DNA of 48,784 bases from NCBI GenBank assembly GCA_945862025.1, contig CAMAWU010000006.1, positions 1 to 48,784 of the forward strand, read 5' to 3'. The position numbers were made by a program, and so were the translations under genes. Below are positions 1 through 48,784 of the stretch, piece after piece; within the stretch, counting starts at the first letter, position 1, and the number at the start of each line of letters is the position of its first letter. Source of the stretch: Ferrithrix thermotolerans DSM 19514. Its GTDB lineage: Bacteria > Actinomycetota > Acidimicrobiia > Acidimicrobiales > Ilumatobacteraceae. A model generated the notes under the pieces. It did not search any database, was not told where the DNA came from, and saw only the letters and a program-made list of their open reading frames with translations.

Positions 1-290
1 ATACCTGCCAAAGTTGCAGCGTGTTGACCGAAATTGCGCGACAACCATACGGGACGAATCCAATCATATTGATAACTCAAATTTTTAATTACTTCAGCCG
101 AGTTATCGGGCCCAAAATCATGAACCAGCAAGACTTCGCCTACAACATATTTCAACCCAGAACCAGTAACGGATGGCTCTATATAATCAGTGAGTTCGTT
201 GACTAATTTGGTTATGGTTTTTTCGCCTTGATACACGGGTACGACGACCGAAATAGTCGCAATATATTGATCGCTAGGTTGCGGCTCCAT
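1..290 (-). CDS. Glycosyltransferase family 2 (N-terminal part; gene runs off the left edge)
   Basis: Not in ORF track. Reverse-strand reading from ATG at 290 gives MEPQPSDQYIATISVVVPVYQGEKTITKLVNELTDYIEP...LLVHDFGPDNSAEVIKNL...VWLSRNFGQHAATLAG, typical GT2 / dolichyl-phosphate-sugar synthase-like N-terminus. Confidence 0.8.
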   Translation of the reverse strand, partial: MEPQPSDQYIATISVVVPVYQGEKTITKLVNELTDYIEPSVTGSGLKYVVGEVLLVHDFGPDNSAEVIKNLSYQYDWIRPVWLSRNFGQHAATLAG

Positions 291-353
291 TGAGAATAAT
301 CTTAACTGCAATGATGATTCAGAAACCCGCCCAGCGTAATAGCGTGGTTCTAA

Positions 354-1568
354 ATGACTAGCGACAATCTTGGAATCGACTTAGACGCAATTCGTGCGGC
401 TCGCGAGGTTGGGCGTTCGGTTGTTGAGCACACACCAGTAACACCTTCAGCATATTTATCTCAACAATTTGGCGGAAAAATTATCTTGAAGGCAGAAAAT
501 TTGCAACGAACTGGAGCTTTCAAAATTCGTGGAGCAATTAATAAATTACATCAACTTGGAGATCTTGCAAAAAACGGCGTTGTTGCGGGAAGTGCTGGTA
601 ACCACGCTCAAGGACTCGCATTTGCCGCAAATCATTTCGGTGTTAAATCTGAAATATTCATTCCACTTGGTGCATCGCTTTCAAAAGTTAATGCTTGCAA
701 AGGTTACGGCGGAATAGTTCTAGATGGCGGCGAGAGTGTTGACACGGCAGTTGCTGCTGCAAAAGCAAGGGCACTTGAAACAAATATGGCATTTTGTCAT
801 CCGTATGACGATGTAGACGTGGTCGCAGGTCAAGGCACACTTGGCCTTGAGTTGCTAGAAGATATTCCAGACCTTGCACAAGTGATAATTCCACTAGGTG
901 GTGGTGGATTGCTTTCTGGCGTGGCGCTGGCGATTAAGCAACAACGCCCTGATGTGCGAATTATTGGTGTGCAAGTTTCGTCGTGCGCTCCATATATTTA
1001 TGGCACCGCCCCGAGTGGCGCTGTGCCAACTCTTGCCGATGGTATCGCTGTTAAACAACCTGGCGAGGTGACCCGACCATTGATTGAAACTTGGGTGGAT
1101 GAACTTGTTGATGTCGACGAAGACAGCGTTGCCGACGCAATGATGATTTTGCTTGAGCGATCAAAAATGTATGTTGAGGGTGGAGGCGCAGTAGGTGTTT
1201 CAGCGCTTCTCGCTTTGCGCGTCAAGCCTGCCAAGAAAGGTTCGACATGTGTTGTGCTGTCTGGTGGCAATGTGGATATGGGCTTGATTCCAAACTTGAT
1301 ACGTCGGCACGAAACTAAGGCTGGGCGTCGAGCACTTCTATTTGTTCGGGTTCCAGATCGACCGGGCGCTCTTGCAAATTTTTTGGATGTGATTGCTAAA
1401 TCAGGGGCCAACCTCATAGAAGTAAGTCATGTTCGCGAAGGCTTAAATCTGCGCGTCCGCGAAACAGGTGTGCAGGTAGTGCTCGAAGTTCGAGGGCTAG
1501 ACCACACGACTGAAATTATTTCAGCGGCAAAGACAGCTGGGTTCGACGTTTCTCAAGTTACAAATTAA
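354..1568 (+). CDS. ilvA: Threonine ammonia-lyase (PLP-dependent) with C-terminal ACT-like domain
   Basis: KAENLQRTGAFKIRGA PLP-lysine motif, GSAGNHAQGLA, GGGGLLSGVA, C-terminal RVPDRPGALANFLDVIAKSGANLIEVSHVRE (ACT). Confidence 0.9.
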   Translation: MTSDNLGIDLDAIRAAREVGRSVVEHTPVTPSAYLSQQFGGKIILKAENLQRTGAFKIRGAINKLHQLGDLAKNGVVAGSAGNHAQGLAFAANHFGVKSEIFIPLGASLSKVNACKGYGGIVLDGGESVDTAVAAAKARALETNMAFCHPYDDVDVVAGQGTLGLELLEDIPDLAQVIIPLGGGGLLSGVALAIKQQRPDVRIIGVQVSSCAPYIYGTAPSGAVPTLADGIAVKQPGEVTRPLIETWVDELVDVDEDSVADAMMILLERSKMYVEGGGAVGVSALLALRVKPAKKGSTCVVLSGGNVDMGLIPNLIRRHETKAGRRALLFVRVPDRPGALANFLDVIAKSGANLIEVSHVREGLNLRVRETGVQVVLEVRGLDHTTEIISAAKTAGFDVSQVTN

Positions 1569-1573
1569 GTGCG

Positions 1574-2284
1574 ATGACACCGATTATTTTACTACCAGGA
1601 AAATTAACAACCGAATCTAAAGGTGTTCGAGGTGATTCGTATTCAACAGGCAGGCTTTACAGCGAAGCGATCGCTAGTGCCGGGGGCGTTGCCTTGCAGG
1701 TTCCCCCTGTGGCGCAAAGTATCAATTCGGCAAACGATCTTGTTGCGCGGTGTGACGGCGTGTTAATTCAAGGTGGCGGCGACATTGACCCGAAACTTTA
1801 CGGTGAGAAACAACAAAGCAATAAAATTTACGGCATCGTCAAACAGCATGACGAACTTGAAATTGCAATAGTTAATGCGGCAATTCAGCAAAACAAGCCA
1901 GTACTTGCGATTTGCCGTGGCATGCAGATTCTTAATGTCGCTCTAGGCGGAACCTTGTATCAAGATCTGGGCGAGGTGCTTGAAGATGGCGAAGCACATT
2001 GGAATACCTATCACGAAATTTTGCTAACCGCTAACAGCCGAGTTGCTCTAGCGATGAGCACAACTTCGCCAAACAGATCGCATTCATTCCACCATCAGGC
2101 ACTTAATAAAATTGCCGATGATTTGGTAGTTACAGGTCGAGCCCTCGATGGCACGGTCGAGGCTGTTGAACATAAATCAGCAAAATGGATTGTTGGCGTG
2201 CAATGGCATCCGGAAGACGACGCTGCTACCGAACTCGAACAGCAAAACTTATTTGTATCTTTTGTGAAGGCTGCTAAGAACTAG
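1574..2284 (+). CDS. Gamma-glutamyl-gamma-aminobutyrate hydrolase family / class I glutamine amidotransferase-like (peptidase C26)
   Basis: GVLIQGGGDIDPKLYGE, LAICRGMQILNVALGGTLYQDL, VGVQWHPEDD motifs. Confidence 0.88.
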   Translation: MTPIILLPGKLTTESKGVRGDSYSTGRLYSEAIASAGGVALQVPPVAQSINSANDLVARCDGVLIQGGGDIDPKLYGEKQQSNKIYGIVKQHDELEIAIVNAAIQQNKPVLAICRGMQILNVALGGTLYQDLGEVLEDGEAHWNTYHEILLTANSRVALAMSTTSPNRSHSFHHQALNKIADDLVVTGRALDGTVEAVEHKSAKWIVGVQWHPEDDAATELEQQNLFVSFVKAAKN

Positions 2285-2294
2285 TTGCCAGTAA

Positions 2295-2322
2295 CAAAAT
2301 AATTTGCTAATAAATTATTTTG
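2295..2322. terminator. Perfect AT-rich inverted repeat between convergent genes, candidate bidirectional terminator
   Basis: CAAAATAATTT-gctaat-AAATTATTTTG, 11-bp arms, at the convergent 3' ends of the C26 gene (+) and nuoN (-); overlaps the nuoN stop. Confidence 0.4.
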
Positions 2323-3829
2323 AAGCGAGCTGAGAGAGATTTGAAGTTAAGTCAAGTAGCAGGTTTGGAAGAATGCCGATTACTAAAGTTGTTAAAACTG
2401 CAATTGCGATTGAAATTGCAGAGAACGAAGAGACCTTGAACGGCTCGGTTGTCGTGGCCTCGCTCGACCACATGCTGACCATGATTCGCAAATAAACGAA
2501 CGCTGCGATCACGGCGCAAACCATCGCAATCACGGCGAGTTCATAGCTGCCTACGGCAACTGCGGCTTGGATTATTCCGAACTTGGCAACAAAACCACTC
2601 GTCAATGGCACACCGGCTTGGGCCAGCAACAACACCGTCATCGCAAGCGCAAGTAATGGTTTGCGTTTTCCGAGACTCTTGAACGCATCAAGAGAAGTCG
2701 CTCCATCATTTGTGTTTTGAGCAACAACTGTGACGACACTAAATGTGCCGACGACTAGCGCAGCGTATAACGCAACATAAACCCCGATCGCGATCAGCCC
2801 ATCTCCGACATCGGGCGATGATCGATGCGAAGAAACTTCTAGACCCACAAGGATAAAACCAGCATGACTGATAGACGAATACGCGAGCATTCGCTTGACA
2901 TCTACTTGGATAATCGCCACTACTGATCCAACAATAAGTGTCAGCGCAGACAACACAAGCACGACTGGTCCCCAATCGTCGGCTCGTGATGGAAATGCAG
3001 TTACAAATACGCGGACGAGTGCAACTAGTGCGGCGACTTTTCCGACGGAGGCCATAAATGCTGTAACTGGTGTTGGCGAACCTTGATAAACATCGGGGGT
3101 CCATGCTTGAAACGGCACAAGTGAAACTTTGAAACCAAACCCGATGAGCATCAGACCGACACCAACAAGAAGCAAAGTGTCGTTGCGCGGAACAGTTATA
3201 TAAGAATTCAAAGCAAGATTTATATCAACCAAACGAGTTGACCCCGTTGTTCCGTAGGTGAGAGCGACTCCATATAAAAAGAAAGCCGAGGCAAAACCAC
3301 CAAGAATAAAATATTTCAATCCTGCCTCTTGACTCTGAGTGCGTTTTCGATTGCTGGCTGCAAGCAAATAAAGCGAAAGGCTAAGAGTTTCTAATCCGAG
3401 GAATAAAACTACCAAATCATTAGACGCTGCCATCACAATGCCGCCAATGGCTGCCGTCAAATAAAGTGCGTATATCTCTGGCGAGTCAGCATTCTCGCTG
3501 GCGAGGTAGTCACTTGTCACGAGACTGACTAAAACCACTGCCGAACAAATCGCTATTGAAGCAAGCACGGCGAACTGATCAAGTGCAAGTGCACTACCAA
3601 CAAGAAGTTTCGGACCAGAACTAGAAATATCTCGCCACAAGAAAACTGACAGCGCGATCGCGATCAATGCAATTACCGCGCTGGCTAATCCATAACCGCC
3701 ACGTCGCCACTGTGGTGTTAATGAACCGACGAGCAGTAATAGCAGTGCCCCACAGAGCAAAACAACTATTGGCGAAACCGAGAACCAGTCAATTGCTGGT
3801 CCGACAAATGTTGCTACTTCATCGTTCAC
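2315..3829 (-). CDS. nuoN: NADH-quinone oxidoreductase subunit N
   Basis: Polytopic Mrp-like antiporter subunit (LVPFQAWTPDVYQGSPTPVTAFMASVGKVAALVALVRV; VKRMLAYSSISHAGFILVG); last gene of nuo run. Confidence 0.95.
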   Translation of the reverse strand: MNDEVATFVGPAIDWFSVSPIVVLLCGALLLLLVGSLTPQWRRGGYGLASAVIALIAIALSVFLWRDISSSGPKLLVGSALALDQFAVLASIAICSAVVLVSLVTSDYLASENADSPEIYALYLTAAIGGIVMAASNDLVVLFLGLETLSLSLYLLAASNRKRTQSQEAGLKYFILGGFASAFFLYGVALTYGTTGSTRLVDINLALNSYITVPRNDTLLLVGVGLMLIGFGFKVSLVPFQAWTPDVYQGSPTPVTAFMASVGKVAALVALVRVFVTAFPSRADDWGPVVLVLSALTLIVGSVVAIIQVDVKRMLAYSSISHAGFILVGLEVSSHRSSPDVGDGLIAIGVYVALYAALVVGTFSVVTVVAQNTNDGATSLDAFKSLGKRKPLLALAMTVLLLAQAGVPLTSGFVAKFGIIQAAVAVGSYELAVIAMVCAVIAAFVYLRIMVSMWSSEATTTEPFKVSSFSAISIAIAVLTTLVIGILPNLLLDLTSNLSQLASK

Positions 3830-5334
3830 TTAGTTTTTCCTTCTACATGACTAATTAGCGCAGCCACACTTGGTTCAATTCGATCAAGAATTGGCTTTGG
3901 ATAAATACCAGAAACGACGATGATCGCGACAAAGACCGACATCAATAACCCTTCACGAATTGTAATTTCTTTAAAACTTGAATTTGCTTCATCAGGTTCA
4001 CCATGGAATACGCGCTGATATGCCCAGAGCAAATAAAGTGCTGCCAGTACTACTCCGACTGTGGCGACAACTGTCCACCATCGTGCTGGACCAAATGAAC
4101 CAATCAGAATTAAAAACTCACCGACGAACCCGTTGAGCCCTGGCAAACCAACCGATGACAGCATCACAACTGTAAATACGCCGGCAAATATCGGTGCTAC
4201 ATGTTGAATTCCACGAAGCTCTGAGATTTCGCGAGTATGTCGACGCTCATAAATCATGCCAACGAGCAAGAACAACGCTCCAGTTGAGACACCGTGATTT
4301 ACCATTTGCATTACAGCACCAGTGACGGCCTGAGTACTCAATGCGAATGTTCCGAGCACGATGAAACCAAGGTGAGCAACCGATGAATACGCAACGAGTC
4401 TCTTGAGGTCGCGTTGCATCGTTGCAGCAATTGCGCCGTAGATAATTCCGATTACGGCGAGAGTAAAAATTGCTGGTCTTGCCCACATCGCCGCTTTTGG
4501 AAATAAGTAAACTCCGAAACGTAGAAAACCATAAGTGCCCATCTTCAGCAACACACCAGCGAGAATTACTGAGCCACCAGTGGGTGCTTGGGTGTGGGCA
4601 TCAGGTAACCAAGTATGAAATGGAAACAGTGGCACCTTTACTGCAAAGGCGATAGCAAAAGATAAGAACAGCCAGCGACCGGCGGTTCTTGAAAAATTTG
4701 CGCCTTCGGCAATTTTGACAAGATCAAATGTCACAACTCCAAGGTCTCGGTGTGCAAGTACGACTGTCGCAATTATCCCAACGAGCATGAAGGCCGAACC
4801 AGCCATTGTGTACAAAAAGAATTTCAATGCCGCATAAATGCGTTGGTCGTATCCCCAACCAGCGATTAAGAAATACATCGGAACCAAAACAATTTCGAAC
4901 ATCACGAAAAACAGAAACAAGTCGAGAGATAAAAACGAACCCATTACCCCAGCTTGCAACAACAACATCCACGCAAAATAAGAAGTTTCATCGTGATGCG
5001 GGTCAATGCCAACAATTACTAATGGAAATAAAATTCCAGTTAGCACTACCAAGAACAGTGAGATGCCGTCAACGCCGAGGTGCCATGAAATTCCCCACTG
5101 GCTAATCCACTCGTGTTGCGAGACAAATTGAAACCCAGCCTCGCCAGACTTGAAAACACCAAGCAGCCAGAGCGATAATGCCGCAGTTGTAACACTTGAA
5201 ATTAGCGCGCTGAGTTTCATCCACTCTGGTCGAGATTTACCAAGTAGTGCAACAACTATTGATCCAATGACTGGCAAAATCACAAGCATCGTCAGAATCG
5301 GAAAGTTCAGAACTTCGGTATTTGCTGAGATCAC
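3826..5334 (-). CDS. nuoM: NADH-quinone oxidoreductase subunit M
   Basis: FHTWLPDAHTQAPTGGSVILAGVLLKMGTYGFLRF; DLKRLVAYSSVAHLGF. ORF track opens at a TTG at 5361; GTG at 5334 gives a GTGA overlap with the nuoL stop and is preferred. Confidence 0.93.
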   Translation of the reverse strand: MISANTEVLNFPILTMLVILPVIGSIVVALLGKSRPEWMKLSALISSVTTAALSLWLLGVFKSGEAGFQFVSQHEWISQWGISWHLGVDGISLFLVVLTGILFPLVIVGIDPHHDETSYFAWMLLLQAGVMGSFLSLDLFLFFVMFEIVLVPMYFLIAGWGYDQRIYAALKFFLYTMAGSAFMLVGIIATVVLAHRDLGVVTFDLVKIAEGANFSRTAGRWLFLSFAIAFAVKVPLFPFHTWLPDAHTQAPTGGSVILAGVLLKMGTYGFLRFGVYLFPKAAMWARPAIFTLAVIGIIYGAIAATMQRDLKRLVAYSSVAHLGFIVLGTFALSTQAVTGAVMQMVNHGVSTGALFLLVGMIYERRHTREISELRGIQHVAPIFAGVFTVVMLSSVGLPGLNGFVGEFLILIGSFGPARWWTVVATVGVVLAALYLLWAYQRVFHGEPDEANSSFKEITIREGLLMSVFVAIIVVSGIYPKPILDRIEPSVAALISHVEGKTK

Positions 5335-7244
5335 AACAGTGCTCCCCGCAACAAGAACCAAGCTAGAACGACAACGGCGCCAAGACTAATCAATAACGCG
5401 TACGCTCGAACGAATCCATTTTGCGCACGACGCAAAGATCTTGCAACACGCCGAATAACTGATCCGACTCCATTGACGATGCCATCAACGATGTTGGTGT
5501 CGATCCATGCGAGCAAATTAAAACCTGCCGCACCTGGGCCAGCAATAAGCCGACTTGCAGCAGCATCGTAATACCACGCTTGCTCAAGAACTTTGGGCTC
5601 AACCACTTTTAACCAAGACTTTGCATAAACAGCAACCGACGCCGCGATTCCAACTATTGCAACCACGATCGCCACAACTAGCAATAAATATTTATTTTGA
5701 TATGCCCAAGTCTCGTGAATGTGCGCCTCAGATTCTTCAACTACAGGTGCGAGCCAGCGCTCAAGAAAATTGAAGTTCTTACCAAACGGCAATTGCATTG
5801 CACCACCGACTATTGACAGCAACGATAAAACTAAAAGTGGCGCCAACATCACTTTTGGGCTCTCATGCGGAGTGATGTCGCCGTGCGCACCGTGTTCGGC
5901 GCTGTGATCGTTCCAATTTGCTTTGCCGTAAAAAACCATGATCACTTGGCGAGTCATGTAGAAAGCTGTGAGCAGTGCAGTTATTAATCCAACTACATAA
6001 AGACCACGGTTGTTGGCATAAACATAGAGCAAAATCTCATCCTTCGACCAGAAGCCAGCAAACGGTGGCACGCCGGCGATTGCTAACCAACCAATAATAA
6101 AAGTGAATGCTGTAACCGGCATCACCTTGCGCAATGCACCCATCCGACGCATGTCTTGCTCGTGATGCATGCCGTGAATTACAGAACCTGAACCGAGAAA
6201 CAGCAACGCTTTGAAGAATGCGTGAGTCACCATGTGAAAAATTGCAGCAACATAGGCACCTGATCCGACTGCTAAAAACATGTATCCCAATTGTGAAACG
6301 GTGCTATACGCAAGAACTTTTTTTATGTCGTTTTGTGCAACGGCGACTGTTGCTGCGTACAACGCAGTGGCTGCACCAACCACAGCAATCACTGTCGGCG
6401 CCCACTCGTATGACGCGTGCAAAATTGGACTCATTCGAGTCATCAAGAACACGCCTGATGTAACCATCGTTGCTGCGTGGATTAATGCCGAAACTGGTGT
6501 TGGTCCTTCCATTGCATCTGGCAGCCAAAGATAAAGCGGAAGCTGAGCGCTCTTGCCACATGCGCCAACGAACAACAACAACCCGATTGCTGTTGCCGTA
6601 ACTGGAGCAAGTGCGCCACTATGCGCAGATTCATTTATTGCCCCGTATGACAGCGTGCCCAGACTTTGGAAAGCAAGAAACATTGCGGTCATCACACCAA
6701 AGTCGCCGATGCGATTCGTTACGAACGCCTTCTTGCCAGCGACTGCCGCACTGTTGCGGGTATGCCAGAACGAAATTAAAAAATAGCTACACGCACCGAC
6801 ACCTTCCCAACCTAAGAACGTGACGAGTAAGTTCTCGCCAAGCACGAGAATCAACATGCTGAACACGAACAGATTCAAATACAAAAAGAACTTTGAGAAT
6901 TTAGTGTCACCATGCATATAACCAATTGCATAGAGATGAATCAAAGTTGAGATTCCTGTAACGAATAGTGCCATCACAATGCTGAGTGGGTCGGCCAGCA
7001 CTGCAAGGTCAACTTGTAGCGCGCCAACACGAATCCAAGAAAACAGATTAACAATGTGGCTGCGTTCTTCTGCAGGAAGACCCAGCATTTCAAAGTATGC
7101 GAGAACTGTGATTAGAAATGATGTAGCAGTAGCAGTGGTCGCGACCCATCCTGCGCGGGGGTCACCTAGTTTTCGACCAAAAACTAGATTGATCATCGCC
7201 CCAGCAAGTGGCAATACTGGTATCAACCAAATCAAGTCGAGCAC
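5331..7244 (-). CDS. nuoL: NADH-quinone oxidoreductase subunit L
   Basis: LGWEGVGACSYFLISFWH, LPDAMEGPTPVSALIHAATMVTSGVFLM, AYSTVSQLGYMF; 637 aa. Confidence 0.95.
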   Translation of the reverse strand: MLDLIWLIPVLPLAGAMINLVFGRKLGDPRAGWVATTATATSFLITVLAYFEMLGLPAEERSHIVNLFSWIRVGALQVDLAVLADPLSIVMALFVTGISTLIHLYAIGYMHGDTKFSKFFLYLNLFVFSMLILVLGENLLVTFLGWEGVGACSYFLISFWHTRNSAAVAGKKAFVTNRIGDFGVMTAMFLAFQSLGTLSYGAINESAHSGALAPVTATAIGLLLFVGACGKSAQLPLYLWLPDAMEGPTPVSALIHAATMVTSGVFLMTRMSPILHASYEWAPTVIAVVGAATALYAATVAVAQNDIKKVLAYSTVSQLGYMFLAVGSGAYVAAIFHMVTHAFFKALLFLGSGSVIHGMHHEQDMRRMGALRKVMPVTAFTFIIGWLAIAGVPPFAGFWSKDEILLYVYANNRGLYVVGLITALLTAFYMTRQVIMVFYGKANWNDHSAEHGAHGDITPHESPKVMLAPLLVLSLLSIVGGAMQLPFGKNFNFLERWLAPVVEESEAHIHETWAYQNKYLLLVVAIVVAIVGIAASVAVYAKSWLKVVEPKVLEQAWYYDAAASRLIAGPGAAGFNLLAWIDTNIVDGIVNGVGSVIRRVARSLRRAQNGFVRAYALLISLGAVVVLAWFLLRGALL

Positions 7245-7246
7245 AT

Positions 7247-7567
7247 TTAACCGTTCAGTTCGATGAGATCGTCGGCAGTTACAGAACTTCGATTTCGCAT
7301 AATTGCAACAATGATGCCAAGGCCAACTACAACTTCGGCAGCAGCCACAACCATTACGAAAAATACGATTGTCTGTCCATTGATATCGTTAAGTTCTCGG
7401 GCCAAAGTGACGAAGCTCAAATTCACTGCGTTGAGCATCAACTCAATACACATAAACATCACAAGTGGATTGCGACGAACAAGTACGCCAAATGTTCCGA
7501 TGCCAAAAAGTATCGCGCTAAGCACGAGATACCAAGTGGCAGTTGGCACCAACAATGCAGCGATCAC
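7247..7567 (-). CDS. nuoK: NADH-quinone oxidoreductase subunit K
   Basis: [42 protein letters not shown]; 106 aa. Confidence 0.95.
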
Positions 7568-8112
7568 TTTGAAGTTTCCACTTCGACTGATTTAATTCGT
7601 CGAGAAAGGAGAACGGTACCCACAACAGCTACAACCAACAGCACTGAAGTGACTTCAAATGCAACTACATAATCAGAAAAAATAGATTCGGCGAGTTGTG
7701 TTGTATTGGCATCTGTGCCTGTACTTAAATCTGGAACAATTATACCTTCGCCTCGTTCATGTAGCGCACCACTGCCGGTGGTGAACGCAGCGACAAGAAT
7801 TCCGATTAGACCAAGACTGACGATTACCGCAAGCGGTCGTTGCGCTGTAAGCGGCTCGGTCCGAAGATTCTCAACACGGTCAACGCCGAGCAACATGATC
7901 ACAAACAAAAACAACACGACGATTGCTCCTGCATAAACAATCACCTGAACTGCGGCCAGAAAGTGTGCATCTTGGGCTACAAACAAAACCGCTACCCCGA
8001 ACAACGTCAGGACAAGACTTAATGCTGCGTGCACGGGATGACTGCGGGTTATTACTCCAACTGCACCGACAAGAATCATTAGCGCGGCACAACCAAAAAC
8101 AAAAAATTCCAT
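7564..8112 (-). CDS. nuoJ: NADH-quinone oxidoreductase subunit J
   Basis: [51 protein letters not shown]. Confidence 0.94.
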
Positions 8113-8745
8113 CTATTCGCTCTTATCTTCTGCGGGACGCACGCCGTGACCTAGTTCGCCACTCCATGACACGACACCAACAAAGTTTGCATCTCCTGAT
8201 GCTGCTGTCGCCCGCATCCAACCCGACGTGTTCTGATCTTCACCTTCGCGCCAATCCTCCCAAGCAAGTTGCTGCGGTTTGCCTGCATTGTCAACAAGAA
8301 GTTCATCTTTTGTATAGATCGCGTCTTTGCGATTTGTAAATGAAAACTCAAACATTTTAGTTTCGGTGATTGCTTCTGTCGGACACGCCTCAACGCACAG
8401 GTCACAGTGAATACATCGCAAGTAGTTGATTTCGTAAATCCAACCGAATCGTTCGCCTGGTGATGTCGGGTTAGTTGGATTGTTGTCGGCGCCACGAACG
8501 TGGATACATTTTGCTGGACACACCGCGGCGCACAATTCGCATCCGATGCATTTTTCCATTCCGTCTTCGTAACGATTGAGAACATGTCGACCATGCATTC
8601 GTTCTGGCTTGTCTAACTTCTCGTCCATTTTGACGGCACGCTTCTTATTTCGGCGAAATACACGACCACCTGAGTATTGGGTCGTGACACGATTTTTTTC
8701 TCCGCGTTGACGAAGCGTAACTATAAATCCACCGAGGTAGCCCAT
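8113..8745 (-). CDS. nuoI: NADH-quinone oxidoreductase subunit I (2x[4Fe-4S])
   Basis: [16 protein letters not shown] and [16 protein letters not shown]. Confidence 0.94.
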
Positions 8746-9962
8746 TAGAACATTGATCCTTGAATCTCACGCTCTCGCGCGCTCTTTGAAAATGCTGCTT
8801 GCAAAAGTAAATAACAGGCCACCATCACAACTACCGAAGAGCCTGTCACTATGAAGATGTTCCAATCGTTTTGGCGAGCTAGGCGTTGTGAAGCCAAAAG
8901 CATGAACCATCCAAGTGATCCAGGAATAAGAACTTTCCATCCAAGATCCATAAGTTGGTCATATCTCAAACGAGGAAGAGTTGCTCGGAACCAAATATAG
9001 ATATATAAAAACACGAGAACTTTGGCTAAAAGCCAGAAAGTACCCTCAAGTGCATTTGGAAGCAATGGAATATCAAATACGAAATTACCAAAAGCAATAG
9101 GCTGCGGTCCACCAAAAAATAGTGTGACAATCAGTGCCGACATCGTGACTGTGTTCATGAATTCCGCAAGATAGAACAGTGCAAACCGAATTGATGAATA
9201 TTCAGTATTAAAGCCACCGACAAGTTCTTGTTCTGCCTCAACTAAGTCAAATGGTGGGCGATTTAACTCGGCAGTTGCTGCGATCAGGAAAATAATAAAT
9301 GGAATGAAACCGGTTGAGACCACATTCCATTGGGTAATTGTTGTTTGGGATGCAACAATGCCACTTGTTGAAAGCGTGCCAGCGAGCAACAACACCGACG
9401 CAAGAGATAAACCGAGTGCTGCTTCATAACTAACCATTTGTGCTGAAGCGCGCACAGAACCAATCAGCGGATATTTAGATCCACTTGACCAGCCAGCGAG
9501 CATGATGCCGTAAACGGCAATCGACGAAATTGCCAAAGCAAATAAAACACCAATCGGTGGGTCGGCAAGTTGGACCTTAGTTACATGACCGAACCAAGTG
9601 ACTTCACCACCGTTTCCATTGCGAAAGTCGCCACCTAGCGGGATGATTGCAAAGGCCAAAAAGGCCGGCACAAACGACAAGAACGGTGCGAGAGCAAACA
9701 CAAAACGGTCGGAGCGATTTGGAATTAAGTCTTCTTTAAAGAACAACTTGATTCCATCAGCAAGAGTCTGCAGTATTCCGAATGGACCGGTTTTATTTGG
9801 TCCGATTCGATTTTGCATTCCGGCAATCGCTTTGCGCTCAAACCACACCATCAACATCGTGGCCAACAAGCCGACGATGAAAACAACAACAACTTTCAAC
9901 AACACAATCAGCAACGGAGCCCACAGCAAATTGTCGACAAGAAGTTCGTCAAGAGCGATCAT
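8745..9962 (-). CDS. nuoH: NADH-quinone oxidoreductase subunit H
   Basis: [70 protein letters not shown]. Confidence 0.95.
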
Positions 9963-12334
9963 CTGAGTTGCTCAATCCGAACATCAACTACATCTGAAGT
10001 GATATCCAACAGAGGTCGAATATCGACACTCGTGTGGTTGTATGGCAACCATGCGGTTCCACGGTGCACGCCACTGTGGGCATTTACTGGCAGCACAATG
10101 CTTTTGTCATCAATGCCGACTCGAATATTTGTACCTTCCACTACACCGATGCGAGCCAGATCAAGTGGATTGACATAGATTGCTGACTTGGTGATGATTC
10201 CGACAAGTGAAGGACTGGTCGTTGTCGATTGTGCGTTGTCATACATCGTGCGAGACACAATTAATCGATAACTATATGAATTTCGATCTACTAGAACTAC
10301 CGAAGCACGCGAAATTGTTGCTGACGCTTCATTTTCCATCAACACACCGTCGCTATTAATCACTGGATTATTTGCACACGAAGAAAACGCAGCGATACTT
10401 GAAGTCATTTTTTGATGCAACTCATCCAGGCTTGATACCCCGAGATCAATGCCAAGACTCAGTCCAAGTTCAGTTGCAATCATCCAATCTGGACGAGATG
10501 TACCACGCGGGGTAATCTGCTGCGTCACATTGCTGATTCGTCCTTCAAGGTTGGTAGTAGTACCTGCTTTTTCTGTAAATGCTGCAGCAGGAAGAACAAC
10601 ATCGGCATTGCGGTTCGAACTATTTATAAAAGTGTCGATGCTGATCACGCTTCTGGTTCGATTAAATGCTCGAGCAACAAGATCCGAGTCGGCAACATCA
10701 GCGAGTGGGTCTGCTCCAAGCAGAATTAGGCATTCTATTTTTCCGGCTGCGGCTTTGGTTAAAATATCAATTGCGTCGCCAGAGTTTTTTTGTGGAGTGA
10801 GCCCAACCGCAACTGCTCCACGAACATTTCCGCGACGTAACACTGGGAGAATTTTTGCATTCGGAATTGCATGAAGAATCTCACCTAGAGCATGCAGAGT
10901 AAACGCTTCGTTCTCGGCCAAGTTCGAACGGCCAAGTACGACAACAACCTCGCCACGACGAATTTGTTCTTGCATTTCTTGTGACCCAAGAGTCTCTCGA
11001 ACAACTTGAGCCTGCCGACCTGGCTCAAAAGAGACACTTCGCCATGCATACGGAGTCAAACCTGAATCACGCGGGGAGAACTCTAAAATTCGTGACTTTC
11101 GTTTTTGCGCTGCGTCACGAACCCGTAGATAAAGCACAGGAAGTTCTTCTTTGAGATCTGGGGACAACAAGATGATTGTGCTTGCAGCACAAGTTTCATC
11201 GATTGTTGCTTGGGCTAGGTTAAAAATTTCTGGCGTTAAGCCGTCACCGAGTTGAGAATCGCGTTGCGTGATTCCAAGTTGATCTACCAACGATGCCCAA
11301 GCAAATGCGTCTTCGTTAGTACCACGAGCACCACCAAGAATTGCTACTGAATCGGTGCCGCTGTTCAAGGCGGTGCGAATAATTCTTGCTGCAGATTCGA
11401 GAGCGACCGACCATGACGTAGTCGCGAGACCAGAATCAGTTTTGATTAATGGCGCAATCAATCGCTCGGTAGAATTGACCGACTCAAAGTTGTAGCGACC
11501 ACGATCACACAGCCAACCCCAGTTGACTGGGTCTATATCTACTCCTTGAAACCGAACTAATTCATCTCGGCTGCTTTGCACGACTACGCGACAGCCAACT
11601 GAACAAGAAGTGCAAGTGCTTTCTGTTTGCTCAATGTCCCATGGACGAGCTTTAAATCGATAAGGCTTTGCGGTCAATGCTCCTACTGGACAGATTTGAA
11701 CAGTGTTTCCAGAGAAGTAACTGCTGAAAGGTTCTTCGGGAAACGTCATGACTTGTGTGTCATTGCCACGACTAGTAAATGAAATTAGCGGGTCTCCCGC
11801 AACTTCATCGGCGAACCTTGTGCATCGGTCACACAAAATGCAACGCTCACGGTCAAGATAAACAATTTCGCTAATTGCGATTGGTTTTTCGTAGTGACGC
11901 TTCTCTTCAACGAATCGACTTTCTCCAGGACCATGGCTGAATGCTTGATCTTGTAGTGGACATTCACCACCTTTGTCGCAAACAGGACAATCAAGTGGGT
12001 GATTGGCAAGCAAAAGTTCAAGCACACCCTCTTGAGCTTTTTTAACTGTTTCAGTTGCGGTACGAACGATTTGACCTTCGGCAACTGGCGTCATGCACGA
12101 CACAACCATCATTGGTCCGCGCGGAGTTTCTACTTCAACTAGACACTGACGACACATGCCTACTGAACTCATCCGCGGGTGATAACAAAATCTTGGAATG
12201 AAATCATCGGTGCGATCGGCAGCCGCAATTATCAGCTCACCTTTTCGCGCCAAAACTGGCTTGTCATTAATCGTAATGTTTACAACATTTGGATCAGCGA
12301 CAATATTTTCGGCAGTTGGATCAACAATCGTCAT
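9959..12334 (-). CDS. nuoG: NADH-quinone oxidoreductase subunit G
   Basis: CRQCLVEVE, HPLDCPVCDKGGECPLQDQAF, CILCDRCTRFADEVAG, CTSCSVGCRVV (molybdopterin-oxidoreductase-type Fe4S4 domain). Confidence 0.93.
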   Translation of the reverse strand: MTIVDPTAENIVADPNVVNITINDKPVLARKGELIIAAADRTDDFIPRFCYHPRMSSVGMCRQCLVEVETPRGPMMVVSCMTPVAEGQIVRTATETVKKAQEGVLELLLANHPLDCPVCDKGGECPLQDQAFSHGPGESRFVEEKRHYEKPIAISEIVYLDRERCILCDRCTRFADEVAGDPLISFTSRGNDTQVMTFPEEPFSSYFSGNTVQICPVGALTAKPYRFKARPWDIEQTESTCTSCSVGCRVVVQSSRDELVRFQGVDIDPVNWGWLCDRGRYNFESVNSTERLIAPLIKTDSGLATTSWSVALESAARIIRTALNSGTDSVAILGGARGTNEDAFAWASLVDQLGITQRDSQLGDGLTPEIFNLAQATIDETCAASTIILLSPDLKEELPVLYLRVRDAAQKRKSRILEFSPRDSGLTPYAWRSVSFEPGRQAQVVRETLGSQEMQEQIRRGEVVVVLGRSNLAENEAFTLHALGEILHAIPNAKILPVLRRGNVRGAVAVGLTPQKNSGDAIDILTKAAAGKIECLILLGADPLADVADSDLVARAFNRTRSVISIDTFINSSNRNADVVLPAAAFTEKAGTTTNLEGRISNVTQQITPRGTSRPDWMIATELGLSLGIDLGVSSLDELHQKMTSSIAAFSSCANNPVINSDGVLMENEASATISRASVVLVDRNSYSYRLIVSRTMYDNAQSTTTSPSLVGIITKSAIYVNPLDLARIGVVEGTNIRVGIDDKSIVLPVNAHSGVHRGTAWLPYNHTSVDIRPLLDITSDVVDVRIEQLR

Positions 12335-13758
12335 TAGTGCGCCCCGACCGGTGTAACCGTTTTGACTGCCGAAACCGCGGTAACAGGAATCGTCACGCGC
12401 TTTGTCACTCGTGATTCAAATTCACTTCTAAAAAGTGTCAGCGCCGAGTGAACAGGTGCGAACGCCGATGGTCCAACGAAACAAATTGTCGTCATCTTGT
12501 ACGGGAATGGCACGGCAGTTAAACCTAATTTTTCATTTGCTGCATGCGGAAAATCTCCAGGACAAATCATTGCACCGACTTCAAGAAGTTGTTGCAGATC
12601 GGCATCGGTGCCATCACCGTCAACAATTCGACGAAGAATTCGCTCAAGCCAAGTTCCGCCTTCGCGACACGGAGTGCACTTGCCACAAGATTCGTGCGCA
12701 TAAAAATGTGTCAGCGTAAGAGCCGCTGCCGGAATATCTGTTGTCTCATCCATCACGATTACTGCACCCGAACCAAGCATTGATCCTGCTGGTCCGACTT
12801 GGCTTGCTTCAAACGGTAAATCTAATTGGTCTGCAGTAAACCACGGCGCCGAACCTCCGCCAGGAACAAATGCTTTGAGTTGTTTGTCATTTCGTATTCC
12901 GCCACAAAATTCTTCACCGAAAATTAGATCTCGAAAAGTTGTCGTACCGTTGATAATTTCGAAAACCCCTGGTCGTTTAACATGACCAGACACTGCAACC
13001 ATTCTCGTGCCAGGTGATGTTTTTGTTCCGACCGTCGTGTACGCGGCAACTCCATTGCACAACAGCCACGGCAAGTTAGCGAGAGTTTCAACATTATTTA
13101 CAATCGTCGGCTGACCATAGAGTCCGTTCACAGCCGGAAAAAAAGGTGGCTTGAGTCGCGGCATGCCACGGTTTCCTTCGAGACTTTCGATCAGCGCAGT
13201 TTCTTCTCCGACTACATATGCACCTGCACCCCAATGCAAAATAATGTCAACCGAAAAATTTGAGCCAAGAATATTTTTGCCAACATATCCAGCGGCATAT
13301 GCCTCATTTAAAGCCGCCGCAACTCGCTCTTGGGCGAGTGCCATTTCGCCTCTTATATATAGGAAGCACTGCGACAACCCCGCCGCATAGCAAGCAATCA
13401 AACACCCTTCAATAAGTTGATGTGGATCGCGCTCCATTAGCAATCTGTCTTTGTAGGTGCCTGGTTCGCTTTCGTCACCATTGACAACTAAATACTTTGG
13501 CCAAACTTGCTGCGGGGTTAAACCCCACTTTGTTCCCGCAGGAAATCCTGCCCCACCGCGACCAAGCACCGTCGCACTTTTTACATCGTCATGAATTTCA
13601 TTAGCAGGACGAGATAGCGCTGCTCGTAAACCTTTGTAGCCGTTTGTAGCCAAGTAGCGCTCAAGGGTGAATGAATCAGCGAATTCAAATCGTGATGTCA
13701 CGATCTTTGGACGATCACCTGCAACAAATCCTGGCGCGTGAGAATAGGTTGCGCTCAT
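12334..13758 (-). CDS. nuoF: NADH-quinone oxidoreductase subunit F
   Basis: GRGGAGFPAGTKWG (NADH), NGDESEPGTYKDR (FMN), SCGKCTPCREGG (Fe-S). Confidence 0.95.
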   Translation of the reverse strand: MSATYSHAPGFVAGDRPKIVTSRFEFADSFTLERYLATNGYKGLRAALSRPANEIHDDVKSATVLGRGGAGFPAGTKWGLTPQQVWPKYLVVNGDESEPGTYKDRLLMERDPHQLIEGCLIACYAAGLSQCFLYIRGEMALAQERVAAALNEAYAAGYVGKNILGSNFSVDIILHWGAGAYVVGEETALIESLEGNRGMPRLKPPFFPAVNGLYGQPTIVNNVETLANLPWLLCNGVAAYTTVGTKTSPGTRMVAVSGHVKRPGVFEIINGTTTFRDLIFGEEFCGGIRNDKQLKAFVPGGGSAPWFTADQLDLPFEASQVGPAGSMLGSGAVIVMDETTDIPAAALTLTHFYAHESCGKCTPCREGGTWLERILRRIVDGDGTDADLQQLLEVGAMICPGDFPHAANEKLGLTAVPFPYKMTTICFVGPSAFAPVHSALTLFRSEFESRVTKRVTIPVTAVSAVKTVTPVGAH

Positions 13759-14369
13759 AACGCTGCCTTACCGTTTAACCATGCTGGCGCTTGATTAACA
13801 AGTTCGGGTGACACGGCACCAACGACACGATCTGGTGCGATATGTTGACGCACTTTTGCCAGAACGCCATGAGCAGGAATTTCTTCGGAAAGTTTTCCTG
13901 CTTCTAAATCGTCAATTAATTTGTCGAGGTCTGTTGTCGAAACTCGCAGTCGATAGCGATAGTTGACTTGTAGACACGGGGCTTCTGTGCATGCAGCCTG
14001 ACATTCTGCGTGAGCGAGCGTGAACATTCCATCTTGCGTTGTTCCGCCTGCTTTGACTCCGAGTCGTTTTTCGGCATGATGCATTAACTCGTGTGCGCCC
14101 ATCAAGGCACACGACATCGTTCCACAGATATTGACTAAATATTTACCGATTGGTTCAAAACGAAACATTTCATAAAAAGTTGCAGTGCCATAAACCTCGG
14201 CTGATGTGACACCTACGAGTTCACCTAGATGAACCATTGCTTCACGGCTGATGTAACCAGTTTGCTCTTGGGCCAAGTGCAACAACGGGATCAAGGCCGA
14301 TTTTTGTCGCGGATAGCGAGCGATGATTTCTTTTGCAATCACCAAGTTTTTGTCACTTAAACGACTCAT
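13755..14369 (-). CDS. nuoE: NADH-quinone oxidoreductase subunit E ([2Fe-2S])
   Basis: PLLHLAQEQTGYIS, TFYEMF, CGTMSC...AECQAACTEAP. Confidence 0.93.
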   Translation of the reverse strand: MSRLSDKNLVIAKEIIARYPRQKSALIPLLHLAQEQTGYISREAMVHLGELVGVTSAEVYGTATFYEMFRFEPIGKYLVNICGTMSCALMGAHELMHHAEKRLGVKAGGTTQDGMFTLAHAECQAACTEAPCLQVNYRYRLRVSTTDLDKLIDDLEAGKLSEEIPAHGVLAKVRQHIAPDRVVGAVSPELVNQAPAWLNGKAAL

Positions 14370-15721
14370 CGATCAACCTCACCAAGCACTGGATCAACTG
14401 AAGAAATTACAGCAACGGCATCGGCGATAAGTCCTCCGTGCATCATCAACGGCATCGTCTGAATGTTGACAAAACTTGGTGCTCGCACATGCATTCGGTA
14501 CGGCGTGGCAGAACCATCGCTGGCAATGTAACAACCAATCTCGCCACGTGGACTCTCGATCGCCACGTATGCTTCGCCTTCTGGAACTTTGAAACCCTCT
14601 GTAAAAATTTTGAAGTGGTGAATCAACGCCTCCATTGACTCATCAATTCGACCGCGAGGTGGTGGCGTGACTTTTTTATCTTGAATTCGATAGTCACCTT
14701 GCGGCATGCGATCTAAAATTTGTCGAACAATTCGCATTGATTCGCGAATTTCATTAAGACGAATTGAATAACGATCAAAAGCGTCGCCGTAACTTCCGAC
14801 GATTACATCAAATTCAACTTCGCTATAACGCAAATACGGCATGTCGCGACGCAAATCCCATGCCAGACCTGTGCTTCGTAAAATTGGACCAGTCGCACTC
14901 AAAGCAATTGCTTCATCTCGAGTGATCACACCAACACCTTGAAGCCGTTCGCGCCAAATTGGCTGTCCTGTCATCAAAATCTCATACTCTGCAAGACGCT
15001 GTGGCAGTGCATCAAGCAAACCAAGCACTTCGTCCCGCCAACCTGCTGGCAGATCTGCTGCGACTCCACCAGGGCGAATGAAGTTGTGATTCATTCTTAA
15101 ACCCGTAACTTTTTGAAAGAATCGCAAGACTTCTTCACGCTCGCGAAATCCGTAGAGCATCATTGATACCGCACCAATATCCATGCCGTTCGTCGCCATA
15201 AACAATAAATGGCTGCTGATGCGATTTAATTCTGAGAGCATCATTCGAATCCACACGGCGCGTTCAGGAATATCTTGATCAATGCCAAGAAGTTTTTCGG
15301 TCGCCATTGAGAAAACGAGTTCATTATTTAATGGCGACGCATAATCCATTCGGGTGACATTTGTACCACCCTGCATAAATGTCAATGACTCACCGGTTTT
15401 TTCCATTCCAGTATGCAAATAACCAATCACTGGCTTGCAACGCAAAACAGTTTCACCTTTTAGTTCAAGCATCAATCGCAACACTCCGTGTGTACTTGGG
15501 TGTTGTGGACCCATGTTGATGATCATCGTTTGATCTTCGCTCTGTGTGTCAGCAAGTGACGCAACTTGTGATTCACTCATTCGCAAAACTGCGCCCGACT
15601 CTCGAAGCACTGCTTTGTGCGACATATCGGCACGCAACTGCAGTTCTTGGCCACCCTCAGATGTGCCAGCAGAAATAATTTCGGCTGCGTTGCTTATGTT
15701 TAAGTTCTCGGTTGTTGTCAT
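14366..15721 (-). CDS. nuoD: NADH-quinone oxidoreductase subunit D
   Basis: NMGPQHPSTHGVLRLMLELKGE, GYLHTGMEK. Start set to ATG at 15721 (MTTTENLNIS) giving an ATGA overlap with nuoC, rather than the ORF-track 15793. Confidence 0.94.
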   Translation of the reverse strand: MTTTENLNISNAAEIISAGTSEGGQELQLRADMSHKAVLRESGAVLRMSESQVASLADTQSEDQTMIINMGPQHPSTHGVLRLMLELKGETVLRCKPVIGYLHTGMEKTGESLTFMQGGTNVTRMDYASPLNNELVFSMATEKLLGIDQDIPERAVWIRMMLSELNRISSHLLFMATNGMDIGAVSMMLYGFREREEVLRFFQKVTGLRMNHNFIRPGGVAADLPAGWRDEVLGLLDALPQRLAEYEILMTGQPIWRERLQGVGVITRDEAIALSATGPILRSTGLAWDLRRDMPYLRYSEVEFDVIVGSYGDAFDRYSIRLNEIRESMRIVRQILDRMPQGDYRIQDKKVTPPPRGRIDESMEALIHHFKIFTEGFKVPEGEAYVAIESPRGEIGCYIASDGSATPYRMHVRAPSFVNIQTMPLMMHGGLIADAVAVISSVDPVLGEVDR

Positions 15722-16185
15722 GAGGCTGCGCCCTTGAACTGCACCGGAATACTTCCTTGCGAATAATCTTTGCGCAACGGAAAGCCAACCCAATCTTCTG
15801 GCATCAAAATACGTGTCAGATCAGGATGACCCGTGAAAGTAATCCCGAACATGTCGTAAACTTCTCGCTCCATCGCTTCGGTTCCTGGATAGAGATCAAA
15901 CGCCGAATCAATTGATGGATCAGACTCTGAAAGTTGTACCCGTAAGCGCACACGGCGACGCTGTGACAACGAAAGCAAATTTACAACTAGTTCAAAACGC
16001 TCAAGTGAAATTTGAGTTGCAACTTCTGGCGAAATCGTGCGACCAGGATGAGTTAAGAAATCAACAGCAGTGAGATCAGCACACATCTCAAAGCCTTCGC
16101 TGCGCAAAGAGGTTAGTGTTTTTAGATAATCAGTCTTTGAAACGAAACGAACATCATCAGCAGTGTGACTGGTGGTTTGCGACAT
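15718..16185 (-). CDS. nuoC: NADH-quinone oxidoreductase subunit C
   Basis: EREVYDMFGITFTGHPDLTRILMPEDWVGFPLRKDY. Confidence 0.94.
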   Translation of the reverse strand: MSQTTSHTADDVRFVSKTDYLKTLTSLRSEGFEMCADLTAVDFLTHPGRTISPEVATQISLERFELVVNLLSLSQRRRVRLRVQLSESDPSIDSAFDLYPGTEAMEREVYDMFGITFTGHPDLTRILMPEDWVGFPLRKDYSQGSIPVQFKGAAS

Positions 16186-16188
16186 TTT

Positions 16189-16773
16189 TCAACGGTTTCC
16201 GAGAATTACTGGCGTGATCGAGCCAGCAGGAATTTCTTGAATACGAACTTGCGCGCCTGCGCCAGTTGATGCGCGACGCTTCATAATTTCGCCGTCTTCG
16301 ATTAGTTGATGCAAAGTTTCAATTGCATGAATCAGCGTCTCAGGTGTCGGTGGGCAACCAGGTGCATAAACATCAACTGGCACGATTTGGTCGACGCCCT
16401 GGACAATCGCATAATTATTGAACATTCCACCACTGCTGGCACATACGCCCATTGAGATGACCCATTTTGGTTCCATCATTTGGTCGTAGACCTGTCGCAA
16501 AACTGGCGCCATTTTTTGACTGACGCGACCAGCCACAATCATGATGTCGGCCTGGCGTGGTGATGCGCGAAATACTTCCATTCCAAATCGCGCTAGATCA
16601 TAATGCGCAGTTCCAGAAGCCATCATTTCAATTGCACAACAGGCCAAACCAAATGTTGCTGCCCAACTAGATCTTGAACGCGACCACTTAACTAGATCTT
16701 CAACTCGACCTGTTAAAAAGTTGTGCTCAAGCCCACCGAGCCCTTCATCCAGAACATTACGTACAGTGCCCAT
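16189..16773 (-). CDS. nuoB: NADH-quinone oxidoreductase subunit B
   Basis: [46 protein letters not shown]. Confidence 0.95.
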
Positions 16774-17249
16774 CAGTCAGCAATCTTTTGGGATTCTCGA
16801 CCATCAAGACCAACTCGACGAATTGTGGTTGCAGTTGTTCGCGACTCTGAAAAAATATCATCGTCAATAGTCAGTAACTGACGCGGCTTATTAATTGGAC
16901 CCCAGTCCAAGGCTCCACGCGCAATAACATAAACGAACGCGACAAAAAACACCGCGCTGAATGCGGCGAACTCATAAAAACCATAGGCACCAAGCGCTCC
17001 GCTTGAAACTGCATAGGGATACGCAAAAATTATTTCAATATCAAACATTATGAACAGCATTGCAACAACATAAAAACTCACTGGGAACCGTTCAGGTGCT
17101 TCACGGCTTGGAACTATTCCACACTCGTATGGTGCCTCTTTCGCCGAGTTCGGTCGACGCGGTGCCAACAATTTTGAAGCGACTACTGACCCTGCGCCAA
17201 ATAAAACTGCAAGAACTGTCAGTACGACAATCGGAAGATACTGACCCAC
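16773..17249 (-). CDS. nuoA: NADH-quinone oxidoreductase subunit A
   Basis: [45 protein letters not shown]. Confidence 0.94.
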
Positions 17250-17252
17250 AAT

Positions 17253-18065
17253 TTAGACCTTTGCAGGCGACTGTTCTTTAAGGTTCTGTTGCAAATTAAG
17301 ATCTCTTTTGTGCAAAATCCGACATAGCAACAAGAAAATAATTGTTGAACCAATTGTGATGAAAATTGCGGGCTGACGCTTAGTGCCAAGGTCGCGGATC
17401 ATGTGGATGTAGCGACGCGGTTGAGTTTCGTCGACTACAGGACGCGCTGGCGCGCGGCCGGGTTCTGTTCGCTGTGGCACTACTGGCGCAACTTCAACAA
17501 GTGAAAAATGGGGTTTATGAAAGAACGCGATGAAGTCGAGCGAGTTGTTTATTTTTGGCCAACGGTCCCCACCCTTGTCGTAAACAGCGAGAGAAATATA
17601 CTCGCCTGCAACGAGCTCTTCTGCTTCTTGTTGAATAATTTCATCAGACGCAGCAACTGCTTGACCACGGCGTGGATCAGACTCTTCTAACAACAACCAT
17701 CCTTCGCTCTGCAATGCGGTTGAAACTTTTCTTGAGTCACCCTGAACTTCGCCACTGAGTTCTAATGGTTGCTCCAATATTTCTGAACCTTGCAATAAAG
17801 ACGCTTCACGCACAATCGTTACTGGTTCTGCTGGTTGCCATGTCGGCTCACGACCTTTTAGACCGATACCGTAAGTCCACCAAATTACACCCATTGTTGC
17901 CATCCAGCCGAATAATCCGGCAAGTACGACTAAAAATCCAAGGCGTGCTCCTAAGTTTGTGCCGACTACTAAATATGTTCCGCCAATAAGTACGCCGACA
18001 GAAATCGCCACGATGACGATTCCGCGCAGTTCGGGCTCCCAGTTAATTGCAAGAAGCGACAACAT
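17253..18065 (-). CDS. Uncharacterised membrane protein in bc-complex/nuo operon (about three predicted TM segments)
   Basis: 270 aa; N-terminal hydrophobic segments, soluble central domain, C-terminal TM (AIFITIGSTIIFLLLCRIL). Abuts the cytochrome c and nuoA genes. Confidence 0.75.
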   Translation of the reverse strand: MLSLLAINWEPELRGIVIVAISVGVLIGGTYLVVGTNLGARLGFLVVLAGLFGWMATMGVIWWTYGIGLKGREPTWQPAEPVTIVREASLLQGSEILEQPLELSGEVQGDSRKVSTALQSEGWLLLEESDPRRGQAVAASDEIIQQEAEELVAGEYISLAVYDKGGDRWPKINNSLDFIAFFHKPHFSLVEVAPVVPQRTEPGRAPARPVVDETQPRRYIHMIRDLGTKRQPAIFITIGSTIIFLLLCRILHKRDLNLQQNLKEQSPAKV

Positions 18066-19106
18066 TTATAAACCTCTCACATAGTCAATGATTGCTGCGA
18101 TTTGATCATCGGTGAGCATTAATCCAAATGCAGGCATTCGACCCGAACCTTGACCTTGTTGCCCATATTTTTTGCCGAGTTCGCTACCGCCCTTGATGAA
18201 CTCAATCATTTCGTCTCGTTGCGGAAACTGTCGAACTGCCGAACCGCCCGTGAGGTTTGGACCAAGCGCTCCACCACCAGTTATTTGAGGTTGGCCGTAT
18301 GACCAACCTTTTGTGTGGCAACGGGCGCAAGAAAAGTTTCCACTCCCAAGATCTAAATTAAATAGTGCTTCACCAACTGTCGCGTAAGTTTTAGCCTTGA
18401 CAAGTCTTTCTGCTTCAGCTTGAATCTCTTGCTGTTTGGCTGCTGGCAACTTGCCATTTTCGTCCCTTGGAATCTGAATACTTTTTACATACTCCAGAAC
18501 AGTTTGAATTTGCTGATCATTCAACGGTCCACCACCAACAAGGCCCCATGCCGACATCGGCGAAAATGGACGACCGTAATTTAGAATAAATCGAAACTCT
18601 TCATCGCTGTAGCGATAGAAAACCGTATTAATCGCTGGAGCCTTCCAGTTGACTTGTTCTACCGCTCCAGTCTTTGGGTCAGTAATTGCGTACGAAGCAA
18701 CGCCACCACCACCTTTCATTCCTCCGTGACAACCTGCGCAGTTATAACCACCATCTGCAGTTGTCGCAAAAAGTCCACCACCCCAAGTTTCAAACTGGTG
18801 TTGAAACTCTTTTTCTGCTCCGACCATGCGACCTGGTTCAAGAATCCAATACAGCGGAAGCGCGATTGTTACGACGGCAAGAAACGCAAGACCAATAAAT
18901 TGAGTACGTTCAATTTTTTCACCCTCAAGACGTTCGTCGTCGTAATACGGTTTGCGATTGGCTGCAAGTTTTATTTCTGAGCCGATTTCGCGTTTGCTCG
19001 AGCGAATATTTGCCAGGCCGTAAACGATCCAACCAAGAACAGCGACGAGAAGAATTACCCAAGCAATCGTCGTGGTTGTATCGGCAAGAGTAGTTGTGCT
19101 GAACAT
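18066..19106 (-). CDS. Membrane-anchored diheme cytochrome c, probable bc-complex subunit
   Basis: Two CXXCH motifs (CAGCH, CARCH); N-terminal and internal TM segments; adjacent to Rieske and cytochrome b genes. Confidence 0.88.
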   Translation of the reverse strand: MFSTTTLADTTTTIAWVILLVAVLGWIVYGLANIRSSKREIGSEIKLAANRKPYYDDERLEGEKIERTQFIGLAFLAVVTIALPLYWILEPGRMVGAEKEFQHQFETWGGGLFATTADGGYNCAGCHGGMKGGGGVASYAITDPKTGAVEQVNWKAPAINTVFYRYSDEEFRFILNYGRPFSPMSAWGLVGGGPLNDQQIQTVLEYVKSIQIPRDENGKLPAAKQQEIQAEAERLVKAKTYATVGEALFNLDLGSGNFSCARCHTKGWSYGQPQITGGGALGPNLTGGSAVRQFPQRDEMIEFIKGGSELGKKYGQQGQGSGRMPAFGLMLTDDQIAAIIDYVRGL

Positions 19107-19955
19107 TTAGTGATCTCCAGACGCACCAACACAGTTGGGGCCTTCTGCTTCTTGTCCGGTTGTGTTTGTTCCGATCGGTGGACCACCAAAAACGGTGCCT
19201 GTATCAATAACCAACATTCCATTATCTACTGAAACTCCGAATCGATCCATTCCGCGTGGTGCGGGACCACCCTTTTTCTCACCGACCCGGTTGTATTGCG
19301 AGCCGTGACATGGGCACTCGAACCATTGCGACGATGAGCATTCAGGCACTCGACAACCAAGATGAGGACACTTTTGGTATAACGCAACTACTCCGGCATT
19401 CATTCCGGTAAATACTGCGCCTTGCTTTCCGTAAATAACTTCTGCTTTCGAAATCGCCTCTTTGGGATACTCGGTAACCCAAGAGCGAGCCTCAGGAAGG
19501 TACAAAAAGCCGCCACCAGAACGAATCTGACCGATCACGTCATCAATCTTGCCAGCATTTATTTTTGATCCAAAACCGCCTTCGGCACCTTTCCACAAAA
19601 ATGCAATAAGTGCGGCAGCGAATCCACCAAGACTTGCACTCATCAATGTCACCGTTGCTCGATTCAAAAATGCGCGGCGCGATTCGCCAAGTGCTTCTGC
19701 GTCAGGTGCGACCCAAGTCTCAATTTCTGGTGGTGGCATAACTGCCACGGCGTTGCGACTAACAACACCTTGTGACTCAGCATCACGAGTTGAGTTGCGC
19801 GCAACTTTTGCCGCGTTGCGATCGCGCTTTCTAGTTTCACGCGACAGCGATCCGACTTCCTTTATGTCGGCACGGCGCGATGCAGTGAGCACACCTCCAA
19901 GGCCAAGTACAGCAAGTACCGCAATTGCAATCGTAATAATTGTTGTTGTGTTCAT
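19107..19955 (-). CDS. Rieske [2Fe-2S] protein of a cytochrome bc complex
   Basis: CPHLGCRVPECSSSQWFECPCHGSQYNRVGEKKGGPAPRGMDRF; TM helix near residue 100 (SLGGFAAALIAFLW). Confidence 0.92.
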   Translation of the reverse strand: MNTTTIITIAIAVLAVLGLGGVLTASRRADIKEVGSLSRETRKRDRNAAKVARNSTRDAESQGVVSRNAVAVMPPPEIETWVAPDAEALGESRRAFLNRATVTLMSASLGGFAAALIAFLWKGAEGGFGSKINAGKIDDVIGQIRSGGGFLYLPEARSWVTEYPKEAISKAEVIYGKQGAVFTGMNAGVVALYQKCPHLGCRVPECSSSQWFECPCHGSQYNRVGEKKGGPAPRGMDRFGVSVDNGMLVIDTGTVFGGPPIGTNTTGQEAEGPNCVGASGDH

Positions 19956-19971
19956 TTAAAAAAGAGTCCGA

Positions 19972-20709
19972 TCACAATTCAAAGAAGATGCCTTCACGCC
20001 ACGGGAAGGTGAAGTTGAACCCCGGGCCACGAAAGAAAGAGCCGATAATTACTAAAACTGCCCAAAACATCAAGTGCACGGTCATCAGACTTGTCATGAA
20101 CTTTCTATCTTCTGGACGATTTGATTCGTTGCGATCTAAATACGGCGCAAACATCAAAGCAATAATTCCCATTCCAGGAATTGTCACACCAGCAATCATC
20201 GGATGAAACATCGTCAACAACTCTTGTAGTCCAAGAAAATACCAAGGTGCTTTTGACGGATTAGGAGTCTGGTTGAAGTTTGCAGCTTGCAACAACGGTG
20301 CATTTACAAACCACGAAAACATAAACACAAATGCAGTACACGCCAATCCGGCTACGAACTCGACGCCCAACAAGTGGGGCCATGTATGAACTTTGTCAAC
20401 TGGAACAGCCTTGACATCTTGAATTGATCCAGATTTAACAACGGTAAGTAAACGCTGTGTGTGTCCACCAGGTCCGGCACCATAAGGGATACTTCCGTTT
20501 GTGGGTGTACCAGCAACAACAGCACCGGGTTTTTCTGCAAGCGCAACACCGCCTCCTGCTGCTTTGCTTCGCTCAAGTAAATCAGCAGGGATTCGCGAAC
20601 CTGCATCGCTACTTGTAGCAGCGGGTGCTGTCGCACCTGCGGCCTCGGCTGCGGCTTTCTCGCGAGCTTCTTGCGCACGCTTAAGAAGATGTTCTGGGAT
20701 GCCGGCCAT
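19972..20709 (-). CDS. Cytochrome b C-terminal subunit (subunit IV-like) with Ala-rich N-terminal extension
   Basis: NPSKAPWYFLGLQELLTMFHPMIAGVTIPGMGIIALMFAPYLDRN; N-terminus MAGIPEHLLKRAQEAREKAA. Confidence 0.88.
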   Translation of the reverse strand: MAGIPEHLLKRAQEAREKAAAEAAGATAPAATSSDAGSRIPADLLERSKAAGGGVALAEKPGAVVAGTPTNGSIPYGAGPGGHTQRLLTVVKSGSIQDVKAVPVDKVHTWPHLLGVEFVAGLACTAFVFMFSWFVNAPLLQAANFNQTPNPSKAPWYFLGLQELLTMFHPMIAGVTIPGMGIIALMFAPYLDRNESNRPEDRKFMTSLMTVHLMFWAVLVIIGSFFRGPGFNFTFPWREGIFFEL

Positions 20710-21494
20710 CAGAGAGGTCCTGAGATTCCGCCGTCTTTACGCACGCGCCAAAAATGGATCGCGAGGAAGATGACTGTGACGAATGGAAAAAGTAAGACAT
20801 GCAACACATACCACCGCAATAGTGTTTCTGGTCCAATTTCGACTCCGCCTAACAAAACGAAACGAACTTGAGAACCAATCACCGGCGAGTAACCCATCAT
20901 GTTGGTACCCACCGTCACCGCCCATAGCGCTAGTTGATCCCATGGTAATAAATAGCCAGTGAATGAAAGCAAGAGTGTCAGCGTCAACAGAATGACACCA
21001 ATCACCCAGTTAAATTCTCGAGGAGCTTTGTACGCACCGTGATAGAAAACACGCGCCATGTGCAAGAACACGGATAGCACCATTAAGTGTGCTCCCCAGC
21101 GATGCATATTTCTGACCATTAATCCAAACGTCACCGACGTGTGCAATGACTGAATGTCTTGCCAAGCGTTGGCAGATGTTGGTCGGTAGAAAAACATCAA
21201 GAAAATTCCGGTGATCGTTAGCAAGATGAACAAGAAGAAACTCAAGCCACCCAAGCACAGTGTGTAACTAACTTTTACTGCGTGTCGTTTAACTTTCACT
21301 GGATGTAAGTGATACAGCACCGAGTTCATTACAACATACGAACGATTTCTTGGTGAGTCCGAATATCCCTTACGAAAAATTGATCCTGGTCGGAAGATAG
21401 AGTTCCACGCTTGGCTTCCTTGCATCGACTCATTTAATTTCGTCACGCGGTCTTTAACCGTCAAGCGAGATTTTTGTTCAAGCATTTGTACCAT
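20709..21494 (-). CDS. Cytochrome b N-terminal subunit (b6-like)
   Basis: TLCLGGLSFFLFILLTITGIFLMFFYRPT; HRWGAHLMVLSVFLH (H-x13-H) and HVLLFPFVTVIFLAIH (H-x14-H, b6-type spacing). Confidence 0.92.
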   Translation of the reverse strand: MVQMLEQKSRLTVKDRVTKLNESMQGSQAWNSIFRPGSIFRKGYSDSPRNRSYVVMNSVLYHLHPVKVKRHAVKVSYTLCLGGLSFFLFILLTITGIFLMFFYRPTSANAWQDIQSLHTSVTFGLMVRNMHRWGAHLMVLSVFLHMARVFYHGAYKAPREFNWVIGVILLTLTLLLSFTGYLLPWDQLALWAVTVGTNMMGYSPVIGSQVRFVLLGGVEIGPETLLRWYVLHVLLFPFVTVIFLAIHFWRVRKDGGISGPL

Positions 21495-21512
21495 TTTATT
21501 TAAACTCCATTC

Positions 21513-21926
21513 CTAAAATCGCATGCCATATGAATAGCCATGATTATTCGTGCGCATATGAGTTTCACCAGTTGCCGGTGCAACTCCAATCTTTCCAAGA
21601 ATTATCACTCCGGTTGGACAGCGATCAACGCATAAAGCGCAACGCGTACAAACATCATCGTCAATAATAAACACAACCTTGTCAGAAGGATCATCACCTG
21701 GAAGCTCAGTACCTTCGGCCTGGCTAATCGCTTCAGGCGAAACCATAAAGATGCACTTCCATGGACAAATGTCAACACAGCCTTCACACATGATGCACTC
21801 AGATTGGTCAATGTGAATGAACTGCTTTGGCTTAACTGCCTTGCTTAAATATTCGGCGTCAACTTCAACAAGTTGATAATCATCCGTGTACGGCATCATC
21901 GGTGGATTTGCGTCTGTTTTTGCCAT
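21513..21926 (-). CDS. 2x[4Fe-4S] ferredoxin-like protein in bc-complex operon
   Basis: CIMCEGCVDICPWKC and CTRCALCVDRCPTGVI motifs. Confidence 0.9.
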   Translation of the reverse strand: MAKTDANPPMMPYTDDYQLVEVDAEYLSKAVKPKQFIHIDQSECIMCEGCVDICPWKCIFMVSPEAISQAEGTELPGDDPSDKVVFIIDDDVCTRCALCVDRCPTGVIILGKIGVAPATGETHMRTNNHGYSYGMRF

Positions 21927-21929
21927 CGT

Positions 21930-22406
21930 TTAACCCTTCTTCATTAGAGGACGACCGTATGTCGAAGTTGCAACTTCTTTGGCAACTTCTACTCCACGTT
22001 TTTGCCACCAACCAAAAAGATAGATCATTAGCCCAATGTAGAAGACATGAATTACAACAACAACGATGTCACGGATTGCTTCGTAACTTATGACAATCGG
22101 AAAACTTCCTCCAATCGTGTCAGACTTCAAAATGTTGAACGGCCCGTAGACAAGTTTGTCTTTGCGCCAACCTAATTCTTTGTCAGCGTGGTCAATCCAC
22201 TGGTGAGGCACAACTCCAAACGCCAAAAACAAAACAGCGAAAACATACGCAGCGCCGAGCATTGCTTCGCCCCAAGTTGCTTTGCGATCAAACTTTCGAC
22301 GCTTACCGATTGGAATGATGACAAGACTTAACAGCGTCGTAACTATGGCGGAGAAAATAAAAGCCTGGTTGACTCCTGGCCACCTGAGAATGTCAATTGC
22401 GAGCAT
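21930..22406 (-). CDS. Uncharacterised membrane protein, first gene of the bc-complex operon
   Basis: MLAIDILRWPGVNQAFIFSAIVTTLLSLVIIPIG...GVVPHQWIDHADKELGWRKDKLVYGPFN...; start set to ATG 22406 rather than ORF-track 22520. Confidence 0.7.
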   Translation of the reverse strand: MLAIDILRWPGVNQAFIFSAIVTTLLSLVIIPIGKRRKFDRKATWGEAMLGAAYVFAVLFLAFGVVPHQWIDHADKELGWRKDKLVYGPFNILKSDTIGGSFPIVISYEAIRDIVVVVIHVFYIGLMIYLFGWWQKRGVEVAKEVATSTYGRPLMKKG

Positions 22407-22661
22407 TAGTTTGAGGGCTTGCCTTTCCTCGTAAAAATCTGTTTTTAGCCTAGTCGGCAAGATAATAATGACTCTGCTTGAAACCAACTGTGAGGGTCTT
22501 TTTTCGTCACTGGTTTTCACGATTGCTCAACACCTCTCAACGAGGGCAAGCCTGACTGTTCGGGTTGTGCGCTCGTGAACTTCTCGCATTGGGTTGCGTT
22601 GCGTCTAACCTATTAAGCGCAAGGATTATGAAAAACTAGAAACTTATTGTTGAGGAGTGCA

Positions 22662-23483
22662 GTGGCAGGAATACCCGAACATCTACTTAAGCGTGCGCAA
22701 GAAGCACGTGACAAAGCAGCTGGCAAAGCGCCTGCTGCTGATGGGGCAACTGCTTCGGAAAATGTTCTTGTAAAAGTTGCAGATAATAAACCAGTTGCAA
22801 ATGCGCCTGCGGCAAGCGCGCCACCGCCACCACCAGACCCAAGCTATGTTGTCGCAGCAAACTCGCGAAAGAAAATTCCGTTCTGGGCAATGGCAACTTT
22901 AAGTTTGTTACCACTTTGGGCTTTTTTATATCTTCTTGCGATACAACCACAAGAAAAAATAGTTGAGGGACCACTTGCCGTAGGTGCCGGCGTCTATGGT
23001 TCTTGCGCAGGTTGTCATGGCGCGAACGGTGCTGGTGGTGCTGGTCGAGTTTTATATCAAGGCGAAGTTCTAAAAACTTTTCCAAAAATTGAAGACATGC
23101 TGAGCTTCGTATATATAGGTTCACAGCAATATGTTTCAGCCGGAATCAAAATTTATGGCAACCCAGATCGAGATGGTGGAGCACACGCGCCACTTTCGTA
23201 TAACGGAAATCCGATGCCACAGCAGGGTGAGAAATACGGCGGTGGTTTAACTGAGGCAGAGATTCTCGGCGTTGTGTGTCACGAGCGATATGCACTTAGC
23301 GGAGCCGACCCAAAGAGTGAAGAATGGAAAGCCGAATATGAACTCTGGTGCTCACCTGAGTCAGAAATATTCGCAGGTCTTGAGACTGGTGCGGTTAACT
23401 TTGACAATCTCGCAGAGACCTACGCTGCAATGCCAAATGCTCCAGCGCATGTCGGCACCGATCCTCGTCCATCTGGCAAATAA
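22662..23483 (+). CDS. Membrane-anchored monoheme cytochrome c
   Basis: CAGCHG heme motif; TM FWAMATLSLLPLWAFLYLLAI; GTG start at 22662 with AGGAG at 22653. N-terminus VAGIPEHLLKRAQEARDKAA. Confidence 0.85.
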   Translation: MAGIPEHLLKRAQEARDKAAGKAPAADGATASENVLVKVADNKPVANAPAASAPPPPPDPSYVVAANSRKKIPFWAMATLSLLPLWAFLYLLAIQPQEKIVEGPLAVGAGVYGSCAGCHGANGAGGAGRVLYQGEVLKTFPKIEDMLSFVYIGSQQYVSAGIKIYGNPDRDGGAHAPLSYNGNPMPQQGEKYGGGLTEAEILGVVCHERYALSGADPKSEEWKAEYELWCSPESEIFAGLETGAVNFDNLAETYAAMPNAPAHVGTDPRPSGK

Positions 23484-23569
23484 CTAGTCGTCTGATCTCG
23501 CGACCAGCGAGCAACGTCACACTCTATAAATAGATCAGAGTCAGTAAATCTGCTTAGCCTTAGGTCTAG

Positions 23570-24865
23570 ATGCAAAATGAAATTCGACAAGAACTCGACA
23601 TAACTGGCGAAGTTCGTCAGGTGCTTCGTACTGAAGTGCTTGTAGTCGGTGGTGGACCCGCAGGAGCTGCAGCAGGATTTTGGTTGGCTCGTCTCGGTCA
23701 CGATGTAACTGTGATTGAGCGTAAAAAATTTCCGCGCGAAAAAACTTGTGGCGATGGATTGACTCCCCGAGCAGTTAAACAACTTGACGACATGGGACTA
23801 AGCGAACAGTTATCACAATTTCATCGCTACGAAGGTCTGCGTGCAACCGCGCACGGAAAAGCACTCGAGTTGAAATGGCCAACTCACCCGATTTATCCGC
23901 AGTATGGATATGTCGTACGCCGTCGAGAACTTGACATGATGGTTGCACGAAATGCTCAAACTGCTGGTGCCAAACTTCTTGAAGAACACGAAGCAGTTGC
24001 GCCAATCATTTCTAAAGATTGTGTGCGTGGTGCAATGGTTACCAATAAAGTTGACGGGAGCACCATTGCGATTCATGCGCAATACGTAATTATTGCCGAC
24101 GGCGCAAATTCGCGATTCGGTCGAGCAATCGGAACAGCACGCGAAAAATCTTGGCCGTACGGTACTGCGATTCGTACTTATTGGAAGAGTCCAAGACACG
24201 ACGAACCATGGATTGAATCGGCGTTAGATGTTAAAGACCGCAATGGTAAATCAATGCCTGGTTATGGATGGATTTTTCCTGTTGGTGACGGAACAATAAA
24301 TATTGGTGTTGGATTGCTTTCAACTTTTAAAAATTTTAAAGATGTCAATACTTCGCATTTACTTGATTCGTATGCCCACATGGTCGCCGACCGGTGGGAG
24401 ATTGACCCAACTCAACCTGAGTGCAAAGCCACGAGTGGCAAGATTCCGATGGGCGGATCTGTCGGACCAAAAGTTGGCGCAACTCACATTGTGATCGGTG
24501 ATGCCGCTGGCAGTGTTAATCCATTCAACGGCGAAGGAATTGACTATGCCTACGAGACGGCGCATTTGGCTGCGGATGTTTTGCACGATGCGCTTATCAC
24601 CGGAGATGCAAGTGTGTTAAAGCGCTACGACCAAATGATCGAAGACGAATATGGGCAATATTTTAAGGTCGCAAGATTATTCGCACGAATAATCGGTCGC
24701 CCAGTTTTAATGCGCGAACTTTCTCGGGTTGGCATTCAAAGTCGCACCCTGATGGAGTGGGTGCTCCGAATCATGGCAAATCTGTTGCGTCCAGACGAGA
24801 TTGGGCCAGCCGAAGCGGCGTACAAAGCAGCTGCTTTGATCGTGCGTGCAATGCCTGACGCTTAA
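23570..24865 (+). CDS. Geranylgeranyl reductase family FAD-dependent oxidoreductase (possible menaquinone isoprenoid reductase)
   Basis: VLVVGGGPAGAAAGFWLARLGHDVTVIERKKFPREKTCGDGLTPRAV; GDAAGSVNPFNGEGIDYAYETA. Confidence 0.9.
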   Translation: MQNEIRQELDITGEVRQVLRTEVLVVGGGPAGAAAGFWLARLGHDVTVIERKKFPREKTCGDGLTPRAVKQLDDMGLSEQLSQFHRYEGLRATAHGKALELKWPTHPIYPQYGYVVRRRELDMMVARNAQTAGAKLLEEHEAVAPIISKDCVRGAMVTNKVDGSTIAIHAQYVIIADGANSRFGRAIGTAREKSWPYGTAIRTYWKSPRHDEPWIESALDVKDRNGKSMPGYGWIFPVGDGTINIGVGLLSTFKNFKDVNTSHLLDSYAHMVADRWEIDPTQPECKATSGKIPMGGSVGPKVGATHIVIGDAAGSVNPFNGEGIDYAYETAHLAADVLHDALITGDASVLKRYDQMIEDEYGQYFKVARLFARIIGRPVLMRELSRVGIQSRTLMEWVLRIMANLLRPDEIGPAEAAYKAAALIVRAMPDA

Positions 24866-24876
24866 CTCGCTATTGG

Positions 24877-25500
24877 TCATTGGCAGACTACTTCGTTAAC
24901 TTCATCGCTAATTAGGTTCATTTTAGAGATGCTTTTATCTGGTGAATAACTATTGATGAATTCCCTCAAACTAATTTGACTTACCCCACTATCTTGACGA
25001 CAAGTTTTGCGTGTTGGTGTTGCAAGTCGCACGATCCAGCCGTTGGCCAGCACACCCCTGTCACCATTGTCCAACATGTCGACAAGACTTGGTAATTCAA
25101 GAACTCGAGTCGGCAGCGTGCCATTTACGTTAGTAATTGCAAACCACATCACCGATTCGCCAAACATATTTGCCAACATCACGCAGGAAGACACGCTAGT
25201 AAAGTCATCACAATTGAGTTCACCTGGTGTTCCAGCGGCGATCATCACGACTCGGCCATCGTCAAGCGTTACCGATGAGTCGTTGACAGTGCGCCCATTT
25301 TCAATTTGCAGTCCATCACTCGCCGCAAATTTTGAAATCACTGCAACGAGTTCGATATTTTTTTCAACAGACTGCTGAATTGCCGCGGTGTCCTGACCAC
25401 GACCAAAGCAATCGTTGCACGAAATCAGTAGCACAAAAAAACCACTAACTGCGAGTAGGCCCAATGCCAGCCAAAGTCGCGAGTTTAGTAATTGTCTCAC
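24877..25500 (-). CDS. Hypothetical protein with N-terminal membrane anchor
   Basis: N-terminal LWLALGLLAVSGFFVLLISC then extracytoplasmic-looking domain; no family recognised. Confidence 0.55.
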   Translation of the reverse strand: MRQLLNSRLWLALGLLAVSGFFVLLISCNDCFGRGQDTAAIQQSVEKNIELVAVISKFAASDGLQIENGRTVNDSSVTLDDGRVVMIAAGTPGELNCDDFTSVSSCVMLANMFGESVMWFAITNVNGTLPTRVLELPSLVDMLDNGDRGVLANGWIVRLATPTRKTCRQDSGVSQISLREFINSYSPDKSISKMNLISDEVNEVVCQ

Positions 25501-25531
25501 TATCCAAGAATAGACGGAATCAATTAACTAA

Positions 25532-26224
25532 TTATCGAGCGCCAACAGAATTGAGTTGTGGTGCACTTTGTGCTTTGCTTCCGTTTTCGATTCGCATTTG
25601 TTCGTAATAGCTCAAGATCTGCAACTCAACGCCGAGGTCAACATTACGCACCGAAACACTGCTCGGTGTTGACAATACGACTGGAGCAAAATTTAGAATT
25701 GATGTAATACCTGCTTCGATAAGTGCATCGGCTGCGGACTGAGCTGCTGGAGAAGAAGTCGTAATCACACCAATATTTACTTTTTCATCTCGGACAATAT
25801 TTTTTAGATCGCCGACATCACCAACTGTCAGAGAACTTGTTGTTCGGCCGATTTTTTTGGGATCATTGTCCACGATTCCAACAACTGGAAAACCGCGTGA
25901 TAAAAAACCATCAAATTTTGCGAGCGCACAACCCAAGTTTCCTGCGCCGACGACAACGACATTCCATTCACGCATCAGACCAAGTTCTCGTTTGATTTGA
26001 TGAATCAAATATGTCACTTCATAACCAACACCGCGGGTTCCGTAACTTCCAAGATACGAAAGATCTTTTCGAACCTTGGCTGCATTCACTCCCGCGAGTG
26101 CTGCAAGTTCGTCGCTAGAGAATCGAAGCACATTAGTTGCCGCAAGATTATTTAAAATCTGTAAATAAATTGGCAATCGAGCAATCGCTGCATCAGGGAT
26201 TTTGCGTCTTTGAAGTTGTGTCAT
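25532..26224 (-). CDS. rex: Redox-sensing transcriptional repressor Rex
   Basis: IPDAAIARLPIYLQILNNL, KVRKDLSYLGSYGTRGVGY, VVVGAGNLGCALAKFDGF, VGIVDNDPKKIG. Confidence 0.95.
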   Translation of the reverse strand: MTQLQRRKIPDAAIARLPIYLQILNNLAATNVLRFSSDELAALAGVNAAKVRKDLSYLGSYGTRGVGYEVTYLIHQIKRELGLMREWNVVVVGAGNLGCALAKFDGFLSRGFPVVGIVDNDPKKIGRTTSSLTVGDVGDLKNIVRDEKVNIGVITTSSPAAQSAADALIEAGITSILNFAPVVLSTPSSVSVRNVDLGVELQILSYYEQMRIENGSKAQSAPQLNSVGAR

Positions 26225-26242
26225 ATCGTTCAGGGTAGGGCT

Positions 26243-26260
26243 TAGTGCATTAATTCACAA
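26243..26260. promoter_or_regulatory. Candidate Rex operator upstream of rex
   Basis: TAGTGCA-TTAA-TTCACAA compared with the general TTGTGAA-N4-TTCACAA palindrome; one perfect half, one 5/7; in the rex / membrane-protein divergent intergenic region. Confidence 0.4.
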
Positions 26261-26279
26261 AGTTCAGAACACAAATTAA

Positions 26280-27155
26280 TTGGATATCGGTAAAGACTTT
26301 TGTCACGAGAGTTATCGTTCGGATGTGCTCATTTCTGTGGTTCAGACATTAGCGAGTCAATTAAATGCAACACTTGCGGGTGCGGCCGCACTCGTTGCAT
26401 GCGCATTTGCGCTGCTCACTTTTGATCGTTGGCAGGTTCGTGGCCAGCCACATGAACTTGCGTGGACAATCGCCATGACTCTTTTTGCGATCGGTTCACT
26501 TGCACTGTGGTGGGCTGAAGCAACGGGCTGGACGATTTTTGTATTCAGAGTATTTTTTGTTTCGGGCGCCGTGCTTAATGTTGGTTGGCTTGCCCTCGGC
26601 ACAATTTATTTATTAGCAGGAACAACAACTGGTGACCGTGTTCGCAACTATCTGATTGGTTTGAGTGCATTTTCTATCGGAGTTGTATTAGTAGCGCCAG
26701 CAAAACGAGAAATAATAGATGGCGAGTTTCCTTCGGCTCGTGAACTTTTCGGTGTGACTCCACGAGTTCTTGCTGCAGTTGGGTCAGGTGTGCCAGCACT
26801 GATAATTATTTTCGGCGCTCTGTGGTCGACATTTAGAGTTATCCGAAAGTCTTCGCCAACGATGTCAACTAGAAGCGTTCGAGTCGTTAAATCTCGATTG
26901 CGACTAGCAACGAGCAACATTTTGGTTGCAGCCGGCACAATCGTACTTTCAGCAAGTGGTTTGCTGGCTGGTCGCCTGGGCAAAGACCGGGCATTTGCGG
27001 TGACATTACTTATTGGTTTATGTATTTTGTTCGCAGGATTTCTTGTCGCTACTAAGTCGTTTCAGACAAATTTGTCTGCGAGGACTGGCGACAAATCAAA
27101 ATTGTTAGCGAATCACAAGCGAAGCGATACCCGCCGCAAAAATCGCAAACAATAG
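26280..27155 (+). CDS. Polytopic membrane protein of unknown function
   Basis: 291 aa with several hydrophobic segments; TTG start uncertain, GTG starts available downstream. Confidence 0.65.
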   Translation: MDIGKDFCHESYRSDVLISVVQTLASQLNATLAGAAALVACAFALLTFDRWQVRGQPHELAWTIAMTLFAIGSLALWWAEATGWTIFVFRVFFVSGAVLNVGWLALGTIYLLAGTTTGDRVRNYLIGLSAFSIGVVLVAPAKREIIDGEFPSARELFGVTPRVLAAVGSGVPALIIIFGALWSTFRVIRKSSPTMSTRSVRVVKSRLRLATSNILVAAGTIVLSASGLLAGRLGKDRAFAVTLLIGLCILFAGFLVATKSFQTNLSARTGDKSKLLANHKRSDTRRKNRKQ

Positions 27156-27198
27156 CAACGCAATCGTCAGAGTTGTTGATGGTCGCATGATCTCAAGA

Positions 27199-28098
27199 TT
27201 AACGAGTCGGGCTTATTTTTATCGATGTCGTGACTGAGACCCCATCTTGGCTTGGCGAATCGCTGGATTTCGACAAAACGATCAGATCTCCTTGGCCGAT
27301 CTGTAGTTCGGTTGCAGCCGATCCACGATCTACGCAAATTGAAAGCATCCCATATGAGTCAACTACGAGCCCAATACCACTGCCGATTCGGTCGTAACTT
27401 CTCACGACTTTTAATGCCCTTACGACTGGTTCGCGCGTCGCACTCGCACCACTCATTAGTGAGCGAATTTCGACTCGCACTACTTCGCCAAAATCTGCAA
27501 CTTCATCTGGACCGATATTTAGTTGACAGTTACCAAAACGATCCACCCATGTAACTTCGCCATGCAACGAACCGTTTTCTTCCCGTGGCAACGGCACGAC
27601 ACCTGGCAACAACAAAGCAGGGTCAATCATTTCTCCGAGTTCGCTTAGATCAACACCATTACATAAATGCGCCGCAACTGGGCCAAAAATATCTCGCCCA
27701 GCAAAAGTTTCACCAGGGGCTACCAGATGATATTCAGGGTTAGTTAGACACACTGCTCTTCCAGCACCACCGGCAAGAGCAATCGCCATTGCCAACAAAC
27801 CATTATCTGGTCCGACGAAAACACCTTTGCCATCAGCGACTTCAACAGCGATCGCCCGGCGAGTTGAACCAACTCCTGGGTCAACAACTGCCAACACAAC
27901 ACCACTAGCGACATACGACACACAACGCGCTAAAGATAGTGATCCTGCGCGAACATCAAACGGTTCAATTTCATGTGTTAAGTCAACGACACGACATTGC
28001 GGAGCAATCTCGTAAATCACACTCTTCACGACGCCAACAAATTCGTCGCGTGTCCCATAGTCAGACAAAAAAGAAATCGTCGAATATTTATTTGACAT
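27199..28098 (-). CDS. SAM hydrolase / SAM hydroxide adenosyltransferase family (DUF62, chlorinase/fluorinase superfamily)
   Basis: ISFLSDYGTRDEFVGVVKSVIYEIAP, DLTHEIEPFDVRAGSL, AVVDPGVGSTRRAIAV, GVFVGPDNGLL, ETFAGRDIFGPVAAHL. Start set to ATG 28098 (MSNKYSTISF). Confidence 0.9.
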   Translation of the reverse strand: MSNKYSTISFLSDYGTRDEFVGVVKSVIYEIAPQCRVVDLTHEIEPFDVRAGSLSLARCVSYVASGVVLAVVDPGVGSTRRAIAVEVADGKGVFVGPDNGLLAMAIALAGGAGRAVCLTNPEYHLVAPGETFAGRDIFGPVAAHLCNGVDLSELGEMIDPALLLPGVVPLPREENGSLHGEVTWVDRFGNCQLNIGPDEVADFGEVVRVEIRSLMSGASATREPVVRALKVVRSYDRIGSGIGLVVDSYGMLSICVDRGSAATELQIGQGDLIVLSKSSDSPSQDGVSVTTSIKISPTR

Positions 28099-28121
28099 CA
28101 GCGTCTCACGATACTGATAAA

Positions 28122-28223
28122 CGTAAGAGCCGGTGCCAACCCCCCGACGGCACCGGCTCAAACGGCGCAACTCTTGCGAGCGCGACTCCCAGTTGGGGGG
28201 TTACCCCGCCCGGTGATCTTGCG
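28122..28223. ncRNA. Candidate structured RNA with loop-distal pseudoknot (leader of SAM-hydrolase gene or opposite-strand sRNA)
   Basis: Perfect 11-bp hairpin 28127-28137/28149-28159; its loop AACCCCCCGAC (28138-28148) complements GTTGGGGGGTT (28192-28202); closing stem 28122-28128/28217-28223; internal hairpin 28165-28183. Confidence 0.45.
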
Positions 28224-28331
28224 ACATTTCCACTCTCACTTTAGACACGATTAACAGGTATTGAACAATTTTTGCTAGAAATTATGTAGTTTTTAAAACC
28301 ACATAAATCATCTGGCTGTACCTATTTGTAC

Positions 28332-29126
28332 TCATTTGCCGAGCTGTTTACTGCGTGCGGTTGCTGCCTGCACTGCCCCCGCAATAATTTCAGCAAAATT
28401 CTTTTTCTCTAACTCGGCGATACCAGCCGCTGTCGTACCGTTTGGCGATGTAACATTTTTTCTTAATTCTTCTGGGCTTGAAGAACTCTGTGCAAGAAGA
28501 GCCGACGAACCAACTAGTAATTGTCTAACTAAAGTATCGGCAACTTCTGCAGACAGCCCTTGTTGTATTCCCGCAGCAATTAACGCTTCAGCCAGCAAGA
28601 AAATATATGCGGGGCCACTGCCCGACAAACCAGTCACCGCATCCAGCAGATTTTCTTCGACTTCAACAACTTTGCCAACGCTGCCGAGAATTTTTTTCGC
28701 CCACACAATCTGATCGGCTGAACATGTACTGCCAGCCGCCATCGCCGACACGCCTTGTCCAACTAGCGCAGGTGTATTTGGCATTGCTCGGACAACTGCA
28801 ATCGTCGCACCACATGCACTTCGAATAGACGCAATAGTTACTCCGGCAGCAATTGACAGCAACTGTTTGACACCAAAGTTGCTGAGTGTTAAACACACGT
28901 CGGCAACATCGTCAGGCTTCACGGCAACCACGACCGAGTCGCATTTTGGCATCTGTTCACAGATCACTGCCTCAGGGAAATCTTTTTGCAAAATTGCCCT
29001 ACGCTCTTGGCTCTTTTCAACTATTGCTAAATCACGAGGCGCCACAAATTTGTTGGCAATTAGACCACGGGCTAACGCTGCCCCCATGTTGCCGCCACCG
29101 AAAATAACTAAAGACAGTCGATTCAT
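28332..29126 (-). CDS. proC: Pyrroline-5-carboxylate reductase
   Basis: SLVIFGGGNMGAALARGL, VRAMPNTPALVGQGVSAM, DAVTGLSGSGPAYIFLLAEALI, NVTSPNGTTAAGI. Confidence 0.95.
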   Translation of the reverse strand: MNRLSLVIFGGGNMGAALARGLIANKFVAPRDLAIVEKSQERRAILQKDFPEAVICEQMPKCDSVVVAVKPDDVADVCLTLSNFGVKQLLSIAAGVTIASIRSACGATIAVVRAMPNTPALVGQGVSAMAAGSTCSADQIVWAKKILGSVGKVVEVEENLLDAVTGLSGSGPAYIFLLAEALIAAGIQQGLSAEVADTLVRQLLVGSSALLAQSSSSPEELRKNVTSPNGTTAAGIAELEKKNFAEIIAGAVQAATARSKQLGK

Positions 29127-29156
29127 AACAAGATCACCCTGCACAGGATATTTAGC

Positions 29157-29690
29157 CTAGTTAGACGCACTCGAACCGCCTAACGGCTTCCCCGACCGCT
29201 CTGTAGTTCGAGTGCTACTGCGTTGTGTGCGCATGGCTTTGGCTTTGGCAAAGCCAATTTCTAACAAACTCCAGAAAAGTTGTTCGGTTACTGAATAAAG
29301 CGTGCCGATTGCTCGGTCTAATTCAGTTTCGCTAAGCGCCGATAGGACTAATTCACCACGCAAAAAGACTGCGTCTTCAATACCAATCGAGAAGTGTGCC
29401 CCAACAAGTTTTTCGTTTCGACGCAACAATGTTTCGTACAGAAGTTCGGCATTCTGCTCAGGTGCAGGCATCACATATGTTTCATATCGCAAGGTTCTCT
29501 GACCTAGCGTCAACCAAATTGTCGTGAATTCTTTTTCTTCACCACGCATTCTGACGAACCACCTAAATTCATCACCCTCTGCACGGTCTACTGATTCAAT
29601 GTTTGGATAGTTACTGCGAATTCGTCCTAGCCATTCGTCAATCTGTCTTTCGACACGCGCAATGGCTGCATCGTCGAATAAGTCGCTCAC
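29157..29690 (-). CDS. YbjN-domain protein (neighbour of mshA)
   Basis: LGQRTLRYETYVMPAPEQNAELLYETLLRRNEKLVGAHFSIG; follows mshA as in other actinobacteria. GTG at 29690 (VSDLFDDAAI) avoids the 47-bp mshA overlap of the ORF-track start at 29741. Confidence 0.75.
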   Translation of the reverse strand: MSDLFDDAAIARVERQIDEWLGRIRSNYPNIESVDRAEGDEFRWFVRMRGEEKEFTTIWLTLGQRTLRYETYVMPAPEQNAELLYETLLRRNEKLVGAHFSIGIEDAVFLRGELVLSALSETELDRAIGTLYSVTEQLFWSLLEIGFAKAKAMRTQRSSTRTTERSGKPLGGSSASN

Positions 29691-29694
29691 GAGA

Positions 29695-30906
29695 TTACGA
29701 GCAGGCAACCAATTGGCGTGCCTCAAGAGCCTCATACACACCGATCACGCTGGCAGCCGTCGAAGCCCAAGAATAATTTCTCGCACGGTGCGCGGCATTT
29801 GTTCCCATGGACAAACTCAAAATTGAATCGTCAAGAAGGCGACGGGTATAACCAGCGAATGTTTCAACATCTCGGTTCTTAACCACGTATCCAGTTCGTT
29901 CATGTTCAACAAGATTCAAGAGTCCACCAACTGCACTTGCCACCACTGGAATTCCACACGCTGCTGCCTCGAGTGCGACAAGCCCAAAACTTTCACTTCG
30001 CGAAGGTACTAACACGACATCTGCAGCACGATAATAAGAGGACAATAAATGGTGCGGTTGCGGTTCAACAAAATGTACGCGACCGTTTAATCCCAGTTCG
30101 CTAATGAGTCTCTGCACATGAACTGTCTCACTATTTCCAAATGCGCCGCTTGCCCCGCCAACGACCATTAGTTCGGCATCGCTGCGATTAAGTGCAGCCA
30201 ATGTGCGCACTGCAACATCTACACCTTTAAGTGGTTGAATCCGTCCGACGAACAACAGCAACGGCTTGTCACCCCAACCAAGTGCCCGTCTTGCACCGCG
30301 ACGATCGCCAGGCGAGAAAAATGCAGTGTCAACTCCGGGTGATGCAACAGTCAATGCTCCGGGAGATTTTCCGTACAGTGAACGAAATTGACTTAACTCT
30401 TCTGGGCAACTTACGCAGATCGCGTCGGCGCATCCAATGATTTCAAGTTCTGCACGTTCGCGAACAACCGATTCAGTATCTCCACCCAGAGATTTGACTC
30501 GCGCCAAAGTATGAAAAGTTGTAACTAATGGCAAACCCAGTTGATGCTTTAGTCTGTGACCGACCAAACCTGACAACCAATAGTTGGCGTGCAACACATC
30601 TGTTCCACCCTTTAGTTCAATATCTTTTGCCACGGCTTGTGTGAACTCATCTACAACATCCAATAATTCGTCTTTCGTCAGGTCAAACTTTCCGGCCTTG
30701 AGGTGAACAACTTTATGATTGGGTTCGACATCAACAACTTCTGGAAGACCTTCGCGCCACGCACGCGTATATGTCGTGCATTGCAATCCTTTTTGAGCCA
30801 TCGCCGAAACGAGTTCGCGAACATAAACATTCATCCCACCGCCATCACCGACACCTGGCTGAGCCAATGGCGAAGTGTGCATCGAAATAATCGCGACGCG
30901 TTGCAT
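29695..30906 (-). CDS. mshA: D-inositol-3-phosphate glycosyltransferase (mycothiol biosynthesis)
   Basis: ISMHTSPLAQPGVGDGGGMNVYVRELVSAMA, LHANYWLSG, FVGRIQPLKGVDVAVRTLA, SRSESFGLVALEAAACGIPVVAS. Confidence 0.95.
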   Translation of the reverse strand: MQRVAIISMHTSPLAQPGVGDGGGMNVYVRELVSAMAQKGLQCTTYTRAWREGLPEVVDVEPNHKVVHLKAGKFDLTKDELLDVVDEFTQAVAKDIELKGGTDVLHANYWLSGLVGHRLKHQLGLPLVTTFHTLARVKSLGGDTESVVRERAELEIIGCADAICVSCPEELSQFRSLYGKSPGALTVASPGVDTAFFSPGDRRGARRALGWGDKPLLLFVGRIQPLKGVDVAVRTLAALNRSDAELMVVGGASGAFGNSETVHVQRLISELGLNGRVHFVEPQPHHLLSSYYRAADVVLVPSRSESFGLVALEAAACGIPVVASAVGGLLNLVEHERTGYVVKNRDVETFAGYTRRLLDDSILSLSMGTNAAHRARNYSWASTAASVIGVYEALEARQLVACS

Positions 30907-30983
30907 TTGTGTATAAAACCTATCGTTTTAGTCGGGATTTACCTCTACCGAACCAGCGAGCCTAATCAAACGAACGAAACTAG

Positions 30984-31478
30984 CTAGTCAGCGAGTAGCG
31001 AGTCAACATTCAGGCCGCCGTCTTTGTAGCGCTTTACAAGTTCAGTTGTCAGTGCGTCAATTGATGTGAAAAGTGTTTTTCGCTCCACAGATTGAGAAGA
31101 CTCAAAACTTGAAAGTCGTTCGACAACTATTTTAAGTGACTGATCATCAAGAGTTCTCATCTCACCAAAACTAATCTCTTGACAAATTTTCTCTAGTTCT
31201 ACTACTAATGGGTGCTCGGTTGAAATATTTGGCTCACGAGGTGGACGAGATGATCCGCCACCATGCTCTTGACTAAAAACATTTGCGATATCGGCAACAC
31301 TGATTCCTGATGCGGGGGTGCCATCAACACGGCGGCGCTGCTCGTCTCGCGCCAAGTCACATCGACCTTGGGCCATGCGACGAACAAATGAAATCACATC
31401 CTCTTGCATCTGTAGTGCGGCACGAGCCACTCTAAGTTCTTCAGTCGACATCGATTTGGCGTTTGAAATATCTGTCAT
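30984..31478 (-). CDS. RsiG-like anti-sigma factor (aerial mycelium formation-type family)
   Basis: MTDISNAKSMSTEELRVARAALQMQEDVISFVRRMAQGRCDLARDEQRRR: exact E(X)3S(X)2R(X)3Q(X)3D motif. Start ATG 31478 overlaps the MoaD-like stop (TGATG). Confidence 0.72.
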   Translation of the reverse strand: MTDISNAKSMSTEELRVARAALQMQEDVISFVRRMAQGRCDLARDEQRRRVDGTPASGISVADIANVFSQEHGGGSSRPPREPNISTEHPLVVELEKICQEISFGEMRTLDDQSLKIVVERLSSFESSQSVERKTLFTSIDALTTELVKRYKDGGLNVDSLLAD

Positions 31479-31717
31479 CAACATCCCCCAGAAACTGGAG
31501 GCAATACTGCCACTTCGTCGGCATCGACGACCGCAGTTGCCCCAACTGCTTCTTCGCCGTTTAACCAAACTCGACAACTGCCAAGCACCTTGGCAAAATC
31601 ACTGCCGAACTGAACCTTGGCGTTATTTAATACCTCGTCAACGGTGCATCCTTGAAATTCTTGGCTGGCAGTGCCGGCAGCTTGCCTCGCTGATGCAAAA
31701 AGTAGCAATCGCGCCAT
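31478..31717 (-). CDS. MoaD/ThiS-family sulfur carrier protein
   Basis: MARLLLFASARQAAG...FAKVLGSCRVWLNGEEAVGATAVVDADEVAVLPPVSGGC; beta-grasp MoaD pattern. Confidence 0.85.
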   Translation of the reverse strand: MARLLLFASARQAAGTASQEFQGCTVDEVLNNAKVQFGSDFAKVLGSCRVWLNGEEAVGATAVVDADEVAVLPPVSGGC

Positions 31718-31752
31718 GCACTAAGCGTATCTAAGCCACTACCCTGCGTTGA

Positions 31753-32367
31753 GTGTCTGCGCAGGTTGATTCGGGATTGAGCACTAGGTTGCTCGTTTTA
31801 CGACACGGTCAATCTGAATGGAATGCTCAAGGTCGGTGGCAAGGACAAGCCGATATCGAACTAACTGAAGAAGGTATTCGTCAAGCACATCAGGCTGCGA
31901 AAAAAATTGGAAAGTTTGATTTGATCGCTGCAAGTAATTTGCAACGCGCGCGTCGAACTGCAGAAATAATTGCAGATAGTCATGGTTTCGACGATGTGAT
32001 TATTGATGACCGTTTAAAAGAATCACATATTGGGCCATGGGAAGGTTTGACATACGACGAAATTGAATCTGGTTGGCCAGGATATTTAGATTCTCTTAAA
32101 CAACCAGAGGGGTTTGAACCCAACCAAAATGTTGTACAGCGAATGACCGCGGCGTTTATCGATATCGCCGACAAGTGTCGCGGTGGGCAGGCTCTCGTGA
32201 TTAGCCATAGCGGGGTTATTCGCACGATTCGACGCGAACTAAAAGTTAAAGATTTGCGGCTAGATAACTTAGGTGGATGTTGGTTTGATGTTCACCCTGA
32301 CGGTCGATTGACTGCTGGGCGAATTGTTGCTGTAATCGGCGAACTTAACTCAAGTGAATCGCTCTAA
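31753..32367 (+). CDS. Histidine phosphatase / phosphoglycerate mutase family
   Basis: LLVLRHGQSEWNAQGRWQGQADIELTEEGIRQA; LVISHSGVIRTI. Confidence 0.88.
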   Translation: MSAQVDSGLSTRLLVLRHGQSEWNAQGRWQGQADIELTEEGIRQAHQAAKKIGKFDLIAASNLQRARRTAEIIADSHGFDDVIIDDRLKESHIGPWEGLTYDEIESGWPGYLDSLKQPEGFEPNQNVVQRMTAAFIDIADKCRGGQALVISHSGVIRTIRRELKVKDLRLDNLGGCWFDVHPDGRLTAGRIVAVIGELNSSESL

Positions 32368-32375
32368 AGTATTTT

Positions 32376-33566
32376 GTGCTCAGTCGCTGGCTTGATAATT
32401 CTTTTTCAAGTATCGTCAAAAAAAACGTAACTACATTGACAGTTGCCAGGCTGTCAACAAACGCCTGCTACAGATTTACTCCACCGTTCGTGGCAATCAT
32501 TGCCAGGGGTTTCAATGTTTCGCTTTCAGAAATTGGTATCGCATTAACCGTCTCTGAGTTTTCTGGCTTACTGTCACCATTCATTGGTCGCTTTGTTGAC
32601 CGACTTTCGCGTCGAGTCGCAATGCTTGCGGGATTATTCGGAATTAGTTTTGGCGCACTGCTCGCGGCAGTTTCTCCAAACCTCATTGGTTTCACAATCG
32701 GGGTGACAATGATTAGTGTTACCAAAAATTTCTTTGACCTCGGAATGTCTGGCTGGATCGCCGATCATGTGGCATATGAAAAACGCGGTCGAATAATTGG
32801 ACTGACCGAAATTTCTTGGGCGCTCGGATTATTGATTGGCGTTTCTGGGATGGGCATAATTACTGCTTTATTTTCTTGGCGTGCTGGTTTTGCTGCCGGT
32901 GCGATCGGCGTTTTGATTTCTACAACATTTATTGCGTCTCGAATCAAGACAGAACCACATGAGGTCTCGTCGCGGATCGCCGATGATGGAGTGCGTCTCA
33001 GTGGCCGAGCCTGGCTTGTTGTTGCGACAATGTTTGCCACGATGTGTGCAAGTCAATGCATCTTTATAACTTTTGGCGCATGGCTGGATGACGAGTTTGG
33101 ATTTGGCGCACTCGGTATTGCTGCCGTTGGTTTTAGTATTGGACTGGTCGAACTTTATGCTTCGCTCACGAGTGCCAACAAAACAGATAAGTGGGGTAAA
33201 GAAATCAGCATTGCAATTGGTGCACTGATCATGGTGCCCGGCGGTGTGGTGCTAGCAGTTGTTTCACATAACTTAGTTTTGGGAATACTTGCACTAATGG
33301 TTTACATTTTGGGCTTTGAATTTGCTGTTGTCAGTATGTTGCCACTTGCAACTCATCTGGTTCCAAAGCGTCCCGGAAGTGGTCTTGGCTTAGTAATCGG
33401 TGCTGGCACTCTCGGTCGTGGAGTAATGAGTTTTATTGCAACTCGTGCCTACGAATCAAACAACTCAATTGCAATGCCGGCACTGATTGGTGCTTTCTCG
33501 GCTTTAATTGCAGCGTTATTGATGTTTTCGTATTACCGACGCGGCGGTCTAGTTCACACGGTCTAG
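32376..33566 (+). CDS. MFS transporter
   Basis: About 12 hydrophobic segments; GLLSPFIGRFVDRLSRRVAMLAG motif A-like. Confidence 0.85.
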   Translation: MLSRWLDNSFSSIVKKNVTTLTVARLSTNACYRFTPPFVAIIARGFNVSLSEIGIALTVSEFSGLLSPFIGRFVDRLSRRVAMLAGLFGISFGALLAAVSPNLIGFTIGVTMISVTKNFFDLGMSGWIADHVAYEKRGRIIGLTEISWALGLLIGVSGMGIITALFSWRAGFAAGAIGVLISTTFIASRIKTEPHEVSSRIADDGVRLSGRAWLVVATMFATMCASQCIFITFGAWLDDEFGFGALGIAAVGFSIGLVELYASLTSANKTDKWGKEISIAIGALIMVPGGVVLAVVSHNLVLGILALMVYILGFEFAVVSMLPLATHLVPKRPGSGLGLVIGAGTLGRGVMSFIATRAYESNNSIAMPALIGAFSALIAALLMFSYYRRGGLVHTV

Positions 33567-33582
33567 TTCACACGGTCTAGTT
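33545..33582 (+). repeat. 14-bp direct tandem repeat, 2.6 copies
   Basis: GGTCTAGTTCACAC GGTCTAGTTCACAC GGTCTAGTT; spans the MFS stop codon. Confidence 0.9.
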
Positions 33583-33589
33583 TGTTGAA

Positions 33590-35251
33590 CTAGCCAGAAT
33601 ATTTATTTGTAATTGGCAATCGACGATCTTTGCCAAATGCCTTTGTACTTACTCTCACACCAGGAGCACCCTGTCGACGCTTATATTCATTTATGTCAAC
33701 GAGTCGCGAAATTCGCTTAACAAGTTCAGCGTCGTATCCAAGCGCAATTATTTGTTGTGCCGTGCGGTCGTCTTCAACATATAACTCAAGAATTGAATCT
33801 AAAATGTCGTACGGCGGCAGACTTTGATCATCGCGTTGATCAGGTCGCAACTCTGCAGATGGTGCTTTATCAATTATTGCTCGCGCGATAACTTCGCGTT
33901 GAGACTGTGAATTAATGAACTCACACAATTCATAAACTTTAGTTTTAAATAAATCTTTAATTACTGCGTAACCACCTACTGAGTCGCCATACAAAGTGAA
34001 ATATCCAACAGCAGTTTCACTCTTGTTGCCAGTTGTTAAAACCATCCAACCAAACTTGTTCGAAAGTGCCATCAGAGTTGTCCCGCGCACACGACTTTGC
34101 AGATTTTCCTCTGTCAAATCTGCTGATCGATTTGCAAAACTCGGCTCAAGCATCTCTAAATACGAACTAAAAGCAGGTTCAATTGAAATTGTTTGCATTT
34201 CAACGCCAAGGCAAGAGGCTAAAACTTGCGCATCGGTGCGCGAGCCATCCGATGAGTAACGCGACGGCATCGATACACCGTGTACATGGTCTGCGCCGAG
34301 AGATTCAACCGCGATTGCTGCAACCAGCGCTGAATCGACTCCGCCCGATAAACCGATTACGACGTCAGTAAAACCGTTTTTCAAAACATAATCGCGAGTG
34401 CCAAGAACTAGTGCCGCGTGAATTTGCGCAATCTCGGTTAAAGGCTGACTAGTCCTGCCGACGGATTGAGTAGGCAAAGGCCCAGGCTTCGTGGTTGATT
34501 TTGGTAATGACAAATCACAAACAAGCAACTCTTCAACAAACTGGGCAGCACTAGCAACAAGCGATCCGTCTCCTGACCAAATCGTTGAACCGCCATCAAA
34601 AACTAATTCGTCTTGTCCGCCAACTTGATTGACATACGCGATGACACATTTATTGTCATGCGCCCGAGCACTCAACATTTCGTGGCGCACATCAAGTTTG
34701 CCCCCATGAAATGGTGAGCCATTGATATTGATATTTAGAACCGCGCCTAACGAAGCCTGCTCTGCAACCGGACCATCGGCCTGCCATATATCCTCACAAA
34801 TTGTTACACCAAAACAAATATCGTTCACCGTGAACAACGGATTTGCTACTCCGGGTGTGAAATATCTTTGTTCGTCAAACACGTTGTAGTTCGGCAGCAA
34901 ATGTTTTCGGTAGACATCAAGTACGGCACCGTTTCGACACACGGCCGCTGCGTTAAAAATGTCTCCCGAATCAGCATCTCGATCAACAAATCCGATTACA
35001 GCAATAGTGTCACCAACGGATTTAACTATTTGCGCGAGTGTTGACAAGTTGTCGTCAACAAATCCTTGTTTTAAAACAAGATCTTCAGGCGGATAACCAG
35101 TCAGAGACAACTCGGGAAACGCCACGAGCTGACAGTTAGCCGCAACAGCCTGGTTGTAATAGTTGAGAATTTTGGCGGCGTTTGCCGAAAGTGCCCCGAC
35201 TGTCGGGTTGATTTGGGCTAACCCAACGCGAAGTTTGGCGAAATCAGCCAC
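33590..35251 (-). CDS. nadE: Glutamine-dependent NAD+ synthetase
   Basis: N-terminal nitrilase domain (LVAFPELSLTGYPPEDL, GVTICEDIWQ) plus VIGLSGGVDSALVAAIAVE and TTGNKSETAVGYFTLYGD. Confidence 0.95.
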   Translation of the reverse strand: MADFAKLRVGLAQINPTVGALSANAAKILNYYNQAVAANCQLVAFPELSLTGYPPEDLVLKQGFVDDNLSTLAQIVKSVGDTIAVIGFVDRDADSGDIFNAAAVCRNGAVLDVYRKHLLPNYNVFDEQRYFTPGVANPLFTVNDICFGVTICEDIWQADGPVAEQASLGAVLNININGSPFHGGKLDVRHEMLSARAHDNKCVIAYVNQVGGQDELVFDGGSTIWSGDGSLVASAAQFVEELLVCDLSLPKSTTKPGPLPTQSVGRTSQPLTEIAQIHAALVLGTRDYVLKNGFTDVVIGLSGGVDSALVAAIAVESLGADHVHGVSMPSRYSSDGSRTDAQVLASCLGVEMQTISIEPAFSSYLEMLEPSFANRSADLTEENLQSRVRGTTLMALSNKFGWMVLTTGNKSETAVGYFTLYGDSVGGYAVIKDLFKTKVYELCEFINSQSQREVIARAIIDKAPSAELRPDQRDDQSLPPYDILDSILELYVEDDRTAQQIIALGYDAELVKRISRLVDINEYKRRQGAPGVRVSTKAFGKDRRLPITNKYSG

Positions 35252-35381
35252 AGTTTCAGGCTAGCGAGAGAAAACTTCACACGCCGTTTACATTCGGAGA
35301 ATACTTCAGAAACAACAGTCAGTGAAACTAGAAGCGTTACAAATGCGCCAGCGTGGCACATTTCTTACGAAGGGAAACTTC

Positions 35382-36452
35382 ATGGCATATCAAGCTGAGT
35401 ACATCTGGATTGACGGCGTCGAGCCAACACCAACTTTGCGATCAAAAACAAAGATCATTGAAAACAATTCGAAGGCACTTCCAATTTGGGGATTCGATGG
35501 TTCTTCAACAAATCAAGCAACAGGTGAAGCATCTGACTGCATCCTTAATCCAGTTTTCAGTTGCAAGGATCCCATTCGTGGTGGAAAAAATATTCTCGTG
35601 ATGTGTGAAGTATTAGTTGCCTCAACTGGCAAGCCTCATCCGACAAACTCGCGAGCAGCATGTGCCGTTGTTACAAAAAAATATGCGGCCGAAAAAATGA
35701 TCTATGGAATCGAACAGGAATACACAATGATGCGACTCAACGGTCGTCCACTTGGTTTTCCAGAACTTTCTGGTGAACCAGAGCCACAAGGTCCTTACTA
35801 CTGTGGCGTAGGCGCAGGCCGAGTAATGGGTCGAGACATAGTAGAGATTCACACAGAGATGTGTCTTGAGGCAGGTCTACATATTTCAGGAACTAACGCC
35901 GAAGTTATGCCTGGTCAATGGGAGTTTCAAATCGGTCCAGTTGATGCACTGCGAGTGAGTGATGAACTTTACGTTGCTCGTTGGCTGTTGCATCGGATAG
36001 CCGAAGATTACGACGTAGTTATTTCGCTTGATGCAAAACCACAACATGGAGACTGGAACGGCGCAGGTTGCCACACCAACTTCTCAACAAAAGATATGCG
36101 GTCAAACTACAAAGCAATCGACGACGCATGTCAAGCACTCGGAACGCGAATCAACGAGCATGTCAGCAACTACGGTCACGATATTGAAAGCCGATTGACT
36201 GGCAAACATGAAACTGCGCCGTACGACAAGTTCACATATGGTGTCTCAAACCGAGGTGCTTCTGTGCGAATTCCGTGGCAGGTTGCTCGTGACAAAAAAG
36301 GTTATGCAGAAGACCGTCGACCGAATGCAAATATGGATCCATACATCGTCACACAATTAATTCTTGAAACGGTGTGTGGAAACCCAAAGATAATTAAGAC
36401 TGGTAAGACCGCACCAAAGAAGCCTGCGAAGAAAAAAGCTCGAAAGAAATAA
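35382..36452 (+). CDS. glnII: Glutamine synthetase type II (eukaryotic-type GSII) with Lys/Pro/Ala-rich C-terminal tail
   Basis: AEYIWIDGVEPTPTLRSKTKII, WGFDGSSTNQATGEASDCILNPV, YGIEQEYTMM, GPYYCGVGAGRVMGRDIVE, GAGCHTNFSTKDMR, GVSNRGASVRIP. Start set to ATG 35382 (AGGG upstream). Confidence 0.93.
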   Translation: MAYQAEYIWIDGVEPTPTLRSKTKIIENNSKALPIWGFDGSSTNQATGEASDCILNPVFSCKDPIRGGKNILVMCEVLVASTGKPHPTNSRAACAVVTKKYAAEKMIYGIEQEYTMMRLNGRPLGFPELSGEPEPQGPYYCGVGAGRVMGRDIVEIHTEMCLEAGLHISGTNAEVMPGQWEFQIGPVDALRVSDELYVARWLLHRIAEDYDVVISLDAKPQHGDWNGAGCHTNFSTKDMRSNYKAIDDACQALGTRINEHVSNYGHDIESRLTGKHETAPYDKFTYGVSNRGASVRIPWQVARDKKGYAEDRRPNANMDPYIVTQLILETVCGNPKIIKTGKTAPKKPAKKKARKK

Positions 36453-36457
36453 TTATT

Positions 36458-36499
36458 CTGCCGTCGTTACCCGAGTAATTCTCGCAGTAACGACGGCAG
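36458..36499. terminator. Long perfect hairpin between glnII and glnA (terminator/attenuator candidate)
   Basis: CTGCCGTCGTTAC (36458-36470) / GTAACGACGGCAG (36487-36499), 13 bp, plus inner CGAG/CTCG; no clear T-tract after it. Confidence 0.5.
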
Positions 36500-36536
36500 A
36501 CTATATTCATGCTTTCTCAACGAAATCAGGCCTGAG

Positions 36537-37874
36537 ATGATCGAACAGCAGCGTGATTATGTATTGCGAACTGTTGAAGAACGTGGCATTCGCTTGGTTC
36601 GCCTGTGGTTCACAGACGTTCTCGGAAATTTAAAAAGTTTTGCAATCAGTCCGGCCGAAATGGAGAATGCACTCAATGACGGCATGATTTTTGACGGCTC
36701 GGCGATTGATGGCTTTAGTCGTGTGCAAGAAAGTGATGTGCTTGCACTTCCAGATGCCAACACATTTGAAGTTCTTCCTTGGGTTGACCCAAAAGGTGCA
36801 GAGGCTCGAGTGTTTTGTGACGTCGCGAAATTAGATGGCACACCGTTTGATGGGGACCCGCGCCAAGTTTTACGGCGCAACTTGAACAATGCGCGCGAAC
36901 TTGGCTACCAGTTCTATGTCGCACCAGACATTGAATATTTCTATTTTGATCCTCCGGCAGTTGATTCACGACCTGTTCCACTTGACGAAGGTGGCTTCTT
37001 CGATTTAACAAGCACCGACATCACGAGTTCGCTACGCAAAGAAACAATTCGCACATTAGAAACAATGAGTATCCCAGTTGAGTACAGCTTTCACGAAGAC
37101 GCCCCTAGTCAACATGAAATCGATCTGCGCCACACCGATGCATTGACAATGGCAGACAGTGTGATGACTTTTCGTTTGGTCGTTAAAGAAATCGCTGCGC
37201 TCCACAATGTGCATGCAACTTTCATGCCTAAGCCACTTGAAGGTGTTCAAGGTTCTGGGATGCACTTGCACTTGAGTCTGTTCAAAGATGAGCAGAATGC
37301 ATTTCATGATGCCGATGATCCATACAACTTGTCGCAAACAGCAAAACAATTCATGGCTGGACTGCTGCGTCATGCCGCAGAAATAACAGCGATAACAAAT
37401 CAGACCGTGAATAGTTACAAACGACTTGTGCCAGGTTTTGAAGCACCCGTACATATTTCGTGGGCGCGAAATAACCGCAGCGGTTTAATTCGCGTTCCGA
37501 TTCAAAAGCGCAATAGCGAGAACGCAACTCGAATTGAATATCGTTCACCTGACCCAGCGTGCAACCCTTATCTCGCATTCTCGGTGATCCTTGCTGCTGG
37601 CTTGCGCGGAATAAAAGAGGGTTACGAACTTCCACAAGAAGCTGACGCCAATCTTTTCGAAATGGGCGATGACATGTTGGCGAAACTTGGCATAGAACAA
37701 CTTCCTCAATCAATGTCTGATGCATTGCGCGTAATGGAGCGCTCAGAACTTGTTGCCGATGCACTTGGAGATCACATCTTTGAATGGTTCTTAAGAAATA
37801 AGCGTGCAGAGTGGCGCGGTTACAAAACGCACATCAGTCAGTACGAACTAAATCGCTATCTGCGCTCACTTTGA
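36537..37874 (+). CDS. glnA: Glutamine synthetase type I
   Basis: LWFTDVLGNLKSFAI, FDGSAIDGF, APDIEYFYF, EDAPSQHEIDLRH, MPKPLEGVQGSGMHLHLSLF, RIEYRSPDPACNPYLAFS; 445 aa. Confidence 0.93.
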   Translation: MIEQQRDYVLRTVEERGIRLVRLWFTDVLGNLKSFAISPAEMENALNDGMIFDGSAIDGFSRVQESDVLALPDANTFEVLPWVDPKGAEARVFCDVAKLDGTPFDGDPRQVLRRNLNNARELGYQFYVAPDIEYFYFDPPAVDSRPVPLDEGGFFDLTSTDITSSLRKETIRTLETMSIPVEYSFHEDAPSQHEIDLRHTDALTMADSVMTFRLVVKEIAALHNVHATFMPKPLEGVQGSGMHLHLSLFKDEQNAFHDADDPYNLSQTAKQFMAGLLRHAAEITAITNQTVNSYKRLVPGFEAPVHISWARNNRSGLIRVPIQKRNSENATRIEYRSPDPACNPYLAFSVILAAGLRGIKEGYELPQEADANLFEMGDDMLAKLGIEQLPQSMSDALRVMERSELVADALGDHIFEWFLRNKRAEWRGYKTHISQYELNRYLRSL

Positions 37875-37881
37875 GAAGAAA

Positions 37882-38574
37882 ATGACTAACGACGCGACTC
37901 GACTTCTTGCTGTATTTCCTGATCCTGCGCCGATAGACGTTGCTCGAACTTTAGACCTCTCTGGGTATTTGTGGAAGGCAGTCAAAAATAATGACGCAAT
38001 TGGCCAACTTGAACCAGCAAACGGTTGGGCAGGGGCCGTCGTTGAATGCAGTGAAGATCCTGAAGCCGGATGGGCGATGTGTCGCGCGCTTCGCCGACGC
38101 GAGTTGCCGGTTACTCGAATAATTGTTCTCGTCAGTGGCGCACAACTTGCAGATCTTGAAATGCGTGACGATCTGTTTGATGACTTTTGCCTTGCGCCGA
38201 TTCATCCGCGTGAACTTGACTCACGTCTGAGGCATCTTTTCTACACAGAGTTATCTGTATCGCGAGAATCGTTAATTGAATACGGCGGCCTGGTGCTCAA
38301 CACCGAAACATATCAAGCAACATTTAGTGGCAACCCCCTTGACCTGACATATATGGAGTACGAGTTGCTCAAATTCTTGGCGCAAAACCCTGGCAAAGTT
38401 TTTAGCCGCGAGATTTTGCTATCGCGTGTTTGGGGATACGAGTATTACGGTGGTGCTCGCACGGTAGACGTTCACATTCGTCGGTTGCGTGCAAAATTAG
38501 GTGAAGAGCACGCCAATCTGATCGAAACTGTGCGCAGTGTTGGATACAGGTTCGGGCAATCTAAGTGGAGCTAA
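37882..38574 (+). CDS. glnR: OmpR-family orphan response regulator, GlnR-like
   Basis: C-terminal winged helix LTYMEYELLKFLAQNPGKVFSREILLSRVWGYEYYGGARTVDVHIRRLRAKLG...SVGYRF; N-terminal receiver-like domain without a canonical phosphoacceptor region; follows glutamine synthetase genes. Confidence 0.75.
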   Translation: MTNDATRLLAVFPDPAPIDVARTLDLSGYLWKAVKNNDAIGQLEPANGWAGAVVECSEDPEAGWAMCRALRRRELPVTRIIVLVSGAQLADLEMRDDLFDDFCLAPIHPRELDSRLRHLFYTELSVSRESLIEYGGLVLNTETYQATFSGNPLDLTYMEYELLKFLAQNPGKVFSREILLSRVWGYEYYGGARTVDVHIRRLRAKLGEEHANLIETVRSVGYRFGQSKWS

Positions 38575-39149
38575 AAAATACTGTTGAATAACGACAGAAT
38601 TCCGAAAATGATGAAGAATACGCTCGCTGCGCGTTGAACCAGTTGCAATTTAACTTTTCGTTGCAACCAGGCACCGGCCGCAACAGCAATAGCCGACACT
38701 GTGCACAACGCAGTCGCAGCACCAATCGCAACACCAAGTGAATCACCAGTTCTAACAGCAAAACCAACTGTCGCAAGTTGCGTCAAGTCTGCAAACTCGG
38801 CTACCAAAATTGCCGAAGTCGAAATATATACGACTTGAAAAAAATTTCGTGAGACTTTTATTTCGTCTTGCTTTTCTTGTTTATCTCGGGACGAACGAAA
38901 CATCAAAATACCTGATCCTAAAAACACAAAACCTACGACGGCATGAATAGGTCTTTCTGGCAATTTTGAAAGTGCTGATCCAAATAAAACTGCGACTGTG
39001 ACATGAGTGCAGTAGCCAATGCTCACACCAATCCAAACCGCTAGTGGTCGGCGCATACGAGTTGAAAGCATCAAAGTTGCAAACATTGTTTTATCGGGGA
39101 GTTCAGCTAAGAAAATCGCCACAAACACCAGCACCGCATTACTCAGCAT
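38571..39149 (-). CDS. TMEM165/GDT1 (UPF0016) family cation transporter
   Basis: IFLAELPDKTMFATLMLSTR and AEFADLTQLATVGFAVRT paired E-x-G/A-D-K/L-T motifs. Confidence 0.88.
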   Translation of the reverse strand: MLSNAVLVFVAIFLAELPDKTMFATLMLSTRMRRPLAVWIGVSIGYCTHVTVAVLFGSALSKLPERPIHAVVGFVFLGSGILMFRSSRDKQEKQDEIKVSRNFFQVVYISTSAILVAEFADLTQLATVGFAVRTGDSLGVAIGAATALCTVSAIAVAAGAWLQRKVKLQLVQRAASVFFIIFGILSLFNSIF

Positions 39150-39242
39150 TAGGCAATTTTACGTGAAAACAATGGCGATACGAAAACAAATGAAAACTCA
39201 AAAACTGACTCAACCGAGTTTTTCTAAGCGAGACTATAAGAA

Positions 39243-41540
39243 GTGGCACCGACTAAAACTTCAGTTACACAAGTTGATTTAAGCCTGACGGGTATGTCGT
39301 GCAATGCCTGCGCCACCTCAATTGAAAAAGGTTTAAACAAACTCGACAGTGTAACCGCAACGGTAAATTTTGCGACAGAGTCAGCGCGCATCAAAATCGA
39401 ATCAACGTCGATTCTCCCTAGCGCATTGATTGATACAGTCACTGCACTTGGTTATGGTGCTCGCCTGCTGGCAGACACAACTCCCGAAATGCTAGAAACC
39501 GAAAACAACGACCGAGTCGCAATGTTGTTGACGCGACTGACCGCTTCAAGTCTGCTCGCACTTCCTGTTGTGTTGTTATCAATGGTCTCCAATTTAGAGT
39601 TTCGAAATTGGCAGTGGCTTGCACTTGCACTTAGCGCTCCAGTGGTGACTTGGGGTGCGTGGCCGTTTCATCGTGCTGCCCTGATGAATGCGCGTCATCG
39701 CTCAACAACAATGGACACACTAATTTCAATCGGTGTTTTTGCATCAACAGCATGGTCAGTTTGGGCAATTATCTGGGGCGATGCAGTTGAAAATATTTAT
39801 CGTGGTTCGGCACATTCAACGAACATGACAAGTATGACGATGAAATCTGGAGACAGCACTCATATTTATTTAGAGGTTGCTGTTGCCGTCACCGTGTTCT
39901 TGCTCGCAGGAAGATACTTTGAGGCTCGAGCAAAAAATCGCGCAGGTGATGCATTGCGTTCTTTGCTCGCACTCAATGCCCGCACTGCAACAGTTCTTCG
40001 TGACTCAGAAGAACACACGATTGATGCAGCCCAAGTTCGTGTTGATGATCTATTGGTTGTGCGGCCCGGTGAAATAATTCCAGCCGATGGTGTCGTCGTT
40101 GAAGGTAATTCATCCTTAGATGTTTCAATGTTGACTGGCGAAAGCGTGCCGACTGATGTTGCCCCAGGCAGCACGGTTACTGGCACAACAGTAAATCTCA
40201 CGGGGCGACTGATTATTCGTGCTACTCGAGTTGGTGCAGAAACAACATTTGCCCAAATCACTCGGCTGGTGCGCGATGCACAGACAACAAAAGCGCCAGT
40301 TCAAAGACTTGCAGACCGAGTTAGCGGGGTGTTCGTGCCGACCGTTATTGGTTTGTCATTTGCGACATTTATCGCATGGTATATCTGGGGTACATCCACG
40401 ACTAATGCTTTTACTTCAGCGGTCGCAGTATTAATTATCGCTTGCCCTTGTGCCCTCGGACTCGCAACGCCAACTGCGTTGATGGTCGGCAGTGGCCGTG
40501 CCGCGCAAATGGGCATCGTGATTAAAGGTGTTGATGTTTTGCAAAGCACACGACGCATTGACACCGTTGTGTTTGACAAAACTGGAACGATCACAACAGG
40601 TGTGATGCAGCTAATTGACGTTGTCGTTGCATCGGGCGCAAATCGCAGCGAGGTTCTCAAGTTGGCAGGCGCACTTGAACATGCAAGTGAACATCCAGTT
40701 GCCCGAGCCATTGCCAATGCTGCTCGCAAAGAATTTGGCACATTGCCAAATGTCAGTGAGTTTGTTTCATCGCCTGGCATGGGCACTTCTGGAATTGTCG
40801 ACGGGCACAAGATTATGGTTGGGCGTGAATCTTTGTTTAGCAAGACTCTTGTAATTATCCCGGCAGATCTTCGTGAATCTCTTGCGCGCGCGCGAAACGG
40901 TGGCAATACGGCCGTGTTAGTCGTAATTGATGGAGCAGTGAAAGCAGTTTGCGTTGTTGCTGATCAACCAAAATCGTCTAGCGCAACGGCTATCGCCGAA
41001 CTTCGTAAACTTGGCCTGCGTCCTATTTTGCTAACTGGAGACAATCATGCAACTGCAGTTGCAATCGCTCAACAAGTCGGCATTGAGGCCGACGATCAAC
41101 AAGTGATTGCTGGTGTTCTTCCAGACGAAAAGGTTCGCGTTGTCTCGGATTTACAACAACGCGGTTATGCAGTTGCGATGGTTGGCGACGGAGTGAATGA
41201 TGCTGCGGCACTAGCCCAGGCAGATGTTGGAATAGCAATGGGAACTGGAACAGATGTTGCGATGCATGCCAGCGATCTGACAATTGTGAGTGGAGATTTA
41301 AGATTGGTTGCCGATGCGATTTTGCTCTCACGCGCAACATTACGCACGATTACCGCAAATGTTTTTTGGGCATTTGCATACAACACCGCTGCTATTCCAC
41401 TTGCGGCGCTCGGATATTTAAATCCGATGTGGGCTGGGTTAGCAATGGCATTTTCAAGTATTTTTGTAGTGACAAACAGTTTGCGATTACGCACAACCAA
41501 ACTCACACAGCACACCGCGTTCGTACACGCAACTCGCTAA
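39243..41540 (+). CDS. copA: Heavy-metal (copper-type) P1B ATPase
   Basis: GMSCNACATSIEKGLNKL (HMA domain), CPCALGLATP, DKTGTIT, MVGDGVNDAAALAQADVGIAMG. Confidence 0.92.
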   Translation: MAPTKTSVTQVDLSLTGMSCNACATSIEKGLNKLDSVTATVNFATESARIKIESTSILPSALIDTVTALGYGARLLADTTPEMLETENNDRVAMLLTRLTASSLLALPVVLLSMVSNLEFRNWQWLALALSAPVVTWGAWPFHRAALMNARHRSTTMDTLISIGVFASTAWSVWAIIWGDAVENIYRGSAHSTNMTSMTMKSGDSTHIYLEVAVAVTVFLLAGRYFEARAKNRAGDALRSLLALNARTATVLRDSEEHTIDAAQVRVDDLLVVRPGEIIPADGVVVEGNSSLDVSMLTGESVPTDVAPGSTVTGTTVNLTGRLIIRATRVGAETTFAQITRLVRDAQTTKAPVQRLADRVSGVFVPTVIGLSFATFIAWYIWGTSTTNAFTSAVAVLIIACPCALGLATPTALMVGSGRAAQMGIVIKGVDVLQSTRRIDTVVFDKTGTITTGVMQLIDVVVASGANRSEVLKLAGALEHASEHPVARAIANAARKEFGTLPNVSEFVSSPGMGTSGIVDGHKIMVGRESLFSKTLVIIPADLRESLARARNGGNTAVLVVIDGAVKAVCVVADQPKSSSATAIAELRKLGLRPILLTGDNHATAVAIAQQVGIEADDQQVIAGVLPDEKVRVVSDLQQRGYAVAMVGDGVNDAAALAQADVGIAMGTGTDVAMHASDLTIVSGDLRLVADAILLSRATLRTITANVFWAFAYNTAAIPLAALGYLNPMWAGLAMAFSSIFVVTNSLRLRTTKLTQHTAFVHATR

Positions 41541-42369
41541 TCGCCTTAGCCCGCCAGGCTCGCGCTGTGCGTTCTGCAACTCCATATCGCATAGCGATTG
41601 CTGACGCATTTTCGCCACTTGCAACTGCGCGCAAAATCGCAATGTGTTTTGGATTGATCCCTTGTGCCAATGCAACTGCAATTAGTTTGTCTAGGTTTAC
41701 CTCGTCGTCAAACTCATCTTGTGGTGCAATAAGTAATTCACTAAGTACAAATGGATCAATCGGAATCACTTTGTAACGCTTCGAACGATTGCCATCTACA
41801 AATGCGTAATATTCGCTGTCACGCACCAGATTTGCAGCAACCTTATTTGATCGCCGATGCCACGGATATTTTCGAATCACTCCCCATGCGCTGGGCAAAA
41901 CATCGGCAATTGCTGTATCGATTCCACCTTCAACAATCCGACCGCGGCGTCGTGCAATCGCCAATAGCGGTGGCAAAATTCTTTGTAAAACAATTCGCGC
42001 CGCCAACTCGTCACTAGTCGCCTGCTTAACTAATAGCCATAAGTATTGATCGCCTTGCGAATCATCTCGAGCGGTATTGAAGCCGGCACGAACTAAAACT
42101 TCGTCTAGATGAGTGACTCTCGGGCCCGGCAAAGACCATGAATTAACGATTTCAAGCTCTCTGTTTCGCACACTGATGACTTGCCATTCTCTTATCAATC
42201 GCGAAATAGGACTAGCCGGCCTTTGCGCAATGCCTGGGCTCCATACCAGCGCTGGTTGATCTGTCTTTAATTGTTGATGAGTTGTGGTGAGTTGTGTCAT
42301 GCACAACATCGTGCGAAATAGCACCACCGCAACTCGCCCGTGAAGTCTCACCGAAACTCTCACTGCCAA
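41503..42369 (-). CDS. Sigma-70 region 4-like / HTH DNA-binding protein
   Basis: C-terminal HTH GINPKHIAILRAVASGENASAIAMRYGVAERTARAWRAKAISELR; 288 aa, alternative ATG starts at 42309 and 42300. Confidence 0.6.
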   Translation of the reverse strand: MAVRVSVRLHGRVAVVLFRTMLCMTQLTTTHQQLKTDQPALVWSPGIAQRPASPISRLIREWQVISVRNRELEIVNSWSLPGPRVTHLDEVLVRAGFNTARDDSQGDQYLWLLVKQATSDELAARIVLQRILPPLLAIARRRGRIVEGGIDTAIADVLPSAWGVIRKYPWHRRSNKVAANLVRDSEYYAFVDGNRSKRYKVIPIDPFVLSELLIAPQDEFDDEVNLDKLIAVALAQGINPKHIAILRAVASGENASAIAMRYGVAERTARAWRAKAISELRVRTRCAV

Positions 42370-42391
42370 AAACTTCTAACTTAAAGCAAAT

Positions 42392-43276
42392 TTAAGGAAT
42401 ACCGATATTTCCATTCTGGATATTTTTTATAATCAAAGGTAGTTTTTCTCTTAGCAAAACCTTGGGTTTCCATCCAACAAGATTGAAAGCCTTCGAAATA
42501 TCAAAAGCAAAACCAAAGTCTCCGCCGTCTGAACTGATGACCTTTACATTTGGGTCTACTAACTTTACAAACTCATTTAGGGAAAGCAGATTTTCGGTGC
42601 CACCACCTGCATTAATTTTTTGTCCAAAAACTTTATTTTCAAATAATTGCTCAATTAACTGTCCTAGGTCATCAACGTGAAGTGGATCACGAAATTGCAA
42701 TCCACCGCGAGGCAGGGTAATTTCACCACTATTTATAGTCTTTTTTACGAGTGGTGTAATCCATCCAGTTATCCGATTTTCGAAGTTGGTGTAGCCAGTG
42801 GTCAAACGAATAATATTGCTCTTCGGGTGCGACTCAGAAATAAATTCTGCCACAAGCTTAGATTTCCCATAAAAATTAGTTGGAGCAAATGGAAAGTCCT
42901 CGTTCACCAGAAATTTTGGTCGGTAACCAGAATCCGTAATTATGACATCGTTCAAACCATAGACAGTACCAAATACTTCTCTAGTGGATAATTGAAACCA
43001 AGCTATTTCACTATTAGTTAAAATGTTCGCGAGGTGTCTTGCACCGTTAACTGTTACGTGCTCTGTCACGGTATTGATTTGATAATTCAACGACCCGCGA
43101 GCATCAATTACGGCTAGATTTATAATTGCATCAATTTTATTTTTGTCTAAAAAATCTCGCGTGAGACTATATATATCTTCTTCTTTATCCCAGCCAATTA
43201 CTTTGTGATTCTTGATTAGATAATGATGTAGCCCTAGACCAAGATATCCACGATGACCGATCAGCACAATATTCAT
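42392..43276 (-). CDS. NAD-dependent epimerase/dehydratase (extended SDR)
   Basis: MNIVLIGHRGYLGLGLHHYL, FYGKSKLVAEF, RDPLHVDDLGQLIEQL. Confidence 0.85.
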   Translation of the reverse strand: MNIVLIGHRGYLGLGLHHYLIKNHKVIGWDKEEDIYSLTRDFLDKNKIDAIINLAVIDARGSLNYQINTVTEHVTVNGARHLANILTNSEIAWFQLSTREVFGTVYGLNDVIITDSGYRPKFLVNEDFPFAPTNFYGKSKLVAEFISESHPKSNIIRLTTGYTNFENRITGWITPLVKKTINSGEITLPRGGLQFRDPLHVDDLGQLIEQLFENKVFGQKINAGGGTENLLSLNEFVKLVDPNVKVISSDGGDFGFAFDISKAFNLVGWKPKVLLREKLPLIIKNIQNGNIGIP

Positions 43277-44034
43277 TATTTCCCCGCTCCATCAACTGCG
43301 ATAATACTTCCAGCCATAAATGACGCTTGATCTGAACAGAGAAGTGCGACAGCGGGAGCAATATCTTCTGGCTGACCCAGCCTTCCAGTCGGTAAATCTT
43401 GGTCTAAGTATTTTTTCAGGGCCGCAGGGTCTTCATTTCTAAGTTTTGCGAAATAACGCCCCTCTGTGTAGATTGCTCCAGGAGCAACTGCCGAGACGAT
43501 CACATTATGTTTGGCCACCTGGCGACTCAGAGTCTTGATATAGCCATCTAATGCACATTTTGCGGAAACATACGGTGCGTTTCCGCTGTAAGTAGTGGTC
43601 GACAACGTAGAGAGGTGCACTATTCTTCCCCACTTATTTTTAATCATTGCGGGAACGAATTCACAATTCAACTCATGACCAATACCAACATTCAGTTGCC
43701 AAACTCGTTGCCAGTCTTCGGTTGACGCAAATATATTTGAAATTCCAAGTGACCCGCCAAGGTTGTGAACGATTATCTCTGGGTTCAAACCATTCTCATT
43801 AATCTCAGCAATCAAGGATGCTGGGCCGGTTGGCGACATTAAATCAATCACGAAACAATGATGCTCGACACCAGTAGCCGAAATTTCTTTGCGTAAAGTT
43901 TCAAGTTCTCCAGCAGAACGCGCCACAAGGAGCATCGTCGCGCCTTCGTTAGCGAGACCAACCGAAATTCCTCGACCAATACCTTTGCTCGCCCCAGTTA
44001 CCAAGGCAACTCTATTTTTAATACCTAAATCCAT
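43276..44034 (-). CDS. SDR-family oxidoreductase (3-oxoacyl-ACP reductase-like)
   Basis: VALVTGASKGIGRGISVGLANEG, VHNLGGSLG, APYVSAKCALDGYIKTLS, GQPEDIAPAVALLCSDQASFMAGSIIAVDGA. Confidence 0.9.
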   Translation of the reverse strand: MDLGIKNRVALVTGASKGIGRGISVGLANEGATMLLVARSAGELETLRKEISATGVEHHCFVIDLMSPTGPASLIAEINENGLNPEIIVHNLGGSLGISNIFASTEDWQRVWQLNVGIGHELNCEFVPAMIKNKWGRIVHLSTLSTTTYSGNAPYVSAKCALDGYIKTLSRQVAKHNVIVSAVAPGAIYTEGRYFAKLRNEDPAALKKYLDQDLPTGRLGQPEDIAPAVALLCSDQASFMAGSIIAVDGAGK

Positions 44035-44102
44035 GCCTGTAAGATATCTGATTAGTAGTAGCTTCGCGTTGTTTCTGAGATCTGATACTGCGCCATAATT
44101 GG

Positions 44103-44762
44103 ATGATGCGAATTACATTGCCATCAGGTACCCAATGCGAAATTGATAAAACTGTGACTAATCCGACAATGGGATTAGTTATTGCACCAGATATTTTTGG
44201 ACTACGAAAATTATTTGACGACCTTGTTTCGAGATTAGCCAAAGACTGGAATATGGCAGTTTGCGCTGTCGACCCATTTCCTGGTCACACTTTAGGTGCA
44301 GAGATTGAGCCTCGATTTGCTGCCGTGCCAACACTCAGTGATCAAACACATTTACGCGATCTACTTCAAGCCGCTGACGCACTTGGCACGCCGAGAGTTG
44401 GCTTAATGGGTTTTTGTATGGGTGGAATGTATTGCTTTAATTCTGCAGGCGCCGAGAGATTTCAAAAGATTGTTTCTTTCTATGGGATGATAAAACTTCC
44501 TGAAGGTTGGCGAAGCACAACACATGCTGAGCCCCTTGATTATTTGCACTCAGGTCATGCTGACCGAGTCTTGGCAATTATCGGCGGCAAAGACCCATAT
44601 ACGCCGGCTGCAGATGTTGCTGAATTAAAAGATGTCGGCGTACGCACCGAAATTTATCCAGATGCTGAGCACGGCTTTGCACACGATGCTTCGCGACCTG
44701 CGCATCGGGCACAAGACGCAATGAGTGCGTTTACTCACGCCCAAAATTGGCTGGTTAAATAG
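44103..44762 (+). CDS. Dienelactone hydrolase family protein
   Basis: LVIAPDIFGLRKLFDD, VGLMGFCMGGMYCFNSAG (Cys nucleophile), DAEHGFAHD. Confidence 0.88.
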   Translation: MMRITLPSGTQCEIDKTVTNPTMGLVIAPDIFGLRKLFDDLVSRLAKDWNMAVCAVDPFPGHTLGAEIEPRFAAVPTLSDQTHLRDLLQAADALGTPRVGLMGFCMGGMYCFNSAGAERFQKIVSFYGMIKLPEGWRSTTHAEPLDYLHSGHADRVLAIIGGKDPYTPAADVAELKDVGVRTEIYPDAEHGFAHDASRPAHRAQDAMSAFTHAQNWLVK

Positions 44763-44771
44763 CGCTGGCTC

Positions 44772-44795
44772 GCGCTAGTCACGACTCGCTAGCGC
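44772..44795. repeat. Inverted repeat between convergent genes, possible terminator
   Basis: GCGCTAG-tcacgactcg-CTAGCGC, embedded in GCGCTRGCTCGC-like repeated words. Confidence 0.35.
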
Positions 44796-45466
44796 TAGCT
44801 CGCACGAACGTCAAGTTTTGCGCGTGCCAAGATTCGGTATCGGCGATCGTGTTGTTCAAGCCACCCGAGCCTGATAAAACTTGCAATCGCTTTATTCACT
44901 CGTTCGCGAGATGCCCCGACCATTCCAGCAAGTTCTTCTTGAGTGATTGGCAAAACGAATTCATCTTTTCCACCTGATAACTCAAGTAGCCGTTTGGCGG
45001 TGCGACCAGTTACATCTAAAAATACGCTGTCGGAAAGAACTTCATCCATTATTCGTAACCGCGTGGCTAGCAACTTTGTAACTCCCCACAACATTTTAGG
45101 ATTCGACTGCAATGCACTACGCACCACCACGTAAGGAATCTCTAAGAGTGACGACGCCTCAATCGCCCGAGCCATTGCACTTCGCTTGCCGTCATCAAGT
45201 AACGCGAGTTCACCAAATAAGTCTCCGCGCTCCATTAGCGCAAGCATGCTCTCACGGCTATCTAATGGGCGGTTACCGATCACAATCGCGATTCGTCCTG
45301 ACAACACGATGTACATCGACTCTGGAGTATCGTCCTCCTTGAACAGCACATCCCCGCGTTGTAAATTTTTTACTTCGCCCTGTGCTGAAATTAAAGCAAG
45401 AACATCAGCGGATGTCTCTGCAAAAAACTCACTATCTGCAAGAAGTTGTTCGTGTGCCATTGACAC
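44795..45466 (-). CDS. Crp/Fnr family transcriptional regulator
   Basis: cNMP domain GDVLFKEDDTPESMYIVLSGRIAIVIG...GDLFGELALLDDGKRSAMARA; C-terminal HTH ITQEELAGMVGASRERVNKAIASFIRLGWLE. Confidence 0.92.
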   Translation of the reverse strand: MSMAHEQLLADSEFFAETSADVLALISAQGEVKNLQRGDVLFKEDDTPESMYIVLSGRIAIVIGNRPLDSRESMLALMERGDLFGELALLDDGKRSAMARAIEASSLLEIPYVVVRSALQSNPKMLWGVTKLLATRLRIMDEVLSDSVFLDVTGRTAKRLLELSGGKDEFVLPITQEELAGMVGASRERVNKAIASFIRLGWLEQHDRRYRILARAKLDVRAS

Positions 45467-45484
45467 TTGACGGTACTACCCTAA

Positions 45485-46147
45485 ATGGGCGTGAACACCA
45501 TGCCAACGCAAAGAGTTGGTGAGAAAATATGGACAATTGTCGTCGCCGCTGGTTCTGGCACCCGATTTGGTGGTGCGAAGCAATTTGAATTAATTAACGA
45601 TCGTCGAGTAGTCGACTGGGCAGTTGAAACCGCTCGTGCTGCAAGCGATGGCGTAATTGTAGTTTTACCAGCGACACACGCCGAACGCGAACATGGGGTG
45701 GTTGGCGGTGCGTCACGAAGTGCCTCGGTGCGGTGTGGTTTGGCCGCTGTTCCTGCAGATGCAACAATTATTTGTGTCCACGACGCTGCACGGCCATTTG
45801 CCTCTGAGTTTTTGTTTGATGAAGTTGTTGACGCGATTTGTGCTGGCGCCGACGGCGCGGTCCCGGGGTTGCCGGTTGTTGACACAATCAAATTTATTTC
45901 AAATGAAAACGTTGTGATCTCGACGCCAAATCGTGCTCAACTTGTAGCAGTACAAACACCACAAGCATTTCGTGCGAAAATATTGCGTGAGGCACACTCG
46001 ACGAATCCAGAAAGTACAGACGATGCCGCTTTGGTCGAGTCAAATGGTGGTCGCGTGGTCGTAGTTCATGGTGACCCACTTAATCGCAAGTTGACGACAC
46101 CAGAAGATATCAACTGGGCTCGCGCAATAACCCGTGGCGAAGTGTAA
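45485..46147 (+). CDS. ispD: 2-C-methyl-D-erythritol 4-phosphate cytidylyltransferase
   Basis: IVVAAGSGTRFGGAKQFELI, CVHDAARPFASE, AVQTPQAFRAKILREAH, TDDAALVESNGGRV. Confidence 0.93.
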   Translation: MGVNTMPTQRVGEKIWTIVVAAGSGTRFGGAKQFELINDRRVVDWAVETARAASDGVIVVLPATHAEREHGVVGGASRSASVRCGLAAVPADATIICVHDAARPFASEFLFDEVVDAICAGADGAVPGLPVVDTIKFISNENVVISTPNRAQLVAVQTPQAFRAKILREAHSTNPESTDDAALVESNGGRVVVVHGDPLNRKLTTPEDINWARAITRGEV

Positions 46148-46157
46148 GGATTCTGTC

Positions 46158-46649
46158 GTGGCGATGAAAGTTCGAGTTGGACAAGGTTTTGATATTCATA
46201 GATTTGTCGACCAATCAGATACTGATCGCAAACTCATCTTGGGTGGCGTGCACTTTGCTAACGAGCGCGGTTTAATCGGTCATAGCGACGCCGATGTGAT
46301 TGCCCACGCTGTAAGCGAAGCAATTCTTGGCGCCTGTGGACTCGGAAATATTGGCGAGCACTTTCCAGATACTGACCCGAAATGGAAAAATGCCGACTCA
46401 TTAATATTGCTTTCGAACGTGGCAAAGATGGCGGTCGAAAATCACTTTGAAATCGGCAATATTGATTGCAGCGTCGTTTGTGAACAACCAAAGATTTCAC
46501 TTCATCGAGATGAGATGCAAATGAAACTAAGTTCTGCTGCTGGGGCACCAGTGACTATTAAGGGTCGGCGCGCCGAAGGACTCGGGTCACTTGGCCGTAG
46601 TGAAGGAATCGCTTGTTGGGCAGTTGCTGTTGTGACTCAGAATGTTTAA
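46158..46649 (+). CDS. ispF: 2-C-methyl-D-erythritol 2,4-cyclodiphosphate synthase
   Basis: RVGQGFDIHRF, LGGVHFANERGLIGHSDADVIAHAVSEAILGACGLGNIGEHFPDTDPKWKNADS. GTG 46158 or ATG 46164 more likely than 46134. Confidence 0.94.
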   Translation: MAMKVRVGQGFDIHRFVDQSDTDRKLILGGVHFANERGLIGHSDADVIAHAVSEAILGACGLGNIGEHFPDTDPKWKNADSLILLSNVAKMAVENHFEIGNIDCSVVCEQPKISLHRDEMQMKLSSAAGAPVTIKGRRAEGLGSLGRSEGIACWAVAVVTQNV

Positions 46650-46658
46650 TTTTTTGCC

Positions 46659-47564
46659 ATGAGTCAAAATAGAAACAGTCGTCCAAATAAGCGGACTAAT
46701 CGTCGTAATCCAAATAGTCCAAAGCGAATTGATTTATCTAAGCGTCCAAACCGAACTGGACGAACTGGCCACTCAACTCAAGGCAGTAATCGACCAGCGC
46801 ATAAAGAACACGGCCTTGGCGGAGAACAAATTGAGGGTCGCCAAGCTGTGCGAGAGCTTCTTCTCGGCGCGCGACGCAGAGTTCATGAAATCTGGATCGC
46901 CAATGACATCGAAAGCAGTCCGGTGATTGACGATATTTTAGAAATCGCGCGCGATCAACGCATTCAGGTGATGAATGTTTCTCGTCGCGAGATCGAAAGA
47001 GAAGCGCGCAGCGAAGCGCCGCAAGGAGTCTTGGCAAAGACTGCATCGCTGGAAGAAACTTTGTTGGCTGATCTACTAAACGCTCCTCGCGACAAAGCGC
47101 TTTTATTGGTTGCAATAGACGGAGTTACCGACCCAGGAAACCTCGGCGCAATCTTGCGCTGTTGCGACGGGGCTGGCGTTGACGCCGTAATTCTGCCACG
47201 ACATCGTGCAGTACATATCACGCCAACAGTTGCAAAAGCCGCAGCGGGAGCCATCGAATATTTAAATATGTGCGTCGTTGGCGGGCTACCAAGCGCACTT
47301 TCTGAAATGAAATCAGCCGGAGTTCTAATCGTCGGACTAGACGACTCTGCAGAGAAAAGTATTTTCGAACTCGGAGCGATCGCCACTGATTCAATCTGTG
47401 TGGTCCTCGGCGCTGAAGGACCAGGCCTGTCAAGACTTGTGCGCGAAAGGTGCGACTCACTGGCAAATATTCCAATGCTTGGATCACTGTCCTCGCTGAA
47501 TGTTTCTGTTGCTGCAGCGTTGGCAACCTATGAAATCGTTCGAACTAGAAGCGCGACTAAGTGA
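46659..47564 (+). CDS. rlmB: 23S rRNA (guanosine-2'-O-)-methyltransferase, TrmH/SpoU family
   Basis: IEGRQAVRELLL, DGVTDPGNLGAILRCCDGAGVDAVILP, VVLGAEGPGLSRLVRERCD, SLSSLNVSVAAALATYE; basic low-complexity N-terminus. Confidence 0.92.
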   Translation: MSQNRNSRPNKRTNRRNPNSPKRIDLSKRPNRTGRTGHSTQGSNRPAHKEHGLGGEQIEGRQAVRELLLGARRRVHEIWIANDIESSPVIDDILEIARDQRIQVMNVSRREIEREARSEAPQGVLAKTASLEETLLADLLNAPRDKALLLVAIDGVTDPGNLGAILRCCDGAGVDAVILPRHRAVHITPTVAKAAAGAIEYLNMCVVGGLPSALSEMKSAGVLIVGLDDSAEKSIFELGAIATDSICVVLGAEGPGLSRLVRERCDSLANIPMLGSLSSLNVSVAAALATYEIVRTRSATK

Positions 47565-47628
47565 AATCAGTTCGGCCAAAAACGCTGTCAATCCAATATC
47601 TGCCGTACACTGACCGCGAAGAAAAATC

Positions 47629-47700
47629 GCCGGGGTAGCTCAGTGGCAGAGCAACCGCCTTGTAAGCGGTAGGTCGTGGGTTCAATCCCCACCCTCGGCT
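47629..47700 (+). tRNA. tRNA-Thr (anticodon TGT)
   Basis: GCCGGGG acceptor arm pairing CCTCGGC, D-arm GCTCAGTGGCAGAGC, anticodon arm ACCGC-CTTGTAA-GCGGT (anticodon 47661-47663), T-arm GTGGG-TTCAATC-CCCAC; CCA not encoded. Confidence 0.96.
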
Positions 47701-47815
47701 CAAACTAAGTGCTTCAGAATTTTCCCCGTTAGATCCTGCGCGAATAGGGCATGATTCCCCAACCCAATTTAGGTATAAACCACTCGCTTGAAATAATGCG
47801 ATAACTTAAATAGGT

Positions 47816-48478
47816 ATGAGTCAAGAGCAATTTCGCCCAGATCGGCAACTTTCTGATCGTCGCTCCTCGGGAAGGCGATCTTCAGGCGGTCCTTCAAACG
47901 TAAATTCAACCTTGTCAATAATTATTGCAGTGCTTGCAGTTCTGCTCGGATTTTTCATATTACGAGATATCCGAACTGGAAGTAATTCAACTCAAACTTT
48001 GCCCGCTGCGACCCAAGACACGGTTGCTACGACCGAAACATCACTAGTTGAAGTTCCTGTCGCAACGACAATAGTGATGACAGCTTTTAAAGTACAGATC
48101 GCTAATGCTTCAGGTATCGCTGGCAGTGCTGGTCAGCTAACAACTGAATTACAAGGTCGTGGATTTATCGTCCAACCTGCAATGAACAAAAGTGAAATCA
48201 CGCCCAAACAGACCGTGACCGTTGTTTATTATTTGCTCGGTAGCGAAGCAGCCGCAGCAGCAGTCGCAAAAGAACTTGGTGGAGTTGCAGTTGCCGCGAT
48301 GCCTGCGCCGATTCCTACTGAAACTGGTGGACTCGGTGAAGCCAGCGTATTAATTGTGCTGGGTACCGATATTGCTGGCATTCCACTCTTGCCGAGTGCT
48401 GCAGCTGTTGCACCGGTTGTGCCGGTTGTGCCGGTTGTGCCAGTTGTGCCAGTTGCACCAACCACTACAACAGGCTAG
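47816..48478 (+). CDS. LytR C-terminal-domain (LytR_C-like) membrane-anchored protein with VVP repeat tail
   Basis: TM SIIIAVLAVLLGFFIL; FKVQIANASGIAGSAGQLTTELQGRGFIVQPAMNKSE...VVYYLLGSEAAAAAVAKELGG; C-terminal PVVPVVPVVPVVPVAPTTTTG. Confidence 0.8.
   Translation: MSQEQFRPDRQLSDRRSSGRRSSGGPSNVNSTLSIIIAVLAVLLGFFILRDIRTGSNSTQTLPAATQDTVATTETSLVEVPVATTIVMTAFKVQIANASGIAGSAGQLTTELQGRGFIVQPAMNKSEITPKQTVTVVYYLLGSEAAAAAVAKELGGVAVAAMPAPIPTETGGLGEASVLIVLGTDIAGIPLLPSAAAVAPVVPVVPVVPVVPVAPTTTTG
48412..48458 (+). repeat. 9-bp coding tandem repeat (CCGGTTGTG / CCAGTTGTG)
   Basis: gcaCCGGTTGTGCCGGTTGTGCCGGTTGTGCCAGTTGTGCCAGTTGCA; encodes (PVV)n. Confidence 0.9.
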
Positions 48479-48493
48479 AAAAAACTTTTTAAG

Positions 48494-48784
48494 TTATTTA
48501 GCATCACGCAAGAGTTGTAACGCAGCCTGTTCAATGCAATGCAACGGTTGTTGCATTGCACTTTCTCGGCCAAACAACTCAACAAGGCTTATTGCACTGA
48601 TTCGGTCTCTCACACCAGGATGAACTTCACCGCAAATTGCTGCGATTCGAATTTTGTTTTCGTTCGCAAGTTCTGACATTGAGCCAACTACTTTGCCAGC
48701 AAAACTTTCGCTATCCATAAATCCCTCTCCGGTGATAATAAAATCAACACCAATTAAAAGTTCATCAAGCAAAACTTCTTCTGC
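48494..48784 (-). CDS. Glycerate kinase (C-terminal part; gene runs off the right edge)
   Basis: AEEVLLDELLIGVDFIITGEGFMDSESFAGKVVGSMSELANENKIRIAAICGEV; typical ITGEG...GK pattern of glycerate kinases. Confidence 0.8.
   Translation of the reverse strand, partial: AEEVLLDELLIGVDFIITGEGFMDSESFAGKVVGSMSELANENKIRIAAICGEVHPGVRDRISAISLVELFGRESAMQQPLHCIEQAALQLLRDAK

Follow-up and report, generated by a model that had tools for sequence, protein, structure and literature searches.

The G-loop RNA, a candidate small RNA encoded upstream of DUF62 genes in the Ilumatobacteraceae

The window (the whole stretch of 48,784 nucleotides that was analyzed) contains, between proC and a gene for a SAM hydroxide adenosyltransferase (DUF62), a perfect GC-rich inverted repeat in otherwise AT-richer DNA. 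The question is whether this repeat is made into RNA, from which strand, and whether such an RNA would serve one of its neighbors or be a gene in its own right. Based on the comparisons below, the minus strand probably encodes an independent small RNA at this place, with a loop that most likely base-pairs with a C-rich partner RNA. We refer to it as the G-loop RNA. Its features, in window coordinates, are as follows.

27199..28098, minus strand: downstream gene, SAM hydroxide adenosyltransferase (DUF62; Pfam PF01887, PF20257)
28107..28231, minus strand: whole predicted small RNA, about 118-125 nt, both ends predicted (from the promoter-like box, the conserved -10 and the 3' hairpin in relatives)
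28108..28113, minus strand: TATCGT, predicted to be the -10 box of the DUF62 gene, 9 nt 5' of the ATG and sharing bases with the 3' end of the small RNA
28127..28159, minus strand: P2, an 11-bp terminator-like hairpin (stem pair counts, covariation)
28138..28148, minus strand: P2 loop, GUCGGGGGGUU on the RNA strand, the proposed seed (loop comparison, 79 loci)
28165..28183, minus strand: P1 hairpin, GCGC..GCAA..GCGC, its CGC/GCG pairs nearly invariant (alignment of relatives)
28186..28217, minus strand: P0, the 5' hairpin region, which differs among genera; GGGG-TAA-CCCC and AACCCCCCAAC in genera g1 and g5
28195..28200, minus strand: C6 tract on the RNA strand, complementary to the G6 loop and confined to g1 and g5 (the pseudoknot partner of the initial annotation)
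28238..28243, minus strand: TAAAGT, predicted to be the -10 box of the small RNA, inside TGTCTAAAGT (20 of 20 g1 loci)
28332..29126, minus strand: upstream gene, proC, pyrroline-5-carboxylate reductase (Pfam PF14748, PF03807)

A covarying hairpin with an invariant loop

The segments described in the initial annotation are all present in the window. The arms of the hairpin, GAGCCGGTGCC (28127-28137) and GGCACCGGCTC (28149-28159), enclose the loop AACCCCCCGAC (28138-28148); the segment complementary to the loop, GTTGGGGGGTT, occupies 28192-28202, GGGG-TTA-CCCC lies at 28197-28207, and the arms of a proposed closing stem, CGTAAGA and TCTTGCG, lie at 28122-28128 and 28217-28223. The closing stem overlaps the 11-bp stem by two bases, and only one of them can therefore form completely. 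Folding of the element is better than that of shuffled sequences on either strand (z of -2.75 for plus and -2.45 for minus).

A DNA search placed the element next to DUF62 genes across most of the Ilumatobacteraceae, and 63 loci were aligned. In these 63 sequences the P2 stem comprises 656 Watson-Crick pairs, 36 G-U pairs, no A-C pairs and one mismatch. Across the tested structure 98.6% of cells are paired, compared with 33-50% when the partner is slid. Changes on both sides occur at 9 pairs, a number reached by none of 500 shuffles, and in 59 cells, where shuffles gave 13.8. The small GCGC hairpin (P1), which had also been proposed from the sequence of the window, is confirmed by the same comparative data. 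The conserved structure is thereby shown at the level of sequence comparison, and so is the coding strand: given that the 36 wobbles are G-U, with no A-C, when read on the minus strand, we conclude that the RNA would be transcribed from that strand. The earlier argument for a plus-strand transcript was drawn from two wobbles in the closing stem, which is not conserved; by eye, in a listing of relatives, this stem and the GGGG/CCCC competitor are confined to g1 or its closest relatives and are not general features.

The loop hardly varies. Its 11 nt read (A/G)TCGGGGGGTT in 78 of 79 loci and TTCGGGGGGTT in the remaining one; across genera of very different GC content the consensus (A/G)UCGGGGGGUU is essentially invariant, with UUCGGGGGGUU as its sole exception. 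In the RNA of the window the G tract is predicted to be mostly unpaired, the central Gs being unpaired. Genus g1, to which the window belongs, and g5 are the only genera with an internal C6 tract complementary to the G6 loop; g3 has a weaker C5. The proposed switch between a pseudoknot and a competing hairpin thus has its pairing partner in two genera and does not hold as a general feature. No alternative fold is conserved; what is conserved is a simple hairpin with an invariant loop.

Distribution within the Ilumatobacteraceae

A covariance model (R1) was built from the 63-locus alignment. It detects the element in 139 of 151 Ilumatobacteraceae genomes and in 25 of 27 genera, with scores of up to 98 bits; the match in the window spans 28108-28213 (90.8 bits). 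Outside the family, where 397 genomes of the order and 247 of the phylum were searched, no R1 match scored higher than 36 bits. The best outside match (L131 in genome G116, 35.7 bits) and a second one from the same genus (L134 in G465) are terminator-like hairpins with G6 loops elsewhere in the genome, and were treated as convergent or chance. Both belong to family f27, and a 6C RNA that passes the Rfam cut-off (L219) is present in G116 as well.

A scan of 84,980 genomes with a pattern of the hairpin core returned at least 120 matches. The 80 matches listed carry labels of Ilumatobacteraceae, Acidimicrobiales or generic Actinobacteria, with a few that are probably wrong, and include a named isolate of the family, Desertimonas flava. 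Public MAG records labelled Bifidobacterium breve (L297, L305, L308, L329), Ferrithrix thermotolerans DSM 19514 (L295, L350) and Acidobacteria (L343, L359) are probably mislabelled, since all of them have the Ilumatobacteraceae hairpin with proC and DUF62 as neighbors.

In the 151 family genomes the element is nearly always present in a single copy at a syntenic place, and viral contigs gave no match. These observations bear on whether the palindrome is a DNA-level repeat or mobile element rather than an RNA, as a perfect GC-rich inverted repeat in AT-richer surroundings might suggest. Neither the single syntenic copy nor the lack of a viral match fits such a repeat, and the asymmetry of wobbles between the strands, unexpected of a DNA palindrome, largely refutes it; we regard this reading as scarcely credible.

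At gathering thresholds, the sole Rfam match in the window is a tRNA gene elsewhere (47629-47700, plus strand). The best near-matches to the element itself have E = 2-5 and concern implausible families, and 12 relatives of the element gave no match at E<=1. These searches of the window and the relatives bear out the initial annotation, in which the candidate structured RNA was not recognized as a standard riboswitch, and place the element outside known families; the alignment adds conservation and covariation of the 11-bp hairpin. We found no earlier description of the G-loop RNA in open-licence papers. As an RNA, it is well supported by these comparisons as a candidate new small-RNA family specific to the Ilumatobacteraceae. 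No paper on a small RNA of Acidimicrobiia was found among the open-licence literature, and the small RNAs of this class appear almost unstudied. Within the Ilumatobacteraceae, whose members live in lakes, soils and the sea, the G-loop RNA is nearly universal and offers a defined, testable candidate regulator in the cultured relatives Ilumatobacter and Desertimonas.

Promoters, 3' end and neighboring genes

Upstream of the element, 42 loci match a 16-mer box within two changes, TGTGAC-N-CTTTTCTCA or a variant ending in CTTTTCACA. It is followed by TAnnnT after 15 nt (25 loci), 16 nt (16 loci) or 17 nt (one locus). Genus g1 is without the 16-mer box yet keeps TGTCTAAAGT in 20 of 20 loci. The -35/-10-like pair of the initial annotation was near the right place, and the conserved predicted -10 is TAAAGT (28243-28238, minus strand). 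The 16-mer box resembles the CRP-type site TGTGA-N6-TCACA, and a CRP/GlxR-like box of this form precedes the RNA in most genera (for example L072, L085, L110). The distance from its center to the predicted start, about 35 bases, is shorter than that of the classical -41.5, and because of this proximity the box may serve as a -35 region or as a repressor site rather than a CRP-type site. At the sequence level, comparison of loci thus shows a promoter-like motif, a box with fixed spacing.

The 3' end is less uniform. A T-run of at least 4 follows P2 in 27 of 61 loci, and about 40% of the 61 loci, mainly GC-rich, have no T-run of at least 3 at this place. The terminator T-run is therefore weak in GC-rich genomes and termination is uncertain there.

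The usual order is proC, element, DUF62, complete in 70 of the 80 named contigs among the matches listed. Given that proC lies upstream on the same strand and adjoins the element in nearly all loci, the hairpin could be a 3' UTR or terminator of proC with no independent function. Such a role is very improbable in our view: proC is separated from the element by the promoter-like box, the element is kept in one genome in which proC is inverted (L108), and a plain terminator has no need of an invariant 11-nt loop.

The relation to the downstream gene requires closer consideration. The initial annotation also weighed a minus-strand leader of the DUF62 gene, and the element could be a cis-acting leader (a riboswitch or attenuator), with P2 as a regulated terminator and a ligand related to SAM, adenosine or methionine. 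A series of hairpins 5' of a SAM-metabolizing gene is indeed what SAM and other riboswitches look like, P2 is terminator-like, and most loci have DUF62 as the following gene. The strongest point still in favor of action in cis is that the downstream gene is co-directional in every locus examined, 21-135 nt from the element. However, the downstream gene appears to have its own start. Of 61 loci, 41 have TAnnnT at a distance of 6-10 nt ahead of the start of this gene, compared with a mean of 2.6 and a maximum of 7 in shuffled sequences; the observed count may be slightly favored by start codons hand-picked among in-frame candidates. A TANNNT motif some 12 bp ahead of the start has been described as characteristic of actinobacterial leaderless genes (PMC3160421). 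Thus, based on this leaderless-type -10, the DUF62 message probably starts 3' of the element. Moreover, the element persists where DUF62 is displaced by a racemase inserted between the two (g13) or replaced by a CaiB-type gene (g23), and, unlike riboswitches, it consists of simple hairpins with no conserved alternative fold, an invariant loop and no Rfam riboswitch match. The minus strand thus stands; we consider a cis-acting leader unlikely, and some read-through into DUF62, with a minor role in cis, may occur. At the level of sequence, comparison of loci shows the element to be independent of its neighbors, and its status as an independent gene is fairly well supported, its function being inferred from the loop alone.

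The G6 loop and candidate partners

In the small-RNA reading that we favor, RNA polymerase would start just 5' of the first hairpin, from the conserved promoter, and transcription would stop at or near P2, giving an RNA of 75-120 nt in which two to four hairpins follow one another directly. The 3'-most of these would present, on its covarying stem, the invariant and mostly unpaired G6 loop, and the loop would form a short, GC-only pairing with a C-rich partner, either an mRNA or another small RNA. The transcript, both of its ends and this action of the loop are predictions from sequence.

An invariant loop upon a covarying stem is equally the signature of a protein-binding site, the RNA then being a decoy or scaffold for an RNA-binding protein. 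The target counts fit this: besides the element itself, the 10-nt candidate mRNA target of the loop, AACCCCCCGA, has only 0-2 further sites per genome in g1, and these counts indicate no conserved site or extended complement there. On the other side, there is no candidate protein, and a G6 homopolymer is a typical base-pairing seed that mirrors the C tracts of 6C and B11 (PMC10470900). We hold a protein site to be improbable and return to pairing with a C-rich RNA.

Two known systems are similar to the G-loop RNA in their features. RosA of Bacillus subtilis is a G-rich sponge of C-rich small RNAs (PMC8216469), about 229 nt long, with three G-rich regions of which the first two are predicted to be single-stranded. 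These regions are complementary to C-rich regions of other small RNAs, as the G6 loop may be, and transcription of RosA under the carbon-catabolite regulator CcpA is loosely comparable to the CRP-like box of the G-loop RNA (PMC8216469). The G-loop RNA differs in having one G6 tract, in the loop of a terminator hairpin; the likeness drawn here is one of features, and a sponge role is putative. The second system, 6C (Rfam RF01066), is actinobacterial and of similar size, with hairpins whose homopolymer-rich loops act as seeds. Its mycobacterial homologue B11 represses a message that contains a G6 tract, and requires its C-rich loops to do so (PMC10470900); in Corynebacterium 6C RNA has been reported in the network of GlxR, a CRP-type regulator (PMC4046766). 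The loops are C6 in 6C and G6 on the transcribed strand of the G-loop RNA. As 6C members have two C6-loop hairpins, the G-loop RNA, with its G6 loop and no 6C match, is not a member of RF01066.

A search of the family with the Rfam 6C model gave 32-39 bits in three genomes, below the cut-off of 47, and these matches led to a second RNA, the C-loop RNA. It has two or three hairpins with CCCCC loops, the last one terminator-like, and is distantly 6C-like; the third hairpin reads GGTTGAGAGGCCCCG..CCCCC..CGGGGCCTTTCCC (L265, L220-L222, L225-L248). In the loci read it adjoins a gene for a LysR-type regulator. A second model (R2) detects it in 131 of 151 family genomes, including that of the window (G000:C5:50513-50623, L265), and found nothing convincing elsewhere in the order; R2 pairs only the terminal hairpin, and may therefore have missed copies in divergent genera.

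Of the 151 family genomes, 120 have both RNAs. The same cell would thus contain an exposed G tract, predicted to be mostly unpaired, and a C-rich small RNA complementary to it. Pairing of the G6 loop with the C5 loop would involve about six pairs, at -12 kcal/mol for the loops alone. The two may therefore form a family-confined RNA pair, in which the G-loop RNA, under its CRP-like promoter, would capture the C-loop RNA by a kissing interaction of the two loops, with about six G-C/G-U pairs, and act as a family-wide sponge of a 6C-like regulator. We find the idea attractive, yet put it forward tentatively and rather doubt it. The complementarity is that of a homopolymer, and the strong conservation of both loops leaves no covariation by which their pairing could be tested. 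The idea is further weakened because the two RNAs do not strictly co-occur: genus g9 (G036, G058, G073, G086 and others) keeps the G-loop RNA, and the C-loop RNA is undetectable in 12 of its 12 sampled genomes. If the pairing is true, it would mean that Actinobacteria have an equivalent of the RosA sponge, and would open a way to the role of 6C-like RNA.

In g1 (L265, L246) and g5 (L263, L232) the last hairpin of the C-loop RNA is without its CCCCC loop, and these are the same genera in which the G-loop RNA has an internal C6 tract. The coincidence concerns one clade only and is possibly due to chance, since g4 (L238), which has no internal C6 tract, likewise has a reduced last loop.
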